Below are positions 1-64,000 of a DNA stretch of 64,000 nucleotides, piece by piece. Below the pieces are notes generated by a model. That model had not been told where the DNA came from. It ran no database searches and saw only the letters and a list, made by a program, of their open reading frames with translations. Within the stretch, counting starts at the first letter, position 1. Every line of letters starts with the position of its first letter. The position numbers were made by a program, and so were the translations under genes. The stretch is taken from the NCBI GenBank assembly GCA_030248295.1, contig JASANH010000183.1, forward strand, positions 496,001 through 560,000. The letters run 5' to 3'. This DNA comes from Mesodorylaimus sp. YZB2_4 (lineage: Eukaryota > Nematoda > Enoplea > Dorylaimida > Dorylaimidae).

Positions 1-381
1 TCGTAAACGTATATACTGTATACTGTATACTGCATGTCCACGCGATAGTACAGTATATGTATGTGTACTCAGGATGTCCGCGCTGACACTGTTGCATGTG
101 CACTGTATCTGTCTATGCCATTGATAAGTCCGAGATTTTCCTGATTATGCCTAAAAAGAACACATTGCTGCTTCAATACAGTATGAACTTGTATCTTTGA
201 CTCGGTGGTTTTATGTGACTGAGATCCACATGCATTCTTACACACTGTGCAGTACTGCATGTTCAGTATTGTCAGACAATACTCATCGAATTTTCATCGA
301 AATACTGTAATGTAGCTTTTACTAATATGCTTTTTATGTTTTCTCGTGCAATGAGAAACATGCATTTAACATAGTTCTTAC
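1..381. other. Non-coding flank, 3' of the chitin-binding exon
   Basis: No convincing exon was found. The stretch begins with alternating TATACTGTATACTG-type sequence, a word common in the non-coding DNA of this window. It should hold an intron and possibly 3' exons of the minus-strand chitin-binding gene, because that gene's large exon ends at a consensus GTAAGA donor at 381. Confidence 0.4.
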
Positions 382-2727
382 CTATCAATTCTCCTAGTTT
401 TGCAGCAATTGCTTGGCCAGCCGCAATTCGGAAATTTAGAGGGGGCGACAATTCATTTTGTATCGACTGCAATAGTTTCCTCTGTTCTTTCAGAGGCAGC
501 ACAGACTCTTCTTCTTTGACTTCACCATTCGAATGCGGGGAGGTGGCACCATTTTCCAAACACTTGTTAACGTTCGTGGCAGCTAAGGCAGTTTTATTCT
601 CATGTAAAATCACGTACGCATCAGAACTGGTCGAAGATGTCGTTGAATTCTTGTCCACTGATTCATTCTTTGGTGATAACGTTATGGTTGATTTTGCTGA
701 ACTTGCTTCCTTGCTTGTTTTTCCTTCTGCCGGAGGTTTTTTCGACACCTCATTGCTTTTTGCACCTTCTTGGCCGTCATTATTAGATTTGATTGTGATA
801 TTCTCGTGCTCAATTTCAGCAGGTGTTACGATGTGAGTTTGCTCGTGCAACTTCATTTCAGGGCTGGATTTCTCTGTAGTTCTCTGATTTCCTCCACTTT
901 CCAGTTCTTTGCTGCTTTTTGCTGGGCTGCTGTTATGGTTTCCTTCTGTTGTTCCAGTCGAAGACATCAATTCTGACAAACCATGGGTTGAATTATCCAG
1001 GCTGTTATCACTTTTCACCGACGATGATGTTGTGTCGAGTCCTTCGTGCTGTGTGCTATGACCCGCGATTCCAGATGGCGTAGTCTCTGCAGAAGCATTT
1101 TCAGTTTTAGCTTTCTGCTCGCTGTGCTCTGGTACTCTAATTGCATTTCCATGACCTTCTGGACTCTCAGTTCCATTTGTCGTTCCATGTTCAGGGCCAG
1201 TCGGTCTTGGAGAAGTGACTACGACAGAACCCAACGCTTCTGCTTTGCTTGACTTTTCTTTCGATCCAGCTGGAGGAGCGTGGGTGGGTTCAGGTGTGGT
1301 TACGCTATGAGATAATCCTGGCGAAGTGGAATACGCAGGTGTTGTCTCTTTACCTTCAACGCCAGGGTCACTTGTGCCTGGATTGAATAGTCTCCGATTG
1401 AATATCACCCTGACTATGTAGGTCTGACCATGATGCGATGAAGTGGTTGTAGCTGCTTCAGCTTCAGGAATTTCTGTCCTTTCGCCACGAGTAGCCGTTG
1501 CTTCTCCACCATTTGTTGAACGACCTGTGGTTTCATATGGGGATGGCGACGACGCTCCGCCATGGCCACTTTCTGGTGTCCCATTGTCTGGGTTACTCAG
1601 GACGGTTGGCGTAGAAACATGAGGACTCAAGGTTCCACTTTCAATTGCATTTCCATGACCATGCTCCGTCGAGGCACTATCCACAGCTGATTGAGGGCTA
1701 GGAGACGTTGCGTGCTCACTATGCGGAGGCTCGCTGGAAGAATGAAGGGCAGCTCCGTGATTCTCGTACGGATGGCCCTCAACACTTGCGGTGTGTCCCT
1801 TTGGTTCTTCGGCCGCACCGGCTGCGGTCTTCTCACCAGATCTATTCGAGGCGTGTGATGGTGAGTTTGTGTTAGACAGCTCACTTCCGCTGCCTTGATG
1901 AGCGCTAGTAGGCTCATGGGCGTCAATCGCTAGTAGGCTCGTTGCTGTCCCGTGTTCTTGCGGTTTCGCTGGTGCTGAGGTTGTAACAGAGCCTGCCGAT
2001 CTTCCTTCAGCCTCAGAAGACGCAGTCGAACCTTGATGTTCAATATTCAGGGCTGTGGACGTTCCATTATGCTCCGAAGCAGATCCTAATGCGGTAGTTT
2101 CATAAACCGCTGCCAAGGTTGGCGTCGGGTCTTTAGGTGCTTCGGGTGTTGGCCCAATTGGTGTTCCTTCATGCACTGCTTGGCCTATACCTTCATTCGA
2201 ATGGAGAGTGGTTACTCCAGCGCCTTGCCCCGCCTTTGTCCCTTCTGCACCTCCTTTTCCGGGTGAATTTTCATCGGCCGCATGTTCGCCAGTGGACGAC
2301 TCATTCTTGCTCAGACTATCCATGACCAATCGACTCACATTCTTCGCTGCCCCCGTGTCCTTATTATTCGCCAGCACATTCACCACTTGCTCGCCATCCA
2401 CAGCATTCTTAGATATTTCCGTTTCGCCATTGCTGTTCGTTGTAGCTGCGTCAGCAAGAGGCGTGGGAGAGGTGGCAGGGCAAGGTTCGGACTGGGGAAT
2501 GCAGGTACTTCGGTAAATGCACCTCTGGCGGCAGGGATCGAAGACAAAACCGTCGAAGCAACGGAAGTAGAATGTCTTCTGGCGAACACAATGATAATAG
2601 CGATGACAGTCAAATGGATCCGCGTAGATGCCGTCAAAATGCGCCACACAACTGTGCATGTCGAATGGAGCTGGCGTCGATAATGGGTTTGGTGACACCA
2701 ACGACTTGGAGTCCTCCAGCGTTTCAC
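382..2727 (-). CDS. Chitin-binding (peritrophin-A type) mucin-like protein, one large exon of a partial gene
   Basis: The exon reads from a TTTTTAG acceptor just above 2727 (phase 1) to a GTAAGA donor at 381; reading frame past 382 is probably intron. Near its N-terminal end it has one peritrophin-A/CBM14-like domain: a six-cysteine pattern with the aromatic run YYHC, a second Cys in FRCFDGFVF and closing cysteines near CIYRSTC. This fold binds chitin in secreted matrix proteins. The following ~700 residues are low-complexity and rich in Ser, Thr, Glu, Gly, His and Pro with many N-x-S/T sequons, as in a heavily glycosylated mucin. One ordered patch (HGQTYIVRVIFNRRLFNPGT) interrupts it. No signal peptide is in this exon, so an upstream exon carrying one is expected beyond 2740, but I could not place it. 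Likely secreted to eggshell, gut or cuticle surface (inference). Confidence 0.8.
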
Positions 2728-5700
2728 CTAAAAAGTAACTACATCCTAAAACCAGTCAAACCAGTTCGGATATTTATAGGTTTTTCTAAAGCTGCAGGCT
2801 GATATACTAGCACTAAAAACTACGATACTGTAGACAACTGCTGGACAAGAAGGTCAGAGCATAGTTGAAAGTTCAACTCTCGTTTGGACTCCGTGACTAG
2901 ATGTTACATTGCACAATTGAATGAGTACCTGCCATGCCGCCGCTAATGTTTCTTGCGTGAGCAATTAGTGTGCGGTGCCCACAAGTGCAAGGTCTGAGAG
3001 TAACAGTGCTCTATCACCCCCACCAACTCTATAGCAGGAAGTCACCCCTGCTGTAGCTTTATTATCCGTCTATGTATGCTGTAAGTTAAACTCCCACTCA
3101 AGATGGCCGCCTTAGATTCGTGAAAATCGAAACCTTGGCTTGGAAATGAGTACACCTACTTTAATTTTGAAGAATGTGCGAGGGCTAATGCTGTGCATCA
3201 TGCCTACCCAGTCGTATCTAAAAGACACTCAGCTATCCACTTGTCGCTAATCAGTAGTCCAGCAGAACAGACCTACCAACAATCGATGACAATCTGGCCA
3301 ACAAAATAATAGCCGTATCCATGATTAAGAATATACCCTCTCTGGTTCCTGACCGTCGTCGACACATAGTTGATCGTAAGAATAAATACTCGACTGATTT
3401 TTGCCGTTAATGCCACAACCCTGCAAGAAACGTGTTCAGAAGTTATTATTCTAGAAAACGGTTCACCAACTTTCCAATTCGCTTTAATGAAGTCACTCAC
3501 TTTTCAGCACCACTCGAACCTTGTTCTATTTTACGCAACAACTATCCGCCGCCCTGTTTAGTCTTTTTCCTCTTTTTACCTCCGCCAAAATCTGTATACC
3601 GTCGATTTGAAATTGGCTGCTACTGGAAGACGAACGTGTCAAATTTTGAGGTGCTATACCAACACACCTGAGGGTTGCTCAGCTCGCGGGCCCCCGCTCG
3701 AGGACGGATAAGAAAAAGTATGATTATAGTTGTCGTAAAGGTACAAGACGACACGTGCAGTCCTTTCTCAAAAGACGGTAATTCGATTCGGATGTATGTT
3801 CAAGGAACGTGTAATATTCTTATATGCACTCTAATACACACCTGGAGCGCACCACTGGTAAGTGCGAAACGGGGGTAGATTCGGGGTGCGCTAGCACATA
3901 TATCTATTTTCCCAAAAATTTTCTATAACAATATGGCGTGAAAATTATTTAAGAAACGGGTCGAATGTCAATGGGGTAAAGTTATAGAATAGGCTTATAT
4001 ACAACGAAAGGGGCCTAGAATGAAAAGAATAGGTTCGCACAACTTGTATACTCCGAGGCCTTTTTAACGTTCCTCCTCACCCGCCCCCACCCCAACCCTC
4101 CATTCGGCACCCCACTAAGTCTGGCTTATCACGTAACCGGCCCCTCGGTGCACTATTTGAGCAAGGAAGATGGGTCGAGAAGAGGGTATAATTTGTCTAT
4201 TCCTTTTAAAAAAGTAGACATTATGTAACATTTGAAAAAGTCCCGTCATTTCAATACTGTCCTCTATAAGACACCTGTTCCCATTCAATAATCACGGCCG
4301 AGTCGATTGGCTGAACAGGGATGCGCATGCTAGAATCGCTCGGCCTGTATGAAAAGTGGAGTGGAGGAAAATGGAATTTTTCATGAAACTATTCTTCAAG
4401 TCGCCAAATTTTTGCCTAGGTTGAAATCAAAGTGGTATGAAGAAGTTGTTTGAAAAGGTGCGAATTCTTGCTCAGTTCTTGTGTTTGGGAAAGTCGAAGA
4501 CGCTCATAGTGTGCTTGCGAAGTCGAGAAGAGGACGAGCGAGAGATGATCAAGAATAGTTACCAGTTACGTATGCATGGCACCTGGTATTAGAGAAAAGC
4601 GATAAAGGAGAATGCGGACATCATTCCTTTTATGGAATAGGCCAATGCTGTACAACTGCAGTGGTAATAATAGCTGAGGAATGCGCACTAGGAGTCATTG
4701 AAGTTTATGGAAATCCCTTTCACAAATTTTCTATTTCTTCCCATTACGAAATAAGGACCTTCCACTTTTTGTGGTTGAGAAAAGATGCAAATAGAAATTG
4801 GGATTGTTGAACTGACATTTAGAAATTGAGTGGAAATGCACGTTTTTTTGAGAAGTCCTGGGCAGTTTAAAATTTATTTTTCCACTAAATGAGGAGGAAG
4901 AAAGAGGCCGTGCAGTGTGAGAAATTGAACCGTGCTAATGCATATTACTATGCAGAACATACAGAGAGTACAAGAACAAATAGCAATTACGTTTTCATGC
5001 TTGACACAAAACCTTTCAAAAATGCTTCAGTTCTTCGACTCGAATGTCTGTTCATTCGCTTTTGAACTTTCTTTCGGAAATGCCACTACTGTGCAATACG
5101 AATCAAGAAGCGTGACAAATACGATCTAAATGCAAATACTCTGTCAGATCAGCAATTCAGAATGCGAGACATGGCAATTCATGCACCTGAGACCTTTGAT
5201 CAACGAAAGCATGAAATCGCTGTGTTTTTTATGTATAAATCTCAATGTCAACAGAAGCCGCCATCGCGATTGGCAGCCTCCTTTTTTACGCAGTTTGAGT
5301 TTTGACGTCGGTGGGCTGACCTTGCTTGGCGCTTAGAGAGGTTCTGGTTTATTTCCACCTAAAGATTTCCTACAGATTTTCTCAGAATGCTCGAGCGCAC
5401 ATTAATAATTGACCTTGCGAGGGACGACACAGTAAACGATCATTGATTCCCCTCACTGATCGTGGGCGAGGTCAAATCTTACCAAACACGAAGTAATGGA
5501 ATAAAATGTTATGATCGTTCCCCGTGGTAGAGCCTGTTTTTTCAGTGCAGTGTGTGCTCCATCGAGGTGTCCTTTAGCACATATGCCCACTTTTTAGTCG
5601 CAAGGCCGACTGACAAACTTACGATCGGAAACTACGTCCTTACCAAGCCAAGTTCCCCACCTACCTGCCAATGCTCTTTGCTAACGTATGTAATATGTTT

Positions 5701-7195
5701 ACCTAAGAGGACGAACCAAGTGATTTTGTGAAGGCAGGCGGGTAGGGTTGGGGTGAGTGATAAGAAGAATTAGAAAAGTGTCAGCACTGTTTTAGCTCTT
5801 AAAGATTGGTATCTGGTTGAGTAGAAGCATCCGAAAGTAGTAGCCTTCATTCACTGATAAAGTGCCTGATCTTAATTCTCCAGCTAAGCTTCTTTCGCCA
5901 CTGCCACCAAGCGACCTAGCAGATCAATTCCATTTGTAACCTACCGCGGCTGTAGACAGCTCGTATTATTGTTATAGGAGGTCAGTTCGATGGAGTCAGC
6001 TTGAAGCTTGTTCGAGAGGGGAAGCAAGAAAAATGAATCGAGTTGAAGATTTGGCTACAAGTGAAAATGGGAATGTCAGAAAAGAGAAAGTCAAGTTTGG
6101 TATTGGAAGTAAGCAACTATAGTTCCCCATGAAATTAGGTTTCCCCCTTATATTATAAGATTTGCAGTGTTACGAAGCACAAATCGTCACCCATGAGCAA
6201 TGTTGCTATATTCAGCGGAGTTATAACCGTCGGACTGAAGCATAAACGACCGCATTGCGACTTTGAATATGTAGCCCTCTACAGTGCTCTTCTCCCGAGT
6301 TTTTCCACATTATGTAGGCACGTTCGCAACTGATAATGCAATTCTGTGATTTTTCTAAATTTTACACCCACTTTAGGCTCATTCGCCCACTCGCCCTATG
6401 TGTCCACTCCTGCTCTATCCCGCGCAACTTATTATTACCTTTTCCACCCACACTACATCTAGCCAGGTGTTGTCTAAATATGGAGCTTACTCAGCACCAT
6501 TAAAGAATTGAATCGCCTTCGTTGGCTGCCTCCGCCGTGACCTTTCAATCATTCTATTCGCTCGCCTCTAATGCAAATCAGACATTTCACATGTTTAGAA
6601 TTTTTATTTTCTCGAGCTCCTTCTCCGGTCCTATTTCATGCTGCTGAGTCCTTTCAATGGCGCTTAGCTGTGCGGGACTGGTTTTAGCTGAAAGGGCAAA
6701 TTCTATTTTCAACTGCAAATTTGGCTTGGTTTTGTTTGATTAGCTTGTGTTTGTGTGAGGAAGAATTTATAGGGTTGAGGGGAGACAGTTGAGACAATCT
6801 GCTTGGCACAGCTGCCTCTCTTCCATGCTAGCAGTTTTTTGGTTGGTGGTGTTCAAGAGCAAAATTGAAAGAAAATCGGCAGCCTCGCGTCTGAGCCAAT
6901 GATGTTAAAAAAATTGTTTTTCAAAGGGAATAAGTTATGGTTTCTATAAACGCTATGTTTAGCGAGAAGCACGATACTGACAGAATAGAGCGTTCAAAAT
7001 AGGCGATCATATTTTATCCGCCACTTGTCACCTTGGAGTTCCAAGCTTGATGCCTTAAAACTTATCCATGTCTATCACAGCTATGCATACTGTAAAATCT
7101 TCACCGTTAGCCGCACAAAGCCGTTATCTAAGCAAGCTCGTGAAAACTCTGTCAATTTACGTGTACAGCCAGCCGCTTCTCTCGTTTCAGCAGAA
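2728..7195. other. Long intergenic or intronic stretch without a recognised gene
   Basis: About 4.5 kb with only short, unconvincing open frames. It should contain the missing first exon and promoter of the chitin-binding gene. A TATAAATA on the minus strand near 2771-2778 is a possible TATA box, but no matching start codon with a signal peptide could be tied to it. The right end ends in a TTTCAG acceptor at about 7190 just before the SLC4 start codon, so a 5' UTR exon or a trans-splice site is likely there. Confidence 0.4.
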
Positions 7196-10100
7196 ATGTC
7201 TAACTTTGAAGAAGTTGAACCATTGGTTGATTTTGGAGCGCAACCACCATCCCCATCATTCATACCAAGACCATCTGAGGTGAGCATTTGGTATTCTGTG
7301 CAGAGCTCCGGGTCGTATGGCGGAATGAAGCGGAAATCAATGTGGAGACAGCAGCTGTCCAGTCACTGAAGTTTCTCCTATCTGAAGGAGGCATAATCCG
7401 CCTTTCCGCCTCATTTCAGATCCCATTACCAAAACTCCTAGTCGAACTGTTCGAGTACCATCGGCCTGAGACCAGTGCTGAGGGCGAGGCCGAATGGGAG
7501 GAGACAGCTCGATGGATTCGATATGAGGAGGATGTGGAAGGAGCGGACCATCGATGGGGACGTCCGCATGTAGCTTTTCTAGCTTTTCACTCATTATTGC
7601 AGTTAAGGCAGTGTTTCATAAAAGGTAAGAATGCTGTAGAAGGGAGCGACCAGGCAGTACACACGCGCAGTATTGATTTTTCTTGGTTCTGGTTTGATAG
7701 CCTATAACAGTATACACCACCAATAATATGGTTCGCCTTATCTAGTGATAATTCGCATCTTTGTTAGCACAGTGCGTCAAAGCTGATTAGTTAACAGTAT
7801 TAGCTACAATCTCTGAATCACAGTCAGGCTACTCAAAAGAGTATACAGTATACTTCTAGGGCCTCTGCGCTCTGCACCTTACACATATTATGCCTACAGT
7901 GCCATACATATTTGCAGCTATACTAAGGTTGCCAAATCTTTCACTTTAATCAGTCATCTACTTTTGTCTCGTGTCAATCCTATCGTGTTGCGAAGACTAT
8001 TTTTGAGTCGCAGTTGTCAAGTCTGTCTCTTTCAGGCGTCACTTTGCTTGGCATTCACAGCGACTCTTATTCCGACATTTGCTTGAAGATCACTGAAGCT
8101 TTGTCAAAGACTTTCAAGGCGGACGATGAATGTTCCAAGGTCCTGTTGAATGCACTAGAGAAGAATTTTACGTATGCTTGATGAATCATCATTATTCATC
8201 CTCATTGCTGATACAATCGATTTTCAGGCATGTCGAGGACAGAGGGTCGTTCGGTTTCGCACGCACTTTTTCTCGTCAGAAGAGCGTCCTTGGTGGTCTG
8301 GGTTCCAATGCGAGGTAGGTGAGATATGCATGGAGGGTATCTGCATCGTCCCTGGATCTGCGTCTCTTGGTCTCTGAAGCACAGCTATCAATCCTATCTG
8401 ATTTATGGCCACTTCACAACGTTTTTTAGACTTTGTTGTAAGCTTATAAACCTGTGTTTCTTATCTCTTCAGCAAACTTGGTGAGCCGACGTCTCCGACA
8501 TTACCAACCTCGGCAAAGCGTGGCAGTCGGGTCCCATTGGGCGAAGCTGGAAGGATGGAGAGTACAGTTAGTATGGGCAAAAGACGGTCGATATTTAGAC
8601 TGACTTCCGAAGTTTCGACGGTCGATTTGATAAAAAAGATTGGCACCATTGGATCGGAGTCTGCGCAAGTAAGCTAATTTTTAGAACAGCCCGTGCCGGT
8701 CAAATTTAAGGGCACATATTCTACAGCTCGAGTACAAGAGTCCACACTGTAGTGACGCTTTTGAGCAAAGTCTCGAGTTGATCGAAATTTTGCGAAATCC
8801 CAGCGCAGGGGCCTCGGGTATTGTGTCAAGCATACTACAGTCAATAATAATCGAAATCCATGTCTCAGTTCTGCAATGACGTCGAAAAAACCTGGGATTT
8901 TTTAGCTACCCCAAGCACATTTCTAACACGCGTATCGTAAAATATTATTGATTACAAGCAGGATGACTGGCGGAAATAAGCGTTTTTTCGTTTTTTTTAT
9001 TTCTGTTTTCTTGGCTTTGAAAACCCAAACAAGATAAGCCATTAGAAATGAAATTGGCACCAAACTAGAAGGGCTGCTATCTCATGTTTGATCTCACCCT
9101 AAGCTTAGGAGGATCTCCTTTTGCATACCTTACGAACAAGGTATGCGAGTCCATACCCTGTTTGCAACCCTTGGACCAGTCATACCCACCCATAGTCACC
9201 CTGCAATAACATCAAGTACCAGGTCCGACTTTGGGTCCCAAAACCCAACCCATTGTTTGGGTTTTTGTGTTTGTAGGTTTTCAGACATGGTAATTTTGGG
9301 TTGTGGGGGTTGACCTTTTTTCGAACCCAACCCAAAAAAGCACTTTTTCGCTTTGGGCCAGCTGTATTCACAGCATTGAGAATGTGGTTGGTCAGCACAA
9401 CGTGCTGTATTGAAGTCGGGGCTCAATTCAGTTTATGAGATCATTGCCGTGATCGAAGACCCAGGCCGCTCGAGTGCTCAGTGCCCCCAGTTTAGTCTAC
9501 TTCGACATGTCAGTCTGACTGCGACGGGACTGAGAAATGATCTGTCAGCAAATAATATCGAGCTATGACCTGATCTCTTGTCGACTCGCAGTCACTAGGA
9601 AGCACTAGAAAGCCTAGTTATTATCTTCACTCCTTGAATATGTTCCCTGTCATGACTGACACCCTTGTGATGTCACTTGCACATGACTTTTAAACAAACA
9701 TTCTAAATAATAAAGCCTGGAATAGCTACGAATTGCATCTAATCGTAAGCCAGGTTTCACCAAGTTACAAATCCAAGTGACTCGTGCTTCACCAAACTAA
9801 GCCATTACAAGACTTATTTAATAAGGACTAAAGCGATCTGTGATCATGAACTCACACGTTTTCAGAAGAAGCAAAGAATTGTAACCTTGTGAGCGATTTT
9901 CTATTGGTTTGAAGGAGGTTCGCAGGCCTTGCAGGCCCCTTTTTTGGGAACTCCCGCCTTTTCGTCCTTTGGCGGGTGCATATGATGGCTGTAGACCAGG
10001 ATCTCTTTGTTCGAGGAACAGAGCTCGGAAGATTGCAGTGCCTTGGTGATGGTCCCTCAGATGAGGTCATGTTATTTGAAACTTGTCGCTCGAAAACAGC

Positions 10101-13100
10101 ATGGCCGTTGACTTCTCAGGTTGACGAGATCTTTTAGAAAGAGTCCAAAAACCAAATTGGAATGTGCGATCAGATTAGAGCACGTTAGTTTTAATAAGTT
10201 GTGCTATCAACTGCTCTAAAAATGCAATCATAGTAAGGTCAATTTTCAGAATTGTGTGCAGTCAAAATGTGTTACCGGGCCCCTGGGGAGACTCTACCTC
10301 TAACCTGCCAACTCCTCTCTCAGGAGACTTTCAAGTAAAGCCATTGCTAAGATTGCTTTTCCTGAGGTCGCTCGGTAAAGAATAATAGCAGTTCCTCTAA
10401 ATTTATTCGAAATGTGTAAAATATGCGTCATACTGATAATATACAGTACATACATATTTTACTGGAAAAAGTGATTTTTTTTGGTTTTTCTCAATTTTTT
10501 CCAATAATGGTTTTTATGGGTTGGGTTTGGGCTCGCCAGCGAATGCGAATGCCAAGCGAATGGATTTCGGTAATTTTTGACCTCTGTATGCTGAACATGG
10601 TACCCGAGTGCCTTAATATGGAATTCCCAAAATTTTGATCAGTTCGGGAAGCATTAATCAAAAACACTTCGAAATTGTGGACCCCTGTAACTGAAGAATA
10701 TGGGTCCTCGGGTATCGCATGCTACAATGTGCTCCCTCCCTAGTAGGTATGGTGTATTTTATGCACACTATTCTCTAAAATTTGTGCTTTCTCTGTACAG
10801 GTATTTGTAGCAACGATAAAAGAGCTTCGCAAAATGCGATTCTGCATGGTTCGACTTGCAAGGGCTTTGAACTTACCTAAAATTTTGGACGCACCGATTC
10901 CTGTGCGTTTTATTTTCGTGATCACAGGACCACCCTTGCCCGACGTAGATTACCACGAACTTGGACGTGCTGTCGCCACGCTCATGTCAAACGAAGTAAG
11001 CTTTTTCTTTTTAGCACTTGTTGAAACTGTTGCCAACATTATCACTGACTGTGCTGGCAAATGAATCAGTGATTGTCATGATTAAAGAGAATGTGCGATG
11101 TAGACTCTGATTACCTGCTGATCACTGGCGTATCAGAAAATCGACAAGTGATCACAGGTGATAAATTAGGGGACTGTGATCAATCTTGATCGATAGCCCC
11201 GAGTATGAGTTCAGTCAGACAAATGATTCGTCAATAATTTTTATTGGTGTGATAAATAACAACTGATTGATAAGAAATTCTTCTCCAATTTCTAGTCATC
11301 TCATACCAGAACAATACGGTTTTTAGGAATTCCACGACATCGCATATCAAGCGCAAAATAAAATGGCCTTATTGAGAGCGCTCGATCAATTTCTTGATTC
11401 CAGCGTCGTGATTCCGCCTGGAGAAATCGAAAAGCGCTCCTTATTGAACGTGGATGGCATCAAAAAAGCGCTGAGACAAAGACAAGCCAAAAGAGAGGAG
11501 TCGGAGACTTTCAAGAAGCGGCCTACTTTGCCGAAATTGGGTAAGCGTGATGATGATGATGCATAGCGCAGTAGGTAATAATACAGTGTGATGCGATGAC
11601 ATTTTCTGGTGGATAAGGCGACCAAGAGAAAGCTTTTAAGAGAAATGTGTAATTCAAGTAGCATAATATCCTGTAACCCCTTGACAAAGTGAGAATTGAT
11701 AAGAACTCATTTTGTTTATTTTCTAGTCGAACCACCGCCATCTCCTTACGGCAAAAAGCCTTACGATCCATTAAAAAGAACGGGGCGACTGTTCGCTGGC
11801 GTTATCAACGATGTAAAATACAGGCTGCCATATTATTGGTCCGATATCAGAGACGCGATTCACTTTCAATGCATTACATCATTGGTGTTCATGTTTTTCG
11901 CTGCTTTTGCACCAGCCATCACGTTCGGGGGATTGCTCGGTCAGCTGTGTTTTGTGTTGCCAGATACTCTACATTTATCATGATAAGCTTTTTTAGGTGA
12001 TAAAGTCGACGGGTGGATGGGAAGTAGCGAAGTTCTTGTGGCGCAAGCACTGTGTGGTATCGTTTGGGGCTTATTTTCGTGCCAGCCTGTCCTTATTGTA
12101 AGTTCAGAGATTCGAGTCCTAATTGACTTGGGATAAAAAAATTTTCTGCGGGGTAAAAAACATTTTTCAATTTTCAGATGGCTGCAACTGGTCCTGTGAT
12201 CCTATTCGAAGGAAGTCTGTACGAGGTAGGCTGACTCGTTTTGGCGCTCTTTGGAAACATGCAATATCAAATACTGATGTTCTGGCCATTTTAATTTTTA
12301 GTTTTGCAAATCATACGGCTTAGAATTTATGGTTGTTCGAGTATGGGCTAGTATTTGGATTCTGATATTGGCCCTGTTGACAGTCATGCTGGAAGGATCA
12401 TTTTTGGTGCGCTATGTCACACGATTTACTGAAGACATTTTCGCCACCTTGATTTCGCTAATATTTTGTTACGAAAGTTTGAAATTCGTGGTGAAGGTAA
12501 GACTGATAAACTGATAACCTCATACGAGATCATAGCTAATATGAAGCAGGATTTCATAGCAGATCAGCAGCAGGATTGAAGGGCAGTATCTTAGTATCGT
12601 GTGATAAGCTTATCAACTGCTGATAAGGATACTGGTACATCCCCCACTGTACAGTAGGTGACGCACAAATGCGTACAGTGCTTTCCGTTGCTTCTGCCAG
12701 CAAAGCATCCTACCACTCAAATTATTCTTCGCCCCTGTTCAACTTTACTGACATCGATCATTTTGGTTGTGATGGTCCCTTGGTGTACTCATAGCTTTGT
12801 CATCCAGCAGTGACCAGCCATCGATGAACGGCCAAGTTTATATGACTGATCAGCAAGTAGTGATGACATAATGAACCTGAGACGTGTATTTTCTGTGCTT
12901 CCAGAATTTTATTTATCACCCGGTTCGAAAATTGGACGATTACTGCTCCATTGCTTCTGCCAGCAAAGCATCCTACCACTCAAATTATTCTTCGCCCCCG
13001 TTCAACTTTACTGGCATCGATCATTTTGGTAACGAAACAGGGTTGGCCAATGCTAGCAATCATTCGCTTATCGACAGCAGGACCGAGACCAAATATCACG

Positions 13101-15864
13101 ATCAGCCAGACACGGCATTGTTGTCACTCGCCTTTGTCGTCGCGACGTTCGCATTGGCTTTCGCACTACGACTGATTCGAACAAGTTTCTTCTTTTCTAG
13201 AACTGTAAGTGATAAGAAAATAACAAACTGTTTTAAAAGATATGTTATCAGTCTAGATATTCCCGATGGATTTAAAATTTTACATTAATCGCAAGTGGAG
13301 GCATGCAAGGTTAGAATCGATTGTAAAAGAGTTGCTACATTGTTCTTTCAGTACTGATCAGAGGATAGATTCATCAATGCGTAGCTCTCTCGGCGAATGT
13401 TATCACGCGCTCACAAGAAGGATCAGGCATCAGTAATCTGTCATGAATCTGATACTCTAAATAGACGTTTGGACTGCAGAATCGTAGGCTCGTTGTAAAA
13501 GGGCTTGGTGAGTTATAGGGCCAGCGCTGCTCTTGTCATTAAGTACTACCCGCTGCGTGATGATTTCATAAGCAAATATTTGTATTTGGTGAGTGCTACG
13601 ATGAGAAAATCTGCTGCACCTGAGCAAACGTATTCCTGTGTATGCCAGAGAATTTAAAGAAATTTATGCTTGTCACTTATCAGTTGTTGCTGTTATTAAT
13701 CACACAGTAATAACAGCTCTGCACTTTTCAGGTGCGTAAAGCTATCGGAGATTTTGGTGTCCCGATTTCCATTTTCTTGGTGGTTCTTCTTTATAAAACA
13801 TCTTTCACTGACCCATATGTTCAGGTAAGTCATGTTTCTCGAATAATAGAATTTTTCACTGCACTCGTTTTGTTTTAGAAACTGAAAATGCCCGCAACCT
13901 TTTCAACAACCGATGCATCGAAACGTGGTTGGTTTATAAACCCGTTGGGAATGCATGAAGCATTACCAGTGTGGGCCATCGCTGCTGCTGCCATACCCGC
14001 ATTGCTGGTCTATATTCTGATTTTTGTGGAAGTCGAGATCACAGAGTAAGGCTAGGACGCCCTAGTCATGAGTAGTCGTGACACCAGACAGGGAAAGAGT
14101 TGAATACTTGCAAATGCAGCACGAAATCACCAGTTTATGCGCATGAAAATAATGGGTTATCGTTCCCCGAACACGCCATGGGGAATATAATGTCGATTGC
14201 TTCGCAGAGGGGACGCCTTCGAGGTGAGACATACTCGAAGAGGAGATGCGACACTGACCGCTACTGCACATGCAAGCGACTGTCATTTCAGTAGCACTCT
14301 TTAAATACAGTCAAATCATATGTACAGTTTTTGTAACATCAAAATTACAGTATAGATGTAATGTCGTACCATATCGGTATTGGCAAAGACTGTGTCGCCA
14401 TATGCGACAATCCAAGTGCTCGTACCTTTTCAGACTGCTCTTATCGACCAAAGAACGTGGTCTAAGGAAGGGAAGTGGATTTCACTTCGACCTCGTCCTT
14501 GCCGGCATACTGGCCGTTGTGTGTGGTCTAATGGGCTTGCCTTGGATGTGCGCAGCAGCAGTGCAAAGCTTGGCACACGCGTCCTCGCTGACGGTCATGA
14601 AACGAAAAGCGCCTGGCGAGAGACCCGAAGTGGACGTAGTGCTCGAGCAACGAGTGACCACGATTGGTGTGGCTGTGTTGACAGGTGCGTTAGCAATGGT
14701 CTTGTTGAAGTGCAGGTAGTATGAGTGCCACCATCAACATGCACAGCCATTGTCAGTAAATGCTGAACCTGGCAGCCAGACTTAAACTGCACGTTCGAGA
14801 TGCTAGACATGTATCTAAGGCGCCGGTAAAAACATACTCTTCACCATGCGTGCCCTGCGCCTATTGATGCCTCGAGCCAGTCAAGGAATGACTAGTCACA
14901 TTACTCACATACTGTATTTTGTTTCCTGTTTTGCGTACGGAAACCGCATTAGGCAAATGACGATTGGCTTTTGCAAGACCAGTCTTACATTTGAAGACCA
15001 TCTGCATCCTCACCACGCCGGGTCGATTATCTTTGATATACCTACTTTTCAGGTGCTTGTGCATTCCTGGGCTCCGTGCTTCAAAAAGTGCCCATGGCGG
15101 CACTTTTCGGTATATTCCTGTACCTGGGCACTATCAGTATGCTCGGTATCCAATTCCTGCAGCGCATCATCCTTGTTTTCATGCCTCAGAAGTATCATCC
15201 AGATGTTCCATATTGCAAACAGGTAAGTCGTGATTTGAAAATTGCCCGCAGGGACTGTTTTTTCCAACACATTTCTTCTAGGTCCGCCTTCGCAAAATGA
15301 ATGTATATACGTTGATGCAAGTGGTATGTCTAGTAATTTTGTGGATTATCAAATCGATCAAGGAAACATCACTTGTATTTCCATTCATCCTCATGCTGGT
15401 GGCTTTGGCACGTCAAGTATTATTGCCTAGGATTTTTGACGAAAAGGAACTAAATGCGGTAAGCTGTCTTCATTTTCTCACCTTAGCATATCGAGTGATA
15501 AACACAAGTCGCAGATATTATGCCCTTGATAGTCTCAAGAGTTACACTTGATGATAAAGCGTAGTACACCTTCTCATCACATATTCAAATTTAAAAATGG
15601 CGGGAAAACGTGATTTGCAAATTGAATTGTGCCAGATAAGAGAACGCCAGCAACCCCTGCTGGTTTCATAGAAGCACTACAGTCAGCCACTGCAATGGTC
15701 TAAGCTGTCGGCAACAGGTGCTATTTCATTCAACGCACAAGTAAGCTATCACACTATCAGTTACAACATCCTTTCAGCTCGACGGCCATGACGACCACGA
15801 AGACCATGGTGACGAAGAAGTGCAAGATCACGACTTTTATCAAGAAGCGCACTTGCCAATGTAA
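7196..15864 (+). CDS. SLC4-family anion exchanger (AE-type bicarbonate transporter), 18 exons
   Basis: Exons read: 7196-7279, 7306-7624, 8036-8171, 8228-8314, 8473-8668, 10801-10995, 11327-11540, 11727-11939, 11997-12097, 12178-12225, 12302-12496, 12905-13204, 13732-13824, 13879-14045, 14434-14684, 15053-15222, 15282-15458, 15778-15864. They join in frame to 1010 aa. The cytosolic domain has the family block WEETARWIRYEEDVEG...RWGRPHVAFLAFHSLLQLR and later LGRAVATLMSNEEFHDIAY. The membrane domain has FFAAFAPAITFGGLLG, LEGSFLVRYVTRFTEDIF, IGDFGVPISIFLVVLL and RKGSGFHFDL. These resemble Cl-/HCO3- exchangers more than Na+-coupled members. Exon 12 encodes an extracellular loop with five N-glycosylation sequons. 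The C-terminus is His/Asp/Glu-rich, starting LDGHDD, like the acidic tail of vertebrate AE1. The product should swap chloride and bicarbonate across the plasma membrane. The exon 2 acceptor (CAGAG) and exon 8 donor (GTCAGC) are weak but needed for frame. Confidence 0.93.
9225..9365. repeat. AAACCCAACCC-type degenerate repeat, copy 1
   Basis: In intron 5 of the SLC4 gene. It contains CCCAAAACCCAACCC and later CGAACCCAACCC followed by A-rich sequence. Related stretches occur near 10500-10545 (GGGTTGGGTTTGGGC, other orientation) and 20965-21075. The ends are not defined, so this may be a degraded interspersed repeat. Confidence 0.45.
12688..12767 (+). repeat. Partial duplicate of SLC4 exon 12 in the preceding intron
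   Basis: An 80-bp stretch matches 12951-13030, inside exon 12, at about 78 of 80 positions, 263 bp upstream. The two differences are CCCCTG for CCCCCG and TGACATC for TGGCATC. It covers two of the glycosylation-site codons of the extracellular loop. I see no good splice acceptor directly before it, and the frame stops soon after the similarity ends. Confidence 0.85.
12951..13030 (+). repeat. Exon 12 partner of the local duplication
   Basis: The functional copy, lying within the SLC4 exon that encodes the large glycosylated loop. It pairs with 12688-12767. Confidence 0.85.
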
Positions 15865-16373
15865 TGCTGTCATATTCTGCTTTTTATCCATGTCATTTTA
15901 CGAGCCGGTTGAGCCCTTTTTTGGCTAAGAATACATTTGTAAGATTTGGTCTGCCTAAAAGCGCTGCACAAGACATCTCTGTCAAATAGCTTAGGTCCCA
16001 CCTTTCCATTCATGCGTCAACTAATTTGTAATGTCAATAAGTTGGCGCACTGTGAACCCCATGTCCAGGGGGGGGGGAGATGAATTACAGAGTGTCAGGA
16101 CCCAGCGCAAGCTTGGCAAGTCATATTTTCCATTCTAACATGCATTGCATATCATAACCACGTGCCATCTACATTTTTATCTTTAGCCTGTCAAAGCATC
16201 ACTGACAGTTTACACCTCTATAACCCAGTGTGTCATCACTTTAAAAGCATCACACGCCGATGAGTTTCGAGCTAACAGGTGCAAGCAATTATCTTACAGC
16301 ATGACCATAGCTAATCCTCTCTTTCACAGAAGCCCTATACAGTATACTGCAGTCGTGCCATTCCCATCCTCGC
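15865..16373. other. Convergent intergenic spacer between the SLC4 and SPSB3-like genes
   Basis: About 500 bp between the two stop codons. It contains a short G-run near 16070 and should hold the 3' UTRs of both genes. No coding signal was seen. Confidence 0.5.
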
Positions 16374-19300
16374 TCACTGTCGATGTTTTTTGGCCGAAGG
16401 ACCTTCGTACTCCTCAGCACCAGCACTTGACGATTGATTGTCTCGTTCACTCGACCTACCATCCCGATTTGCACGCACCACAGCGCCAGTGCTCGGTCGA
16501 CTCTCGATGGTTGGCGCCGACGAGGGGCCAGCCAATTGAGGACGCCGATCAGTCTCCTCCACTTGCAAAGTAAGCATTGGAATCAAAGCCAATCGATGAG
16601 CTAAATGAGCTAAGCGCGCCGCACCACGCAGCGGGGGTTGGTCTGTTTGAGACGTAGCAGTTGGAGTGGTCGCCAACGATTCATCGGATGCGGAAGACGT
16701 TTCACCGAATTCATCCGTTCCAATCTGATCCAATATCGATTCATCGAGTCGTCGTTTCCTTTTCGGTGGGATCGTTCCAATACATAACCAACCCAAATTA
16801 TTCTCCAAATATAATTTCAATGCTGGCGGTAGGCCAACCCCCGACAGGAAACGTTCCCCGCGTGGCACCACGTGGCGAATAGCGTTGCAACAAAAATATT
16901 GTAAATTCGTTGCGTACGAACGAGCCGCGATCAAACGAAAACGAGACTTCGCAGCCGTCGAGCAAATCATTGGATAATATTCGGCAGTTGGATTGTGTAA
17001 ATTGACAAATGCCACGCCTTAAAATTGTATGCCTTAACATTTACAGACTTGAACGGATAGTTTCTAATTCATTGTATGCCAGACTTAGAGCATCCTAGAC
17101 CATGTAAGGGGGTATGGGCAGGCATAAATTTTCAAAGGTCTTTGCTAAGTAAGTATGTTTTTGCCAAGCCCTAAACATGATCGATTCAGAGAAAGAAAAC
17201 TGAATTATCGCTACTACATAAACATACATGTAGGCAGATAAGAGAGACCTTGTGCTCATGTGTGAGCACTCCTGTCGTTCAATCCTATCATATCTAATAC
17301 AATGAAAACGAGGAGCACGTAGTGTTTCACCAAACATAGTCACATTACTGACGCAACAGCCGCGCCATTTGCTGATGATGTGCGTTGAAGTTCCATTGTT
17401 TTTGCATTACACGCTTCGTCTGTCTATTACATTTCTAATTATGCCTGCAAATCCATTCCAGCAAATTCTTGTGAATGTAACGCAAACTTTTTTCCAACAA
17501 AATTTCAAATTCAAAAATGCGGCAAAAACCCCTCAGCATCCAAGCATTCCTTGCAAACAGTATAATGCACTATACGCATCAGTTCTTGACTTCCATGATG
17601 CATTAAGTGTAATGGGTGTACGGGTCAGATGGATGGAGCTAACCATGAACGATAAATTTAGACATATGTGACGACAAAATTGTCCGCCCACTTTCGTCAG
17701 TCAAAACGGCACCCTTATGTTATGCTGTCCCATCAACAAAACAACTTAGCGTGACAGCAAAATTTCATATGCCTTTTAAGTGAACGATCTAAGGAAGGCT
17801 CACTGTAATACAGGACATGAGCAATGGCTACGCGCGTGCAGGCCGGATTTTCTGAGACAGCTCGGCCGCTCAACAGCCAACAAAGAAAGAATGAAATAAA
17901 TCCATAAAACTAGGAGATTGGACACATCAGATAAGACATAGCTTGTGCTCACGTGTGAGCACTCCTGTCGTTTAATGAGTGCATCTGCCATACAGGGATG
18001 CATTCAACGGCCATGTCAGCAAAGAGTTGCTGCATGACTGATGCTAAATATCAAGCGCGCGCTTGATAGAAAACAACTAAAGCTATACTTTAAAAATGCG
18101 TCAAGAATTTAGCCACTCTAAAACGAAGTGCTCCTCATCTTTTTTTGTGCATCAGGCTGTTTTTTATCGCGGCGATTCGCGAGAGTCAACATGTAGTGTC
18201 CTAAGGAGCAGCTGACTACGAACGCGCGCACAGGCGCCACCTCCGTCATTATTGTGCGTAAAAAACATCATAAAGCACAGTCATTTTTCTAGATATCTAA
18301 AAATGACTGACATTTGCACGAAATGACTGTGTACTATGCGCAATACATAGAACTACTGTCTAAAACTTTTTGCCTTCGGCGGGGCGGGACACATCCCCAC
18401 CCCACACCCCAACCCTTTGTGTCAGTCTGGGTCACAATAGTTTACTCCCTCTAAATAACTTTTCCACGACTGCTCGCTCGTGACACTGCGCATGTGCTGT
18501 AGGTCTTGCCAAATCTTGCTCCCACCAATTTTTTTTTACCAATCTTACTGAGAATCGTTGCGGTTCCACAGCTCTGCTACCCTGCGCTCTGTACGCTTTG
18601 TAACCCAACTGCTGTCTTACCGATTAATTTTCGGTTGATATGATAGGAGATACGTCCGCGCCACAAATCCACATGCACTCCAACAATACTGCCTTGGCCG
18701 AAACCGTTATAATAATCCGTCCATTGTTCGTTGTGGTAAATCGGTCCTAAAACAGGTTACGAGTTTTCTGGAATAGGTTAAAGTGTACGAAACGTCACTA
18801 CGTTCGCTGATGATGCTACGCTAACACTCCAAAATTGAAACCTTTGGAAGCTGGGTAGATACCTTTCCGAGGATATACATGAAAAACAAAAGACACTGAT
18901 CTACTGTTAGGCCAGAGTGTGAGTAGGTCGCTCAGTAATGGTGGGGTATAATTTACACTACCTTCTGGTGGGCCTATTTTTCTCTCACGAACCAGTTTAT
19001 AGGGAACGGCCTGAAATCAGATTAAAGACTCAGATATGTTCAGAATATATCCTCAGTCACAATAATCACTTTTTGCAGATCTCCAACTCTATAAAGCCTG
19101 GTATATATTCCATGGCTAATCAAAGCACTTTTTCTTAATTAAGCTCAACTTTTTTTACTCTAAAAACTTTTCCCATTATTGCTGCCCAAACCAAAGCAGT
19201 GGTCTGCAGGAAATGAATTACCGGTACTGCACGAGTTTCGATCGATGGTGCAAGGCTCCCCATAATTTGTTAGTAGGCAAAAGCAATTCTAACTTATTAC

Positions 19301-20280
19301 AATTATTTTCGGTGAAACAGCCGAAGCTTGACGGCCATTGCAGACCTCAAACAGGGGGTCCTGATTAATGATTGCCTGTATAAATTTTCCAAGTAAATCT
19401 GGCTTGTAAAACCCGCATGCAGAAAATTTATCTTTTCCTTCTTTTTCCTGCGTTCCGAATTTATTTTTCATGAGCTCAGATGTTTTTACGTTTGATACTA
19501 CTAAATGTAAAGCATGAAAAATCGAAAGCTAGATCGATAAACTGAAGCTGCTTACAACGTAGGCGGTCGGAACTTAAGATCAACTTACCCTTGTACGATA
19601 ATCCCCACGTTTCGCTGCAGCCACCCAATAACGATGCGAAACGACGTTCAAATTTATGCATATCCGCTTTCTCCGTTCCAATACCGACCATCTACAGAAT
19701 CAATCAACATAATCAGAAACATTATTCTAAGAATCCGACCAAAACTACACTTACAATATCAGTTCCAAAACAAGGCGTCAGAACTTTGAATTCGAAATAA
19801 TGTTGAAATCCACGTCGTAGAGGTCGGTCGGCTCGGACACAAGCGGTTCCAACCGAGAAACGCGGATGGAACATAACTTCGGTCCCATCTTTCGTCACTT
19901 GACAAGCGGCCGTCATTGTCGATTCGTCAAAACACCAATCGAAGCCTAAACAAAATGAGCGAATGATCGTGTTACACCAAACGTGTAAAAAGCGTCTTTA
20001 TATTACAATTTTAAGTAAAATTCTCGGTGAAGTCCCGCCCAACACCGACCAACTTACCTTGGCTGTTCTCTCCACATCGACAATTATCCATATTCCGACA
20101 CAGGCAAAACTTTTCGGCCAATGTGATTTGTTCCTCCATCATCAATGAAAAGGGCGTAAATGGTGTGCCCAAAGGCGGCAATGCCTCCAGTTCAGCATCA
20201 TCCAATTCGCCGATAATGACCGGCGGATGGACATCTAACCCGATGCCAGTAGTCAGAATATGTCGACGGCCGTTACTCAT
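16374..20280 (-). CDS. SPSB3-type SPRY domain / SOCS box protein, 5 exons
   Basis: Minus-strand exons: 20280-20058, 19945-19755, 19691-19589, 18746-18621, 17017-16374. They join in frame to 428 aa; the fourth exon was found by reading the strand between stronger blocks. Exon 1 ends in a Cys-rich block (CLCRNMDNCRCGE) like the NCSCGEE motif of vertebrate SPSB3. The SPRY domain (about residues 75-255) shows FGTDIMVGIGT, SLLGGCSETWGLSYKG, GFGQGSIVGVHVD and YYPMICSTAA. A SOCS-box-like segment follows (about 276-293, LPPALKLYLENNLGWL). SPSB proteins are substrate adaptors that couple SPRY-bound targets to Elongin B/C-Cullin5 ubiquitin ligases. Vertebrate SPSB3 ends soon after the SOCS box. Here an acidic, Ser/Thr-rich tail of about 130 residues follows, with basic clusters KRKRR and KKHR that could be nuclear signals (inference). 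Confidence 0.92.
17205..17290. repeat. Short palindrome-centred repeat, copy 1
   Basis: Contains GTGCTCATGTGTGAGCAC followed by TCCTGTCGTT. The same word series recurs at about 17940-17980. Both copies lie in the last intron of the SPSB3-like gene. Confidence 0.6.
17925..17985. repeat. Short palindrome-centred repeat, copy 2
   Basis: Contains the perfect palindrome GTGCTCACGTGTGAGCAC followed by TCCTGTCGTT. It is about 690 bp from copy 1 in the same intron and could be remnants of a small mobile element. Confidence 0.6.
18278..18309. repeat. 32-nt near-perfect inverted repeat
   Basis: Outer arms CAGTCATTTTT and AAAAATGACTG are exact complements around TAGATATCTA. It is in the last intron of the SPSB3-like gene, about 300 bp past exon 4. 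Role unknown. Confidence 0.6.
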
Positions 20281-21504
20281 CGCCGTGCTGTACGCGGTTT
20301 CCGCTTGCGGTCACTCGCCCTTTGTAGCTTTCACCCAAAAGTTGTGACACCAGCACGTGAAAAACACGATGTACCTTCAACAGGAAAAAGGGCGATGCGC
20401 AGTGAAACGAGTTTTTTCCCTCCCGGCTTGCTCTAGCCTCTAGCGACAAGTTGACGGACGGAAGGCTACCTCGCACATTGGTCGCAGGCAGTCTGCTGCT
20501 TATGACAAAAGAGAGAGTTTTTCGTGAAACCAGTTTCTCATCCCAAAATCAAATAATTGTATTTAAGGGCAAAATGCCTCCAGCTATCGGCCCCTTTCAG
20601 TTCTGGATGGAATCCAGGATATCCAAAAAAAGTTTTGTGTGCCCTACTGTTAATGATGAATGTTAGTCAAGTCAAGCTTTTCCCCACCAGTGATAAGGCA
20701 TTGGTCAATGACGAGAGATCGACGTTTCAGAGATTACTGAGTGCCAAATTCTCACGAGGCGGACCTGCTCCCGCTAATGTGGCATCGATGGAGGAAGTTA
20801 CGCAGACAACTGAAGTGAATCTGGTGCTTTTGAGTAAAGTCATTAGTTTTTTGGCGCAACTTTAAAACCATGCCAAAATGTGTTGTGAACTTAAACTTAG
20901 ACCAAAACTCAAAATTTACAACACGTTTTGGCTTGGCCTGCGTCGCACTCGGCTGCGTCTCGTTCCAGGTCCGATAATGGGTTCAAAGTTCGACCCAAAC
21001 CCAACCCACTCTAAAAATTCGAGCCCAACCCATACATTTTTCGAAAAAAATGGCCAAAACCCAGCCACTTTTTCCAATTGAAATATACGAGTATCATCAA
21101 TGTGACGCACATTCTTTTGAGCATTATCATCCTTTACTACCAACGACCTCAGGATAAGCATGTTAACTTTACTCGAAAGTCCCTCCGAGAGACAACTTGA
21201 GAGATGTCGGTAGTGTCCCTTGGAGTGAAGCTCCAGGTGCGATAATTTGAGGGAGCACATAGCTCTCAAGGTCGACCTCACGATAAATACATTTGAGCAG
21301 TTGAGTGATGCGTGCCTAGAAAACAAACCCTGCTATCATCTTTCATCGAGCATCTCTAGACGAAATATTATTCTTCCTTGCGTTCCAGACTCAGCGGTCG
21401 TAAAACTGTCTGCGCCAGTGTACTGCGGCCAACGAACAGTGATTCAAAGCTGCCTCTGAAATTGTAAATGAAAAATTAACTCACATTATTCGCCAGAAAA
21501 TGTC
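20281..21504. other. Upstream flank of the SPSB3-like gene
   Basis: No supported gene. It should hold the promoter of the minus-strand SPSB3-like gene. It includes a second AAACCCAACCC-type repeat at about 20965-21075. Confidence 0.4.
20965..21075. repeat. AAACCCAACCC-type degenerate repeat, copy 2
   Basis: Contains GACCCAAACCCAACCCAC, then GAGCCCAACCC and AAAACCCAGCC, with an A-rich segment between. It resembles 9225-9365 and is probably the same old repeat family. Confidence 0.4.
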
Positions 21505-21692
21505 CATGTTTTACCACATCACCAAACGCTTATGCGCACTCGAGGGTGATGGGAAACATTTTACACGAAATGATTTACCGGCCCGCGAGTCGAACACTCG
21601 CCCGTAACTGCGCACCTGGCGTGAGAGGCAGACGCCTAACCCACCAAGCCGCGAGGCCGGCCATGTCATGCCATACTTTATCTATAACCAAG
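21505..21692 (-). mobile_element. tRNA-derived SINE, with tail of a second copy
   Basis: Read on the minus strand, 21662-21505 has a tRNA-like head: an A-box-like GGTGGGTTAGGCGTCTGCC and a B-box-like GTGTTCGACTC. The family tail CCCTCGAGTGCGC follows. Just 5' of it, 21692-21663 is the tail (GATAAAGTATGGCATGACATG) of another copy, so two elements are head to tail. Members of the family are also at 25190, 31925, 38475, 46926 and 57817. Confidence 0.75.
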
Positions 21693-22472
21693 CTTGTCGC
21701 TTCACCCTTTTTAAAACTACATTCTTTAGAGTTTCCCAAAGTTGTACAGCATATTCATGCTGTAAATTTGCAGGTCAGTGAGTCAAAAATGTTTTAGATA
21801 TGCAGATATGATTATCACTGAGGACTAGTCTAGCGTAGGTAGATCTGTTGTATTGCAGCCCTGTTTTACTGCATCCTCAGCTCGAGTACAGTATGCACTC
21901 GAGGATGAAGGGCACATTATACCGTAAACGAAATGATCAGTGAGACGATAAGACGGGAAGAAAAAATTAATCCTACTTGAAGTAGCAAACCTTGGAACTA
22001 AAAATCTCTACTTCGGCACCTACTGCAGATTGCGTGTTCTGGATCTTTAGGATACCCAAACATTTTTCTCACAATCTGTGTTAAACGAACATTACGTATA
22101 AAATGATCCAGTACACAGTAGTTCGCTTTAGTGTTTTGCACGGTATATTTTGTTCATTTCAATTTTACCCACGATTTTCAAAATCCGAAACGACGGGTTC
22201 ACCTCAGAGCGTCGGTTTCAAATAGGTTGGTCTGAAGGAACTAACACGTGATTCTGGTATTTGGTTTGCAATCTGCAATATACACTGCCTTGGATGTTAG
22301 AGCACCCGCATTGTCTTTCTGTTGCTCGTGTCGGTGGGGGCTCGGTGGGACTGATCTATGTTACCTTGTGCAGTAGATCACCCAGTTTTTCAACACTGTA
22401 TGTGGTTCTTGTTTCTTACAGCGTTCAGTGAACTCTGGGGCTCGAAGCTAAAACGCCGTGATTTTATGGGCT
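21693..22472. other. Repeat-rich intergenic DNA
   Basis: No gene seen. A SINE tail fragment (reverse of CCCTCGAGTGC) lies near 21895-21940. Confidence 0.4.
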
Positions 22473-22668
22473 TGTAACCCCTCGCCTGGTAGGCCATGGC
22501 GACTGGGAGAGAGTAATCGATACTCTCCCCTGGCTGGGAAACGTCAACCCCTCTGGTTGATATTTCAGGCGTAGGTATAGTCGCAAGACTATCCTGCTTC
22601 AGTCGGAGTTTTTGTCCCGCCGACTTCGGTCGGCCGCCTCCCTCCTACGCCTGCCAGGCCTGGTTACA
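22473..22668. mobile_element. Hairpin-rich element with TGTAACC/GGTTACA ends, copy 1
   Basis: It begins TGTAACCCCTCGCCTGG and ends CCAGGCCTGGTTACA, so the ends are inverted repeats. Inside are several potential stems: GAGAGT/ACTCTC, a long stem around CAACCC...GGGTTG-like sequence, and ATAGTC-GCAA-GACTAT-like sequence with a GCAA loop. Three more copies occur in the window. The size and inverted ends suit a MITE. The conserved internal hairpins could equally mean a structured RNA. Confidence 0.75.
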
Positions 22669-22907
22669 TTAGCGTCACGGACCTTGGGGCTATCCATAGT
22701 GGTGTAAGTCCCCGTCGAACCGCTGGGTGCGCCCATGTTCGTCACGGTCTGGGGCGTTTAGACCAACACTGGAATGGCCAGCCTAGCCAGCTGGTCCCAG
22801 TACCGTCTGCACTGCGGAGGCAGTGTGAGGTCGGCCCTTTTGAGGGGGGAGGTCTTCCTTCCGGGGAGAGCGACGGGGTCGTCGCTTCTTCTGTCGATGG
22901 GAGGAAT
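22669..22907. other. GC-rich spacer between two hairpin elements
   Basis: 240 bp between copies 1 and 2, higher in GC than the surroundings. It has an open minus-strand frame, but I do not see a protein family in it. Together with the flanking copies it may be the inside of a larger composite element. Confidence 0.35.
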
Positions 22908-23078
22908 GTAACCCCCCGCCTGGTAGGCCATGGCGAGTGGGAGAGAGTAATCAATACTCTCCCCTGGCTGGGAAACGTCAACCCCTCGGGTTGATGTTTC
23001 AGCCGTAGGTATAGTCGCAAGACTATCCTGCTCCAGTCGGAGTTATTGTCCCTCCTACGCCTGCCAGGCCTGGTTACA
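22908..23078. mobile_element. Hairpin-rich element with TGTAACC/GGTTACA ends, copy 2
   Basis: Same orientation as copy 1. It begins TGTAACCCCCCGCCTGG and ends CCAGGCCTGGTTACA. It is slightly shorter because the segment around the GGCGG/CCGCC stem near the 3' end is missing. The GAGAGT/ACTCTC stem and the GTC-GCAA-GAC hairpin are kept. Confidence 0.75.
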
Positions 23079-24840
23079 GCTTGTGATCAGGTCCATGATA
23101 AAGCATTCTGAAGCCGTGACAAGCTCTCCCCACAATCCCTGTCATTCTGCTAATGAGATACCTGGGATGCCCGTCAAGGCAGCTTCAACAGTCAACCGAT
23201 GGTCAACGCAGACCCGTTGGACAGCCCACCGAGGAAGCACACGGCCATGGTCGGTCCTCCTGGAACCATTTCGAATGATTCGGCGAAGTCAGTTTTTGGC
23301 GAGTCTTCTCGTCTGGCTTACTTGTTAGCCTTTGCAGCGCGAAGCTGACGTAGCCGACGATGTGGACGAGCTTAGACAGTCCGCACGAGTGGTAGCTCAA
23401 GCATGAGAGCAGCATGATCTGGACGCCACGTTTTGCCCATGTTCTGGTCTTGCAGCTCTTTTTAGGCCAGATTATTTCAGTTTACAGTAGTACAGTTATG
23501 GTAGCTGTAGAAACTGTAACGTTCCGACTAGCCATTCAGAGAGCTTTTGATCTCTTGCATGCAATCAGATACAGTATTTTTATTCCCATCGAGGTTCATA
23601 CAAAGGCGATTTGTATAATATCCCTTTCCCGGTGTAGAAATCGTCAACCTTATCAATCTTTCTGGGCACCCGGCTTAGGAACGAACATCGGGCTTAGGTC
23701 CAACATTCAGCTCAAGTAGGGACTTGACATGAAGCATGTGTCGTGACGTGTCATACTGTACGAGGGCGTGATGTGGGAGTCCACTGCTTGCCGAGAAGGA
23801 AGTCTATCGTGAATTATCGTGGATCACAGGGCTAGCTGTTATTGAGCGGTGCCATTCCCAAGCTCACTCGTGCTCGTGTTAGTAACTAGTAACAGATGTA
23901 ACTAGAAACTTCACTTTTCCACCGTCTTGTTTCTATCGTGGGCGGAAAAACATGAAAAAAGTTAAAACCTACATGTGCTTAGCAGTACAATAAAAATATG
24001 TCCAATATCCCTTGCACCAAGAAATACAGTATGCTGCAATAAAGAAAGCTCAAGTTACCTTTGTCAAATTACGCTTAAACTTTAGCTCTCTACATCTACA
24101 GTATACTAATATATCGGTACAACAGTCTAGCTCATATGCATGGGCACAAATTTTTTGTCTACGGGTATATCTACAGTGAAAGAGGGTAGGACCAGTCTTG
24201 CTCATGTTCGTATCTTATGTTGCTCGTGTATTTCCAAACCTCACAAAAACTTAGACGCACTGATTGTGCATCGCCCTATGGCTGCAACTACATATCTACA
24301 GTATATCCGCGGACGCTCAAGTGTGTTAAGCTGCACTGTGGGCCAGCAACAAGGCCGCGCACAAATGCGTGGGGCCAGGAAATTGACGCCAGATTATGTG
24401 GCGCCGTAGCGTTGTTACACCGCTTTAAGTGTTGCTGCCAGCCTTGGAACGCCCATGGTGCCTCGTGTACCTTCCCATATAGAACAGGTGGTAAGTGTTG
24501 ATACGCCCATACACTTTACACAGCGACACATACGCTCGTATATCTGAACCGTAAACATTTTAATACAGTGCAAAAATATGTACAATATAACTTGCACAAA
24601 ACAACCCTATGCTGCAGTAGAGAAAGTTTAAGTTACCTTTGTCAAATTTAGACTATGAAAATTATACCACCAGGAGCGCAGGCCATGCAATACTCACAAA
24701 TTCCGTATCGTCAGATTTGTTAAAAGTCAAACAGAAATCAGTAAGCTATTACGATATTTTGCAATCAGCTCAGATCATGTTTATCATAAGCAATCAACAT
24801 AGTTTGAATTTGTGCAGCGTCAAATTGAATTAAGTAGTAT
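23079..24840. other. Intergenic DNA without a recognised gene
   Basis: No frame here resembles a known protein. TACAGTA/TACTGTA words are frequent (for example near 23480, 24027, 24100 and 24298). Confidence 0.4.
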
Positions 24841-25579
24841 ATTATTCTGAAAAAAGTCTGTTATGACAGACTCGAAACTTTTAGACCAGCCAGTCCACAC
24901 AGTGGGACCAGGGCTCAGGATGGCTGGTCTACTCGGCCGCAAGGAAAGGTGGCCTGCACTGCACAGTGTATAATCACTCGGAAACAGATGCTTGCCGATG
25001 TCCGAGTCAAATCCAACATGCTTCTCCGCTGTTTACTGCTGCTGTTCAGACAGGCTCCCCAAAGGCAGCTGTGCTGTTCCACACGAGCAACCTGCATACT
25101 GTATGCTAAAACTGTAGCACTGCGAGGGAAATGATTTGGCTTTTTGTTAAATGCCTAAACCTCGAGAAACACTCTCAACAATCCTACCTCCCTTCTTCCA
25201 ACTTTATGTTCATGCTTATGGTTTATTATATCAGTGATGACACGCTCGAGGGGAAGGGACACATAAAACAAAATGATTTACCTAGCCGCGGCTTGAACAT
25301 TACCTACTATGAGCATGTGTGCGCATAGCCCGAGAGTTAGACACTCCTAGCCCACTAGTAGACCACAAGCACAGGATTGCATGGTCCTCTGCTCGTTGCC
25401 ACGTTCAGTCGTCCTGACTTTCATGCAGAAAAAGCAGCTTCTGCTCAGACATTTTTCTTAAACCGTGATTGCGTTTAGCACTGGCCGAATAGACCAGCCA
25501 TCCTAAGCCCTGGTTCCACAGTGTGCACTGGCTGGTCTAAAAGTTTCGAGTCTGTCATAACAGACTTTTTGGAAATAAT
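24841..25579. mobile_element. Non-autonomous DNA element with ~98-bp terminal inverted repeats, nested SINE inside
   Basis: The left arm (24841-24940) and right arm (25482-25579) are inverted copies. Both contain AGTCTGTTATGACAGACTCG, then ACTTTTAGACCAGCCAGT and a GATGGCTGGTCTA word at the inner end. There is no transposase frame inside. The interior carries a diverged tRNA-SINE in minus orientation. A shorter relative lies at 31735-32062. Confidence 0.8.
25190..25370 (-). mobile_element. Diverged tRNA-SINE inside the inverted-repeat element
   Basis: On the minus strand: GGGCTAGGAGTGTCTAAC (head), ATGTTCAAGCC in the B-box position, AAATCATTTTG and then CCCCTCGAGCGTGTCA (tail). The layout matches the better SINE copies but with many changes. 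Confidence 0.6.
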
Positions 25580-27071
25580 AAGACCGTTTTTCGTTTTCCT
25601 GCTACAAACTAGTTTGGCCCAAAACACCTCACCGATCGACCATTTCATACTGGTCAGAAACTCTTACTGACGAAAGGCACAGATTTTTCGAATACTGTAT
25701 GTACCACGATATACTGGCGGCAGGAAAAACAGCAAATTAAGTACTTCTTTTAAGCATCTGTCACGCCCGATACCTAATCTCTGACTGGGCAAAAAGTCAA
25801 GGACCACCCTCATATACCCTGTTCGCAATAACGTTTGTGTGTCCCGTGTGAAGAAGAGAAACAAAAACCAAAAATACTGGACCATTCTAAACTCGAACTG
25901 AGAGCCTCGTGGTCGGAAAATAAAAGTGCTATTGAAAAGCCACTCTCTGCCCAAAACAAATCACGCTCTAAATAAAATAAATAAACTATGTAAAAAGGGG
26001 CAACCTGTCGGAGACTGAAGCCAGCCTAAAAAGAACTGGGTCATGCTCGAGGTGATCTGAATTTCTGTTCCCTCAGAAGCTGAAATTCAGGATCCGCAAC
26101 GTTTGTCAAGTTATTATTATCTCGAATTTCTCTCAACAATATTACCTCCGCATCAAATAAAACATGTGCTGCCCACGGAACTCTTTCCAAATCATTTATA
26201 TTCGTTCGCATATTCTCAATTTATTACCGGCAAATTTGTTGCTGTGCACCAAACTCATCTTCCTTAGAGCCCGCTGAGCCAAGCCAATCAATAGCGCTAC
26301 GCCTCAACCCGTTCAGTTGATGTTTCTAATCGTAAGCTCGCGCCAAAAATGAAAAAACAGATATACCAGCGCCAACCACTTTCAAAAGTCGATAACTCAA
26401 GAATGACTGAACCAAAAAAGTTGGCTTTTCGCACGCTTTGCAAGATAGGTCAGATCTGCAACTGTGTCATTTTTATCGAAATCCGTCCAGAACCTGACGA
26501 GCGACGGACAAAAACAGCTGAAACAGTTAGTATTTTAAGGAATAACTTTTCGGAAATTGAAGCTTCAAAAAAATGACCGTCGACAAGCAGAGTCAGAAAG
26601 TTTCAGCTTTCAGAAAAACTAACATTTACAACTGTACGACCTCTGGTTGTTGATTTAGGCACATGTTGTTCCTCCTCCTCCTCCTCGTCTTCTCCCCCCT
26701 GAACAAGAAATCGCGTATTCTGGAATTCAACGACGGCTGGACGGATTTTGATAAAAATTGGCACGATTGTAGACTCAGTCGATTCTGAAAAGTGTGCGAA
26801 AAATCAAAAATTTTCGTCCCCCCGTTCTCGAGTTATTAGCCGGCGAAAATCGTCCTTTAACATTAGGCGTCTGGTTGGCTGGTCTAAGCAGGCACTACCG
26901 TTCCTGCTGATTTATGCAGTAACGCCTTAAGTCTTATAACAGTATACCAACAGCGATTATTCATTACCCATCAAATAACGAGTCTTCCGCATATCGCAAA
27001 TCATGAAAGCCTACTGTACTTATATCGTTAGCCATCACCTATTACTAACGGGTACTGATGGAATACTCCTG
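25580..27071. other. Intergenic DNA 3' of the SRSX-type receptor
   Basis: No gene was seen. A short CCT microsatellite lies near 26670. The 3' UTR of the minus-strand receptor should be at the right end. Confidence 0.4.
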
Positions 27072-28028
27072 CTATGTAGGAACATGTGCAGCCCCAACAT
27101 CATTCCCCTTAATCCTCAATAACTGTCTAAAAACTCGTCTATATTCATCACTCCGCGCATAATATATATAAAAATTACACCCAACATTTACGGTTGCAAA
27201 TACACCAGCGTAAGCAGAAGCGTGAAAAATGATAGCAGGACTGGCTTTGAGTATGTTTACCAAAAATATTAATAGTGAAGTCGATGTCCAACCACCCACA
27301 TAAACGCAGGCAAAAGTTAGCAAGGAGGTCAAAATTCGATTTTGCCTCAATATCTTCTCACTGCTTTGGGTTTTTACTCGCGAGAGACGTTTCGCTCGGA
27401 TATAAGCTATAGCATAACTTATAATCACTAAAATATTGATGGCAATGCTACTGTAGTTCCAAAATGATAATGCAACGCCGCGAAGAGACGATGGAGTAGT
27501 ACAGAAGGGGACCAAAACCTTGGGATCCTTGTTTACCCAACCGAGTCCTCCACTCACTAAGCCATACGACCACGTGATACCATTGACCAAAAAGGTGTAG
27601 CGCGATGATAGATTTTTGTACACCATGGGCCAGCAAAGGGAAACGATTCGATCCAAGCCAATTGCTAGTATGGACAGGCAGCCGGCGCATTGGCTAATTA
27701 CGAATGGCAATCGAAGGTAAAAACACGCCTCATTGGTCATGACAACGGAATCCAAGCCTAGGCTGGACCCGATAGCGGCCGTTATACCAGCCATGATATA
27801 CACGAAGCTAGAGATGATATCGCTAGAAACCAAATTCGCGACAAGAATATTACAACGATTTTTTCTTAGCTCAGGTGATTTTAAAATGGCTAAAAGGGTC
27901 ATTACGCTGCCAAATAAGGCTCCGAGCCCTCCTACGATGAGTATCACGGATAAAGGGGCGATGTAGACTGCGAATGGCACAAGCGGTTTGACAGGGGAGA
28001 AATCAAAGTCTGAAGAGTTGTTCGTCAT
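27072..28028 (-). CDS. Serpentine chemoreceptor-like GPCR, SRSX type
   Basis: A single-exon gene of 318 aa with seven hydrophobic segments. It has two N-terminal glycosylation sequons, the TM2 motif CNILVANLVSSD, a TM3 end CLSILAIGLDRIVSLCWP in which LDR stands where rhodopsin-type receptors have DRY, and a TM7 ending in FYIYYARSDEYRRVF. This pattern fits the nematode SRSX family, part of the rhodopsin-like group used in chemosensation. The ligand cannot be told from sequence. Start and stop are clear, with no in-frame breaks, so it looks intact. It stands alone on the minus strand just left of a large inverted-repeat element. Confidence 0.82.
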   Translation of the reverse strand: MTNNSSDFDFSPVKPLVPFAVYIAPLSVILIVGGLGALFGSVMTLLAILKSPELRKNRCNILVANLVSSDIISSFVYIMAGITAAIGSSLGLDSVVMTNEACFYLRLPFVISQCAGCLSILAIGLDRIVSLCWPMVYKNLSSRYTFLVNGITWSYGLVSGGLGWVNKDPKVLVPFCTTPSSLRGVALSFWNYSSIAINILVIISYAIAYIRAKRLSRVKTQSSEKILRQNRILTSLLTFACVYVGGWTSTSLLIFLVNILKASPAIIFHASAYAGVFATVNVGCNFYIYYARSDEYRRVFRQLLRIKGNDVGAAHVPT

Positions 28029-28515
28029 GATTTACTGATAGATAGCGAATTTAGCAGGGCAATTTGCGAGCCGTTCAGTGACGAAAAATATCGATGCAGG
28101 TCAGTGAGACTTGTACTGGCATCGTATCAGCTCCACGATCAGGAAAGACGATCCTTTGTGCTGTTGCCCCAGAGGAGAGTCAGCTGCTTTCGTCGTGAAC
28201 TTGCAGTTGAAATCAATATCTGTTTCATCCCGCAACTTAGACCGACCTGTGCCAGCTGCTCGTATAATTCCTTGCAATCTCTGTTCGGTACCCCTTTCCT
28301 GTTTCTTGACGGGCGCATCCGTCGTATTTCTAATCTCTTGTCAAAGATAAGTCGTTTCTCCGTTCGCAGGACTTTTTCCAGATCAATCCGTTTCATCCCC
28401 GTTATTATGATTTCCTGTCATTATCCGAAAAAAATCCTCCTAGCGCTATTCTTTTCATGTATTACCGCTGGCAAATTCTCTTGGCAAAGGTATTCTTACG
28501 TATTCTTTTGACTCA
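28029..28515. other. Upstream flank of the receptor gene
   Basis: Holds the presumed promoter. A charged 85-codon minus-strand frame (28396-28139) begins MKRIDLEKVL, but it has no recognisable domain and no splice link to the receptor. I do not call it a gene. Confidence 0.35.
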
Positions 28516-30851
28516 CGAGGGATGCTCGCGGAGTGCCACGCCGATATCACAATGAAAAGTACATCAGAACGTAGTTCTTTCCACGCTGATTCTTTCTATG
28601 TATTTTATTTTCCCGGAAACTCAATTCGCAGGGAGAAAATCGCTTCGAAAGTTGCCTCATATTTTGAATTCGCGCCGCTCCCGCCAGCTGTCTGCTGTGT
28701 GCGCGAGTTCTGTTGCTCATTTCGGTTTTGACATTCTAACACAAAAACCCATTTTCGCGTTCAAAACTTCTTTTTTCTTGCTTGATCTTTGTTGGGCACG
28801 GTGGATTAGTGAGGATAAAAGTTTTCTCTGCCAAATAAGGTATGGTTTGTCGATTTTTCCTAAAAGTTACAGTTTGCATGATTTTTTAAAAAATTATTTT
28901 GGTGTGACTGCGTTAAAACCTTTGGCTGCTATGAAACTTATTTGATTTATGTGTATTTTCTAGGCCTGATAGCGGTGGAAAGTGGTTTGAGAATTATTGC
29001 GGGAAAAGTCAGTGATCTATGTACGTTCTTCGACGTGTTTTCTTTTGAGCGTGTTCTTCGACAGCAAAAATTCTGACATGTAAAAACTTCGCTCAAATCC
29101 TGCGGGTTACCTAGCATGGTTACTATTTAACCAAAGTCAGAGATAATCAAACAACTTCACCGGATGATGACGACTTCTATTCCAGTCTGCATTATTGAAA
29201 GTATTTCGAGAATAATGTTATTATTTCACCAGCCGATCAAGCGGAAGATGAACGAATAGTGGGCTAGTCTATCGCAAGTCGGCTTTATTGGGCCCCGGTC
29301 GCAAACAAAATGCTATTGTTGCCTTGAAGGGCTTGAATTTCTATATGAGATCAACAGCTGTCTGTTCGAATTGTGTACCTTGCATTAGTTTTGTAATTAC
29401 TCAGTTTTGGAATTGTCAAATTCATCGAACTGAATTCTATTCCCGAGATTCAGAAACTATTTCGCAATATAATGTCCAAGCAGCATAGTCACAAAGCAAG
29501 CCTTTCACGCAAAATCGCTAAATTCAGTTATGAGTTATCTGCCTCAACAAAAATCGGTTTAGCGTATTCCCACATGCGCATCTTGTGAGCCAAATCCAGT
29601 ATCTAGAACAGAGTGGATAATCAATATGAAGCCCGTATCTTAAATATTTTTGGAAAAATTTTTGCAGTATTAAAAACTCTTGACCCGTTTTGATATGCCT
29701 CGTAGCACAATGAGATTTTAGCACTTAAAAAGTTGACAAAAACTTGATCAAACCTGATAGATCGCACTGGGCTTTAATATTTGTCCCCTAATGATTGGGA
29801 TGCCAGTTTTTCAGCTTGAATGTCTCTGAAATTCTTGCAGGGGGAGTTGGTGTGCCCAGTTGGCTCGGTTGGAGTCCGAATTCGTGCTCCCTGTCCCTCT
29901 CGATTCAACTTCAACCATCTACTTCAATACAGGGGTAACCAGTCTTTTAAAATTCAGCTATCCCATTTGGCAGATCTCGCGAGAGTAGCGCTTTACGGTT
30001 TTCAGGAATCTGGATCTCCGTGACCGCTATTCTACAGGGCAAGCCTTTCTGCCAGGTATAAGGCTATAAAAGAGCTTGGGCCGCTTGAATGTAAGGTCAG
30101 TTATATCGCACGTCAAAACAACGGAGCATCTGAACATAGATTCACATAATAGAAAATTATGTCAAGAAAGCAGCAGCACGTCTCATAGGTTTTAAATACA
30201 AGAAATTTTCACGTTCATTGATCGCATTCTCCAGCGCCAGATGCAGCTACACCGAAAATGGGGTCAGATGGTGATACCAGTTTCGCCTGTGTTAGGTTTC
30301 AGCTTGAATCATGATCTTTAATCGCATGCCAGATTTTGCCTATTGAGTTCTGTTCTTTTCCACATTGATCCTTCAACGTCTTTCCGCCGCTACTAGGCCT
30401 AGAAAATGCACGTAAACCGTGTCAGTTACAGAGGGGCCAAAGTTTTTAACGCAGTCATACCAAAATAATTTTTTAAAAAATCATGCAAATTGTAACTTTT
30501 TAAAAAAAAACGACAAACCATACCTTATTTGGCAGAGAAAACTTTTATCCTCACTAATCCACCGTGTCTAACAAAGATCGAGCGAGAAAAAAAGAAGTTT
30601 TGATCCCGAAAATGGGTTTTTTGTGTTAGAATGTCAAAACCGAAATGAGCAACAGAAGTGTCGCGCACACAGCAGACAGCTGGCGGTAGCGGCGCGAATT
30701 CAAAATATGCGGCAACTTTCGAAGCGATTTTCTCCCCGAGAATTAAGTTTCCGGGAAAATAAAATACATAGAAAGAATCAGCGTGGAAAGAACTACATTC
30801 TGATGTACTTTTCTTTTCGATATTGGCGTGGCACTCCGCGAGCATCCCTCG
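28516..30851. mobile_element. 2.3-kb foldback-like element with ~470-bp inverted arms
   Basis: The left arm (28516-28982) and right arm (about 30380-30851) are inverted copies estimated by eye at about 90% identity. Both start at the outer edge with CGAGGGATGCTCGCGGAGTG. The element is flanked on both sides by TCA (28513-28515 and 30852-30854), a possible 3-bp target duplication. Each arm has an open frame starting MLAECHA, but the arms differ by a 2-bp indel that shifts it, so it is probably not coding. No transposase was found in the middle, so the element is likely non-autonomous. Confidence 0.8.
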
Positions 30852-30854
30852 TCA

Positions 30855-31324
30855 GAGAAGGTGACTTCGTAAATTCACTGAAATGCGACAGGCGACAATG
30901 CGACAAAAAAATGTAAGAGTGCACTGATTGGGAGCACAACTGCGGGTGTTGACCAAAATTTCAAATGCCCATTTGCATAGTTATTAGGCAACTGTGGTCA
31001 CCTGATGCCAAGACTGACACAGCGCAAATTAACAGATCAAGGCAAGCCACTTCCACGCAAAAAGCTTTCCTAAATGGCTTTTCAAAATGATGTACAGCGC
31101 AGGAGACTGTTCAGAGTGTAACCACAATTGCAGCAGATTTGTTTACTGCAAAGTTAGTTACAGCAGCTTGAACAGAAACAAGCATCACACCATGACTTTG
31201 GCAATTCAATAACTTTCTCACTGCAAGCGTAGTATACGAAAAAATTTCTTTAAACCAGTCAAGTTTGAAACAAGCCCACAGATTGAAGAATGGAAACTAA
31301 TTGATGGTGTTGATGATGCAACGT
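30855..31324. other. Spacer between two repeats
   Basis: No gene or structure recognised. Confidence 0.4.
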
Positions 31325-31499
31325 TTGTTACCCTCATGCCTGGTAGGCCATGACGACTGGGAGTATCGGCTGGGAGACGTCAACCCCTCGGGTTGATATT
31401 TCAGCGGTATGATCGTAGACTTGGTCGCAAGACTTGACTGCAACAGGCGGAGTTTTTGTCCCGCCGACTTCTCTCCTTCGCCTGCCAGGCTTGGTTACA
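31325..31499. mobile_element. Hairpin-rich element, copy 3
   Basis: Begins TGTTACCCTCATGCCTGG and ends CCAGGCTTGGTTACA. The GAGAGT/ACTCTC hairpin has been deleted. The GTC-GCAA-GAC hairpin, the CAACCCCTCGGGTTG stem and the GGCGG...CCGCC stem remain. Confidence 0.75.
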
Positions 31500-31734
31500 C
31501 GTTGACCAGAAATAAGACCATCATACTGTAGTCGCAATCCAGTCCGCGATATAAATCTATGCGCAAATAACTTAAGGAGTCAGAAGTGTATTACTACGAT
31601 CGTTACTACTCGACTTCTTCTTAGCCAACGATTAGGCCTTATAATGAGCGAGAGCGTAGGAGATTACGGCTAAAATATTAATGGTAATGTTAGCGTTCTA
31701 AAATGCCAGTGACATGCTACGCATATACGTGTAT

Positions 31735-32062
31735 ATTATTTCCAAAAAAGTCTGTTATGACAGAGTCGAAACTTTTAGACCAGCCAATGCACACAGGGGA
31801 TGACCAGGGCTCAGGATGGCTGTCTATTCGGCCTTTTTCTGCATGAATATCAGTTGCACGACAGCAACGCAGATGGCAATTGAAAGATTCATCCCGAGGT
31901 CTACTGTACATAGTATGCTAGGAGTGTCTGCCTCTCGGCTAGGTGTCACTACTTGAGTGACTCGCGGATGAGTGAGTCATTTTTAGCACTGAGTGTGCCA
32001 TTGCTGATGTGGTAAAACCTGAGCATGAACATAAAGTTGGAAGGCATATATTTGTTAAAAAT
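31735..32062 (+). mobile_element. Deleted relative of the 24.8-kb inverted-repeat element, with SINE-like segment
   Basis: It starts ATTATTTCCAAAAAAGTCTG and continues through CTTTTAGACCAGCCA and TTTTTCTGCATGAA. The SINE-like part (about 31925-32040) includes GCTAGGAGTGTCTGCC and GATGTGGTAAAACC, ending near ATGAACATAAAGTTGG. This order matches 25579-25190 read on the minus strand, so the nested SINE was already inside when the element spread. Confidence 0.65.
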
Positions 32063-32178
32063 CTATAACATAATTAATCCTACAATGTATTAGATATCTC
32101 TACTAAAGGCCGCTTATTGTTAGTCCGACAGCTGCTTCTCAATGCCCGAATTCGAATTGATCTTGGAGCGAGCACAAT

Positions 32179-32720
32179 ATGGCGTTGATTTTGCAAAAAG
32201 CTTTGTTTCTTGTACTCTTTCCCCCTATTTTATCGATTGCGCTTTATGCATTTGGCCAGGAGTATATGGTATTGCATCGTGGTGAGCCAGTTACTTCCTG
32301 CGTCATCAGGAGCTAAAAGCAAGCCTATCACCGTCTAAAATAACATCGGCGTTGTACTTCGTCTCGTGCCTTCCCTATATGGCACGAAAAATCAATCTGT
32401 CTCTTGTTGGATAAACAATCGATGCGTGACTTTGTGCAGTTGTCTTTGTTTTCTTCCTCTGTTCTTTGCATTTTACACTCGAGTTCTTCTCAAGATTGCC
32501 TCGTTCAAATCGTGCGCCAGTTTATTTTCGTTTTCTCGACGTCATTTGCCAAACGAGTGCGTCACAAAGTTTGATGCGCCGCCACGTGGTTGTACCAGTC
32601 GTGCCGGGTGGCGCCACGAGGTTCAAGCGTGCCAAAACAAAATTTTCATACTCGCATAAAATATATGATATCCTGATACGTAACCACTGCCAACTATTGC
32701 CAACATCGTCTGTTGGCTAG
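32179..32720 (+). CDS. Possible small secreted protein, 2 exons
   Basis: Exon 1 (32179-32281) starts at ATG with a hydrophobic stretch typical of a signal peptide (MALILQKALFLVLFPPILS). It ends at a GTGAGC donor in phase 1. Exon 2 (32440-32720) follows a TTGTGCAG acceptor in matching phase and ends at TAG, giving 127 aa. Exon 2 begins with another hydrophobic run (VVFVFFLCSLHF), then a basic segment. I recognise no family. Only frame and splice-phase agreement support it, so it may be chance. It lies just right of a mobile-element relic. Confidence 0.3.
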
Positions 32721-34990
32721 TAGCCCGCCAAATTGGCACTGGCGTGGCTTTGGTTCGCCCACCTCTTCCACGTCCAATCTAGTGACTCAATTGGGAAGAA
32801 TTCTTCGCCCACCTTAGTGTTGATCTTGGCACGGTTATACGTCAAAACACTGACATGGGACCACGTGGTTGTATTTGATTACCACAAAATGCTTCGACCC
32901 CACGTTGATTCTGTTGATAAAACAAAAGTGTGAGTGGGCCTACGCAGCTTTCCTTATGTGACAAAGTCACGTTCGATAAACAAACTATGTTTCTCTTTAC
33001 ATAATGTTTTTGAAAATAACTTTTGCGAAATCCTCGCCTATATGCTTGGACTGAATACTGATGTGTCATCAGGCCTGATCGCCACAAATTAAAAAATACC
33101 TGAAAGCTCTGAAATTTTGTGGTACTGCGCCAACTTTTCGATTTCCAATCGCCTCAAATTTTACTTTCTAAAGTTCTAGAATAAGCCCGCCTGTAAAATC
33201 AAAAACTAGTTTTACACGTGAGATATTCCTTATTTGATGAAAAAGACACAAAATATTTCGTCTGTCCTTGAACATGTTTACTGTAGACGACTCGAAATAT
33301 AATAACGCAAATGCCTCTCCCATATTACTGCAAAATAAAAATATGCACTTAAATGTGGATCCTTTTTTTATTTGGACGACACCATCCTGCGCATTTTTCA
33401 AGAAAAAGATTTATTGCTAAATAGGGTTGGACCAACAACATGCTTGCGATTAGTGCTGGCTGCAGGAGATGGTACAAACAAGCACCGACAGCGACAGAGG
33501 CGCTTTCTTCTAAGCAGAACCACTTTGCGAAGAGATTCATCAATCTAATTGCCAAGTGGTGAAGCCAGTCCTCATTCATAAACACCTGATGTTTAGCTTG
33601 GCTGTGTGACTCGGCGACAAATCATGTCCGTGTATGAATTAGTACATGTCAAAAAGGACTCAGGACATGCAGGGCCTCAGGAACAGGGCGTGCAAACAAG
33701 CACCCAGTACAGTTTGCTCGTGTTGTTTCTCACGTAATATGTGGCCCTCAGGCCTGCCATGTTGAGGGGAGTGACAGGTAGGTACTTGAAAACATGTACG
33801 GGTATTATGAGACGAATAAGCCGGATTGCATCAGCCGCCAGCCTACCGGATCTACTGGCTCCTGGCCAGGTGCACACCTCCCGCCCTCTGCACAGGTGCA
33901 TAGCTATGTGTGAACAAATGCAAACACCGCCCACCCTGCTCTAAGCACCGCCCTCTGCAAGTCAGTTCATTGATTTCAATCAGCGTCAAACTAAAAGTGT
34001 TTGCAGTGCCAACTCCCGTGATTGGGCGAAGGCGTGGTGGGTGCCCCCCGAGCGCACACATCGGATTTGTATTTAAGGAAGACGCATTGCATCAGGCATC
34101 CATAGTTCCAAGTTTTGGATCCTCCACCCTTGTTCAAGAAAGTGATTTTTTGGAATCTTTCTTGTCTGTTTTGATCTATTGCTCTGCTACAAGCTGAGAC
34201 GTCTTATCACTGCTTCATTGACGACAGAATAAGCCTCTGATTGCGATTTCTAATCAGTGCAGGTAAGCTGCGGCTCACCCTGTGTTATCGCAAATTTGTG
34301 TGTGCTGGTGAGAGTGGGAAGGGGAGGGAGGTATGATGTAATGCATCAGCCCTTGAGTACACAATGTGCTCGTCCCAGTGCCTCCACGTGGTATTGTTGT
34401 CACAGCGGAAGGTGGTATCCGTAAAGAGACGATTGCATCAGACAGGCAGTTGTCTGGCTGGAAGTAAGCCAGCACGCGGAGTTAGAAATCGTGGCAGCTA
34501 GACGCGATGTCTAGCTGCCTTAGATAGTTCATGGATCCGGTCTAGCTTTTTGTCAGTTGATAAACAGGATTTTGGGGGAATTAAGAGGCGTGATGGGTCC
34601 TGTGTGCTGTAGTCTGGCACAACATCCTCAGTGGACCCACTAGTCTATGGATTCCAACTGTGCAGGCACTGATAGGGTTCAGGGGTACCGCCACCTCAAT
34701 CTTTGCTAATCCATGGCAAGCACGCCCATCTGGGCTCACACGATGTCACGACCGGTCCTATGGCATCCAGGCTCAGTTTCATCAGCCATCGTCCCTTGTT
34801 CGGCTTCATTCCTTTTCCATCAAACTCGAGGCCATATCGCTTTAGGGCCCGCACCTGCCGCCTAGAAAAAACGTGCTTCTAATAGTTCTTGTATCGTCGC
34901 CCTCATAAATTACATCTAAAACAAGACACCATTGCTCAACCTCTCCAAATCACACCACCCGCTCGTGCCTGGAACCGGATCCAGGAATTC
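32721..34990. other. Intergenic DNA without a recognised gene
   Basis: Several short frames, none with a recognisable domain or a convincing splice structure. Confidence 0.4.
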
Positions 34991-34998
34991 CCTCTCTT

Positions 34999-35007
34999 CC
35001 ATATAAG
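34999..35007 (+). promoter_or_regulatory. TATA-like box of the TAT gene
   Basis: CATATAAGG lies about 140 bp before the start codon. A TTTCAG at about 35100 between the two may be an acceptor for a 5' UTR intron or spliced leader. Assigned by position only. Confidence 0.4.
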
Positions 35008-35144
35008 GCCCCGACGGGAGTAAACAACTTTAGCGTCTCTCTCCTCTTCTCATTCATCCTTGAGACTCGTTCTGGTACAGTACACACTGTCCTCATTTCA
35101 GTTACCGAATACTGTAAGCGCTATCGAGAAAAGAAAGTGCAAGA

Positions 35145-37019
35145 ATGGTCCTTGATCTAAATCTTCAACAACTACAGCTACTATCCAGTGTGTATACAGC
35201 TACCGACGAGGCTGGCGAGAGCAATGACAGCATGAACAAAACCGTCGCCTTGCCACCAGTCGGTGTGCCCGATGTGGATCTGATGAATCAATTAGGGGTC
35301 GGAATGGAGACGGACGGTGGGCGTGGTGCATGGACAGAAATCGAACCATCCGCCTTCTCCAAGAACACCATCAATCCTATCCGTCGTATCGTCGATGCCA
35401 TGAACGTTCAACCTAACCCCAACAAAGACCTGTTGAAACTGCACATCGGCGACCCCACGGTCACGGGTATCCTGCCAACCCACCCAGCCGTGAACGCGGC
35501 TGTCTTGGAAGCTCTGCTCAGTAACAAGTACAATGGATACGGACCCGCCGTTGGGTTCCCGGAAGTGCGTCGCGCCTTGGCTGACCACATCAACAAAACG
35601 TGCCATGGAAGCGCAGTATCGGCGGAAGACATCATCCTGACGAGCGGCTGCTCGCACGCCTTGGAGATGGCGATCGAAGTACTGGCCAATCCTGGCTCAA
35701 ACATCTTGGTGCCCAGACCTGGTAAGCATCAACTTTGCCAATGCGCTGCCCCATGCAAGGCTGTTTGATTTACGCTGCTCCTTCCCTCGCAGGATTCCCT
35801 CTCTACGAAACTCTTATGCGTCCTCTGAACGTCGAACCCCGTCACTACGATCTACTGGCTGATCAGAACTGGGAAATCGATTTACAACAAATGGAATCCC
35901 TGATCGACGAACAAACTGTGGCCATCGTGGTCAACAATCCTAACAACCCGACTGGCGCCGTGTACACCCGCGAACATCTCGAATCGATCCTTCGCTTGGC
36001 TCAATCCCATCGTATTCCAGTAATCGCTGACGAGATCTACGGCGACATGGTGTTCGGCGGTGCTCAATTCTATCCCATGCACACCTTGGAGCCGAAAGTA
36101 CCCATACTGACCTGCGATGGAATATCAAAAAGGTAAGCGAAAACTAGCTTTCCCCATTTGATATATGACCTTGTGCAGCCTGCTGAAGGCAAGGATACAA
36201 GACAGGCGCGGAGGTGCGGTAAGCACGTGGTCGATCCATCACTGTCACGGATGCGAAAACTTCTTCCATTTTTAAACACGTCCGCACATTATCTCGTTTA
36301 TCATTTTTGTTTACCCATCTCTTCTTTCTCTTAGATACTTGGTACCCGGTTGGCGTCTGGGATGGCTCATCGTACACAACATTGATCAAGCCTTGACGCA
36401 CGTTCGGACTGCTCTGTGCCAATTGGCTCAAAAGATTGTTGGTCCGTGCTCATTGATGCAAGGCGCCTTGCCAATGATCCTCGAACGTACGCCCCAAGAA
36501 TTTTTCCAACGCACCCGCGACATCTTGGAAGAAAACGTGCGTCTAGTCTTCGACCGACTGGCCGATGTGCCTGGCATCACACCCATCCGTGCCAACGTCG
36601 CCATGTACATGATGATCAAGTTGGACACTCAATGCTTCCCTGCATTTGGTGGCGATGATCTTGAATTCATCCAAGCTCTGATCAGTCAACAAAGCCTTTA
36701 TTGCCTACCCGGCTCAGCCTTCTACTATCCCGGTGCAATTCGCTTCGTCATGACGCACTCCCGAGACAGCATGGTGGAAGCTTGCGAACGGCTCAGATCC
36801 TTTTGCTCTTGCCATTTCAAGGCATCGCCTTCCTCGCCATCACTTCTCGCTCGTCACCACCATCAGAAGAACTCTCTAAGTAAAAGGCATCAGAGGCAGC
36901 TTAACGGTCTGCTTACCGCAATGGCCATCGACAAGGGAGAAAAGAACAACAAAATGGGGCAAGTGTCGACTGAATTCGCTGCTCTCACCTCGGCCAGGTC
37001 TGGTGTACAGGCTCAATAG
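35145..37019 (+). CDS. TAT: Tyrosine aminotransferase, 3 exons
   Basis: Exons 35145-35721, 35793-36132 and 36335-37019 join in frame to 533 aa. It is a fold-type I PLP aminotransferase that transfers the amino group of tyrosine to 2-oxoglutarate, giving 4-hydroxyphenylpyruvate, the first step of tyrosine breakdown in the cytosol. Visible motifs are NPIRRIVDAM, GDPTVTGILPT, the NPNNPTG loop, ADEIYGDMVF and the PLP-lysine region GISKRYLVPGWRLGW (Lys about residue 305). Enzymes of this type are usually about 450-465 aa. The extra length here is an N-terminal extension and a Ser/His/Lys-rich tail of about 60 residues after the last conserved block. The tail is in the same uninterrupted exon. Confidence 0.93.
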
Positions 37020-38474
37020 GGGTCAATGCTCATTTACGAGCAATATTATCGCAATCAGAATACAGTAAAGCATACGTGTTTGGAAAACCCTGGATCTGAC
37101 TTCTACCTGTCCGCACAGTTCGTAATTATCGATTTCTGTACTGTACGATGCGTGCAATGTTTGTACATTACATAGATATGCCGGTTTTGTAAATATATAT
37201 GTGGATGTGGATGTTAATTTTGTAAGCATATTATATGCAGTTTCAAATAATAATATCTTGTACGAAACGAGGCTTATTTCAAATTCAAGCGTTCACCTTC
37301 CATACTTTCACTGCAGTAGAGATCACTGCCTGAAGACTGGAGCCACCAACAGCAAGCCCTCCAGTATAGAGGCGTGCATGCAATGCATTAGCCGTGCAAA
37401 CTGAACCCAGGTAATCGCGTCAATTGGCACTGTGATGGCTGTATCTGCTAGGTAGCCAAGCATACAGTACAAAACTGTATGGCAGTGTATATGTACAGTA
37501 TATGGGACAGAAATCAATTTTTCAACCTTGAGTCGCTTGCTTCTGAAAGTGCCCTCGCCGATGCGGTGCAGAGTTGTGCAAACCAGAATGTGTGCCTTCT
37601 GGGCTTGCATGGGCTTTGAGCACCCATCTTTCATAACGTTAGTTGGGTAATAACTGCTTCGAGATCGAATAGCCACTAAATTTTATGAATTCATCTCCAA
37701 AATGTGACAGCCTGATAGCTAGAAGGTACCGTAATTTTTATCAGGCGACTTCCAACACCAGAACTCGGCACTAACCTTTGAATCAATCAAATGTGCGGGT
37801 AGAGTAGTTACTAAAAAAAGCAACATAGTCGCTCTTGAGGTAAGGGAGCTCGACTCCCTCTCAGGGCTCACGTTTTTGACCTTTCATTTTGATTTATATA
37901 GACGTAAAATCGGCGAAATATCCATAAATTAAAAGTAACTCATGCAAAACAGAGAAGCGACTTCGTCTTGCATTCTTCTGTTTGGTTGGGCGCAACACCT
38001 TGTTGGCTGTGTCACAAGCCAAAGCATCCACGGTGTTTTGACAAAAAGGCAACCAGCCAGAAATCTTGCTGCGCACCAGTATATACCAAATATAACCCCG
38101 ACTTATTTTTGAGCATCTAACAGGCAGCATTAAAATTTTTCGTAAGAAACGGGCGATTAGGGGCTTTGTTCCAGGTCACACTGATCGTGAGTGATCAGAC
38201 CATATACCTCTGTGCGCAATAATGGTCGCCGCTGGCTAAAATTGCTTTGATCAGTGTCAGCAAAGGGTGCGCTTAATCTGACGTTCCCCCGTGCGTGAAA
38301 TGAGGGTGGAGTACCTTGGCTAGAAGCACCTCGACTTGAATTTTTTGCAGCATAATGCAGCAGGGAAACTGCACGCCTTGACCTGACTACGTTGCGTTCT
38401 TTGGCGGGAGGTTCATTTGCTGATTCAAAAATCACAAAAACTGATAAACGCAACCACGGTCGTGGCTTACACCG
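37020..38474. other. Intergenic DNA 3' of the TAT gene
   Basis: No gene seen. TACAGTA/TACTGTA words cluster around 37460-37505. An AATATATATG stretch lies near 37190. Confidence 0.4.
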
Positions 38475-38649
38475 GGGTCGTGGGCTAGCGGGTTAAAACG
38501 TCTGCCTTTCACGCTAGGTTCGCACTTACAGGGGAGGGTTCGACTCCAGCCTGCGATAAAAATGATTGTCGTTTATTGTGCTCCTTAGCCCTCGAGTGCG
38601 CTGTATGGTGCTGGGCTATGGATAAAGTATGACATGACATGACATGACA
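38475..38649 (+). mobile_element. tRNA-derived SINE, best full-length copy
   Basis: Head: GGTCGTGGGCTAGCGGGTTA (A-box region), then CGTCTGCCTTTCACGC. The B-box is GGGTTCGACTCC. The body contains CCCTCGAGTGCGCTGTATGG and GGCTATGGATAAAGTATG. The 3' end is a simple repeat of TGACA. A tRNA-like 5' part with internal Pol III boxes and a short tandem-repeat tail is the hallmark of a SINE. Confidence 0.85.
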
Positions 38650-39059
38650 ACTGCAGATCTGCTTATCCCTTCTGGATCCCTTCTTACTTTCGATTAGTTT
38701 GACCATCTTTGGCGCTACCGCTGTCTGTTTTCTATATATTGAATACTTATGACTCGCTTTTTCTTGGCCTTTCACAAGCATATTCGAGCACGATCGATAT
38801 ATTCCACCAGATACGTCGATCCCGATCCCAAGCGTGGGTTGGGACTCCAAAGCAGCCAACGCCGAGTTTTGGCGAGCCATCTAGCATGTGGCCTTTAAAA
38901 GTAGCAGAAACGAATCGTCTCAAGTAGGGATAGATGGAAAGACCCATTCAGGATCCATGCGGTACAAAACTGTTCTCGAATGACATCAGCAGCAAGGCAG
39001 TGTGTATGCTCGACTGGCAATCGGTACTGCACGGAGCCGGCAGCTGGGAGTTTCATCAG
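38650..39059. other. Intergenic spacer
   Basis: No gene recognised. The segment 39057-39085 (TGATGTTTCAGCCGTGG) faintly resembles the middle of the hairpin-rich elements, but the match is too short to call. Confidence 0.3.
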
Positions 39060-39498
39060 TCAGAGGTGATGTTTCAGCCGTGGACTAGGTCGGAAGACAT
39101 GGTTGGCTGCCGTGCGGTTTTGGCGCGGTGCAAAGCTCCACTGATTACTCCCTCCTGTGAAAAGGACCCACAAGTGTGAAGTTGATCCACCATTGACAAT
39201 GCGAGTCATAACACCAATGACCCGTACAGTACTAGCCCCGATCACGAGCAGGATCGACTCAACCTCAATCTCGGTCTTGATCCCAAACGAAAGCAAATCG
39301 GCATGTGTAAGTACGCCAGTGGGATACGTCGCCAATTTTCCAATGTTTTCAACGAGTCCAAGACCTGTGCAATATCTACAGCATCTCTGAAATTCGGATC
39401 CTTGAACAGAAAAGTCAGTGCAGCCTTGCAGCCAACAGCGATCAAGAGAAAGTTGCAGGCCAATAGACTTAATCCTGAACACCAAACCACGCCAATCG
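39060..39498 (-). pseudogene. Possible membrane-protein exon(s), broken or misread
   Basis: Two overlapping minus-strand frames each have a hydrophobic segment. 39498-39315, after a CACCCAG acceptor, reads GVVWCSGLSLLACNFLLIAV, then KAALTFLF and an amphipathic run. The next hydrophobic block (VESILLVIGASTVRVIGVM) is in a different frame around 39200-39270. To join them needs either a very short (~39-bp) intron with weak sites or a frameshift. No family is recognised. It may be part of a multi-pass gene, or a decayed copy. Confidence 0.25.
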
Positions 39499-39551
39499 CT
39501 GGGTGAATTGTCGTATTTTGTTAAAGACAACTCTATGTAACATAATGACAA

Positions 39552-41740
39552 ACAGAATTACGGATTTACAGCTCAAATCAACATTATGAATTACTTCAAG
39601 AAAGGCACGATGAGCTAGCTTTTCATTCATGATGCACGCTACGAGTATTCTGTTTTTGGGCCAGACATCTGCGCTCACACACTGCCTTGGGAAAACACCT
39701 AGTGTGGTGAGGGAAACAGACTACCGCGACCCAGGTTTTGGTTTTGTAGCTGCTGTTTCGATATTTGGGAATCTGGTCAGTGATATACCCTTCTCATCGC
39801 CAGAAATGGTCCTTGAAAGGTTATGCAATAACGTCAGTGTAAAACGTGGAAAATAACAAACCCATTATTCCCATCTCTGTACTTCGATGGCATTCACTCG
39901 TGCGTAGGTAAAATACGCGAAACCCACTTTTCCCGAAGGACATATTCTGCATTTAATGCTTGAAGAGCGGCGATGCGCGCCAACAAACGCGAAAATCCTG
40001 CGACTATATTTTTGAAAAACCTGTTTTCGACAAAATTCGCTAGTTTTGCTGACTGCTTCGTACTATTGTGCGCGAATACCAACGCTTAGACACCCATGAA
40101 ATTACTGTAGGCAGTGCGTAGTTCATGTTCAGTATCGCCGTGCACTCCAAACCGGTTGGTGACCAGTGGGGGTGAGTCGTTTGTAGTCACTGTTATGTGA
40201 TCCCTCCTGCCGAGACGTGCCCTCAATGCATGCCCCGTGCAGAGTGAGAGGGGAAATAAACGCGCGGTTTGGCCTCATGCTGCCATCCAACATCCGATCG
40301 TTCAATGATCAACTTCCAAATATAGTATTGAGAGAAAATAGGCCGCATCAAGTTTGTTGATCAGGACTGGACGACGGGTGGTTGAACTAGTTGCTATCCA
40401 GCCAACGAAAGGCGCGTTTGCTAGCAGCAGTTGATAAATAGGAGCCGAACTGGTTTTAGATAGTTACAAGAATGAAAGGATTTTTGAAAATTTGACGCGA
40501 TATAACTGGGGCGCGAGACCAAGTTCGTGGTTTGATGCAGTAAGCACTACCGCAAGTTGACCTTTTTGGTGGGTTTGCGACCTCGAGGTGTGCTTGATTG
40601 AGCACAGTGCTTTGTTCAAGGTGTGAGTTATCAGGCCACTGTAAGTTTTTTTATCCGAAAAATCACATGAATTTTTGTGCAAGTGTGGTAAATTGTTTCG
40701 AATTTATATTCCCGCCAAATATTATGTGTCAGTTAGGTACTCTGAGATGTGTCCAATAAAAATGCGGGAAAACACATTTTTATGAACTTGTAAGCGCTAA
40801 GTGACCAACTAGGATCACTTGGAAGCGCAAAATTTGCATGAATATACAATTATTGTTTCCTCACATTTTTTGGCAATGAACTCGTGCCACCAACCAGTCA
40901 ATCTTTCTTGCCCCCGTTCATCAGCGTTGACATTCAATTCTTCCTTGGAATTTGTGGTTGTCTAGGGGTGGGCGCAGGGCGGCCGTCGTCCGAGCATGAA
41001 ATCTAACGGATTTAACGCGTGATTTGACATTGTCAACATTTATTCTATCCCAGACAGTCACAATTGACGAGAGTTAAGTTGACTCGGCTCGCTTGATCGG
41101 GCACGTCTCGACGATGCCCAGTGGATTGTCTGCCTGTCCACCAATTTTAGGTTTGTTCGTGTGCACTGGTCGCGAGCCAGTCGGGCCTATTAGTAATTAA
41201 TTTGTAAGAAGTTAAACTCATCTGCGAGTACCTTGTTTGGTAGGGACTGCAGCTCAGCTCGCAACCCTACACTCCTCAGATAAGCCCTATCTGAAAAGGA
41301 ATTCACGCGATATTTAAACATTGTTGCATTTGACGTGTCTCTGTAATTTAGTGACACGATCCGAGGAAAAGGCCGAGCTACGGCCAAGGCGAGGCAAAAG
41401 TGGCCCAGAATTCGTGGATTTGTACTCGAAAAACGACTAGATACCGTTCGACCATCTTCAGTACTCGTAGGAGGGGTACTTTGCTTATTTTTCGCCCCTT
41501 CACGTCTTTGAGTGCTGCGAGGTAGAAAAGCATCTCGAAATCGTCTAGCCTCTCTTTTCAAGCAGCCCGAGCCTAGCCCTATTGGTTGGCCAGCTGCTTG
41601 GTACTTTGGCAGTGCTACTGGTTGGCGTTTGGATCGAAGGGTCAAGCAGGTTCAAAAAGACGGTTCGACTGAACGAGTAAGGTGTGCGTGATCGACACGA
41701 CGACAAACTACAACTAGACTCGGTCAAAACGACACATAAG
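39552..41740. other. Intergenic DNA upstream of the myosin gene
   Basis: No gene seen. Minus-strand frames at 41190-41645 lack any domain. The myosin promoter is expected in the right part. Confidence 0.4.
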
Positions 41741-44700
41741 ATGTCTATGTTCGTGAACACATCGACTTGTGCCAACACTCCTCCACATCGTCTCTATTCC
41801 TCGACTCAAAATCTACTATTGCCCACGACCGATGCCAGTCGAGGGTTCCTTGCGGCCGCAGGTACTGCTTATTGCTCGACTGCAAGTAAGTCTCGTAATT
41901 GAGTCCTTTGTAAAATTCAATGTGCTGTTTTAGGGTTTTCTGCTTGCATGGGTAAAAAAGATGGGACTTTTACTTTTTGTTGCTCACTGCTCCCAAATCA
42001 TCAGCAATCATGCGCTGAAATGCGATGGCCCCACCCTCTGCAAAAAGTTACGTTTTTGAGTTCTAGACTTTCAGAAACCAAAACTGTTGGAGCCTGGTGG
42101 GGTCGAACCAAAAGCTTCCTGGTTTCCATGGGACGTCTCTAAAAAGCCAGTCTATTTTTAACCCATATCAAGAAATGAATCAGCAATCATTGCATTTTAA
42201 ATTGATTTTCCGAAAAATTTTTTCATCTAAGGAAACGAGTTTTATGATCGGCGCACCTTTGGCACTAATGCGAAAACTCGAAACGCGTGCCAGTATTCTG
42301 TGTAGTCTCGCCCATGCCCGTAGGCCATATAGGCTACGACGACACGTCGCTCTTTCCTCCCACCCAAAAATGGCCAATCTATCGTGTCGATCTTTTGTCG
42401 CATTGAAAATGAAAAACGTGTGCATTCCATCTCGTTTATGTTATTCCACCCAGAACACCTCGGACTCGTCCGAACACAACAACAGATGTCCTCCCGTCCA
42501 GTGTACCACTTGCGCATGAACTAGAACCGTTTTATGTTATTGACTAATCGTCAGTTTAGGAATGCGTACAAACGAAGCATTTGTAAATTTAGGAATATCT
42601 CAACCGCCGACAACGACAGAAAAGTTCCCATTGCAATCTCGAAATCAACCCCAAACTATAAAAAGTGGACTTAATTTTGTCAGTTCTGGTCGTCGTTCAG
42701 AGACAGCAGTCGAAGTACAAGAATTACGAAATCAAGTCAAAATGTTGAGCCATGAATTGAGACAATTACGAACCGAATTCACTGGAAGTATGCAACATTT
42801 GCATACAATCGACGAGGGATCCTTCGTGGATCCTATGAAACAGTTCTCACCCGCTTCTTCCACAAATACGAGCATCGATCCAATCAAGCCGCCACTACCA
42901 CCTCGGTTATGTAAGTGTAAGTGAGATTTCTGCAACCAAGCGCAGGGTTCTATCCCCACTGATGGTACCTGATTTTGACTTTTAAAATCAATGTGATCAC
43001 GAAACCGACTTTCGGTTCTCCCATCACAGACCATGCACCTGTCTTCGACTTCGCGCCGTCCCCGCTTTTTATGGTAATTTAGAAATTTTTACGAGTTTCG
43101 TTACCTTTCGTTTCGGCATTGACGAAACGGTGCCATTAACCTGTCGCACGCGTTTTCTATGTAAGGTTTGCATGTTTATGTACCCACTTGGCCAGAGGCG
43201 ATAGATCGACGCATGGAATAGAAAAGGACAGTTTTCATGCGTCACGGTCATTCTGAACAACCACGGGCGACCTGATGCCATTTTGTTGCCATGGCATTGA
43301 AAAGACGGGCGTAGAAAATTTGATATTTTTCTGCTTTGATAAAATTATTGCCGAAAACCTTTCTGCAAAATGTTTTGGTTTAAATTCATACAGGTCTGGG
43401 GCTTTCAAATTGACAAACAGACTGTCCCAAGACTGCCAAGCCAAGAAGATTGAAGTCAAACCATGCGAGCTGAGATAAGCATGCTCCTTGTAGCCAAAGA
43501 GAGTCAGTCTGCTTGATCAGGCGTGCCTCATGGGTTCCAGGCGGCCCCTGTGTCACAGACATTATGGTTGCGGCTCTGCGTCACTAACGATAAGCGTCTT
43601 AGCGAGCTGTCCACACCAGGGTCATGTCTTCCCGGGCAGTTGTGTCAGTGATTCTTAATTAAACTGTAATCAGATTCAGGATGAAAAAAGTTCATAAAAG
43701 TGCACGCAACACTTGCATCATACACCCTCGTACTTTTGAGAAAACACTAAACCCACTTGCCAAAACATGAACAAAAGTTTTACAGCGAAAGTTCAAAGAC
43801 AATAAAAACACGTTTCACAAAGTGGTCAACTCGAAATGAACAGCTTTCCTCAAGTACTTTGCCAGTTTGATATTTATTTTTAGAACAATTTTTTAAAGAA
43901 AGACTTGCATCAAAAAATTTTTATCTACATGATGCTTGAAAATTACAAATTTGCACAGGGATTTCTTGACATAGATTTCAGCGAAAAATAATTAAAACTA
44001 TGGTGTAACCCGGACATGTATATTTTATGGAAAACAGAAATTTTTCTGGAAATTCAAATGATTTTTGAACTTGATAAAATTGAAGATCATGCATTGGTCG
44101 TGTGAGAAAATTTGATTTTCAGTCGTCATTTGCGATGACGTGAGAACGAACGATGGCCTTGAAAAAGTACTACTCAAACCGGAGTTATTCCCATCCATTT
44201 TGCCCTGGGAGTTACACATAACCCCGCGTGGCCATTTCCGGTACATTCGTATACGAGCACCCTTTCAAATCAAATTTTGGCCACGTCCCTGGTGTAAACG
44301 ATGGCCAATACAAATGGCAGCACCCCATTGTCCCTAAGCGTCACTTATGCTGTTTAGCGAACCGTGCGTACCATTGATCATTGACAAGATAGGGAGAGAG
44401 GGTATGCGTGATGGTGATTCGGATAGGGAGGGACGTGCCCAAACATAACACACAGCAAGGCGCAACTGGTTCTCGTTCTATTGAGGCGATAGCAAAGTGG
44501 GCCAATCTGGTATTTATTGTGCATCCCTCGCCACTGAATGGCCAGTGGTCAGCGATAAATGACTGGTGACTTTAAGGCCCTTATTGGCCGTGGACAGGGT
44601 CGACGCGGGTCATCGCCTACCGTACCCACCATAGGCCCGCAATAAAAGTGTTTGATTTAGTCCGCTTTCGCATTCGTTCAAGGTCAAAACCACCCGTCCC

Positions 44701-47700
44701 ACCGTTAGTAGCGTAAACTGGACGACACAGTCCGAGTTCGCCCGTGTCTGAACAGTACCCGACACGTGTAAGGGGATGAGGGACGGTGGACAGTGTCTTG
44801 GCTGGCAGTGTAAATGCGTCTTTAGTTTTCTCTCGGTTCGCCAGTCTCTGACCTCGTTTTCCTCTGTTTTATTGACAAACGTACCCGCCTTCGTCTGCTG
44901 GTCGTGATGGGCTTAGGCTCTGAGTTACCGGCTATAAACTGAGTATCGGAGCAGTCAACTGATTTGCTGGATTTGTCGATTCTTAGAATTTCTTGCAAGC
45001 TTTTTCTTAGCCCGATAGTTTTTGACGGGCCAGTGTAAAGCAGAAATGTCTGCAACAACAGGTAAAGCTTCGATTTTGATTTTGACTAGCGCCTGCAAGT
45101 CTTTTGCATTTTGAGCTAGTTAGTTTCTTTAGCTGATGCATCTTTTGCATCTGAACAACTCAAAAGATGAAAAAAGCAATAAATTTTAGAAATTTGCGAT
45201 GCAGGCCGCATTGTCTTCCCAGACCCACTGTCTTCGCTTACACTTTCCACTACAGACTTCAAAGTCCAACCTGGCCTCACCTCCCCACAGTTAACCTTGT
45301 TCCACGCAGTAGGTGGCAGCCAGCAATGACCCGAGACGTGTGGTCGCCCTGCCCCCTGCTGCTGGGAATTATATGTTCATGCTAATCAATCACCTTCCTT
45401 TGGAGAAGTTTGGCATTTCATCCATCAAACTGGCATGGTTTTCCTTTTACTCGGGCCAACTATAACTGCGCTGGTTTGAATACACCAAGAAAAAGAGGTG
45501 TCAATTGCTTAAAAATTTTTAGTCTCTAATTCATAACTTATCATCTGCCTGCAGAGACTGGTGATAAGATAAAGACAGAATATTTGAATTATTTTGTTAT
45601 TCCAGACCGTCCAGCCAAGCCACAGCGGACATTTGCCCACGGTAGCACCTCATTGCTCAATAACCTACCATCCGAAAATTTGGACCCTGTCCAGTTCGGA
45701 TCTACAGCATTGATGAATAATAGTTGCAGCAGTGTAAATAGCAGTTTTCGTTCCGATGCTCGTGGCCCTATCTCGACGACAATGCCCCCAAAGGGCAGCA
45801 GTGCATCATTATCCTGTTCAAAACCACCGCCTCCACCCCCGCGGCTCGGGGTCAGTCGATCGTATGGTGGGCAGCAGTTTCCTGTGTATAATTCTCAATC
45901 AGCACCGCCACTGCTTCCGCCCCAATTGCCACCAAAACCAGCCAGCATAACCAGTGACAAATCGATCACCCCTTCTGCCCAGATAGCGCAAAATGATAAC
46001 AGCTCTCGACAAGCAACGCCAGTTTACACTGCCCAGCAAAGACAGCATGGACCAGGAGGTGCTCAGGGACGACCAGCCCACATCCACACCAATGGCAGTA
46101 TCAACGGGGCAAATTTGAACAGCTCGCCACCTCATTACCACGCAACGAAAACAACTGTTTTCGCTTATCACCAGAGTTGTTCACGTGCTGATAAGACTGT
46201 ATCAGCGACAGTATCTTATCAGACAAGTGAGAAAATAAATGATGGACAGAAACGATTGAATTTGGATGCTATGGAGCGTTTGACTCAATTTGGTGGCGAC
46301 CCACTGACTGACGAGAATTTAGCGAGAAATTTAGAAAACGGTTTTAAAAAAGGCGTTTGTTGGGTAAGTGGCCAGGTTCGAATCCCAGGGGCTACTTCGC
46401 TTTTGGACTTTAGTTCTCTTTGGACTAATGTTCCTTTTCTTTTCAGTACGAACTGGGCCCGGTGCTATTGTTTGTGAACCCGTTTAACGACGTGGCATCG
46501 CCTCCGACATTTGCAACTATGAGGGACACATCGAGACCTCTAAAGAAGTTGGCGCGTGACATTCACTCGCGGTTTTTCGAATCGGATGTATCGCAGGCAG
46601 TCGTCTTTGAGTAAGAAAATATTTTGAATCTTCAGATGGGTTATCATTAAAAAATATTGGCCAATCAGAGCGCAGAGTGCCACAATACAAATGCATTTAA
46701 AAGCAGTCAGCTCTACCTTTTTTAGTGGTGAGCGCGGCAGTGGCAAAACATATTTATCGAATCAACTGGTCAAAGAACTTATACGTCTTTTCTCTCCTGT
46801 TGTGAGTGGCACGAACAAGACATGGATGGATAGTACTATTTACAAGCAGTTTGGTGCAACACTGACTGTGCTTCGAAGTTTGACTAGTGTCAGACGAAAG
46901 GAACAAGGATACTCGAGTCAGGCGGTATGTGTCATATGTCATGCCATACTTTATCCATAGCCAAGCACTATACAGCGCTCTCGAGGGCTAAGGAACACAT
47001 ATCCTTGACAATCATTTTGTACCGAGGCGTGAGAGGCAGACGCCTTAAACGTCTTGGCCACGACCCCGGTGAGCTGAGACAACTCAAAGTAAACAATGCA
47101 GATGATATGTCTGTGTTAAAAATAGACAGCTTGAAACACCTTTTTAAGCTCAGGCTCTCCGCTGTACTGTAGCTCAAGCTTTCAAGAGCCGATTGACCCA
47201 TGAGTTTTAACATTCACTGCATCGCAATTATGGACGTACAGTCATGATATTTGTTACCTATATATTTATGTTTAATCATACTGTAATCCAGATCACACTG
47301 TACTAGTACTTCACCTTGCATATGGTTCTGCACACTGAGTGTATTTTGGGACACTGACGATGCAGCTGCCATTGTGCATGCCACTCTCAATTATCGATAT
47401 CTCATATTGTAACAATCGATACCTACCTATACACTGTGTATAAAAGCATTTTTTGCGTATACAGTGTAAATCTTCGACAAATGCACAACGCATATTTCAA
47501 CAATTATTTGACAGGGTTTTGTGCGGGCATTTACAGTAGAATATCGATTCAACCTGACAAGTGAAAATTTTTACCCATGATGTTATGCCTATTTGCACGT
47601 GTATTTGTAGAGCATAAACTTTGCCTCCTTTAGGCGTTCTTGTACGAGCTGCATATGGCGGATGGAATTTTGTGTAAGGCAAAAGCCTACTGCAGCTTAC

Positions 47701-50700
47701 TAGACCACGTAAGTGACTGTCGAAAGTACTCACGTGAACACTATCTAGCGATAGTTGTTTTCCCTTTTTTGCAGCATAGACTGGCTCACTCACCTCTCGG
47801 TGAAAGTAACTACCAAGTATTTTACCAGCTGATGGCCGGCTTAAGCGCTGACGAAAAACGTAAGTTGACAGGATACTTGTCCGCGTGGTTTTGTAATAAA
47901 GTATATAATACTCGTGACATTAGATATTTTAAGCGGATTCTGCATGCATTGTGCTGACTACCTCGAACATGGTGGGTAGAGTGCAAAGGGAACTCGCAAC
48001 ATTTTATTTATGAATCCCCTCATTAATTGCCTTCTAATTTCAATGTGTTGCTTGTACAGCCACAGCCATGCAAAAAAGCATCCGCAAAAAAAACTTTTTT
48101 AAAATCAGATAACTCTGTGAAAAAGCGATAAATCTTTTTACGAACTTTGAATTAATTTGCAACGCGATAGTATTTTACAAAAGTACCGGCATGGTACCTT
48201 AAATTTTGTGATGTTCGTTTCAAGAATGGACGTCAATTGGTCCGAATGTTTGCAGCAGCAGGTGGCAAATGTACGATGCCGGTGCTAGAAGATAGCTCTT
48301 CCTTTTGTACGATTCATGTTACAATTGCAGTTATTATTGTTTTTGTGCACTTTTTTGGGGTCTTTGGGCCGCCATATGAGAATCGCGTGATAGATTTCGA
48401 TAATTGTTGATACTGGCATGCCCTACCTATCAACCTATGACCCTACAAAACGATTTTGCATAACAATGGTTGGTTGTCGAGATATGCAGACAAAACCATT
48501 TCGCCTGTGTTATACGAGTAAGATACGTCGGGTCTCCGGACCCAAGAGTTAGACCAACTATGGGTTAATGTTTCTGACTTTCAATTTCTCTGTGGTTTCA
48601 CTAAAATCGTCCTGGGCCAATAAGTAGCTTCATCACTTGTATCCCCAGGCAGTCAAAGTGCTATGTGAAATATGAATGAGGTACCGAAGTCATAAGATAC
48701 ATTTTCAGCACCCATTTTCTGGTTTGATTTCATAATTTTGCTTTTTCTAGCATTTACATTGCAATCATTATCAAAAGTTCATGTTATTAGGGACTACGCA
48801 TCAGCACGAATGCCTAGTGATAGGACTTTTGTATAGCTTCGTATTCGCCGGACCGAAATCCTGTGTGCCCCTTACTCATCTCCCCAGATCGGACCTCTTT
48901 AATCCCTTGAATAGCCCCTGGGACAATAGAGGATGTGCAGTATGTCCTTCTGACCCTAAATAGTATTGTGTTATTGGGTGGATGAGCCTGATGGGGCCTA
49001 GCTGTGGGTTGAAAGCGAAATGAACCATGTGTAACCAAGCGTGCCAGGCGTTGCAAGAAATGACCGCAGTCATTTTCTGCTGTGCAAGAAATCTTCAGCA
49101 GATTTTGTCCTGCCGGCTGGGCTTGGTCGCAGACCAGGAAACTCAATAATTCTCTCACATTCGGGCTACACCTGCAATATCAAGCTTTTACCAATGGCTG
49201 TGTGCTCTACTCACTGAAGAGTACATGCAGTATAACGCGGACACTCCGCGGGTACGTCTAACCGCGATGCTTCTAGTGTGCAAAAGTGTGTTTCTACATA
49301 GTATCTATCTGTTTTGTTTCGTCACTTTTGTAAGTTGCAGGATGAGAATTTTTTTATACTGTAGTTTTTATTCTTTTCAGGAAAATTCCATCTTTTCGAC
49401 TACTCGATCGATGATTTGCATTACCTCAATTCCACGAGCTCTAATTTGATTCGACCTCAAGCCTCAGATCAATCTCCCTTGAGGAACCAGCAGCAAACAA
49501 ATATGGATAAATTACTTTTCTCACAGTTCAAATTGGCTTTGTCAATTTTGGGCATCCCATTTTCGGACATCGTGCGAATACTGGCCGCTGTATTACTTCT
49601 GGGAAATATTAGATTTGTGGAGAATAAGAATGGAAATGGAGAACTAGTGACTGAAGGAAATAAAGGTAAGAAGAGACCCTTGGGAAGTTGGGCGGCCGAA
49701 ATGCAGTTCTGGCACACCTAAATTTACAAAGGTCACTGGGGGGGGAGTATAGCATTGACCAATCTGCGATGAGGAATCTTGCCTGAACGATGCTGATGTT
49801 GCAGAATTGGACTCAGCAGCAGCCCTTTTGGGTGTCACGACGTTGACATTACACAAGGCACTTACGTGGCACCAGCGACGTCAAAAAGACGAACTCGTCC
49901 AACTGTCCTCATCAGTCCGTCATGCCAATGAAGCCGTCACTTTCTTGGCCACCACTTTGTACCACCGCTGCACTTCGGCCATCATTCGACGAGCCAACAG
50001 TCTCAAGCCATCGTCAGCACGACATGCAAATGCTACATCGGGGAATAGAGGGTGTACACTGTCGTCTGGTAGTTGCACTAATCTGATCAGCGCGAGACCA
50101 GCGTCAGGAATCAGCAGTTCTGACGAGTCGTCCGTGCACGATTCTGGGATCGGAATAACGAGCCAAGCATCGCCTAATGTTTGCGCCAATGGTGTCAACA
50201 GTTCATCGTCTAGAAACTCGTGTCAGGGATTGGAGGGGGTGATCAGTATGGTGGATTGGTTCGGATTCTCGAACGGAGAGGTAAGTCCGTTCCAGCCTGT
50301 AGGAATCAAGTTAAGGAATCACCAAGGAATCACCTACTCGAGGCCATCCACAGAAGCCCACTTATGGTCTTTACAAGACTGGAAGGATTTCGTCCCAAAA
50401 AGTCATAATCTTATAAATAAAAAACTAGCGAGCCCAGGCACGAAAAACATAAATTTTGAAAACTTCTAGGCCCGTTTGAGATTTGGACAATCATGAATTT
50501 AAACCTGATGCATCCCTGCTCAGATCGGCTCCACTCGCCCATCGAGACTGCGGCCAACGCACCAATCTTTATCTTATTTTTGCAGCATAATCACTTCGAG
50601 CATCTCTGTTCGAACTTTGCCGCCGAAAAGCTGCAGCATTTCTATCAAACTCAAGTGTTTAAACGAAGCAGTGATTTGGCGCAACGTGAAAGTGTCCACT

Positions 50701-53700
50701 GCGATTTCGATTGGCAATTGTTCATCGATGCTGATATGTTATCACCAATGATTGGCAATGATGGTCTGATAAATCATGCGTCCCCATCTTCTTTGCTCGG
50801 CATTATGAATATTCTGGACGAAGCCAGTGCTCTGGTTTGTGGTGGCGATCAGAATGAGTTGGAAAAAGCGCTGGAGAAACGAGTGGGTGAAAATAGGTAA
50901 GAGTTACAGTACGAGCATGCACATTATGAACTGTCCCTGTCAACAGCGCTCTTATTTTATGAAAGCATTTAGATTATATTTTATGATAGCTTGGATAAAT
51001 ACAGTTTTAGCTATCGTGAGACCGATACCACAGAAAATTTCTTACTCGATACTGTCCTGTAGTTTGGTTTTCTGTCGAGCATGCTGAGTGAGCCTTTCGC
51101 ACTGACATGACCTCATTCATTTGATGCAACTTGACGTTTTTAAATGGAGAGCGCGAAACGCCTCGGATAATGAAGGCCAACCGTTCGCAAATAACTATTT
51201 CAGGAGGCTAAAAATTCAGTCATCTTCAAACTCGATTTCTTTCATTGTTCGACACTACGGTGGAATGGACATGGCATACAATGAGATCCAGGATTATGTC
51301 AGTGTCAATCGTGATCAAATGAATATCGATTTGGTACGCATATTCTCGACGCAGACGTGCAATTTTGGATTCCTTTCTTACTTATTCACACCTGATTTGA
51401 GGAAGCTCGAAAGTATACTTGGTTTTACTAATTCTGGTCGGTCAATAATTTTTACAGCCGTTTTATAGATCAATCGGATGCAATAAGTGTGACGAGGATC
51501 ACTCCTATATCGGCTGTTGATAGCAGACCGTAAGTATGTGTTACAGTAGCATGCAGTAGTGGAGATGCCAGCAGCGCATCATAACTATCAGCGGTTGGTT
51601 TTGTTCTGATCGCCAGCTTGCACACCATGCTTTGCGGGGATGACTTATTCAGACCCGTCAGGATTTCGAGTGTAGGGGACGAAAGCCGAACGGGTAGGCA
51701 ATCCAACGTCGGCAGGGTTTAGAGCCTGCCCAACCTAGTGCTCCCGAAGTCTCCAAAACTGCCTGTTCGATCAATCCAAATAGCGGTGATTGGACTGGGC
51801 GTGGTTAGGACGGACTTAGGGCAATTACGAGTGATTGTAATCAAGTCGTAGGTGGCCTTGATGCAGTATCCATATTCTGCAGTAATGCAATCGTGTCCAT
51901 GTTTCAGGGATCAGACAACGTTTGCGCAAGATTTCACGTTACAGACGGACGCGTTTCTTAGGAATATTGCTGGATCGAGAGTACAATTTGTGCACTGCAT
52001 AAAAGTAAGCACCGATGAACAATATGATGCAGATATAAAAAATTTTTAGTTGTTTATACGAGTGTGAGATAAATTTTAATATTTTTTATTTTTTCCAGGC
52101 TAATCCAAACACAGAGTACTTTTATTACGACTCTGAATCTGTTGTTAAGCAATGCAAGCGATTGGATATCTTGCCCACTGTGCATTTACTGAATGCTGGT
52201 CTCCCCTATGTTATGGATTTAAAAGAATTCAATGATCGGTATCGATTTTTGGCTTTAAAATATCACAATCCGATCATACTAAAACATGCGCCCAGTTTGG
52301 CTGAGGAAGCCCGGGTAAGTCGATGTTATGCTTATGCTCTAAGGGCGGATTCCAGCCCATAATTGTTTAGATGAAAACGGATTAGGAATTATCAGGGAGC
52401 CAAGTTGATGCTGCAGACAAGATGCGCAGGTGGAAGGTTCCCGTGACAGATACCACTCGTGACCCTCATGCCTGGTAGACCATGGCGGGTGGGAGAGAGT
52501 GATAGACCTTCCCTGCCTGGGAAAGGTCACCCACTCGGGTTGATGTTTCAGCCGGTTATGGTCGCAAGACTTGCCTACTCCATTCGGAGTTTTTGTCCCA
52601 CCGACACACTCCTTCCTGCGCATGCCAGGCTTGGTTGCACGCTGCTTAATGTGATTTACCGTTCTTTCAGGCAATAGTCGATTGCTACCTTCGAGCAGTG
52701 GATGAAAGCAACCTGCCCTACATCTCGAACCATTGGGCTGTTGGAAATGAGCATGTGTTTCTCAGGTATTGCGGGTCCTTTCTGTGCCAATTTAGATCAA
52801 ACTGGACTGCTTGCTGGAACTCGCGGTCCTTTAGTGATGGAGCTCGAGTTCAATTGGAATTGCTGCGAGACCAACACCGAACGAAAGCAGTGATCACGAT
52901 ACAACGACGTGTCAGACAGTGGCTTCGGAAGAAACGAGGGGGCAAGCGGCTATACGTCACGCGTGCAAATACGAAATCTGCTGACATCAAAATGCAGCGA
53001 ACCATGAACACGAGAACTAGTGACAGCTTTTTCTATACTTCGGCGACAAAGAATTCTAAACTGAGGACATCTGGCTGCAGCGATACTTCGGTAAGCATGG
53101 GGACTATCATATGACGGTAGGCTATAACTACGAGAGATTAGATACGCTGATGATCGCATGCAGTACTTCAGCCTGAGAGCTTGCTTCATTCAAATGCGCG
53201 ACGATCGACGGTGCTGGTAAGGCAGCATTTTATCGCGGTACAGCTCGGCTGTTTGAAATTGTGGATTCCTAAAGTTCTCTACAGTATAGTGCAACACTGA
53301 TAGAATAGCGTAAGGAGCCTGATATAGAAAAGTACCGTGGTATATTATGCCATTATCAGAATGACTGCAATCTTGCGATGTTAACAATACGTGCCATCAA
53401 CAGCTGCAGAGATCTGAAACTATTACGTATCTATTTGACGCATCATTTAAAAGTGTTAAAAATAATTTTACAATACTGTATATGTAACCTGTGCTCGCGA
53501 GCCCATAGTGTGCCCATCGATGAGCACAAGTAATTCAACCACTTGTCTTCGATTGATAGAAGTCAGAGGCTGCTACTGTGAGTGTTATGGGGTGCCTCCC
53601 TGCGGCATCACCTACGTCATTCCTCCTTGGGATTTGTTTGGGTGTTCCTATGTCCTATGGGACTCACTACGTGATAAGCGCGTGTTACAAATATTTAAGC

Positions 53701-54303
53701 CAGCTGTTATGACAGTGTGCCATAAAGAGGTCGATGATCTCTTGAATCTCTTCCTTTCGGTTTGATCGACATGACCGGCAGTTCGATCGTGATCTTTCAG
53801 CTGTCATGCTGATTTATCATTTTTGAGCTCCGGTATCCTTTGTCTGGCTGTCAGGTTGACAGTCCTCTTTTTCTGATCGCCTGCACCTTCTGCATTTCTG
53901 CATTTCAGCTTATCAGTGAATGTACCAACACATCACGTGCACCACCTCCATTGCCTCCCAGCCGGAGCTACAGTGTTTACATGGACAAGAAGGTTAATTT
54001 TCCACAGCGTCGTGTGTTTGTTCAAAATTATAAAGGTATGCTGAACCACCACCAGGCTTTAGAAGGAGAAAAAACACTGAATCATTTGTTATAAAAAATG
54101 CTTGTTTTATTTTAGACCCATCAACGTGCGTTTATTTTTCTCAACATCAAATCGTCACAGCCCTGGGATGGGGGCCAACCAGGAATCAGTTGCTGATTCG
54201 CTATCCTCATACAAACGCGAGCGGAAATACCAGTGGTACTTCAGTGGTAGTAGTCCCAGCCAGTTACACCAAGTTGTGCGTGGGGTCGTCGCTGATTCAG
54301 TGA
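41741..54303 (+). CDS. Divergent unconventional myosin with degraded motor core, proline-rich ends; possible Dachs/class XX relative, 18 exons
   Basis: Exons: 41741-41885, 42560-42910, 45606-46363, 46447-46610, 46726-46924, 47634-47708, 47775-47859, 49381-49665, 49805-50280, 50586-50896, 51204-51421, 51469-51529, 51908-52004, 52099-52314, 52671-52765, 52835-53090, 53909-54035, 54116-54303. They join in frame to 1368 aa. The N-terminal ~390 residues hold a predicted coiled coil (ETAVEVQELRNQVKMLSHEL) and proline runs (PPPPPPRLG). The motor starts at LGPVLLFVNPFND. Its P-loop is GERGSGKT. Later blocks include SNYQVFYQLMAGL, ILAAVLLLGNI, HFEHLCSNFAAEKLQHF, VQFVHCIKANP and RLDILPTVHLLNAGLP. The converter leads to VFLSDG and one IQ motif (about residues 1195-1215). 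The short tail has APPPLPPSR. Switch I and switch II are abnormal. The exon 11/12 junction is the least certain; an alternative donor exists at 51412. The class is my inference. Confidence 0.88.
45046..45061 (+). CDS. Possible alternative first exon of the myosin gene
   Basis: A short exon, ATG TCT GCA ACA ACA G, is followed by a GTAAAG donor. It ends in phase 1, which matches the acceptor at 45606. Used as a first exon it would give a product starting MSATTD and lacking the first two exons with the coiled coil. The sequence before the ATG (CAGAAATG) resembles the context of the SLC4 start. Confidence 0.4.
46926..47067 (-). mobile_element. Internally deleted tRNA-SINE in the myosin intron
   Basis: On the minus strand the head GGTCGTGGCCAAGACG is followed by GGCGTCTGCCTCTCACGCC. 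The B-box segment is missing. The body CCCTCGAGAGCGCTGTATAG and tail GATAAAGTATGGCATGACAT are present. It starts about 2 bp after the exon 5 donor (exon end 46924), antisense to the gene. Confidence 0.8.
52459..52640. mobile_element. Hairpin-rich element, copy 4, in a myosin intron
   Basis: Lies in the intron 52315-52670. It starts GTGACCCTCATGCCTGG and ends CCAGGCTTGGTTGCAC. It keeps the GGTCGCAAGAC hairpin and the GGGTTGATGTTTCAGCC side of the long stem. The GAGAG hairpin is degraded. Confidence 0.72.
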
Positions 54304-54574
54304 TATATCGATTGGTGATTGGATAGTGGAGCTCATTATAACACGCCTCTATTATGGAGTGGTTTATCTGTATAGGCAGGGTGAGAGTAGAATCGTAACA
54401 CGTGTACCTTTAATGGTAAGCACTAATGCCACTCTGAACAGATAGCGTACAGGGACAGGAGGGACAGGACATAGAGAAAGCTACTTTGCACAACTACTGT
54501 CTATCGCCTTATCAGATAAATTAGTCAGTGAGAGGAAGAATACAAATAGGAGCGTGGTCAGGAATGTACTGTTT

Positions 54575-55643
54575 TTAATAACCGGGGGCAGTTCGCGGGG
54601 TTGGGCAATGTTCGCAGCTGCCTGTAGGGCCAGCTGGGCCCTTTCCACCAGGGCCTCCTGGGGTACCAGGTTTTCCAGCTGGGCCTGCCTCGCCGTCTTC
54701 GCCCTTTTCGCCACCGCTTCCAGCGTTGCCTGGCTTTCCGTCTTGACCAGGTGGGCCGATCGGCCCCTTGGGTCCGGGCCCACCAGGCTTACCGGGAGGT
54801 CCAGCGGGTCCATCGACGGGGTTGATTGCGCCCGGGTCGCCATTGGACCCCTTTGGTCCTGGATTTCCTGGAGTGCCGGGCGGGCCTTGAGCTCCGATTT
54901 GTCCACGCTCTCCTCTCTTTCCGTTACCGCCGGGGTTTCCAGCAGCACCCTTCGGGCCTGGTGGACCTTTTGGACCAGCAGCACCAGCGGGTCCGGGAGG
55001 TCCTGGCGGGCAAACTTGACACTAAAACGAGACAGTAGATCAGCTATCAGATGGGAGTGAAAAGAATGCAAAAGCATACTGGTGGTGGTGCTGGTCCATA
55101 TCCTTCGCGTTTACCAACAGCTCCATCTTTTCCGTTAGAACCATCCTTACCATTCGCACCATCCTTTCCGGGCTGGCCTTCATCCCCAGCTGGGCCTGCG
55201 GGCCCAGCTGGACCTTGCTGACATGTACAGCACTGAGGAGCTGGCAAGGCCACAGGCCCATACCCACCACCCCCTGTTGGGGGAAGTACAGGCGGTGGTG
55301 TGCCGTAGCCACCAGGTGGTGGTTGTGTTCCATCTCCGCCATAGGTACCTCCACTGGCCACGCCCGCAGCTGCATTAGCCCATTGACCGAACAACCATTG
55401 GCGGCGTTGACGATTGACTGGTTTTACTGCCTGGATGTTGAATAGTTCGACCCACATGTCACGCGATCTACTCTTGCAGTAGTCCAGCTCGTCCATCAAA
55501 TGCGATTGCAAACTTTGGACATAGCTGTAGACCAGAGGCAAAGTGAGTACAGTAGCCACAACAGCTACTGTAGAGACCACCACGCCAGCGAATGCCACTC
55601 GGCGCATTCGAATATGATCATCCGATTCAAATCCTTCCTTCAT
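54575..55643 (-). CDS. Cuticle collagen, 2 exons
   Basis: Exon 1 is 55643-55080 and exon 2 is 55021-54575, both phase 0, total 336 aa. The N-terminus has the nematode cuticle-collagen domain: a transmembrane or signal-anchor segment (about residues 17-42) followed by [16 protein letters not shown] basic cleavage site RQRR at 78-81 would release the chain. Then come a Gly/Pro/Tyr-rich linker, the cysteine cluster CCTC (138-141), a short Gly-X-Y run, CQVC at 189-192, and a long Gly-X-Y block ending near GSCEHC before TAPGY and stop. Cysteines flanking the triple-helical blocks form disulfides in collagen trimers. The product would be secreted into the cuticle. The intron is only 58 bp and contains no stop-free joining frame. 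Confidence 0.93.
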
Positions 55644-57816
55644 TTTCTCGGACGTTGTTTGGGAAAGAGAGATCTGAATCTAGAGACGATGATACTGTCA
55701 TGCCAGCACACGTTCTTTATATACACAACTGCACATCACACTATTCATCCATCATTCCCAATTTGAAAAAAGGTCGACAAGTGAGAAGTGGATCTTTAAA
55801 ACCTCATCACCGCCTTTTCCCGTTAAAAACTTTTCTTTACTTGTCCCGCTCAGAATGTCGTCGTTCTAAAAAGTGACATCACAAAGGATACTATTTTGGG
55901 GCCAAAAAGTGGCCGCAACGCGAATACCACCTCATCCGAACCTACAATCTAGTTAAATACGGATATCCGTATTCTCATTGCGTATTACTGCCGAAGGTTA
56001 CGCTTTTTTTGTGCACCAAATTTTATCTCTGCGGAGGTCGACGATTCAGCCAGCCGTTTGATAGGCACATGTTTTTTTTGTGGGTCTTAGGGAATGTGAC
56101 AGTCTAAGAAACTGGCGAGGGCGGCGGTAGAGAAAAGGTGGCACGTCAACCAGTAAGACTGATGTTTCACCAGCCCTTACATACCGAAGGCCGATTGAGG
56201 CTGACTTTCCGGAGTAATTCGGCCGCGCTTTGCCTACCAACGGGCAATCTCTGACTCATGGGGACTCCTCTATCCCATCACAAATAGAGTCTAGGACTTA
56301 TAGTGTAACCCATTTGAATTGCAGCAGCAGTGATATGAGAGCAATGTCGAATTTTTGTGCATTAAAAGAAACCTTGCTTTTCCTGGAAGTTTTCCAGCTC
56401 GCAAAATGCGTAGAATACGAAAGGGTCGACAAAATGGTGGCTGTCAGTTTGAGCTACCCTAATATTTTCGGAATGTGGCATGGAGCGAGATAGAAGTTTG
56501 ATTTCCAAGTTTGCAGGTGTTTACCATATTTATCGAGCATTCAGTAACGACTGCATCCTTTCTACAGAACAAAAATCAGGGACACTTATGGCCTGCTATG
56601 CCCAAAGTATAAATGCAGCATAAAAACAGCAACTTCATACACGCAGATCATTTGTCCAAGACGGTAGGGCCTTCTTACTGTTGGTTAGTAATTGTAACGG
56701 TGTTTCAACGATGCACTTTCCAGCCACGTTCCGATACGGCGGAGGACACCCAGATCGAGCTGAAGAAGTGGCAGTACAGTGTTAGTAAGATCGTACTGGG
56801 GAGGGTAGTCACGGGAACGATGTCTACAAGCATATGAATCTCCTGCTCTATATTCCTCAGGTGTCACCTTTCCTGACCTCAAGCGAAATTATACTGTATC
56901 CTTCAGGGTCGCCGCCGAATATGGGGTAGGTGTGCGAGGAGTGTAATGCACGACTGCATGAGTCGCATGTACGCCAAATCGTCGTTGAAGAGTAACAATA
57001 AGATCCCTCAATATGCCCCAGAAGAAGTCTCTTCCATTTGTCTTATTTGGAAAAATAAGAACACGGTAGCAGCAATTAAGGCACTGTTCATGTTTGGTAT
57101 ATAGCGATAAAAGTTATGTCGCAGCCCTGAGTGCAATCCGCCTTTTTTCGGGCAACGATATCCTCATATATATGTATATATATATACTGTAATGTGAGGC
57201 GTCGCTGCACCAATCAGACTACTGCACATGATGCTGGTTGTACAAAGCATAATTTTGCACTTCGGCACGAGGAGGTGCTAATGTCTCCTCATCATAAATG
57301 TTTCGAATTCTCAAGAGATACAAAAAGAGGCTTTCTCTAAATGATCGCTAAAACGCTCCTCCTTGTAACTTGTTAACAGTACCTATATACCGTACATGCA
57401 TCTCACGCCCATGAGTGCATTTTACAGTGGTGATGCTTGGCGATAGTAAATGACATTACATGGAAAAAAACCAGAACTACTCGCGACACCGAGGACATGA
57501 TGTGTCATGACTAAATGTGAGTATGTTGCGTGTTATGTACACCTATGCTTAGTGAGAGCTTGATGCCATGCTTGGCTTTATGAGACTGCACCAGCTATGT
57601 AGCCGAGGGCAGTGTGACCCGGCGCCATCGTGATGTGCAGACTGGCAATATAAAAGATGTTGAGACAACACGGGAAAGTTATCGAGCCAGAGGTTGAATA
57701 TCTGGCCAGAGTATAAGAAAGGCTTGGGCATGGGTCAGACAGAGGACAGAATAAAGCCGGCTAGTACAGCTGTCCAACCCTTACTGAGTAGCACTCACTG
57801 ACAACCCCACTGGCCT
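55644..57816. other. Collagen upstream region and 3' side of the lustrin/Kunitz gene
   Basis: No supported exon, except that the last exon of the lustrin/Kunitz gene may lie somewhere here. A (TA)n tract lies at about 57165-57188. Confidence 0.4.
55714..55723 (-). promoter_or_regulatory. TATA box of the collagen gene
   Basis: TATATAAAG on the minus strand about 75 bp before the collagen start codon. This would put transcription start about 40-45 nt before ATG. Confidence 0.55.
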
Positions 57817-57988
57817 GCGTCGTGACCTAGCGGGTTAAGGCGTCTCCCTCTCGCGCTGGGTGCGCACTTACGATTAGGGGGAGGGTTAGACTCCCGCCTG
57901 GGTAAAAAACATTGTCAAATATGTGTTCCCTAGCCATCGAGTGCGCTACATGGTGTTTGGCTATGGATAAAGTGTGACATGACATGAC
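57817..57988 (+). mobile_element. tRNA-derived SINE, full-length, antisense in the lustrin/Kunitz gene
   Basis: Head GCGTCGTGACCTAGCGGG, then GGCGTCTCCCTCTCGCGC, B-box-like GGGTTAGACTCCCGCC, body ATCGAGTGCGCTACATGG, tail GATAAAGTGTGACATGACATG. Its 3' end lies about 30 bp past the exon donor at 58018 (gene on minus strand). Confidence 0.82.
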
Positions 57989-58017
57989 CACAGGGCAGAA
58001 CACAAGCTTTAACTTAC

Positions 58018-61000
58018 TGCATATGCCCAACAGATTGACCTCGTTCGAAGCACAAATGCAAAATCCATTCCGGCAAGTAGCTCTCGAGCCTGCACCGTGT
58101 CTGCATTCTTCATCATTGATACATGGCTGACCAGCGAATGCACCTAAGTGGCAATAAAGCTTTTCAGCGGCACGAAAGCATGCTGCAGATATGATGTGAT
58201 CGCAGACTGTTGTCAACCACTGACTTACCGTTCTCCAACTCGATCTCCACTTCGATCTCATCTGCCTCGACCACAGTCAACGCTTGGCTGGTGGTGGTTG
58301 TCACCGCACTGCTTCGGCAACAAATCATGGTCCCGTTAAACTCGTTCGACTGGACACACCGATAATTCCTGGGGCACGGCGGGCCATTCGGATCGCAGGC
58401 CAAGGGAACGCCAGTATTTGGGTACAAGTAGGGAGCACTTCCAGGAGGGCATCCAGTCACGTTGTTAGCAGAGGTCTCTCTGGGTGACGTGACAGCTGCA
58501 ATTGCTCTGGCACTGCCCTCGGTCGATAAGGTGTTAGCATCGACTGGGCGAACAACGTTTGTGGACACGGCTGTGGTAGTTGGTGGTGGTGAACAGCAAC
58601 GATAATCGCTGGATATGAGTGACGGGGTACAGGAATATCCCGTGGGGCATGCAGGACTGTTTAAAGTGCAGACGAGCGGGGTCTGAGTGGGTTGATAGAT
58701 GAACGCGCGACTACCGCGTGGGCAACCGTCTGAAAATAGGACATAACTACAATAACTTCTTCTCGCTTGGGCTTGGGTGCAAATACTAGTGGCTCCTTTG
58801 CTTTTTGAAAAGAGCATTTATTTGAACGTACCTGCCGATACGTTTGGTGCTGGCGCTGGTCGTGGTGGAGTGGTAGAGCAGCATTGAAATGACGTCCGAG
58901 TGATTGTACTGCGAGAGCACTGGTATCCAGTGGGGCACTTACCGCCACTGTTTGGAAGGCACGCTAGAGGCGTATTTGAATAGGTGTACATGTAAGCCCT
59001 GGTTTCGTTGGGGCATCCAGCATCTAAAAGCGATTTCTGTGTCCTTTGTCATTTTTGGTGCAGTGAACTACGCGACACAGGGATAAGCTGTTTGGGAGAT
59101 CCACATACCAGCACTGACACTGCAGCAGTAATCACCATTCGGTGAATACAAGCACGAATATCCTCGCGGACAACGGTTCGCCTCAGAACAAGCCAACGCT
59201 CGACCTGTCTGCGTGTCAATGGCTGGTATTCTACCTCGAGGGCAGACGCTTGAAGCTAGTGGAAGTGTCGGCCGGGTTGTCGTGTTCAAAGGGAGGGCTG
59301 AAACGAACATGGCTTATCATTGATATTTGATCGGTGAAATGAACTACCTCAGCTAGTACAACATACTGTTTGTGACACTAATAAGGACAATGTGAGATGC
59401 ACCCTAGCCAAAGTGTATTTAATCGCCAAGTGACCCTCTGAGCAGATGGACAACCTGGATACTCGCAAAATAAAACTTCTTAAAATCAGGATCCAATTAA
59501 TTAATGCAATAGTCGCGAACATATTTGTAAATACTGATAAGTGGAAGACATAGATAAGGGTCAGTTCAACCCCTTACTGGTTGTGTTGGGCAGCGAACAG
59601 CATATGAATCGACCTCGTCCAGCATCGTAGCTACAAAACGAGTTGTTGGGGCATCGTGGCGACATTACGTTTGGACTGCAGTAAGCGAGCGGACTGACTG
59701 GCAAAGAATCTGCTGGACATCCGCCTAAAAATCAGAATATAGAGAATAGTAACCAGATTTATCGAGTGTGTCCACACAAAGTCCGCAGATTGGCGTAGTC
59801 AATCCCAACTCAGTGTAAATGAAATCGAGTAAGCACTCTGGCTTTACTCATCTAACAAGGCTGCAAACAAAGAATACCATTTACCTGTAGGCGACCCAGT
59901 AACTCTGGTCGTGGTTGGCAACGTGGTTGTTCTGGTCTGATTTTGGAAACCGCAACAATAGTAAACATTCGTAGGCGAGTACAAATCACATGTATAGCCA
60001 ACCGGACATGAGGCCAATGTCGATGGCACGCACAAGGTGGGGGCGCCAGCTCGATATAGCGGTTGCTTGCCCGCTGAACACACGTTGATTACTGAAACAG
60101 GGTGTGATTCATCTATCATCTATCAAACGTGCCCATATATACTCTATAAAACGTACGCAGCACTCATTTTCGCCTTTTAGCCATCATGTACCTGCCAATA
60201 TCCAGGAAAATTACAATTTCAAGTGGGCCGAAATATAGCAGCGGCCCCATGCTACACACTGCACCTGAGTGACCTGAGTTCCCCAGGTCACTCAGGGGGT
60301 AATAGGTATCGCATTACAGTAAGCCAAGCTACACGTTCCATTGTCCCACAAGGCATAATATTTACCACAAATCCTCGCTTGTACTCCACGGACTATAGGT
60401 TTTTAAAGTCCCTAGGGACCTGGGGATAGCAGCGAGAATGACGATTTACAGCACTTAAATGCCTCCTCATTCGCCAGATCCGATGACGGATCCAATTAGG
60501 AGATGGGACAAAAATTCGCTCAGGACCTTCTACCCGCGCCCGCTATAAGATCGAATACTAGAAACCAATGAGCTGACTAGCGCTAATGACCCGGTCTACG
60601 CAAGTTTCTTGGTGCAGACGATTACATCGACGACTATTTCATCAGGTGAGCTCCATATGACAAGACCACTTACACGAAGATGCAATAGCACAACACGTCC
60701 CACGCAAACACTGATAGGGCGCAGGGCACGATCGTACTGTACTATTGCAAAATACTGCTTCCGATTTGCTGTCTCGATAAGGAGCATAACCAGTTCCGCA
60801 CGGATCTGAAAGGTGAAAACGCACAGTCTGAGCAGATTCAAATAAAGCTTCCAAAACCGGACAAGGGCTGCGGACCGACCAAAAGATTCAAGCTGAGCAA
60901 TCCAGTTTGCGTACTTTCCGCAGAGCAGCAATGTCCTGTCGACGATGCCACATTGCCAACAGTAATAGTGATTGGCTGGCAGAAATATAAATTTGGACAC

Positions 61001-63394
61001 GATCCGGGCACATCGGGCGTGCATTGCCTCGGTTGTGGCTGACCAAGATATGTGATGGTGTCGGTGAGTAACTGACTACCGTCAGGGCATGGTGCTGAAA
61101 ATAGCACCTTCTGTTATGGCAGGGCCTACTCAAAATCTGTAAACGCAAAGCACCACAATGGGCCGTACAAGCGAAAAAGGATTCTTGAAGATCCTCGTGC
61201 CCGCTGGATGAGCAGCAAGATCATCCAGACCTGTCTCCATTAGTAGTCAGTGAACAAGAAGTTGGACGTCCAACTCCTTGTTCACTATGTATGTCCCATC
61301 CCATACGAAGTGCACACAGTCACTTACTAAAGGGTATCCCACAACAGTGGCTGGTCCTTGACGCATCATCGTAAATGCAAGAATAGCCAGCCGGGCACGT
61401 GTCCAAATTTGGAACGCATTGCAAGGGTTGATTTGTCAGTGAGTCCACATAAGCCCCTGAATAGACGTGCGTTGAGCGCGGATGACAAAAAAATTCACAT
61501 GCGAAAGTTAACCTTTACAAGCCATAAGAAACATGAACTTACTCTGACCACGAGGGCATAATCCAGTCGGGGCATTACTTCCACAGCACAGCGTCGTGTT
61601 TAGTACGGTCGAACCCAAACAAATCCCATTGTTGCTGGTACACGTCGACCAACCGACCTCATTGGCGGTGCAGCTGATCGTCTCCTGATTCATACCTTGT
61701 CCACTCATCGCGATTTGTCCAAAAGGGCATCCTAAGACCAGGGAAATAGAACTTTGACTGTTGCGGTGATAAGACTTTTTTTGCAAATTTTGGAGGGCTT
61801 GCCACGATTCTGATGCGGAAAAGCGTAAAACCAATTATCTCAACTATCAGCACCCTAAAAAATTGGAGTCCCGAAAATAAGTGCGGAAACTAGAAATTAG
61901 AAGTAAAGGATGCAATAAAGCGTCATCAGAAACTATTACTGAATTTTAAGCCGTGAAATAGGTTCTGGACCTGCATATACAGCAAGCGGAACCTATGGTA
62001 TGTCCGCAAATAAGGCGTGACTCGACTAGGATCCATTACTGGACCTACCGGCAGACTGACAAAACTTTGAGCATGACTCCAAAGTAGGGAAGTTATTATC
62101 GTTCCCACCACACCCGTTGTACTGAAATGACTCGCACGCGCGACTTCTCGAATTGAAATAATAACGTGCGGTGGGTGATGCAGCACCACAGGTTGTTCCA
62201 AAGTCACGTGCTAGTGAACATGTGTGCACTGAAATGAAGGGATTGCCATCAGTCAAGGGGATGAGTTAAGCGAAGCAGTCAGAAATACCTCGCGTCGGGC
62301 AGCAGTAGTAGCCTCGATTATTAGTGGTGCTGTAAGGAATGGTGATGGCCGAACAAGCGTAGTTGGCTGGGCAGTCATAGCCCACTGAACCAACACTAGA
62401 ACATGTTCTGAAACGGCCATTCTCCTCGTACGGTTGGCCATGGTCGGGGCATCCTGCAAAGAGGAAATCGAACGGTGACGAGCAATCTTGCTACTAATAT
62501 TAGCATACAGCATCTCTATGCATACATCTTGTACTGCGCAGTGCGCTCTGCGGATAAAAGCTTACTGTATCTAAAGCAAAAGAACGTGTAGATAGAGTTA
62601 CATACTGTATATATCTATAAGTAAGTGTACTGTGCAACTCTATACACAGTTGTGAATGCTAGGTACACGATATCAGATCAGCTGTATCAAAACTTTTAAC
62701 CACAGGAGTTTGGTGCCAGTGCATGGCTGGCACGTAGCTGCTTAATATAAAGCCTCAGCTTTACAGTCACTGAGCCTGTACTCAGTACAGTGTATAGCAA
62801 GCACAAATACTAAATATGGCTTGCTTTTGTAGTGATATATATTGTACAGCACTGCAGGCCACGATGAAGTATTGCCTTGCCAGAACCACTATCAAGTTCA
62901 TTTCCACTTTATCAAGCCCACATCTGTTATACCTGAGAATCTACAGTAATCCTCGCAGTCCATTCTGGTCGCGAAATTATTGGAATTTCCATCGCAGCCA
63001 TTGTAGCGGAAGGTTTCGCATACACGAGTCAATGCATTGAAGAACCAACGGACAACTCGAGCGCCGGACAAACACGACGTGCCTGCATCAGCTTGTTCGA
63101 TCATGCAGCTTTGCACTGAAATTGAGCTGAACATTATCGCACGAGCAACTGACCACTACCATATAGCAGACCAGAAACACCAACTGGCGAATTGTGTGTA
63201 ACACTGTCATAGAAAACAAAGTGAGGCACGCTTACCCAACGTCGGGCAGCATAAGCCGGTCCCTTGATCATTGAAACAAAAATAATTCATTGGGCATGCC
63301 TGTTGCAGTCCATTTACAACGTCCATACGACCACACTCGATGTAGGAATCATCCGAGTTCCGAGCTGCTTTTCCAAATGGGCATGCAGGCTCAG
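58018..63394 (-). CDS. Secreted modular protein: lustrin-like cysteine repeats, two Kunitz domains and an EB-like module (partial)
   Basis: Exons, 5' to 3' on the minus strand: 63394-63236, 63115-62933 (Kunitz), 62453-62289, 62228-62049 (Kunitz), 61731-61543, 61456-61328, 61094-60915, 60805-60674, 60091-59885, 59724-59578, 59297-59109, 59023-58832, 58729-58229 (two repeats), 58143-58018. All junctions read are phase 1. The lustrin-like repeats have the pattern CPxG ... C ... CPxGYxC ... CC. The Kunitz domains show [16 protein letters not shown] and [16 protein letters not shown], each with six cysteines. The last exon ([25 protein letters not shown]) resembles an EB module. Such proteins are secreted, often in the cuticle or matrix, and Kunitz domains usually inhibit serine proteases. 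The first exon with signal peptide and the last exon with stop are not placed. Confidence 0.88.
60264..60296. repeat. Perfect 13-bp inverted repeat (hairpin) in an intron
   Basis: CCTGAGTGACCTG and CAGGTCACTCAGG separated by 7 nt. It is in the longest intron (60092-60673) of the lustrin/Kunitz gene. Confidence 0.75.
61250..61285. repeat. 36-nt palindrome in an intron
   Basis: GTGAACAAGAAGTTGGAC followed directly by its complement with one mismatch (GTCCAACTCCTTGTTCAC). It lies in the intron 61095-61327 of the same gene. Confidence 0.75.
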
Positions 63395-64000
63395 CTAAAA
63401 AGGCTTGGCTGACGATGAGTCCCAAACAACTGCAGATGGATCCACTACAGCGTAAATACTGTGGGCGTCCAAAAATTACTGCTGTAAGGGGCATGCACTT
63501 GTTGATCCTCCTCTGTCGGTTAGAGTCCAGGTCAGGGATGATTGTGTTAGACCTATAATCACTCGCTAGCCCTCTTCCCACTCATTTTCAGTCAGCAAAA
63601 CGCTCACATACATTTTCTAGAAATGCAAAAAAAAGCACAGTTAGCTTCTTATAATTTTTTAATTTCAGAAAATTCTGTGGGAGCAAAATTTATAAAAGTT
63701 TTAATTTAGTAAGAGCCAGAAGATTTTACAAAAAAATTGGCTGGCTGGTGCTAATTTTTAGAAATAAAAATTAAATTGCAGCTGTCCCTTTAAACCCTGG
63801 ATAAGGGACAATTAAAGTCGTGAGCCCATAAGTTATGGACCCCATGTCTGACCCCATCGAAATCGTATTACTCCACGCCTACATATGCATATTGTGTCCT
63901 GAAGTTTGAAACAGCATACGAACCTAATACTGTTTGAGGAAGCAAGAAGATATAAAATATAGCATGTCTGCAAAAAAATATGATTTATGTGTTACGCACA
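63395..64000. other. Upstream region of the lustrin/Kunitz gene, start not resolved
   Basis: The open frame continues above 63394 through a hydrophobic run ([20 protein letters not shown]), which could be a signal peptide if no splice acceptor is used there. A TTTTTAG at 63395-63400 argues for an acceptor instead. AT-rich sequence follows to the window end, with no clear promoter. Confidence 0.35.

Follow-up and report, generated by a model that had tools for sequence, protein, structure and literature searches.

Gene structure

The window, a stretch of 64,000 nucleotides from the nematode Mesodorylaimus sp. YZB2_4, contains a myosin gene whose coding part comprises 17 exons and specifies 1205 amino acids (Table 1). 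An earlier note on this DNA had placed the myosin at 46447..50280; both bounds are exon boundaries, the start of exon 3 and the end of exon 8, and the gene extends beyond this span, which takes in its nucleotide-binding part. All 16 introns are of the GT-AG type with consistent phases, no stop interrupts the 1205 codons, and Pfam places the predicted protein in the myosin superfamily by a Myosin_head match (E 2.3e-68; 231.5 bits against a cut-off of 33.3). That the gene is real and intact is virtually certain. A collagen gene follows it on the opposite strand, from about 54.5 kb.

Table 1. Coding features of the myosin gene, in positions of the window
Feature	Position	Strand	Basis or remark
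Whole gene, coding part	45046..54303	+	Splice model and Pfam Myosin_head
Exon 1, ATG start	45046..45061	+	Inferred; 5' end least certain
Exon 2, bulk of Pro/Ser-rich pre-motor extension, then motor start	45606..46363	+	
Exon 3, NPFND; shortened stretch ahead of P-loop	46447..46610	+	45 against 52-53 residues
Exon 4, P-loop GERGSGKT (46727-46750), then start of degenerate switch I (QGYSSQA)	46726..46924	+	
Intron 4, within switch I	46925..47633	+	Contains repeat copy 46930-47033
Exon 5, remainder of switch I (AFL) and next strand	47634..47708	+	
Exon 6, ESNYQVFYQLMAGL	47775..47859	+	Splice model
Exon 7, upper 50K region, LLLGNIRF	49381..49665	+	Splice model
Exon 8, TEDS-site Glu, 79-aa Ser-rich insert, switch II DWFGFS (50254-50271)	49805..50280	+	
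Exon 9, relay helix NHFEHLCSNFAAEKLQ	50586..50896	+	Splice model, alignment
Exon 10, lower 50K region	51204..51412	+	Next intron 56 nt only
Exon 11, loop 2 region	51469..51529	+	Not lysine-rich: 4 K+R, 5 D+E
Exon 12, SH1, FVHCIK	51908..52004	+	Splice model, alignment
Exon 13, converter region	52099..52314	+	Splice model
Exon 14, converter end	52671..52765	+	Splice model
Exon 15, one IQ-like motif (IQRRVRQWLRK) and tail start	52835..53090	+	
Exon 16, tail, type I and type II SH3-binding site RAPPPLPPSR (residues 1111-1120)	53909..54035	+	
Exon 17, C-terminus	54116..54303	+	Alternative: exon 16 read-through to stop at 54094

Nucleotide-binding motifs

The P-loop reads GERGSGKT, and the losses that the earlier note described around it are borne out by alignment. 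Against NNNSSRFGK of Dictyostelium myosin II, switch I reads QGYSSQAAF, with both Ser kept and the Asn residues, the Arg and Phe-Gly-Lys lost; against MYO10, MYO15 and MYO5a, switch II (within VDWFGFSNGE) has gone from DI(F/Y)GFE to DWFGFS, with Asp and Gly retained and the Glu absent. The region before the P-loop is indeed shortened, the distance from NP(Y/F) to the P-loop, as counted from alignment rows, being 45 residues as against 53 in MYO10 and 52 in MYO15. Relay, SH1 and converter regions are recognisable, a Glu stands at the TEDS position by counting, and the insert (residues 594-672) lies directly before switch II. A six-frame scan of the window for SSRxGK and D-x-x-(G/A)-F-E, which an intron-split motif would escape, found neither.

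Among paralogues from the same genome, the first Asn of switch I and its Arg are each retained in 15 of 15, and the switch II Glu and a canonical P-loop each in 14 of 15; these counts cover 15 of the 16 fetched loci, L024 being left out as a duplicate from the opposite end of contig C478. Each paralogue row is an automatic assembly of exon matches, obtained with a profile of MYO10 and MYO15 alone, and fills 473-648 of 694 columns, so that single residues next to splice sites can be wrong. NENATRCAIT in L018 and DIFRFE in L017 are possible joining errors at splice sites. The paralogue L019 reads GRCSSGKS, NANSSRF and DFPGYQ.

Switch I does run across an exon join, now numbered exons 4 and 5 (5 and 6 in the earlier note). 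The intron, of phase 0, lies directly after the residue that corresponds to Phe in SSRF, and since its position and phase are common to L013, L014 and L021 (three of the 12 paralogues examined), the junction looks real and mis-splicing at switch I is rejected. A repeat starts 5 bases into this intron; because the join aligns without gap or loss, there is no sign that the repeat caused the switch I change.

With both sides of the salt bridge between switch I and switch II lost, and the region before the P-loop short, the motor sequence supports well the earlier proposal of a non-cycling motor, and the window myosin very probably lacks productive ATPase activity. The protein likely binds actin without an ATPase cycle.

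Extension, neck and tail

The pre-motor extension of 224 aa, encoded by exons 1 and 2, contains 27 Pro and 35 Ser and carries the SH3-type motifs PAKPQR, KPPPPPPR and PQLPPK; no coiled coil is evident in it by eye. The single IQ-like motif lies within residues 1032-1050 and aligns to the first IQ of MYO5a, with Lys in place of the last consensus Arg; Pfam output for the protein includes no IQ motif. In the tail, which is 155 aa long and Ser/Thr/Pro-rich by eye, RAPPPLPPSR forms a predicted combined type I and type II SH3-binding site starting 95 residues before the C-terminus, and 224 of 20000 shuffled tails contained a site of this combined type. For the whole protein Pfam lists neither an ankyrin repeat (limit E 0.1) nor a FERM or SH3 domain, and the window is free of MyTH4 matches. 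The genome has nine MyTH4 matches, on C42 (beside L009), C23 (820-836 kb, downstream of L018), C71 and C178.

The Dachs likeness proposed in the earlier note holds for the layout and for the C-terminal docking site. Published Dachs consists of a pre-motor extension, a motor and a single IQ, and class XX was defined with a short neck and one IQ motif; the window protein has the same extension, motor, one IQ and short tail. The C-terminal 98 aa of Dachs include a type I and type II SH3 site that most homologs retain and that is required for binding Dlish, and the window protein has its predicted site of both types near the C-terminus. One IQ-like motif and the predicted combined SH3-binding site are class XX features found here. 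The N-terminal coiled coil of arthropod Dachs has no counterpart evident by eye in the window protein; it is also absent from the shorter homologs of most non-arthropod taxa. The 79-aa insert directly before switch II would be a further difference from Dachs, for the head of which a 'unique insert' is also mentioned. The likeness is thus one of layout and docking site, as judged from published descriptions of Dachs.

Relationships among myosins

Identity of the window myosin to every myosin compared is 22-28%, as against 42-48% between the reference pairs compared, and its branch is very long (1.9-2.9 substitutions per site). Likeness to Dictyostelium myosin II, MYO10 and MYO15 is about equal (28%), and the best PDB scores are those of MYO10 (128.6 bits) and MYO15 (123.8 bits). 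The references represent class II (half of the Dictyostelium sequence), class V (half of MYO5a), class X (MYO10) and class XV (MYO15) only; L020 and L021 (class I by our reading), L023, L012 and L019 were placed without a reference of their own class. Further weakly matching myosin genes can be missed, since the Myosin_head genome search, in which 65 of 105 candidates were scored, failed to list the window gene itself.

In the tree of real sequences, which includes neither MYO16 nor Dachs, the best placement has 31 alternatives, of which 14 escape rejection, among them the L020 and L021 pair (AU 0.324), L019, the candidate for class XVIII (0.098), and the class V gene L017 (0.069). Placement within class II is rejected, all 12 positions inside the seven-gene clade, and the one on its stem, having AU values of at most 0.036; the next stem outward, that of class II plus L019, is retained (0.323). 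When MYO16 is added as a provisional human sequence, only two stretches of which were compared with print, it becomes the sister of the window myosin with support 95 (92 and 76 for the halves), which is a lead only. Five of the 32 other placements then escape rejection, namely L012 (AU 0.163), MYO10 (0.103), MYO10 plus L009 (0.096), L018 plus MYO15 and MYO16 (0.076), and L018 (0.063). For the second half of the motor, identity to the provisional MYO16 is 22.6% as against 25-27% for MYO10, MYO15 and MYO5a, and 13 private residues are common with it as against 11-14 for the same three.

MYO16 likewise has a single IQ, and the P-loop of the mouse and rat proteins is identical to that of the window myosin; that of human MYO16 has Ser as its last residue, and GES is found in MYO16 of chicken, frog and fish. 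Unlike that of the window myosin, switch II is presumably intact in MYO16, going by the provisional sequence. Myo16b has a long tail extension, as against the 155 aa here. Because Pfam lists no ankyrin repeats, which are N-terminal in class XVI, the window protein is not filed as MYO16. In one classification, class XVI carries the remark 'also known as Dachs', and affiliation with class XVI/XX is on balance the favoured placement.

Discussion

The explanation that we prefer, with moderate confidence, is that the gene is intact and encodes a nematode myosin of the Dachs/MYO16 kind (class XVI-XX), with a single IQ, a short tail and a motor that no longer undergoes an ATPase cycle. Descent from a MyTH4-FERM myosin of class VII, X, XII or XV, with fast evolution and loss of both tail and ATPase, is an improbable alternative, although the best PDB scores and the retained placements near MYO10, L009, L012 and L018 point in that direction. 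It also overlaps with the Dachs reading, mammalian myosins V, VII and X having been reported as the nearest to Dachs itself (Mao 2006, as cited in PMC3620549). Against it, the window has no MyTH4 match, the nine of the genome lying elsewhere, and for the same reason the gene is not of class XII. HUM-4, the class XII myosin of C. elegans, is comparable in being a highly divergent nematode motor behind an N-terminal extension (about 200 aa, against 224 here), but it has two MyTH4 domains, a FERM domain and an SH3 domain, none of which was matched in the window protein.

No more probable is a nematode-specific orphan, convergently ATPase-dead and unrelated to Dachs or MYO16. The very long branch would fit such an origin, as would the lack of relatives in the viral and prokaryote genome contigs searched, which is expected of any animal gene in collections that hold no animal genomes as such; the layout and tail SH3 site shared with published Dachs, and as a lead the trees with the provisional MYO16, argue otherwise. 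A diverged class XVIII myosin is highly unlikely. A class XVIII myosin has been reported from the nematode Brugia malayi, and MYO18A binds actin without ATPase, as is predicted here. The position beside L019, retained without MYO16, is rejected once the provisional MYO16 is included (AU 0.009), MYO18 has a coiled-coil tail domain where the window protein has its 155-aa tail, and the window myosin is no closer to Dictyostelium myosin II than to MYO10 or MYO15. Class XVIII is expected to group with class II, and in full-length trees it is L019 that does so (74, 78). L019 is therefore the better candidate of this genome, though not firmly placed, its class being uncertain because it moves to L018 in second-half trees (97, 96). 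A pseudogene, or a wrong splice model that only makes the gene appear degenerate, has very little chance of being correct: the model comes from DNA sequence alone and its 16-nt start exon and last exon are uncertain, but 1205 codons stay open over 17 exons with GT-AG sites, relay, SH1 and IQ are recognisable and the switch I intron position is common to paralogues.

For the Dachs/MYO16-like myosin that we favour, Dachs itself offers a model, since it neither binds ATP nor has detectable ATPase and yet binds F-actin independently of ATP; the window motor, with its broken switches, would resemble it in not cycling. The head would fold as a myosin and stay on actin with no release by ATP, so that the protein probably holds actin as a fixed scaffold, much as Dachs does. 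Calmodulin would sit on the IQ-like motif, and the proline-rich sites would recruit an SH3 adaptor, just as Dachs works with Dlish, so that the protein would serve as a scaffold anchored on actin. By this analogy a role as an SH3-adaptor scaffold has about an even chance, and a part in Fat/Hippo signalling, the least certain step, is a tentative suggestion.

The earlier note held that such a protein would be notable in a nematode. According to one paper, dachs is missing from A. suum and C. elegans, both nematodes; class XX was known in 2007 from arthropods and sea urchin only, and a 2016 list of Dachs homologs names no nematode in the part covered. Dachs is, however, reported from sponge and placozoan onwards, and its survival in some nematode would thus not be surprising in evolutionary terms. 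The study that reported the absence of dachs found Fat and Dachsous in nearly all animals, and C. elegans retains orthologues of both. It is conceivable, at somewhat less than even odds, that this is a nematode Dachs, an ATPase-dead scaffold with SH3 docking that was present in the nematode ancestor, kept here with both switches dismantled and lost in Caenorhabditis and Ascaris. A nematode with a Dachs-like protein would offer a way to learn what in Fat signalling requires that protein, and a homologue that has lost both the switch I Arg and the switch II Glu would favour scaffolding over motility as the conserved job.

Nucleotide site and motor

Alignment to the reference rows Dictyostelium myosin II, MYO10, MYO15 and MYO5a confirms that the nucleotide-switch motifs of the window myosin are broken, as the earlier note had proposed. 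Switch I, TRNNNSSRFGKF in Dictyostelium myosin II, reads KEQGYSSQAAFL here, and switch II, DI(F/Y)GFE in MYO10, MYO15 and MYO5a, aligns with DWFGFS. The switch I Arg and switch II Glu form a salt bridge required for hydrolysis. The stretch from NP(Y/F) to the P-loop is shortened to 45 residues, versus 53 in MYO10 and 52 in MYO15; together with the losses in both switches, this makes a dead, non-cycling motor a well-supported prediction. Of the P-loop, Lys and Thr remain; of switch I, both Ser; of switch II, Asp and Gly; VHCIK at SH1 and much of the relay helix are also retained. The TEDS-site residue, located by counting in the alignment to reference myosins, is Glu, and loop 2 is not lysine-rich (four K+R versus five D+E). 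Given these features, actin binding is plausible, whereas an ATPase cycle is implausible.

The control set comprised 15 other myosin motors assembled from the same genome (loci labelled L; the duplicate copy L024 was left out). All 15 have the switch I Arg and first Asn, and 14 each have the P-loop GESG(A/S)GKT and the switch II Glu; NxNSSRFGK is complete in 13 (exceptions L018, L019), as is DIxGFE (exceptions L017, L019). Against each paralogue and PDB row the window gene shows 22-28% identity; the next most divergent myosin, L019, shares 37% with its nearest, and the reference pairs compared share 42-48%. Across three reference rows 191 columns are invariant (91 + 100 in the two halves), and the window gene retains 90 of them (42 + 48). 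For scale, any one reference matches 91 of the 124-126 first-half columns common to the other two and 100 of 136-143 in the second half; in those columns the window gene matches 50-55 and 56-61.

Gene model and splicing

All 16 introns are GT-AG and the reading frame is maintained across all exons, the weakest ends of the model being exon 1, of 16 nt, and exon 17. Myosin head is the sole Pfam match over cut-off (2.3e-68), AAA_16 and TsaE being weak and under it, and the Pfam listing for the 1205-residue protein contains neither IQ nor ankyrin. Neighbouring genes mark the DNA as that of a nematode: one matches the N-terminal domain of nematode cuticle collagens (2.4e-19), a second the Srsx chemoreceptor family (1.5e-36).

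The earlier note named a splice path with canonical switch I and II as refuting. In L013, L014 and L021 a phase 0 intron lies right after NSSRF, and intron 4 of the window gene, right after YSSQA, shares its position and phase; among the 12 of 15 paralogues inspected, eight further ones have no intron there and L018 is ambiguous. A six-frame scan of the window, to which intron-split motifs are invisible, found neither SSRxGK nor D-x-x-(G/A)-F-E. The shared intron position and the motif-free scan argue against alternative splicing that would restore canonical switches.

Features of the window myosin gene, its surroundings and two further myosin loci (unprefixed positions are those of the window, C23:496001-560000, in a genome of 145 Mb and 1067 contigs)
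Feature	Position	Strand	Remarks
Myosin gene	45046-54303	+	17 exons, 1205 codons, spliced at consensus sites
Pre-motor extension			224 aa, proline/serine-rich
Motor insert			79 aa, serine-rich, directly before switch II
IQ-like motif	within residues 1032-1050		single; alignment to first IQ of MYO5a
Tail			155 aa, after IQ-like motif
Alternative 3' end	stop at 54094		exon 16 read-through
Short interspersed repeat, intron 4	46930-47033		starts 5 bases into intron, adjoining switch I splice donor
Other copies of intron 4 repeat	38559-38649, 57891-57985, 21663-21693		last one short; copy near 57.8 kb tRNA-derived in appearance (by eye)
Intron 13, dispersed repeat copy	52315-52670		
Other copies of intron 13 repeat	22479-22668, 22918-23058, 31327-31504		72-84% identical to intron 13 copy; second repeat family
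Collagen gene	from about 54.5 kb	-	downstream of myosin gene
Aminotransferase class I/II gene	35118-37016	+	several exons; possibly tyrosine aminotransferase
Lustrin-type cysteine-rich repeats, Kunitz domain	58167-58817, 62026-62262	-	possibly one long gene
Open frame, 827 codons	275-2755	-	chitin-binding peritrophin-A domain
L018, myosin	G000:C23:807000-816999		
MyTH4 matches downstream of L018	G000:C23:820514-835869		
L019, divergent myosin	G000:C149:33500-42500		

Relationships

Class labels of paralogues are our reading, with reference sequences for classes II, V, X and XV only; L017 joins MYO5a (support 99-100 in half-motor trees) and L018 joins MYO15 (62 and 92 in full-length trees, 97 in one half-motor tree). 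A tree of the window gene and 17 real sequences, built on 580 columns, puts the window gene on a very long branch next to MYO10 (support 42). When a provisional, non-database sequence of human MYO16 was added, it became the sister of the window gene (support 95; 92 and 76 in half-motor trees), and the AU test gave this placement 0.958, retaining five of 32 others (best 0.163). Half-motor trees lacking MYO16 set the window gene next to L018 (39) and MYO10 (45). Identities speak less clearly: in the first half, provisional MYO16 is 30.7% identical to the window gene versus 27-28% for others and has 21 private residues in common with it versus 6-9; in the second, the values are 22.6% versus 25-27% and 13 versus 11-14. 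Because that MYO16 sequence is provisional, the sister relationship is a lead. The window P-loop, GERGSGKT, equals that given for mouse and rat MYO16; GERGSGKS is listed for human, GESGSGKT for chicken and frog, and GESGSGKS for zebrafish (PMC7464383). One classification lists class XVI as "also known as Dachs" (PMC3942036).

Orthology with Dachs is a plausible possibility. Dachs is described as showing no ATP binding, no detectable ATPase and ATP-independent F-actin binding, its action as a myosin being an open question (PMC12828244). Class XX, known in 2007 from arthropods and sea urchin only, is characterized by a single IQ and a long N-terminal region that includes a coiled coil (PMC2375034). 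Mao 2006 and Cao 2014 are cited via PMC12828244, PMC5047748 and PMC3620549. The window tail sequence was settled before comparison with the published description of the Dachs SH3 site. RAPPPLPPSR, starting 95 residues from the end, satisfies both SH3-binding consensus forms, and such a site arose in 224 of 20,000 shuffles of the tail (138 of 20,000 for the alternative shorter tail). Since the N-terminal part also has an SH3-type site, KPPPPPPR, the match is supportive and not diagnostic.

With real sequences, the AU test retained 15 of 31 placements, including the best: near MYO10, L009, L012 and L018/MYO15, on other deep branches, with the L020+L021 pair (0.324), on the class II + L019 stem (0.323), with L019 (0.098) and with the class V gene L017 (0.069). 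The 16 rejected are the positions within class II or on its stem and those next to L020 singly, L021 singly or L023 (0.046). Class XII, whose member HUM-4 has MyTH4, FERM and SH3 domains (PMC9775386), is rejected, as none of the genome's nine MyTH4 matches (contigs C42, C71 and C178, and C23:820-836 kb) lies within the window.

Two further myosins are unusual. L018, about 260 kb from the window gene on the same contig, is 49% identical to the MYO15 row in its motor, with switch I NENATR (Ala-Thr in place of Ser-Ser); class XV is stated in PMC9775386 not to be found in nematodes. L019 (P-loop GRCSSGKS, switch II DFPGYQ) groups with class II in full-length trees and with L018 in second-half trees; it is a candidate class XVIII myosin and possibly also ATPase-dead.

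Implications

The window myosin is most likely an actin-anchored scaffold. Its head would hold F-actin without release by ATP, calmodulin would sit on the IQ, and the proline-rich sites would recruit SH3 adaptors; we infer all these binding steps from sequence features that are themselves observed. Membership in Fat/Hippo signaling, extrapolated from Dachs, would be a guess. According to PMC3620549, whose species include Brugia malayi, dachs is absent from A. suum and C. elegans, and none of the titles and abstract openings listed in a literature search covering few subscription papers reports a nematode Dachs or class XX myosin. The window myosin is probably a newly found member of a known group of ATPase-dead, actin-binding myosins, and its interest lies chiefly in its host.
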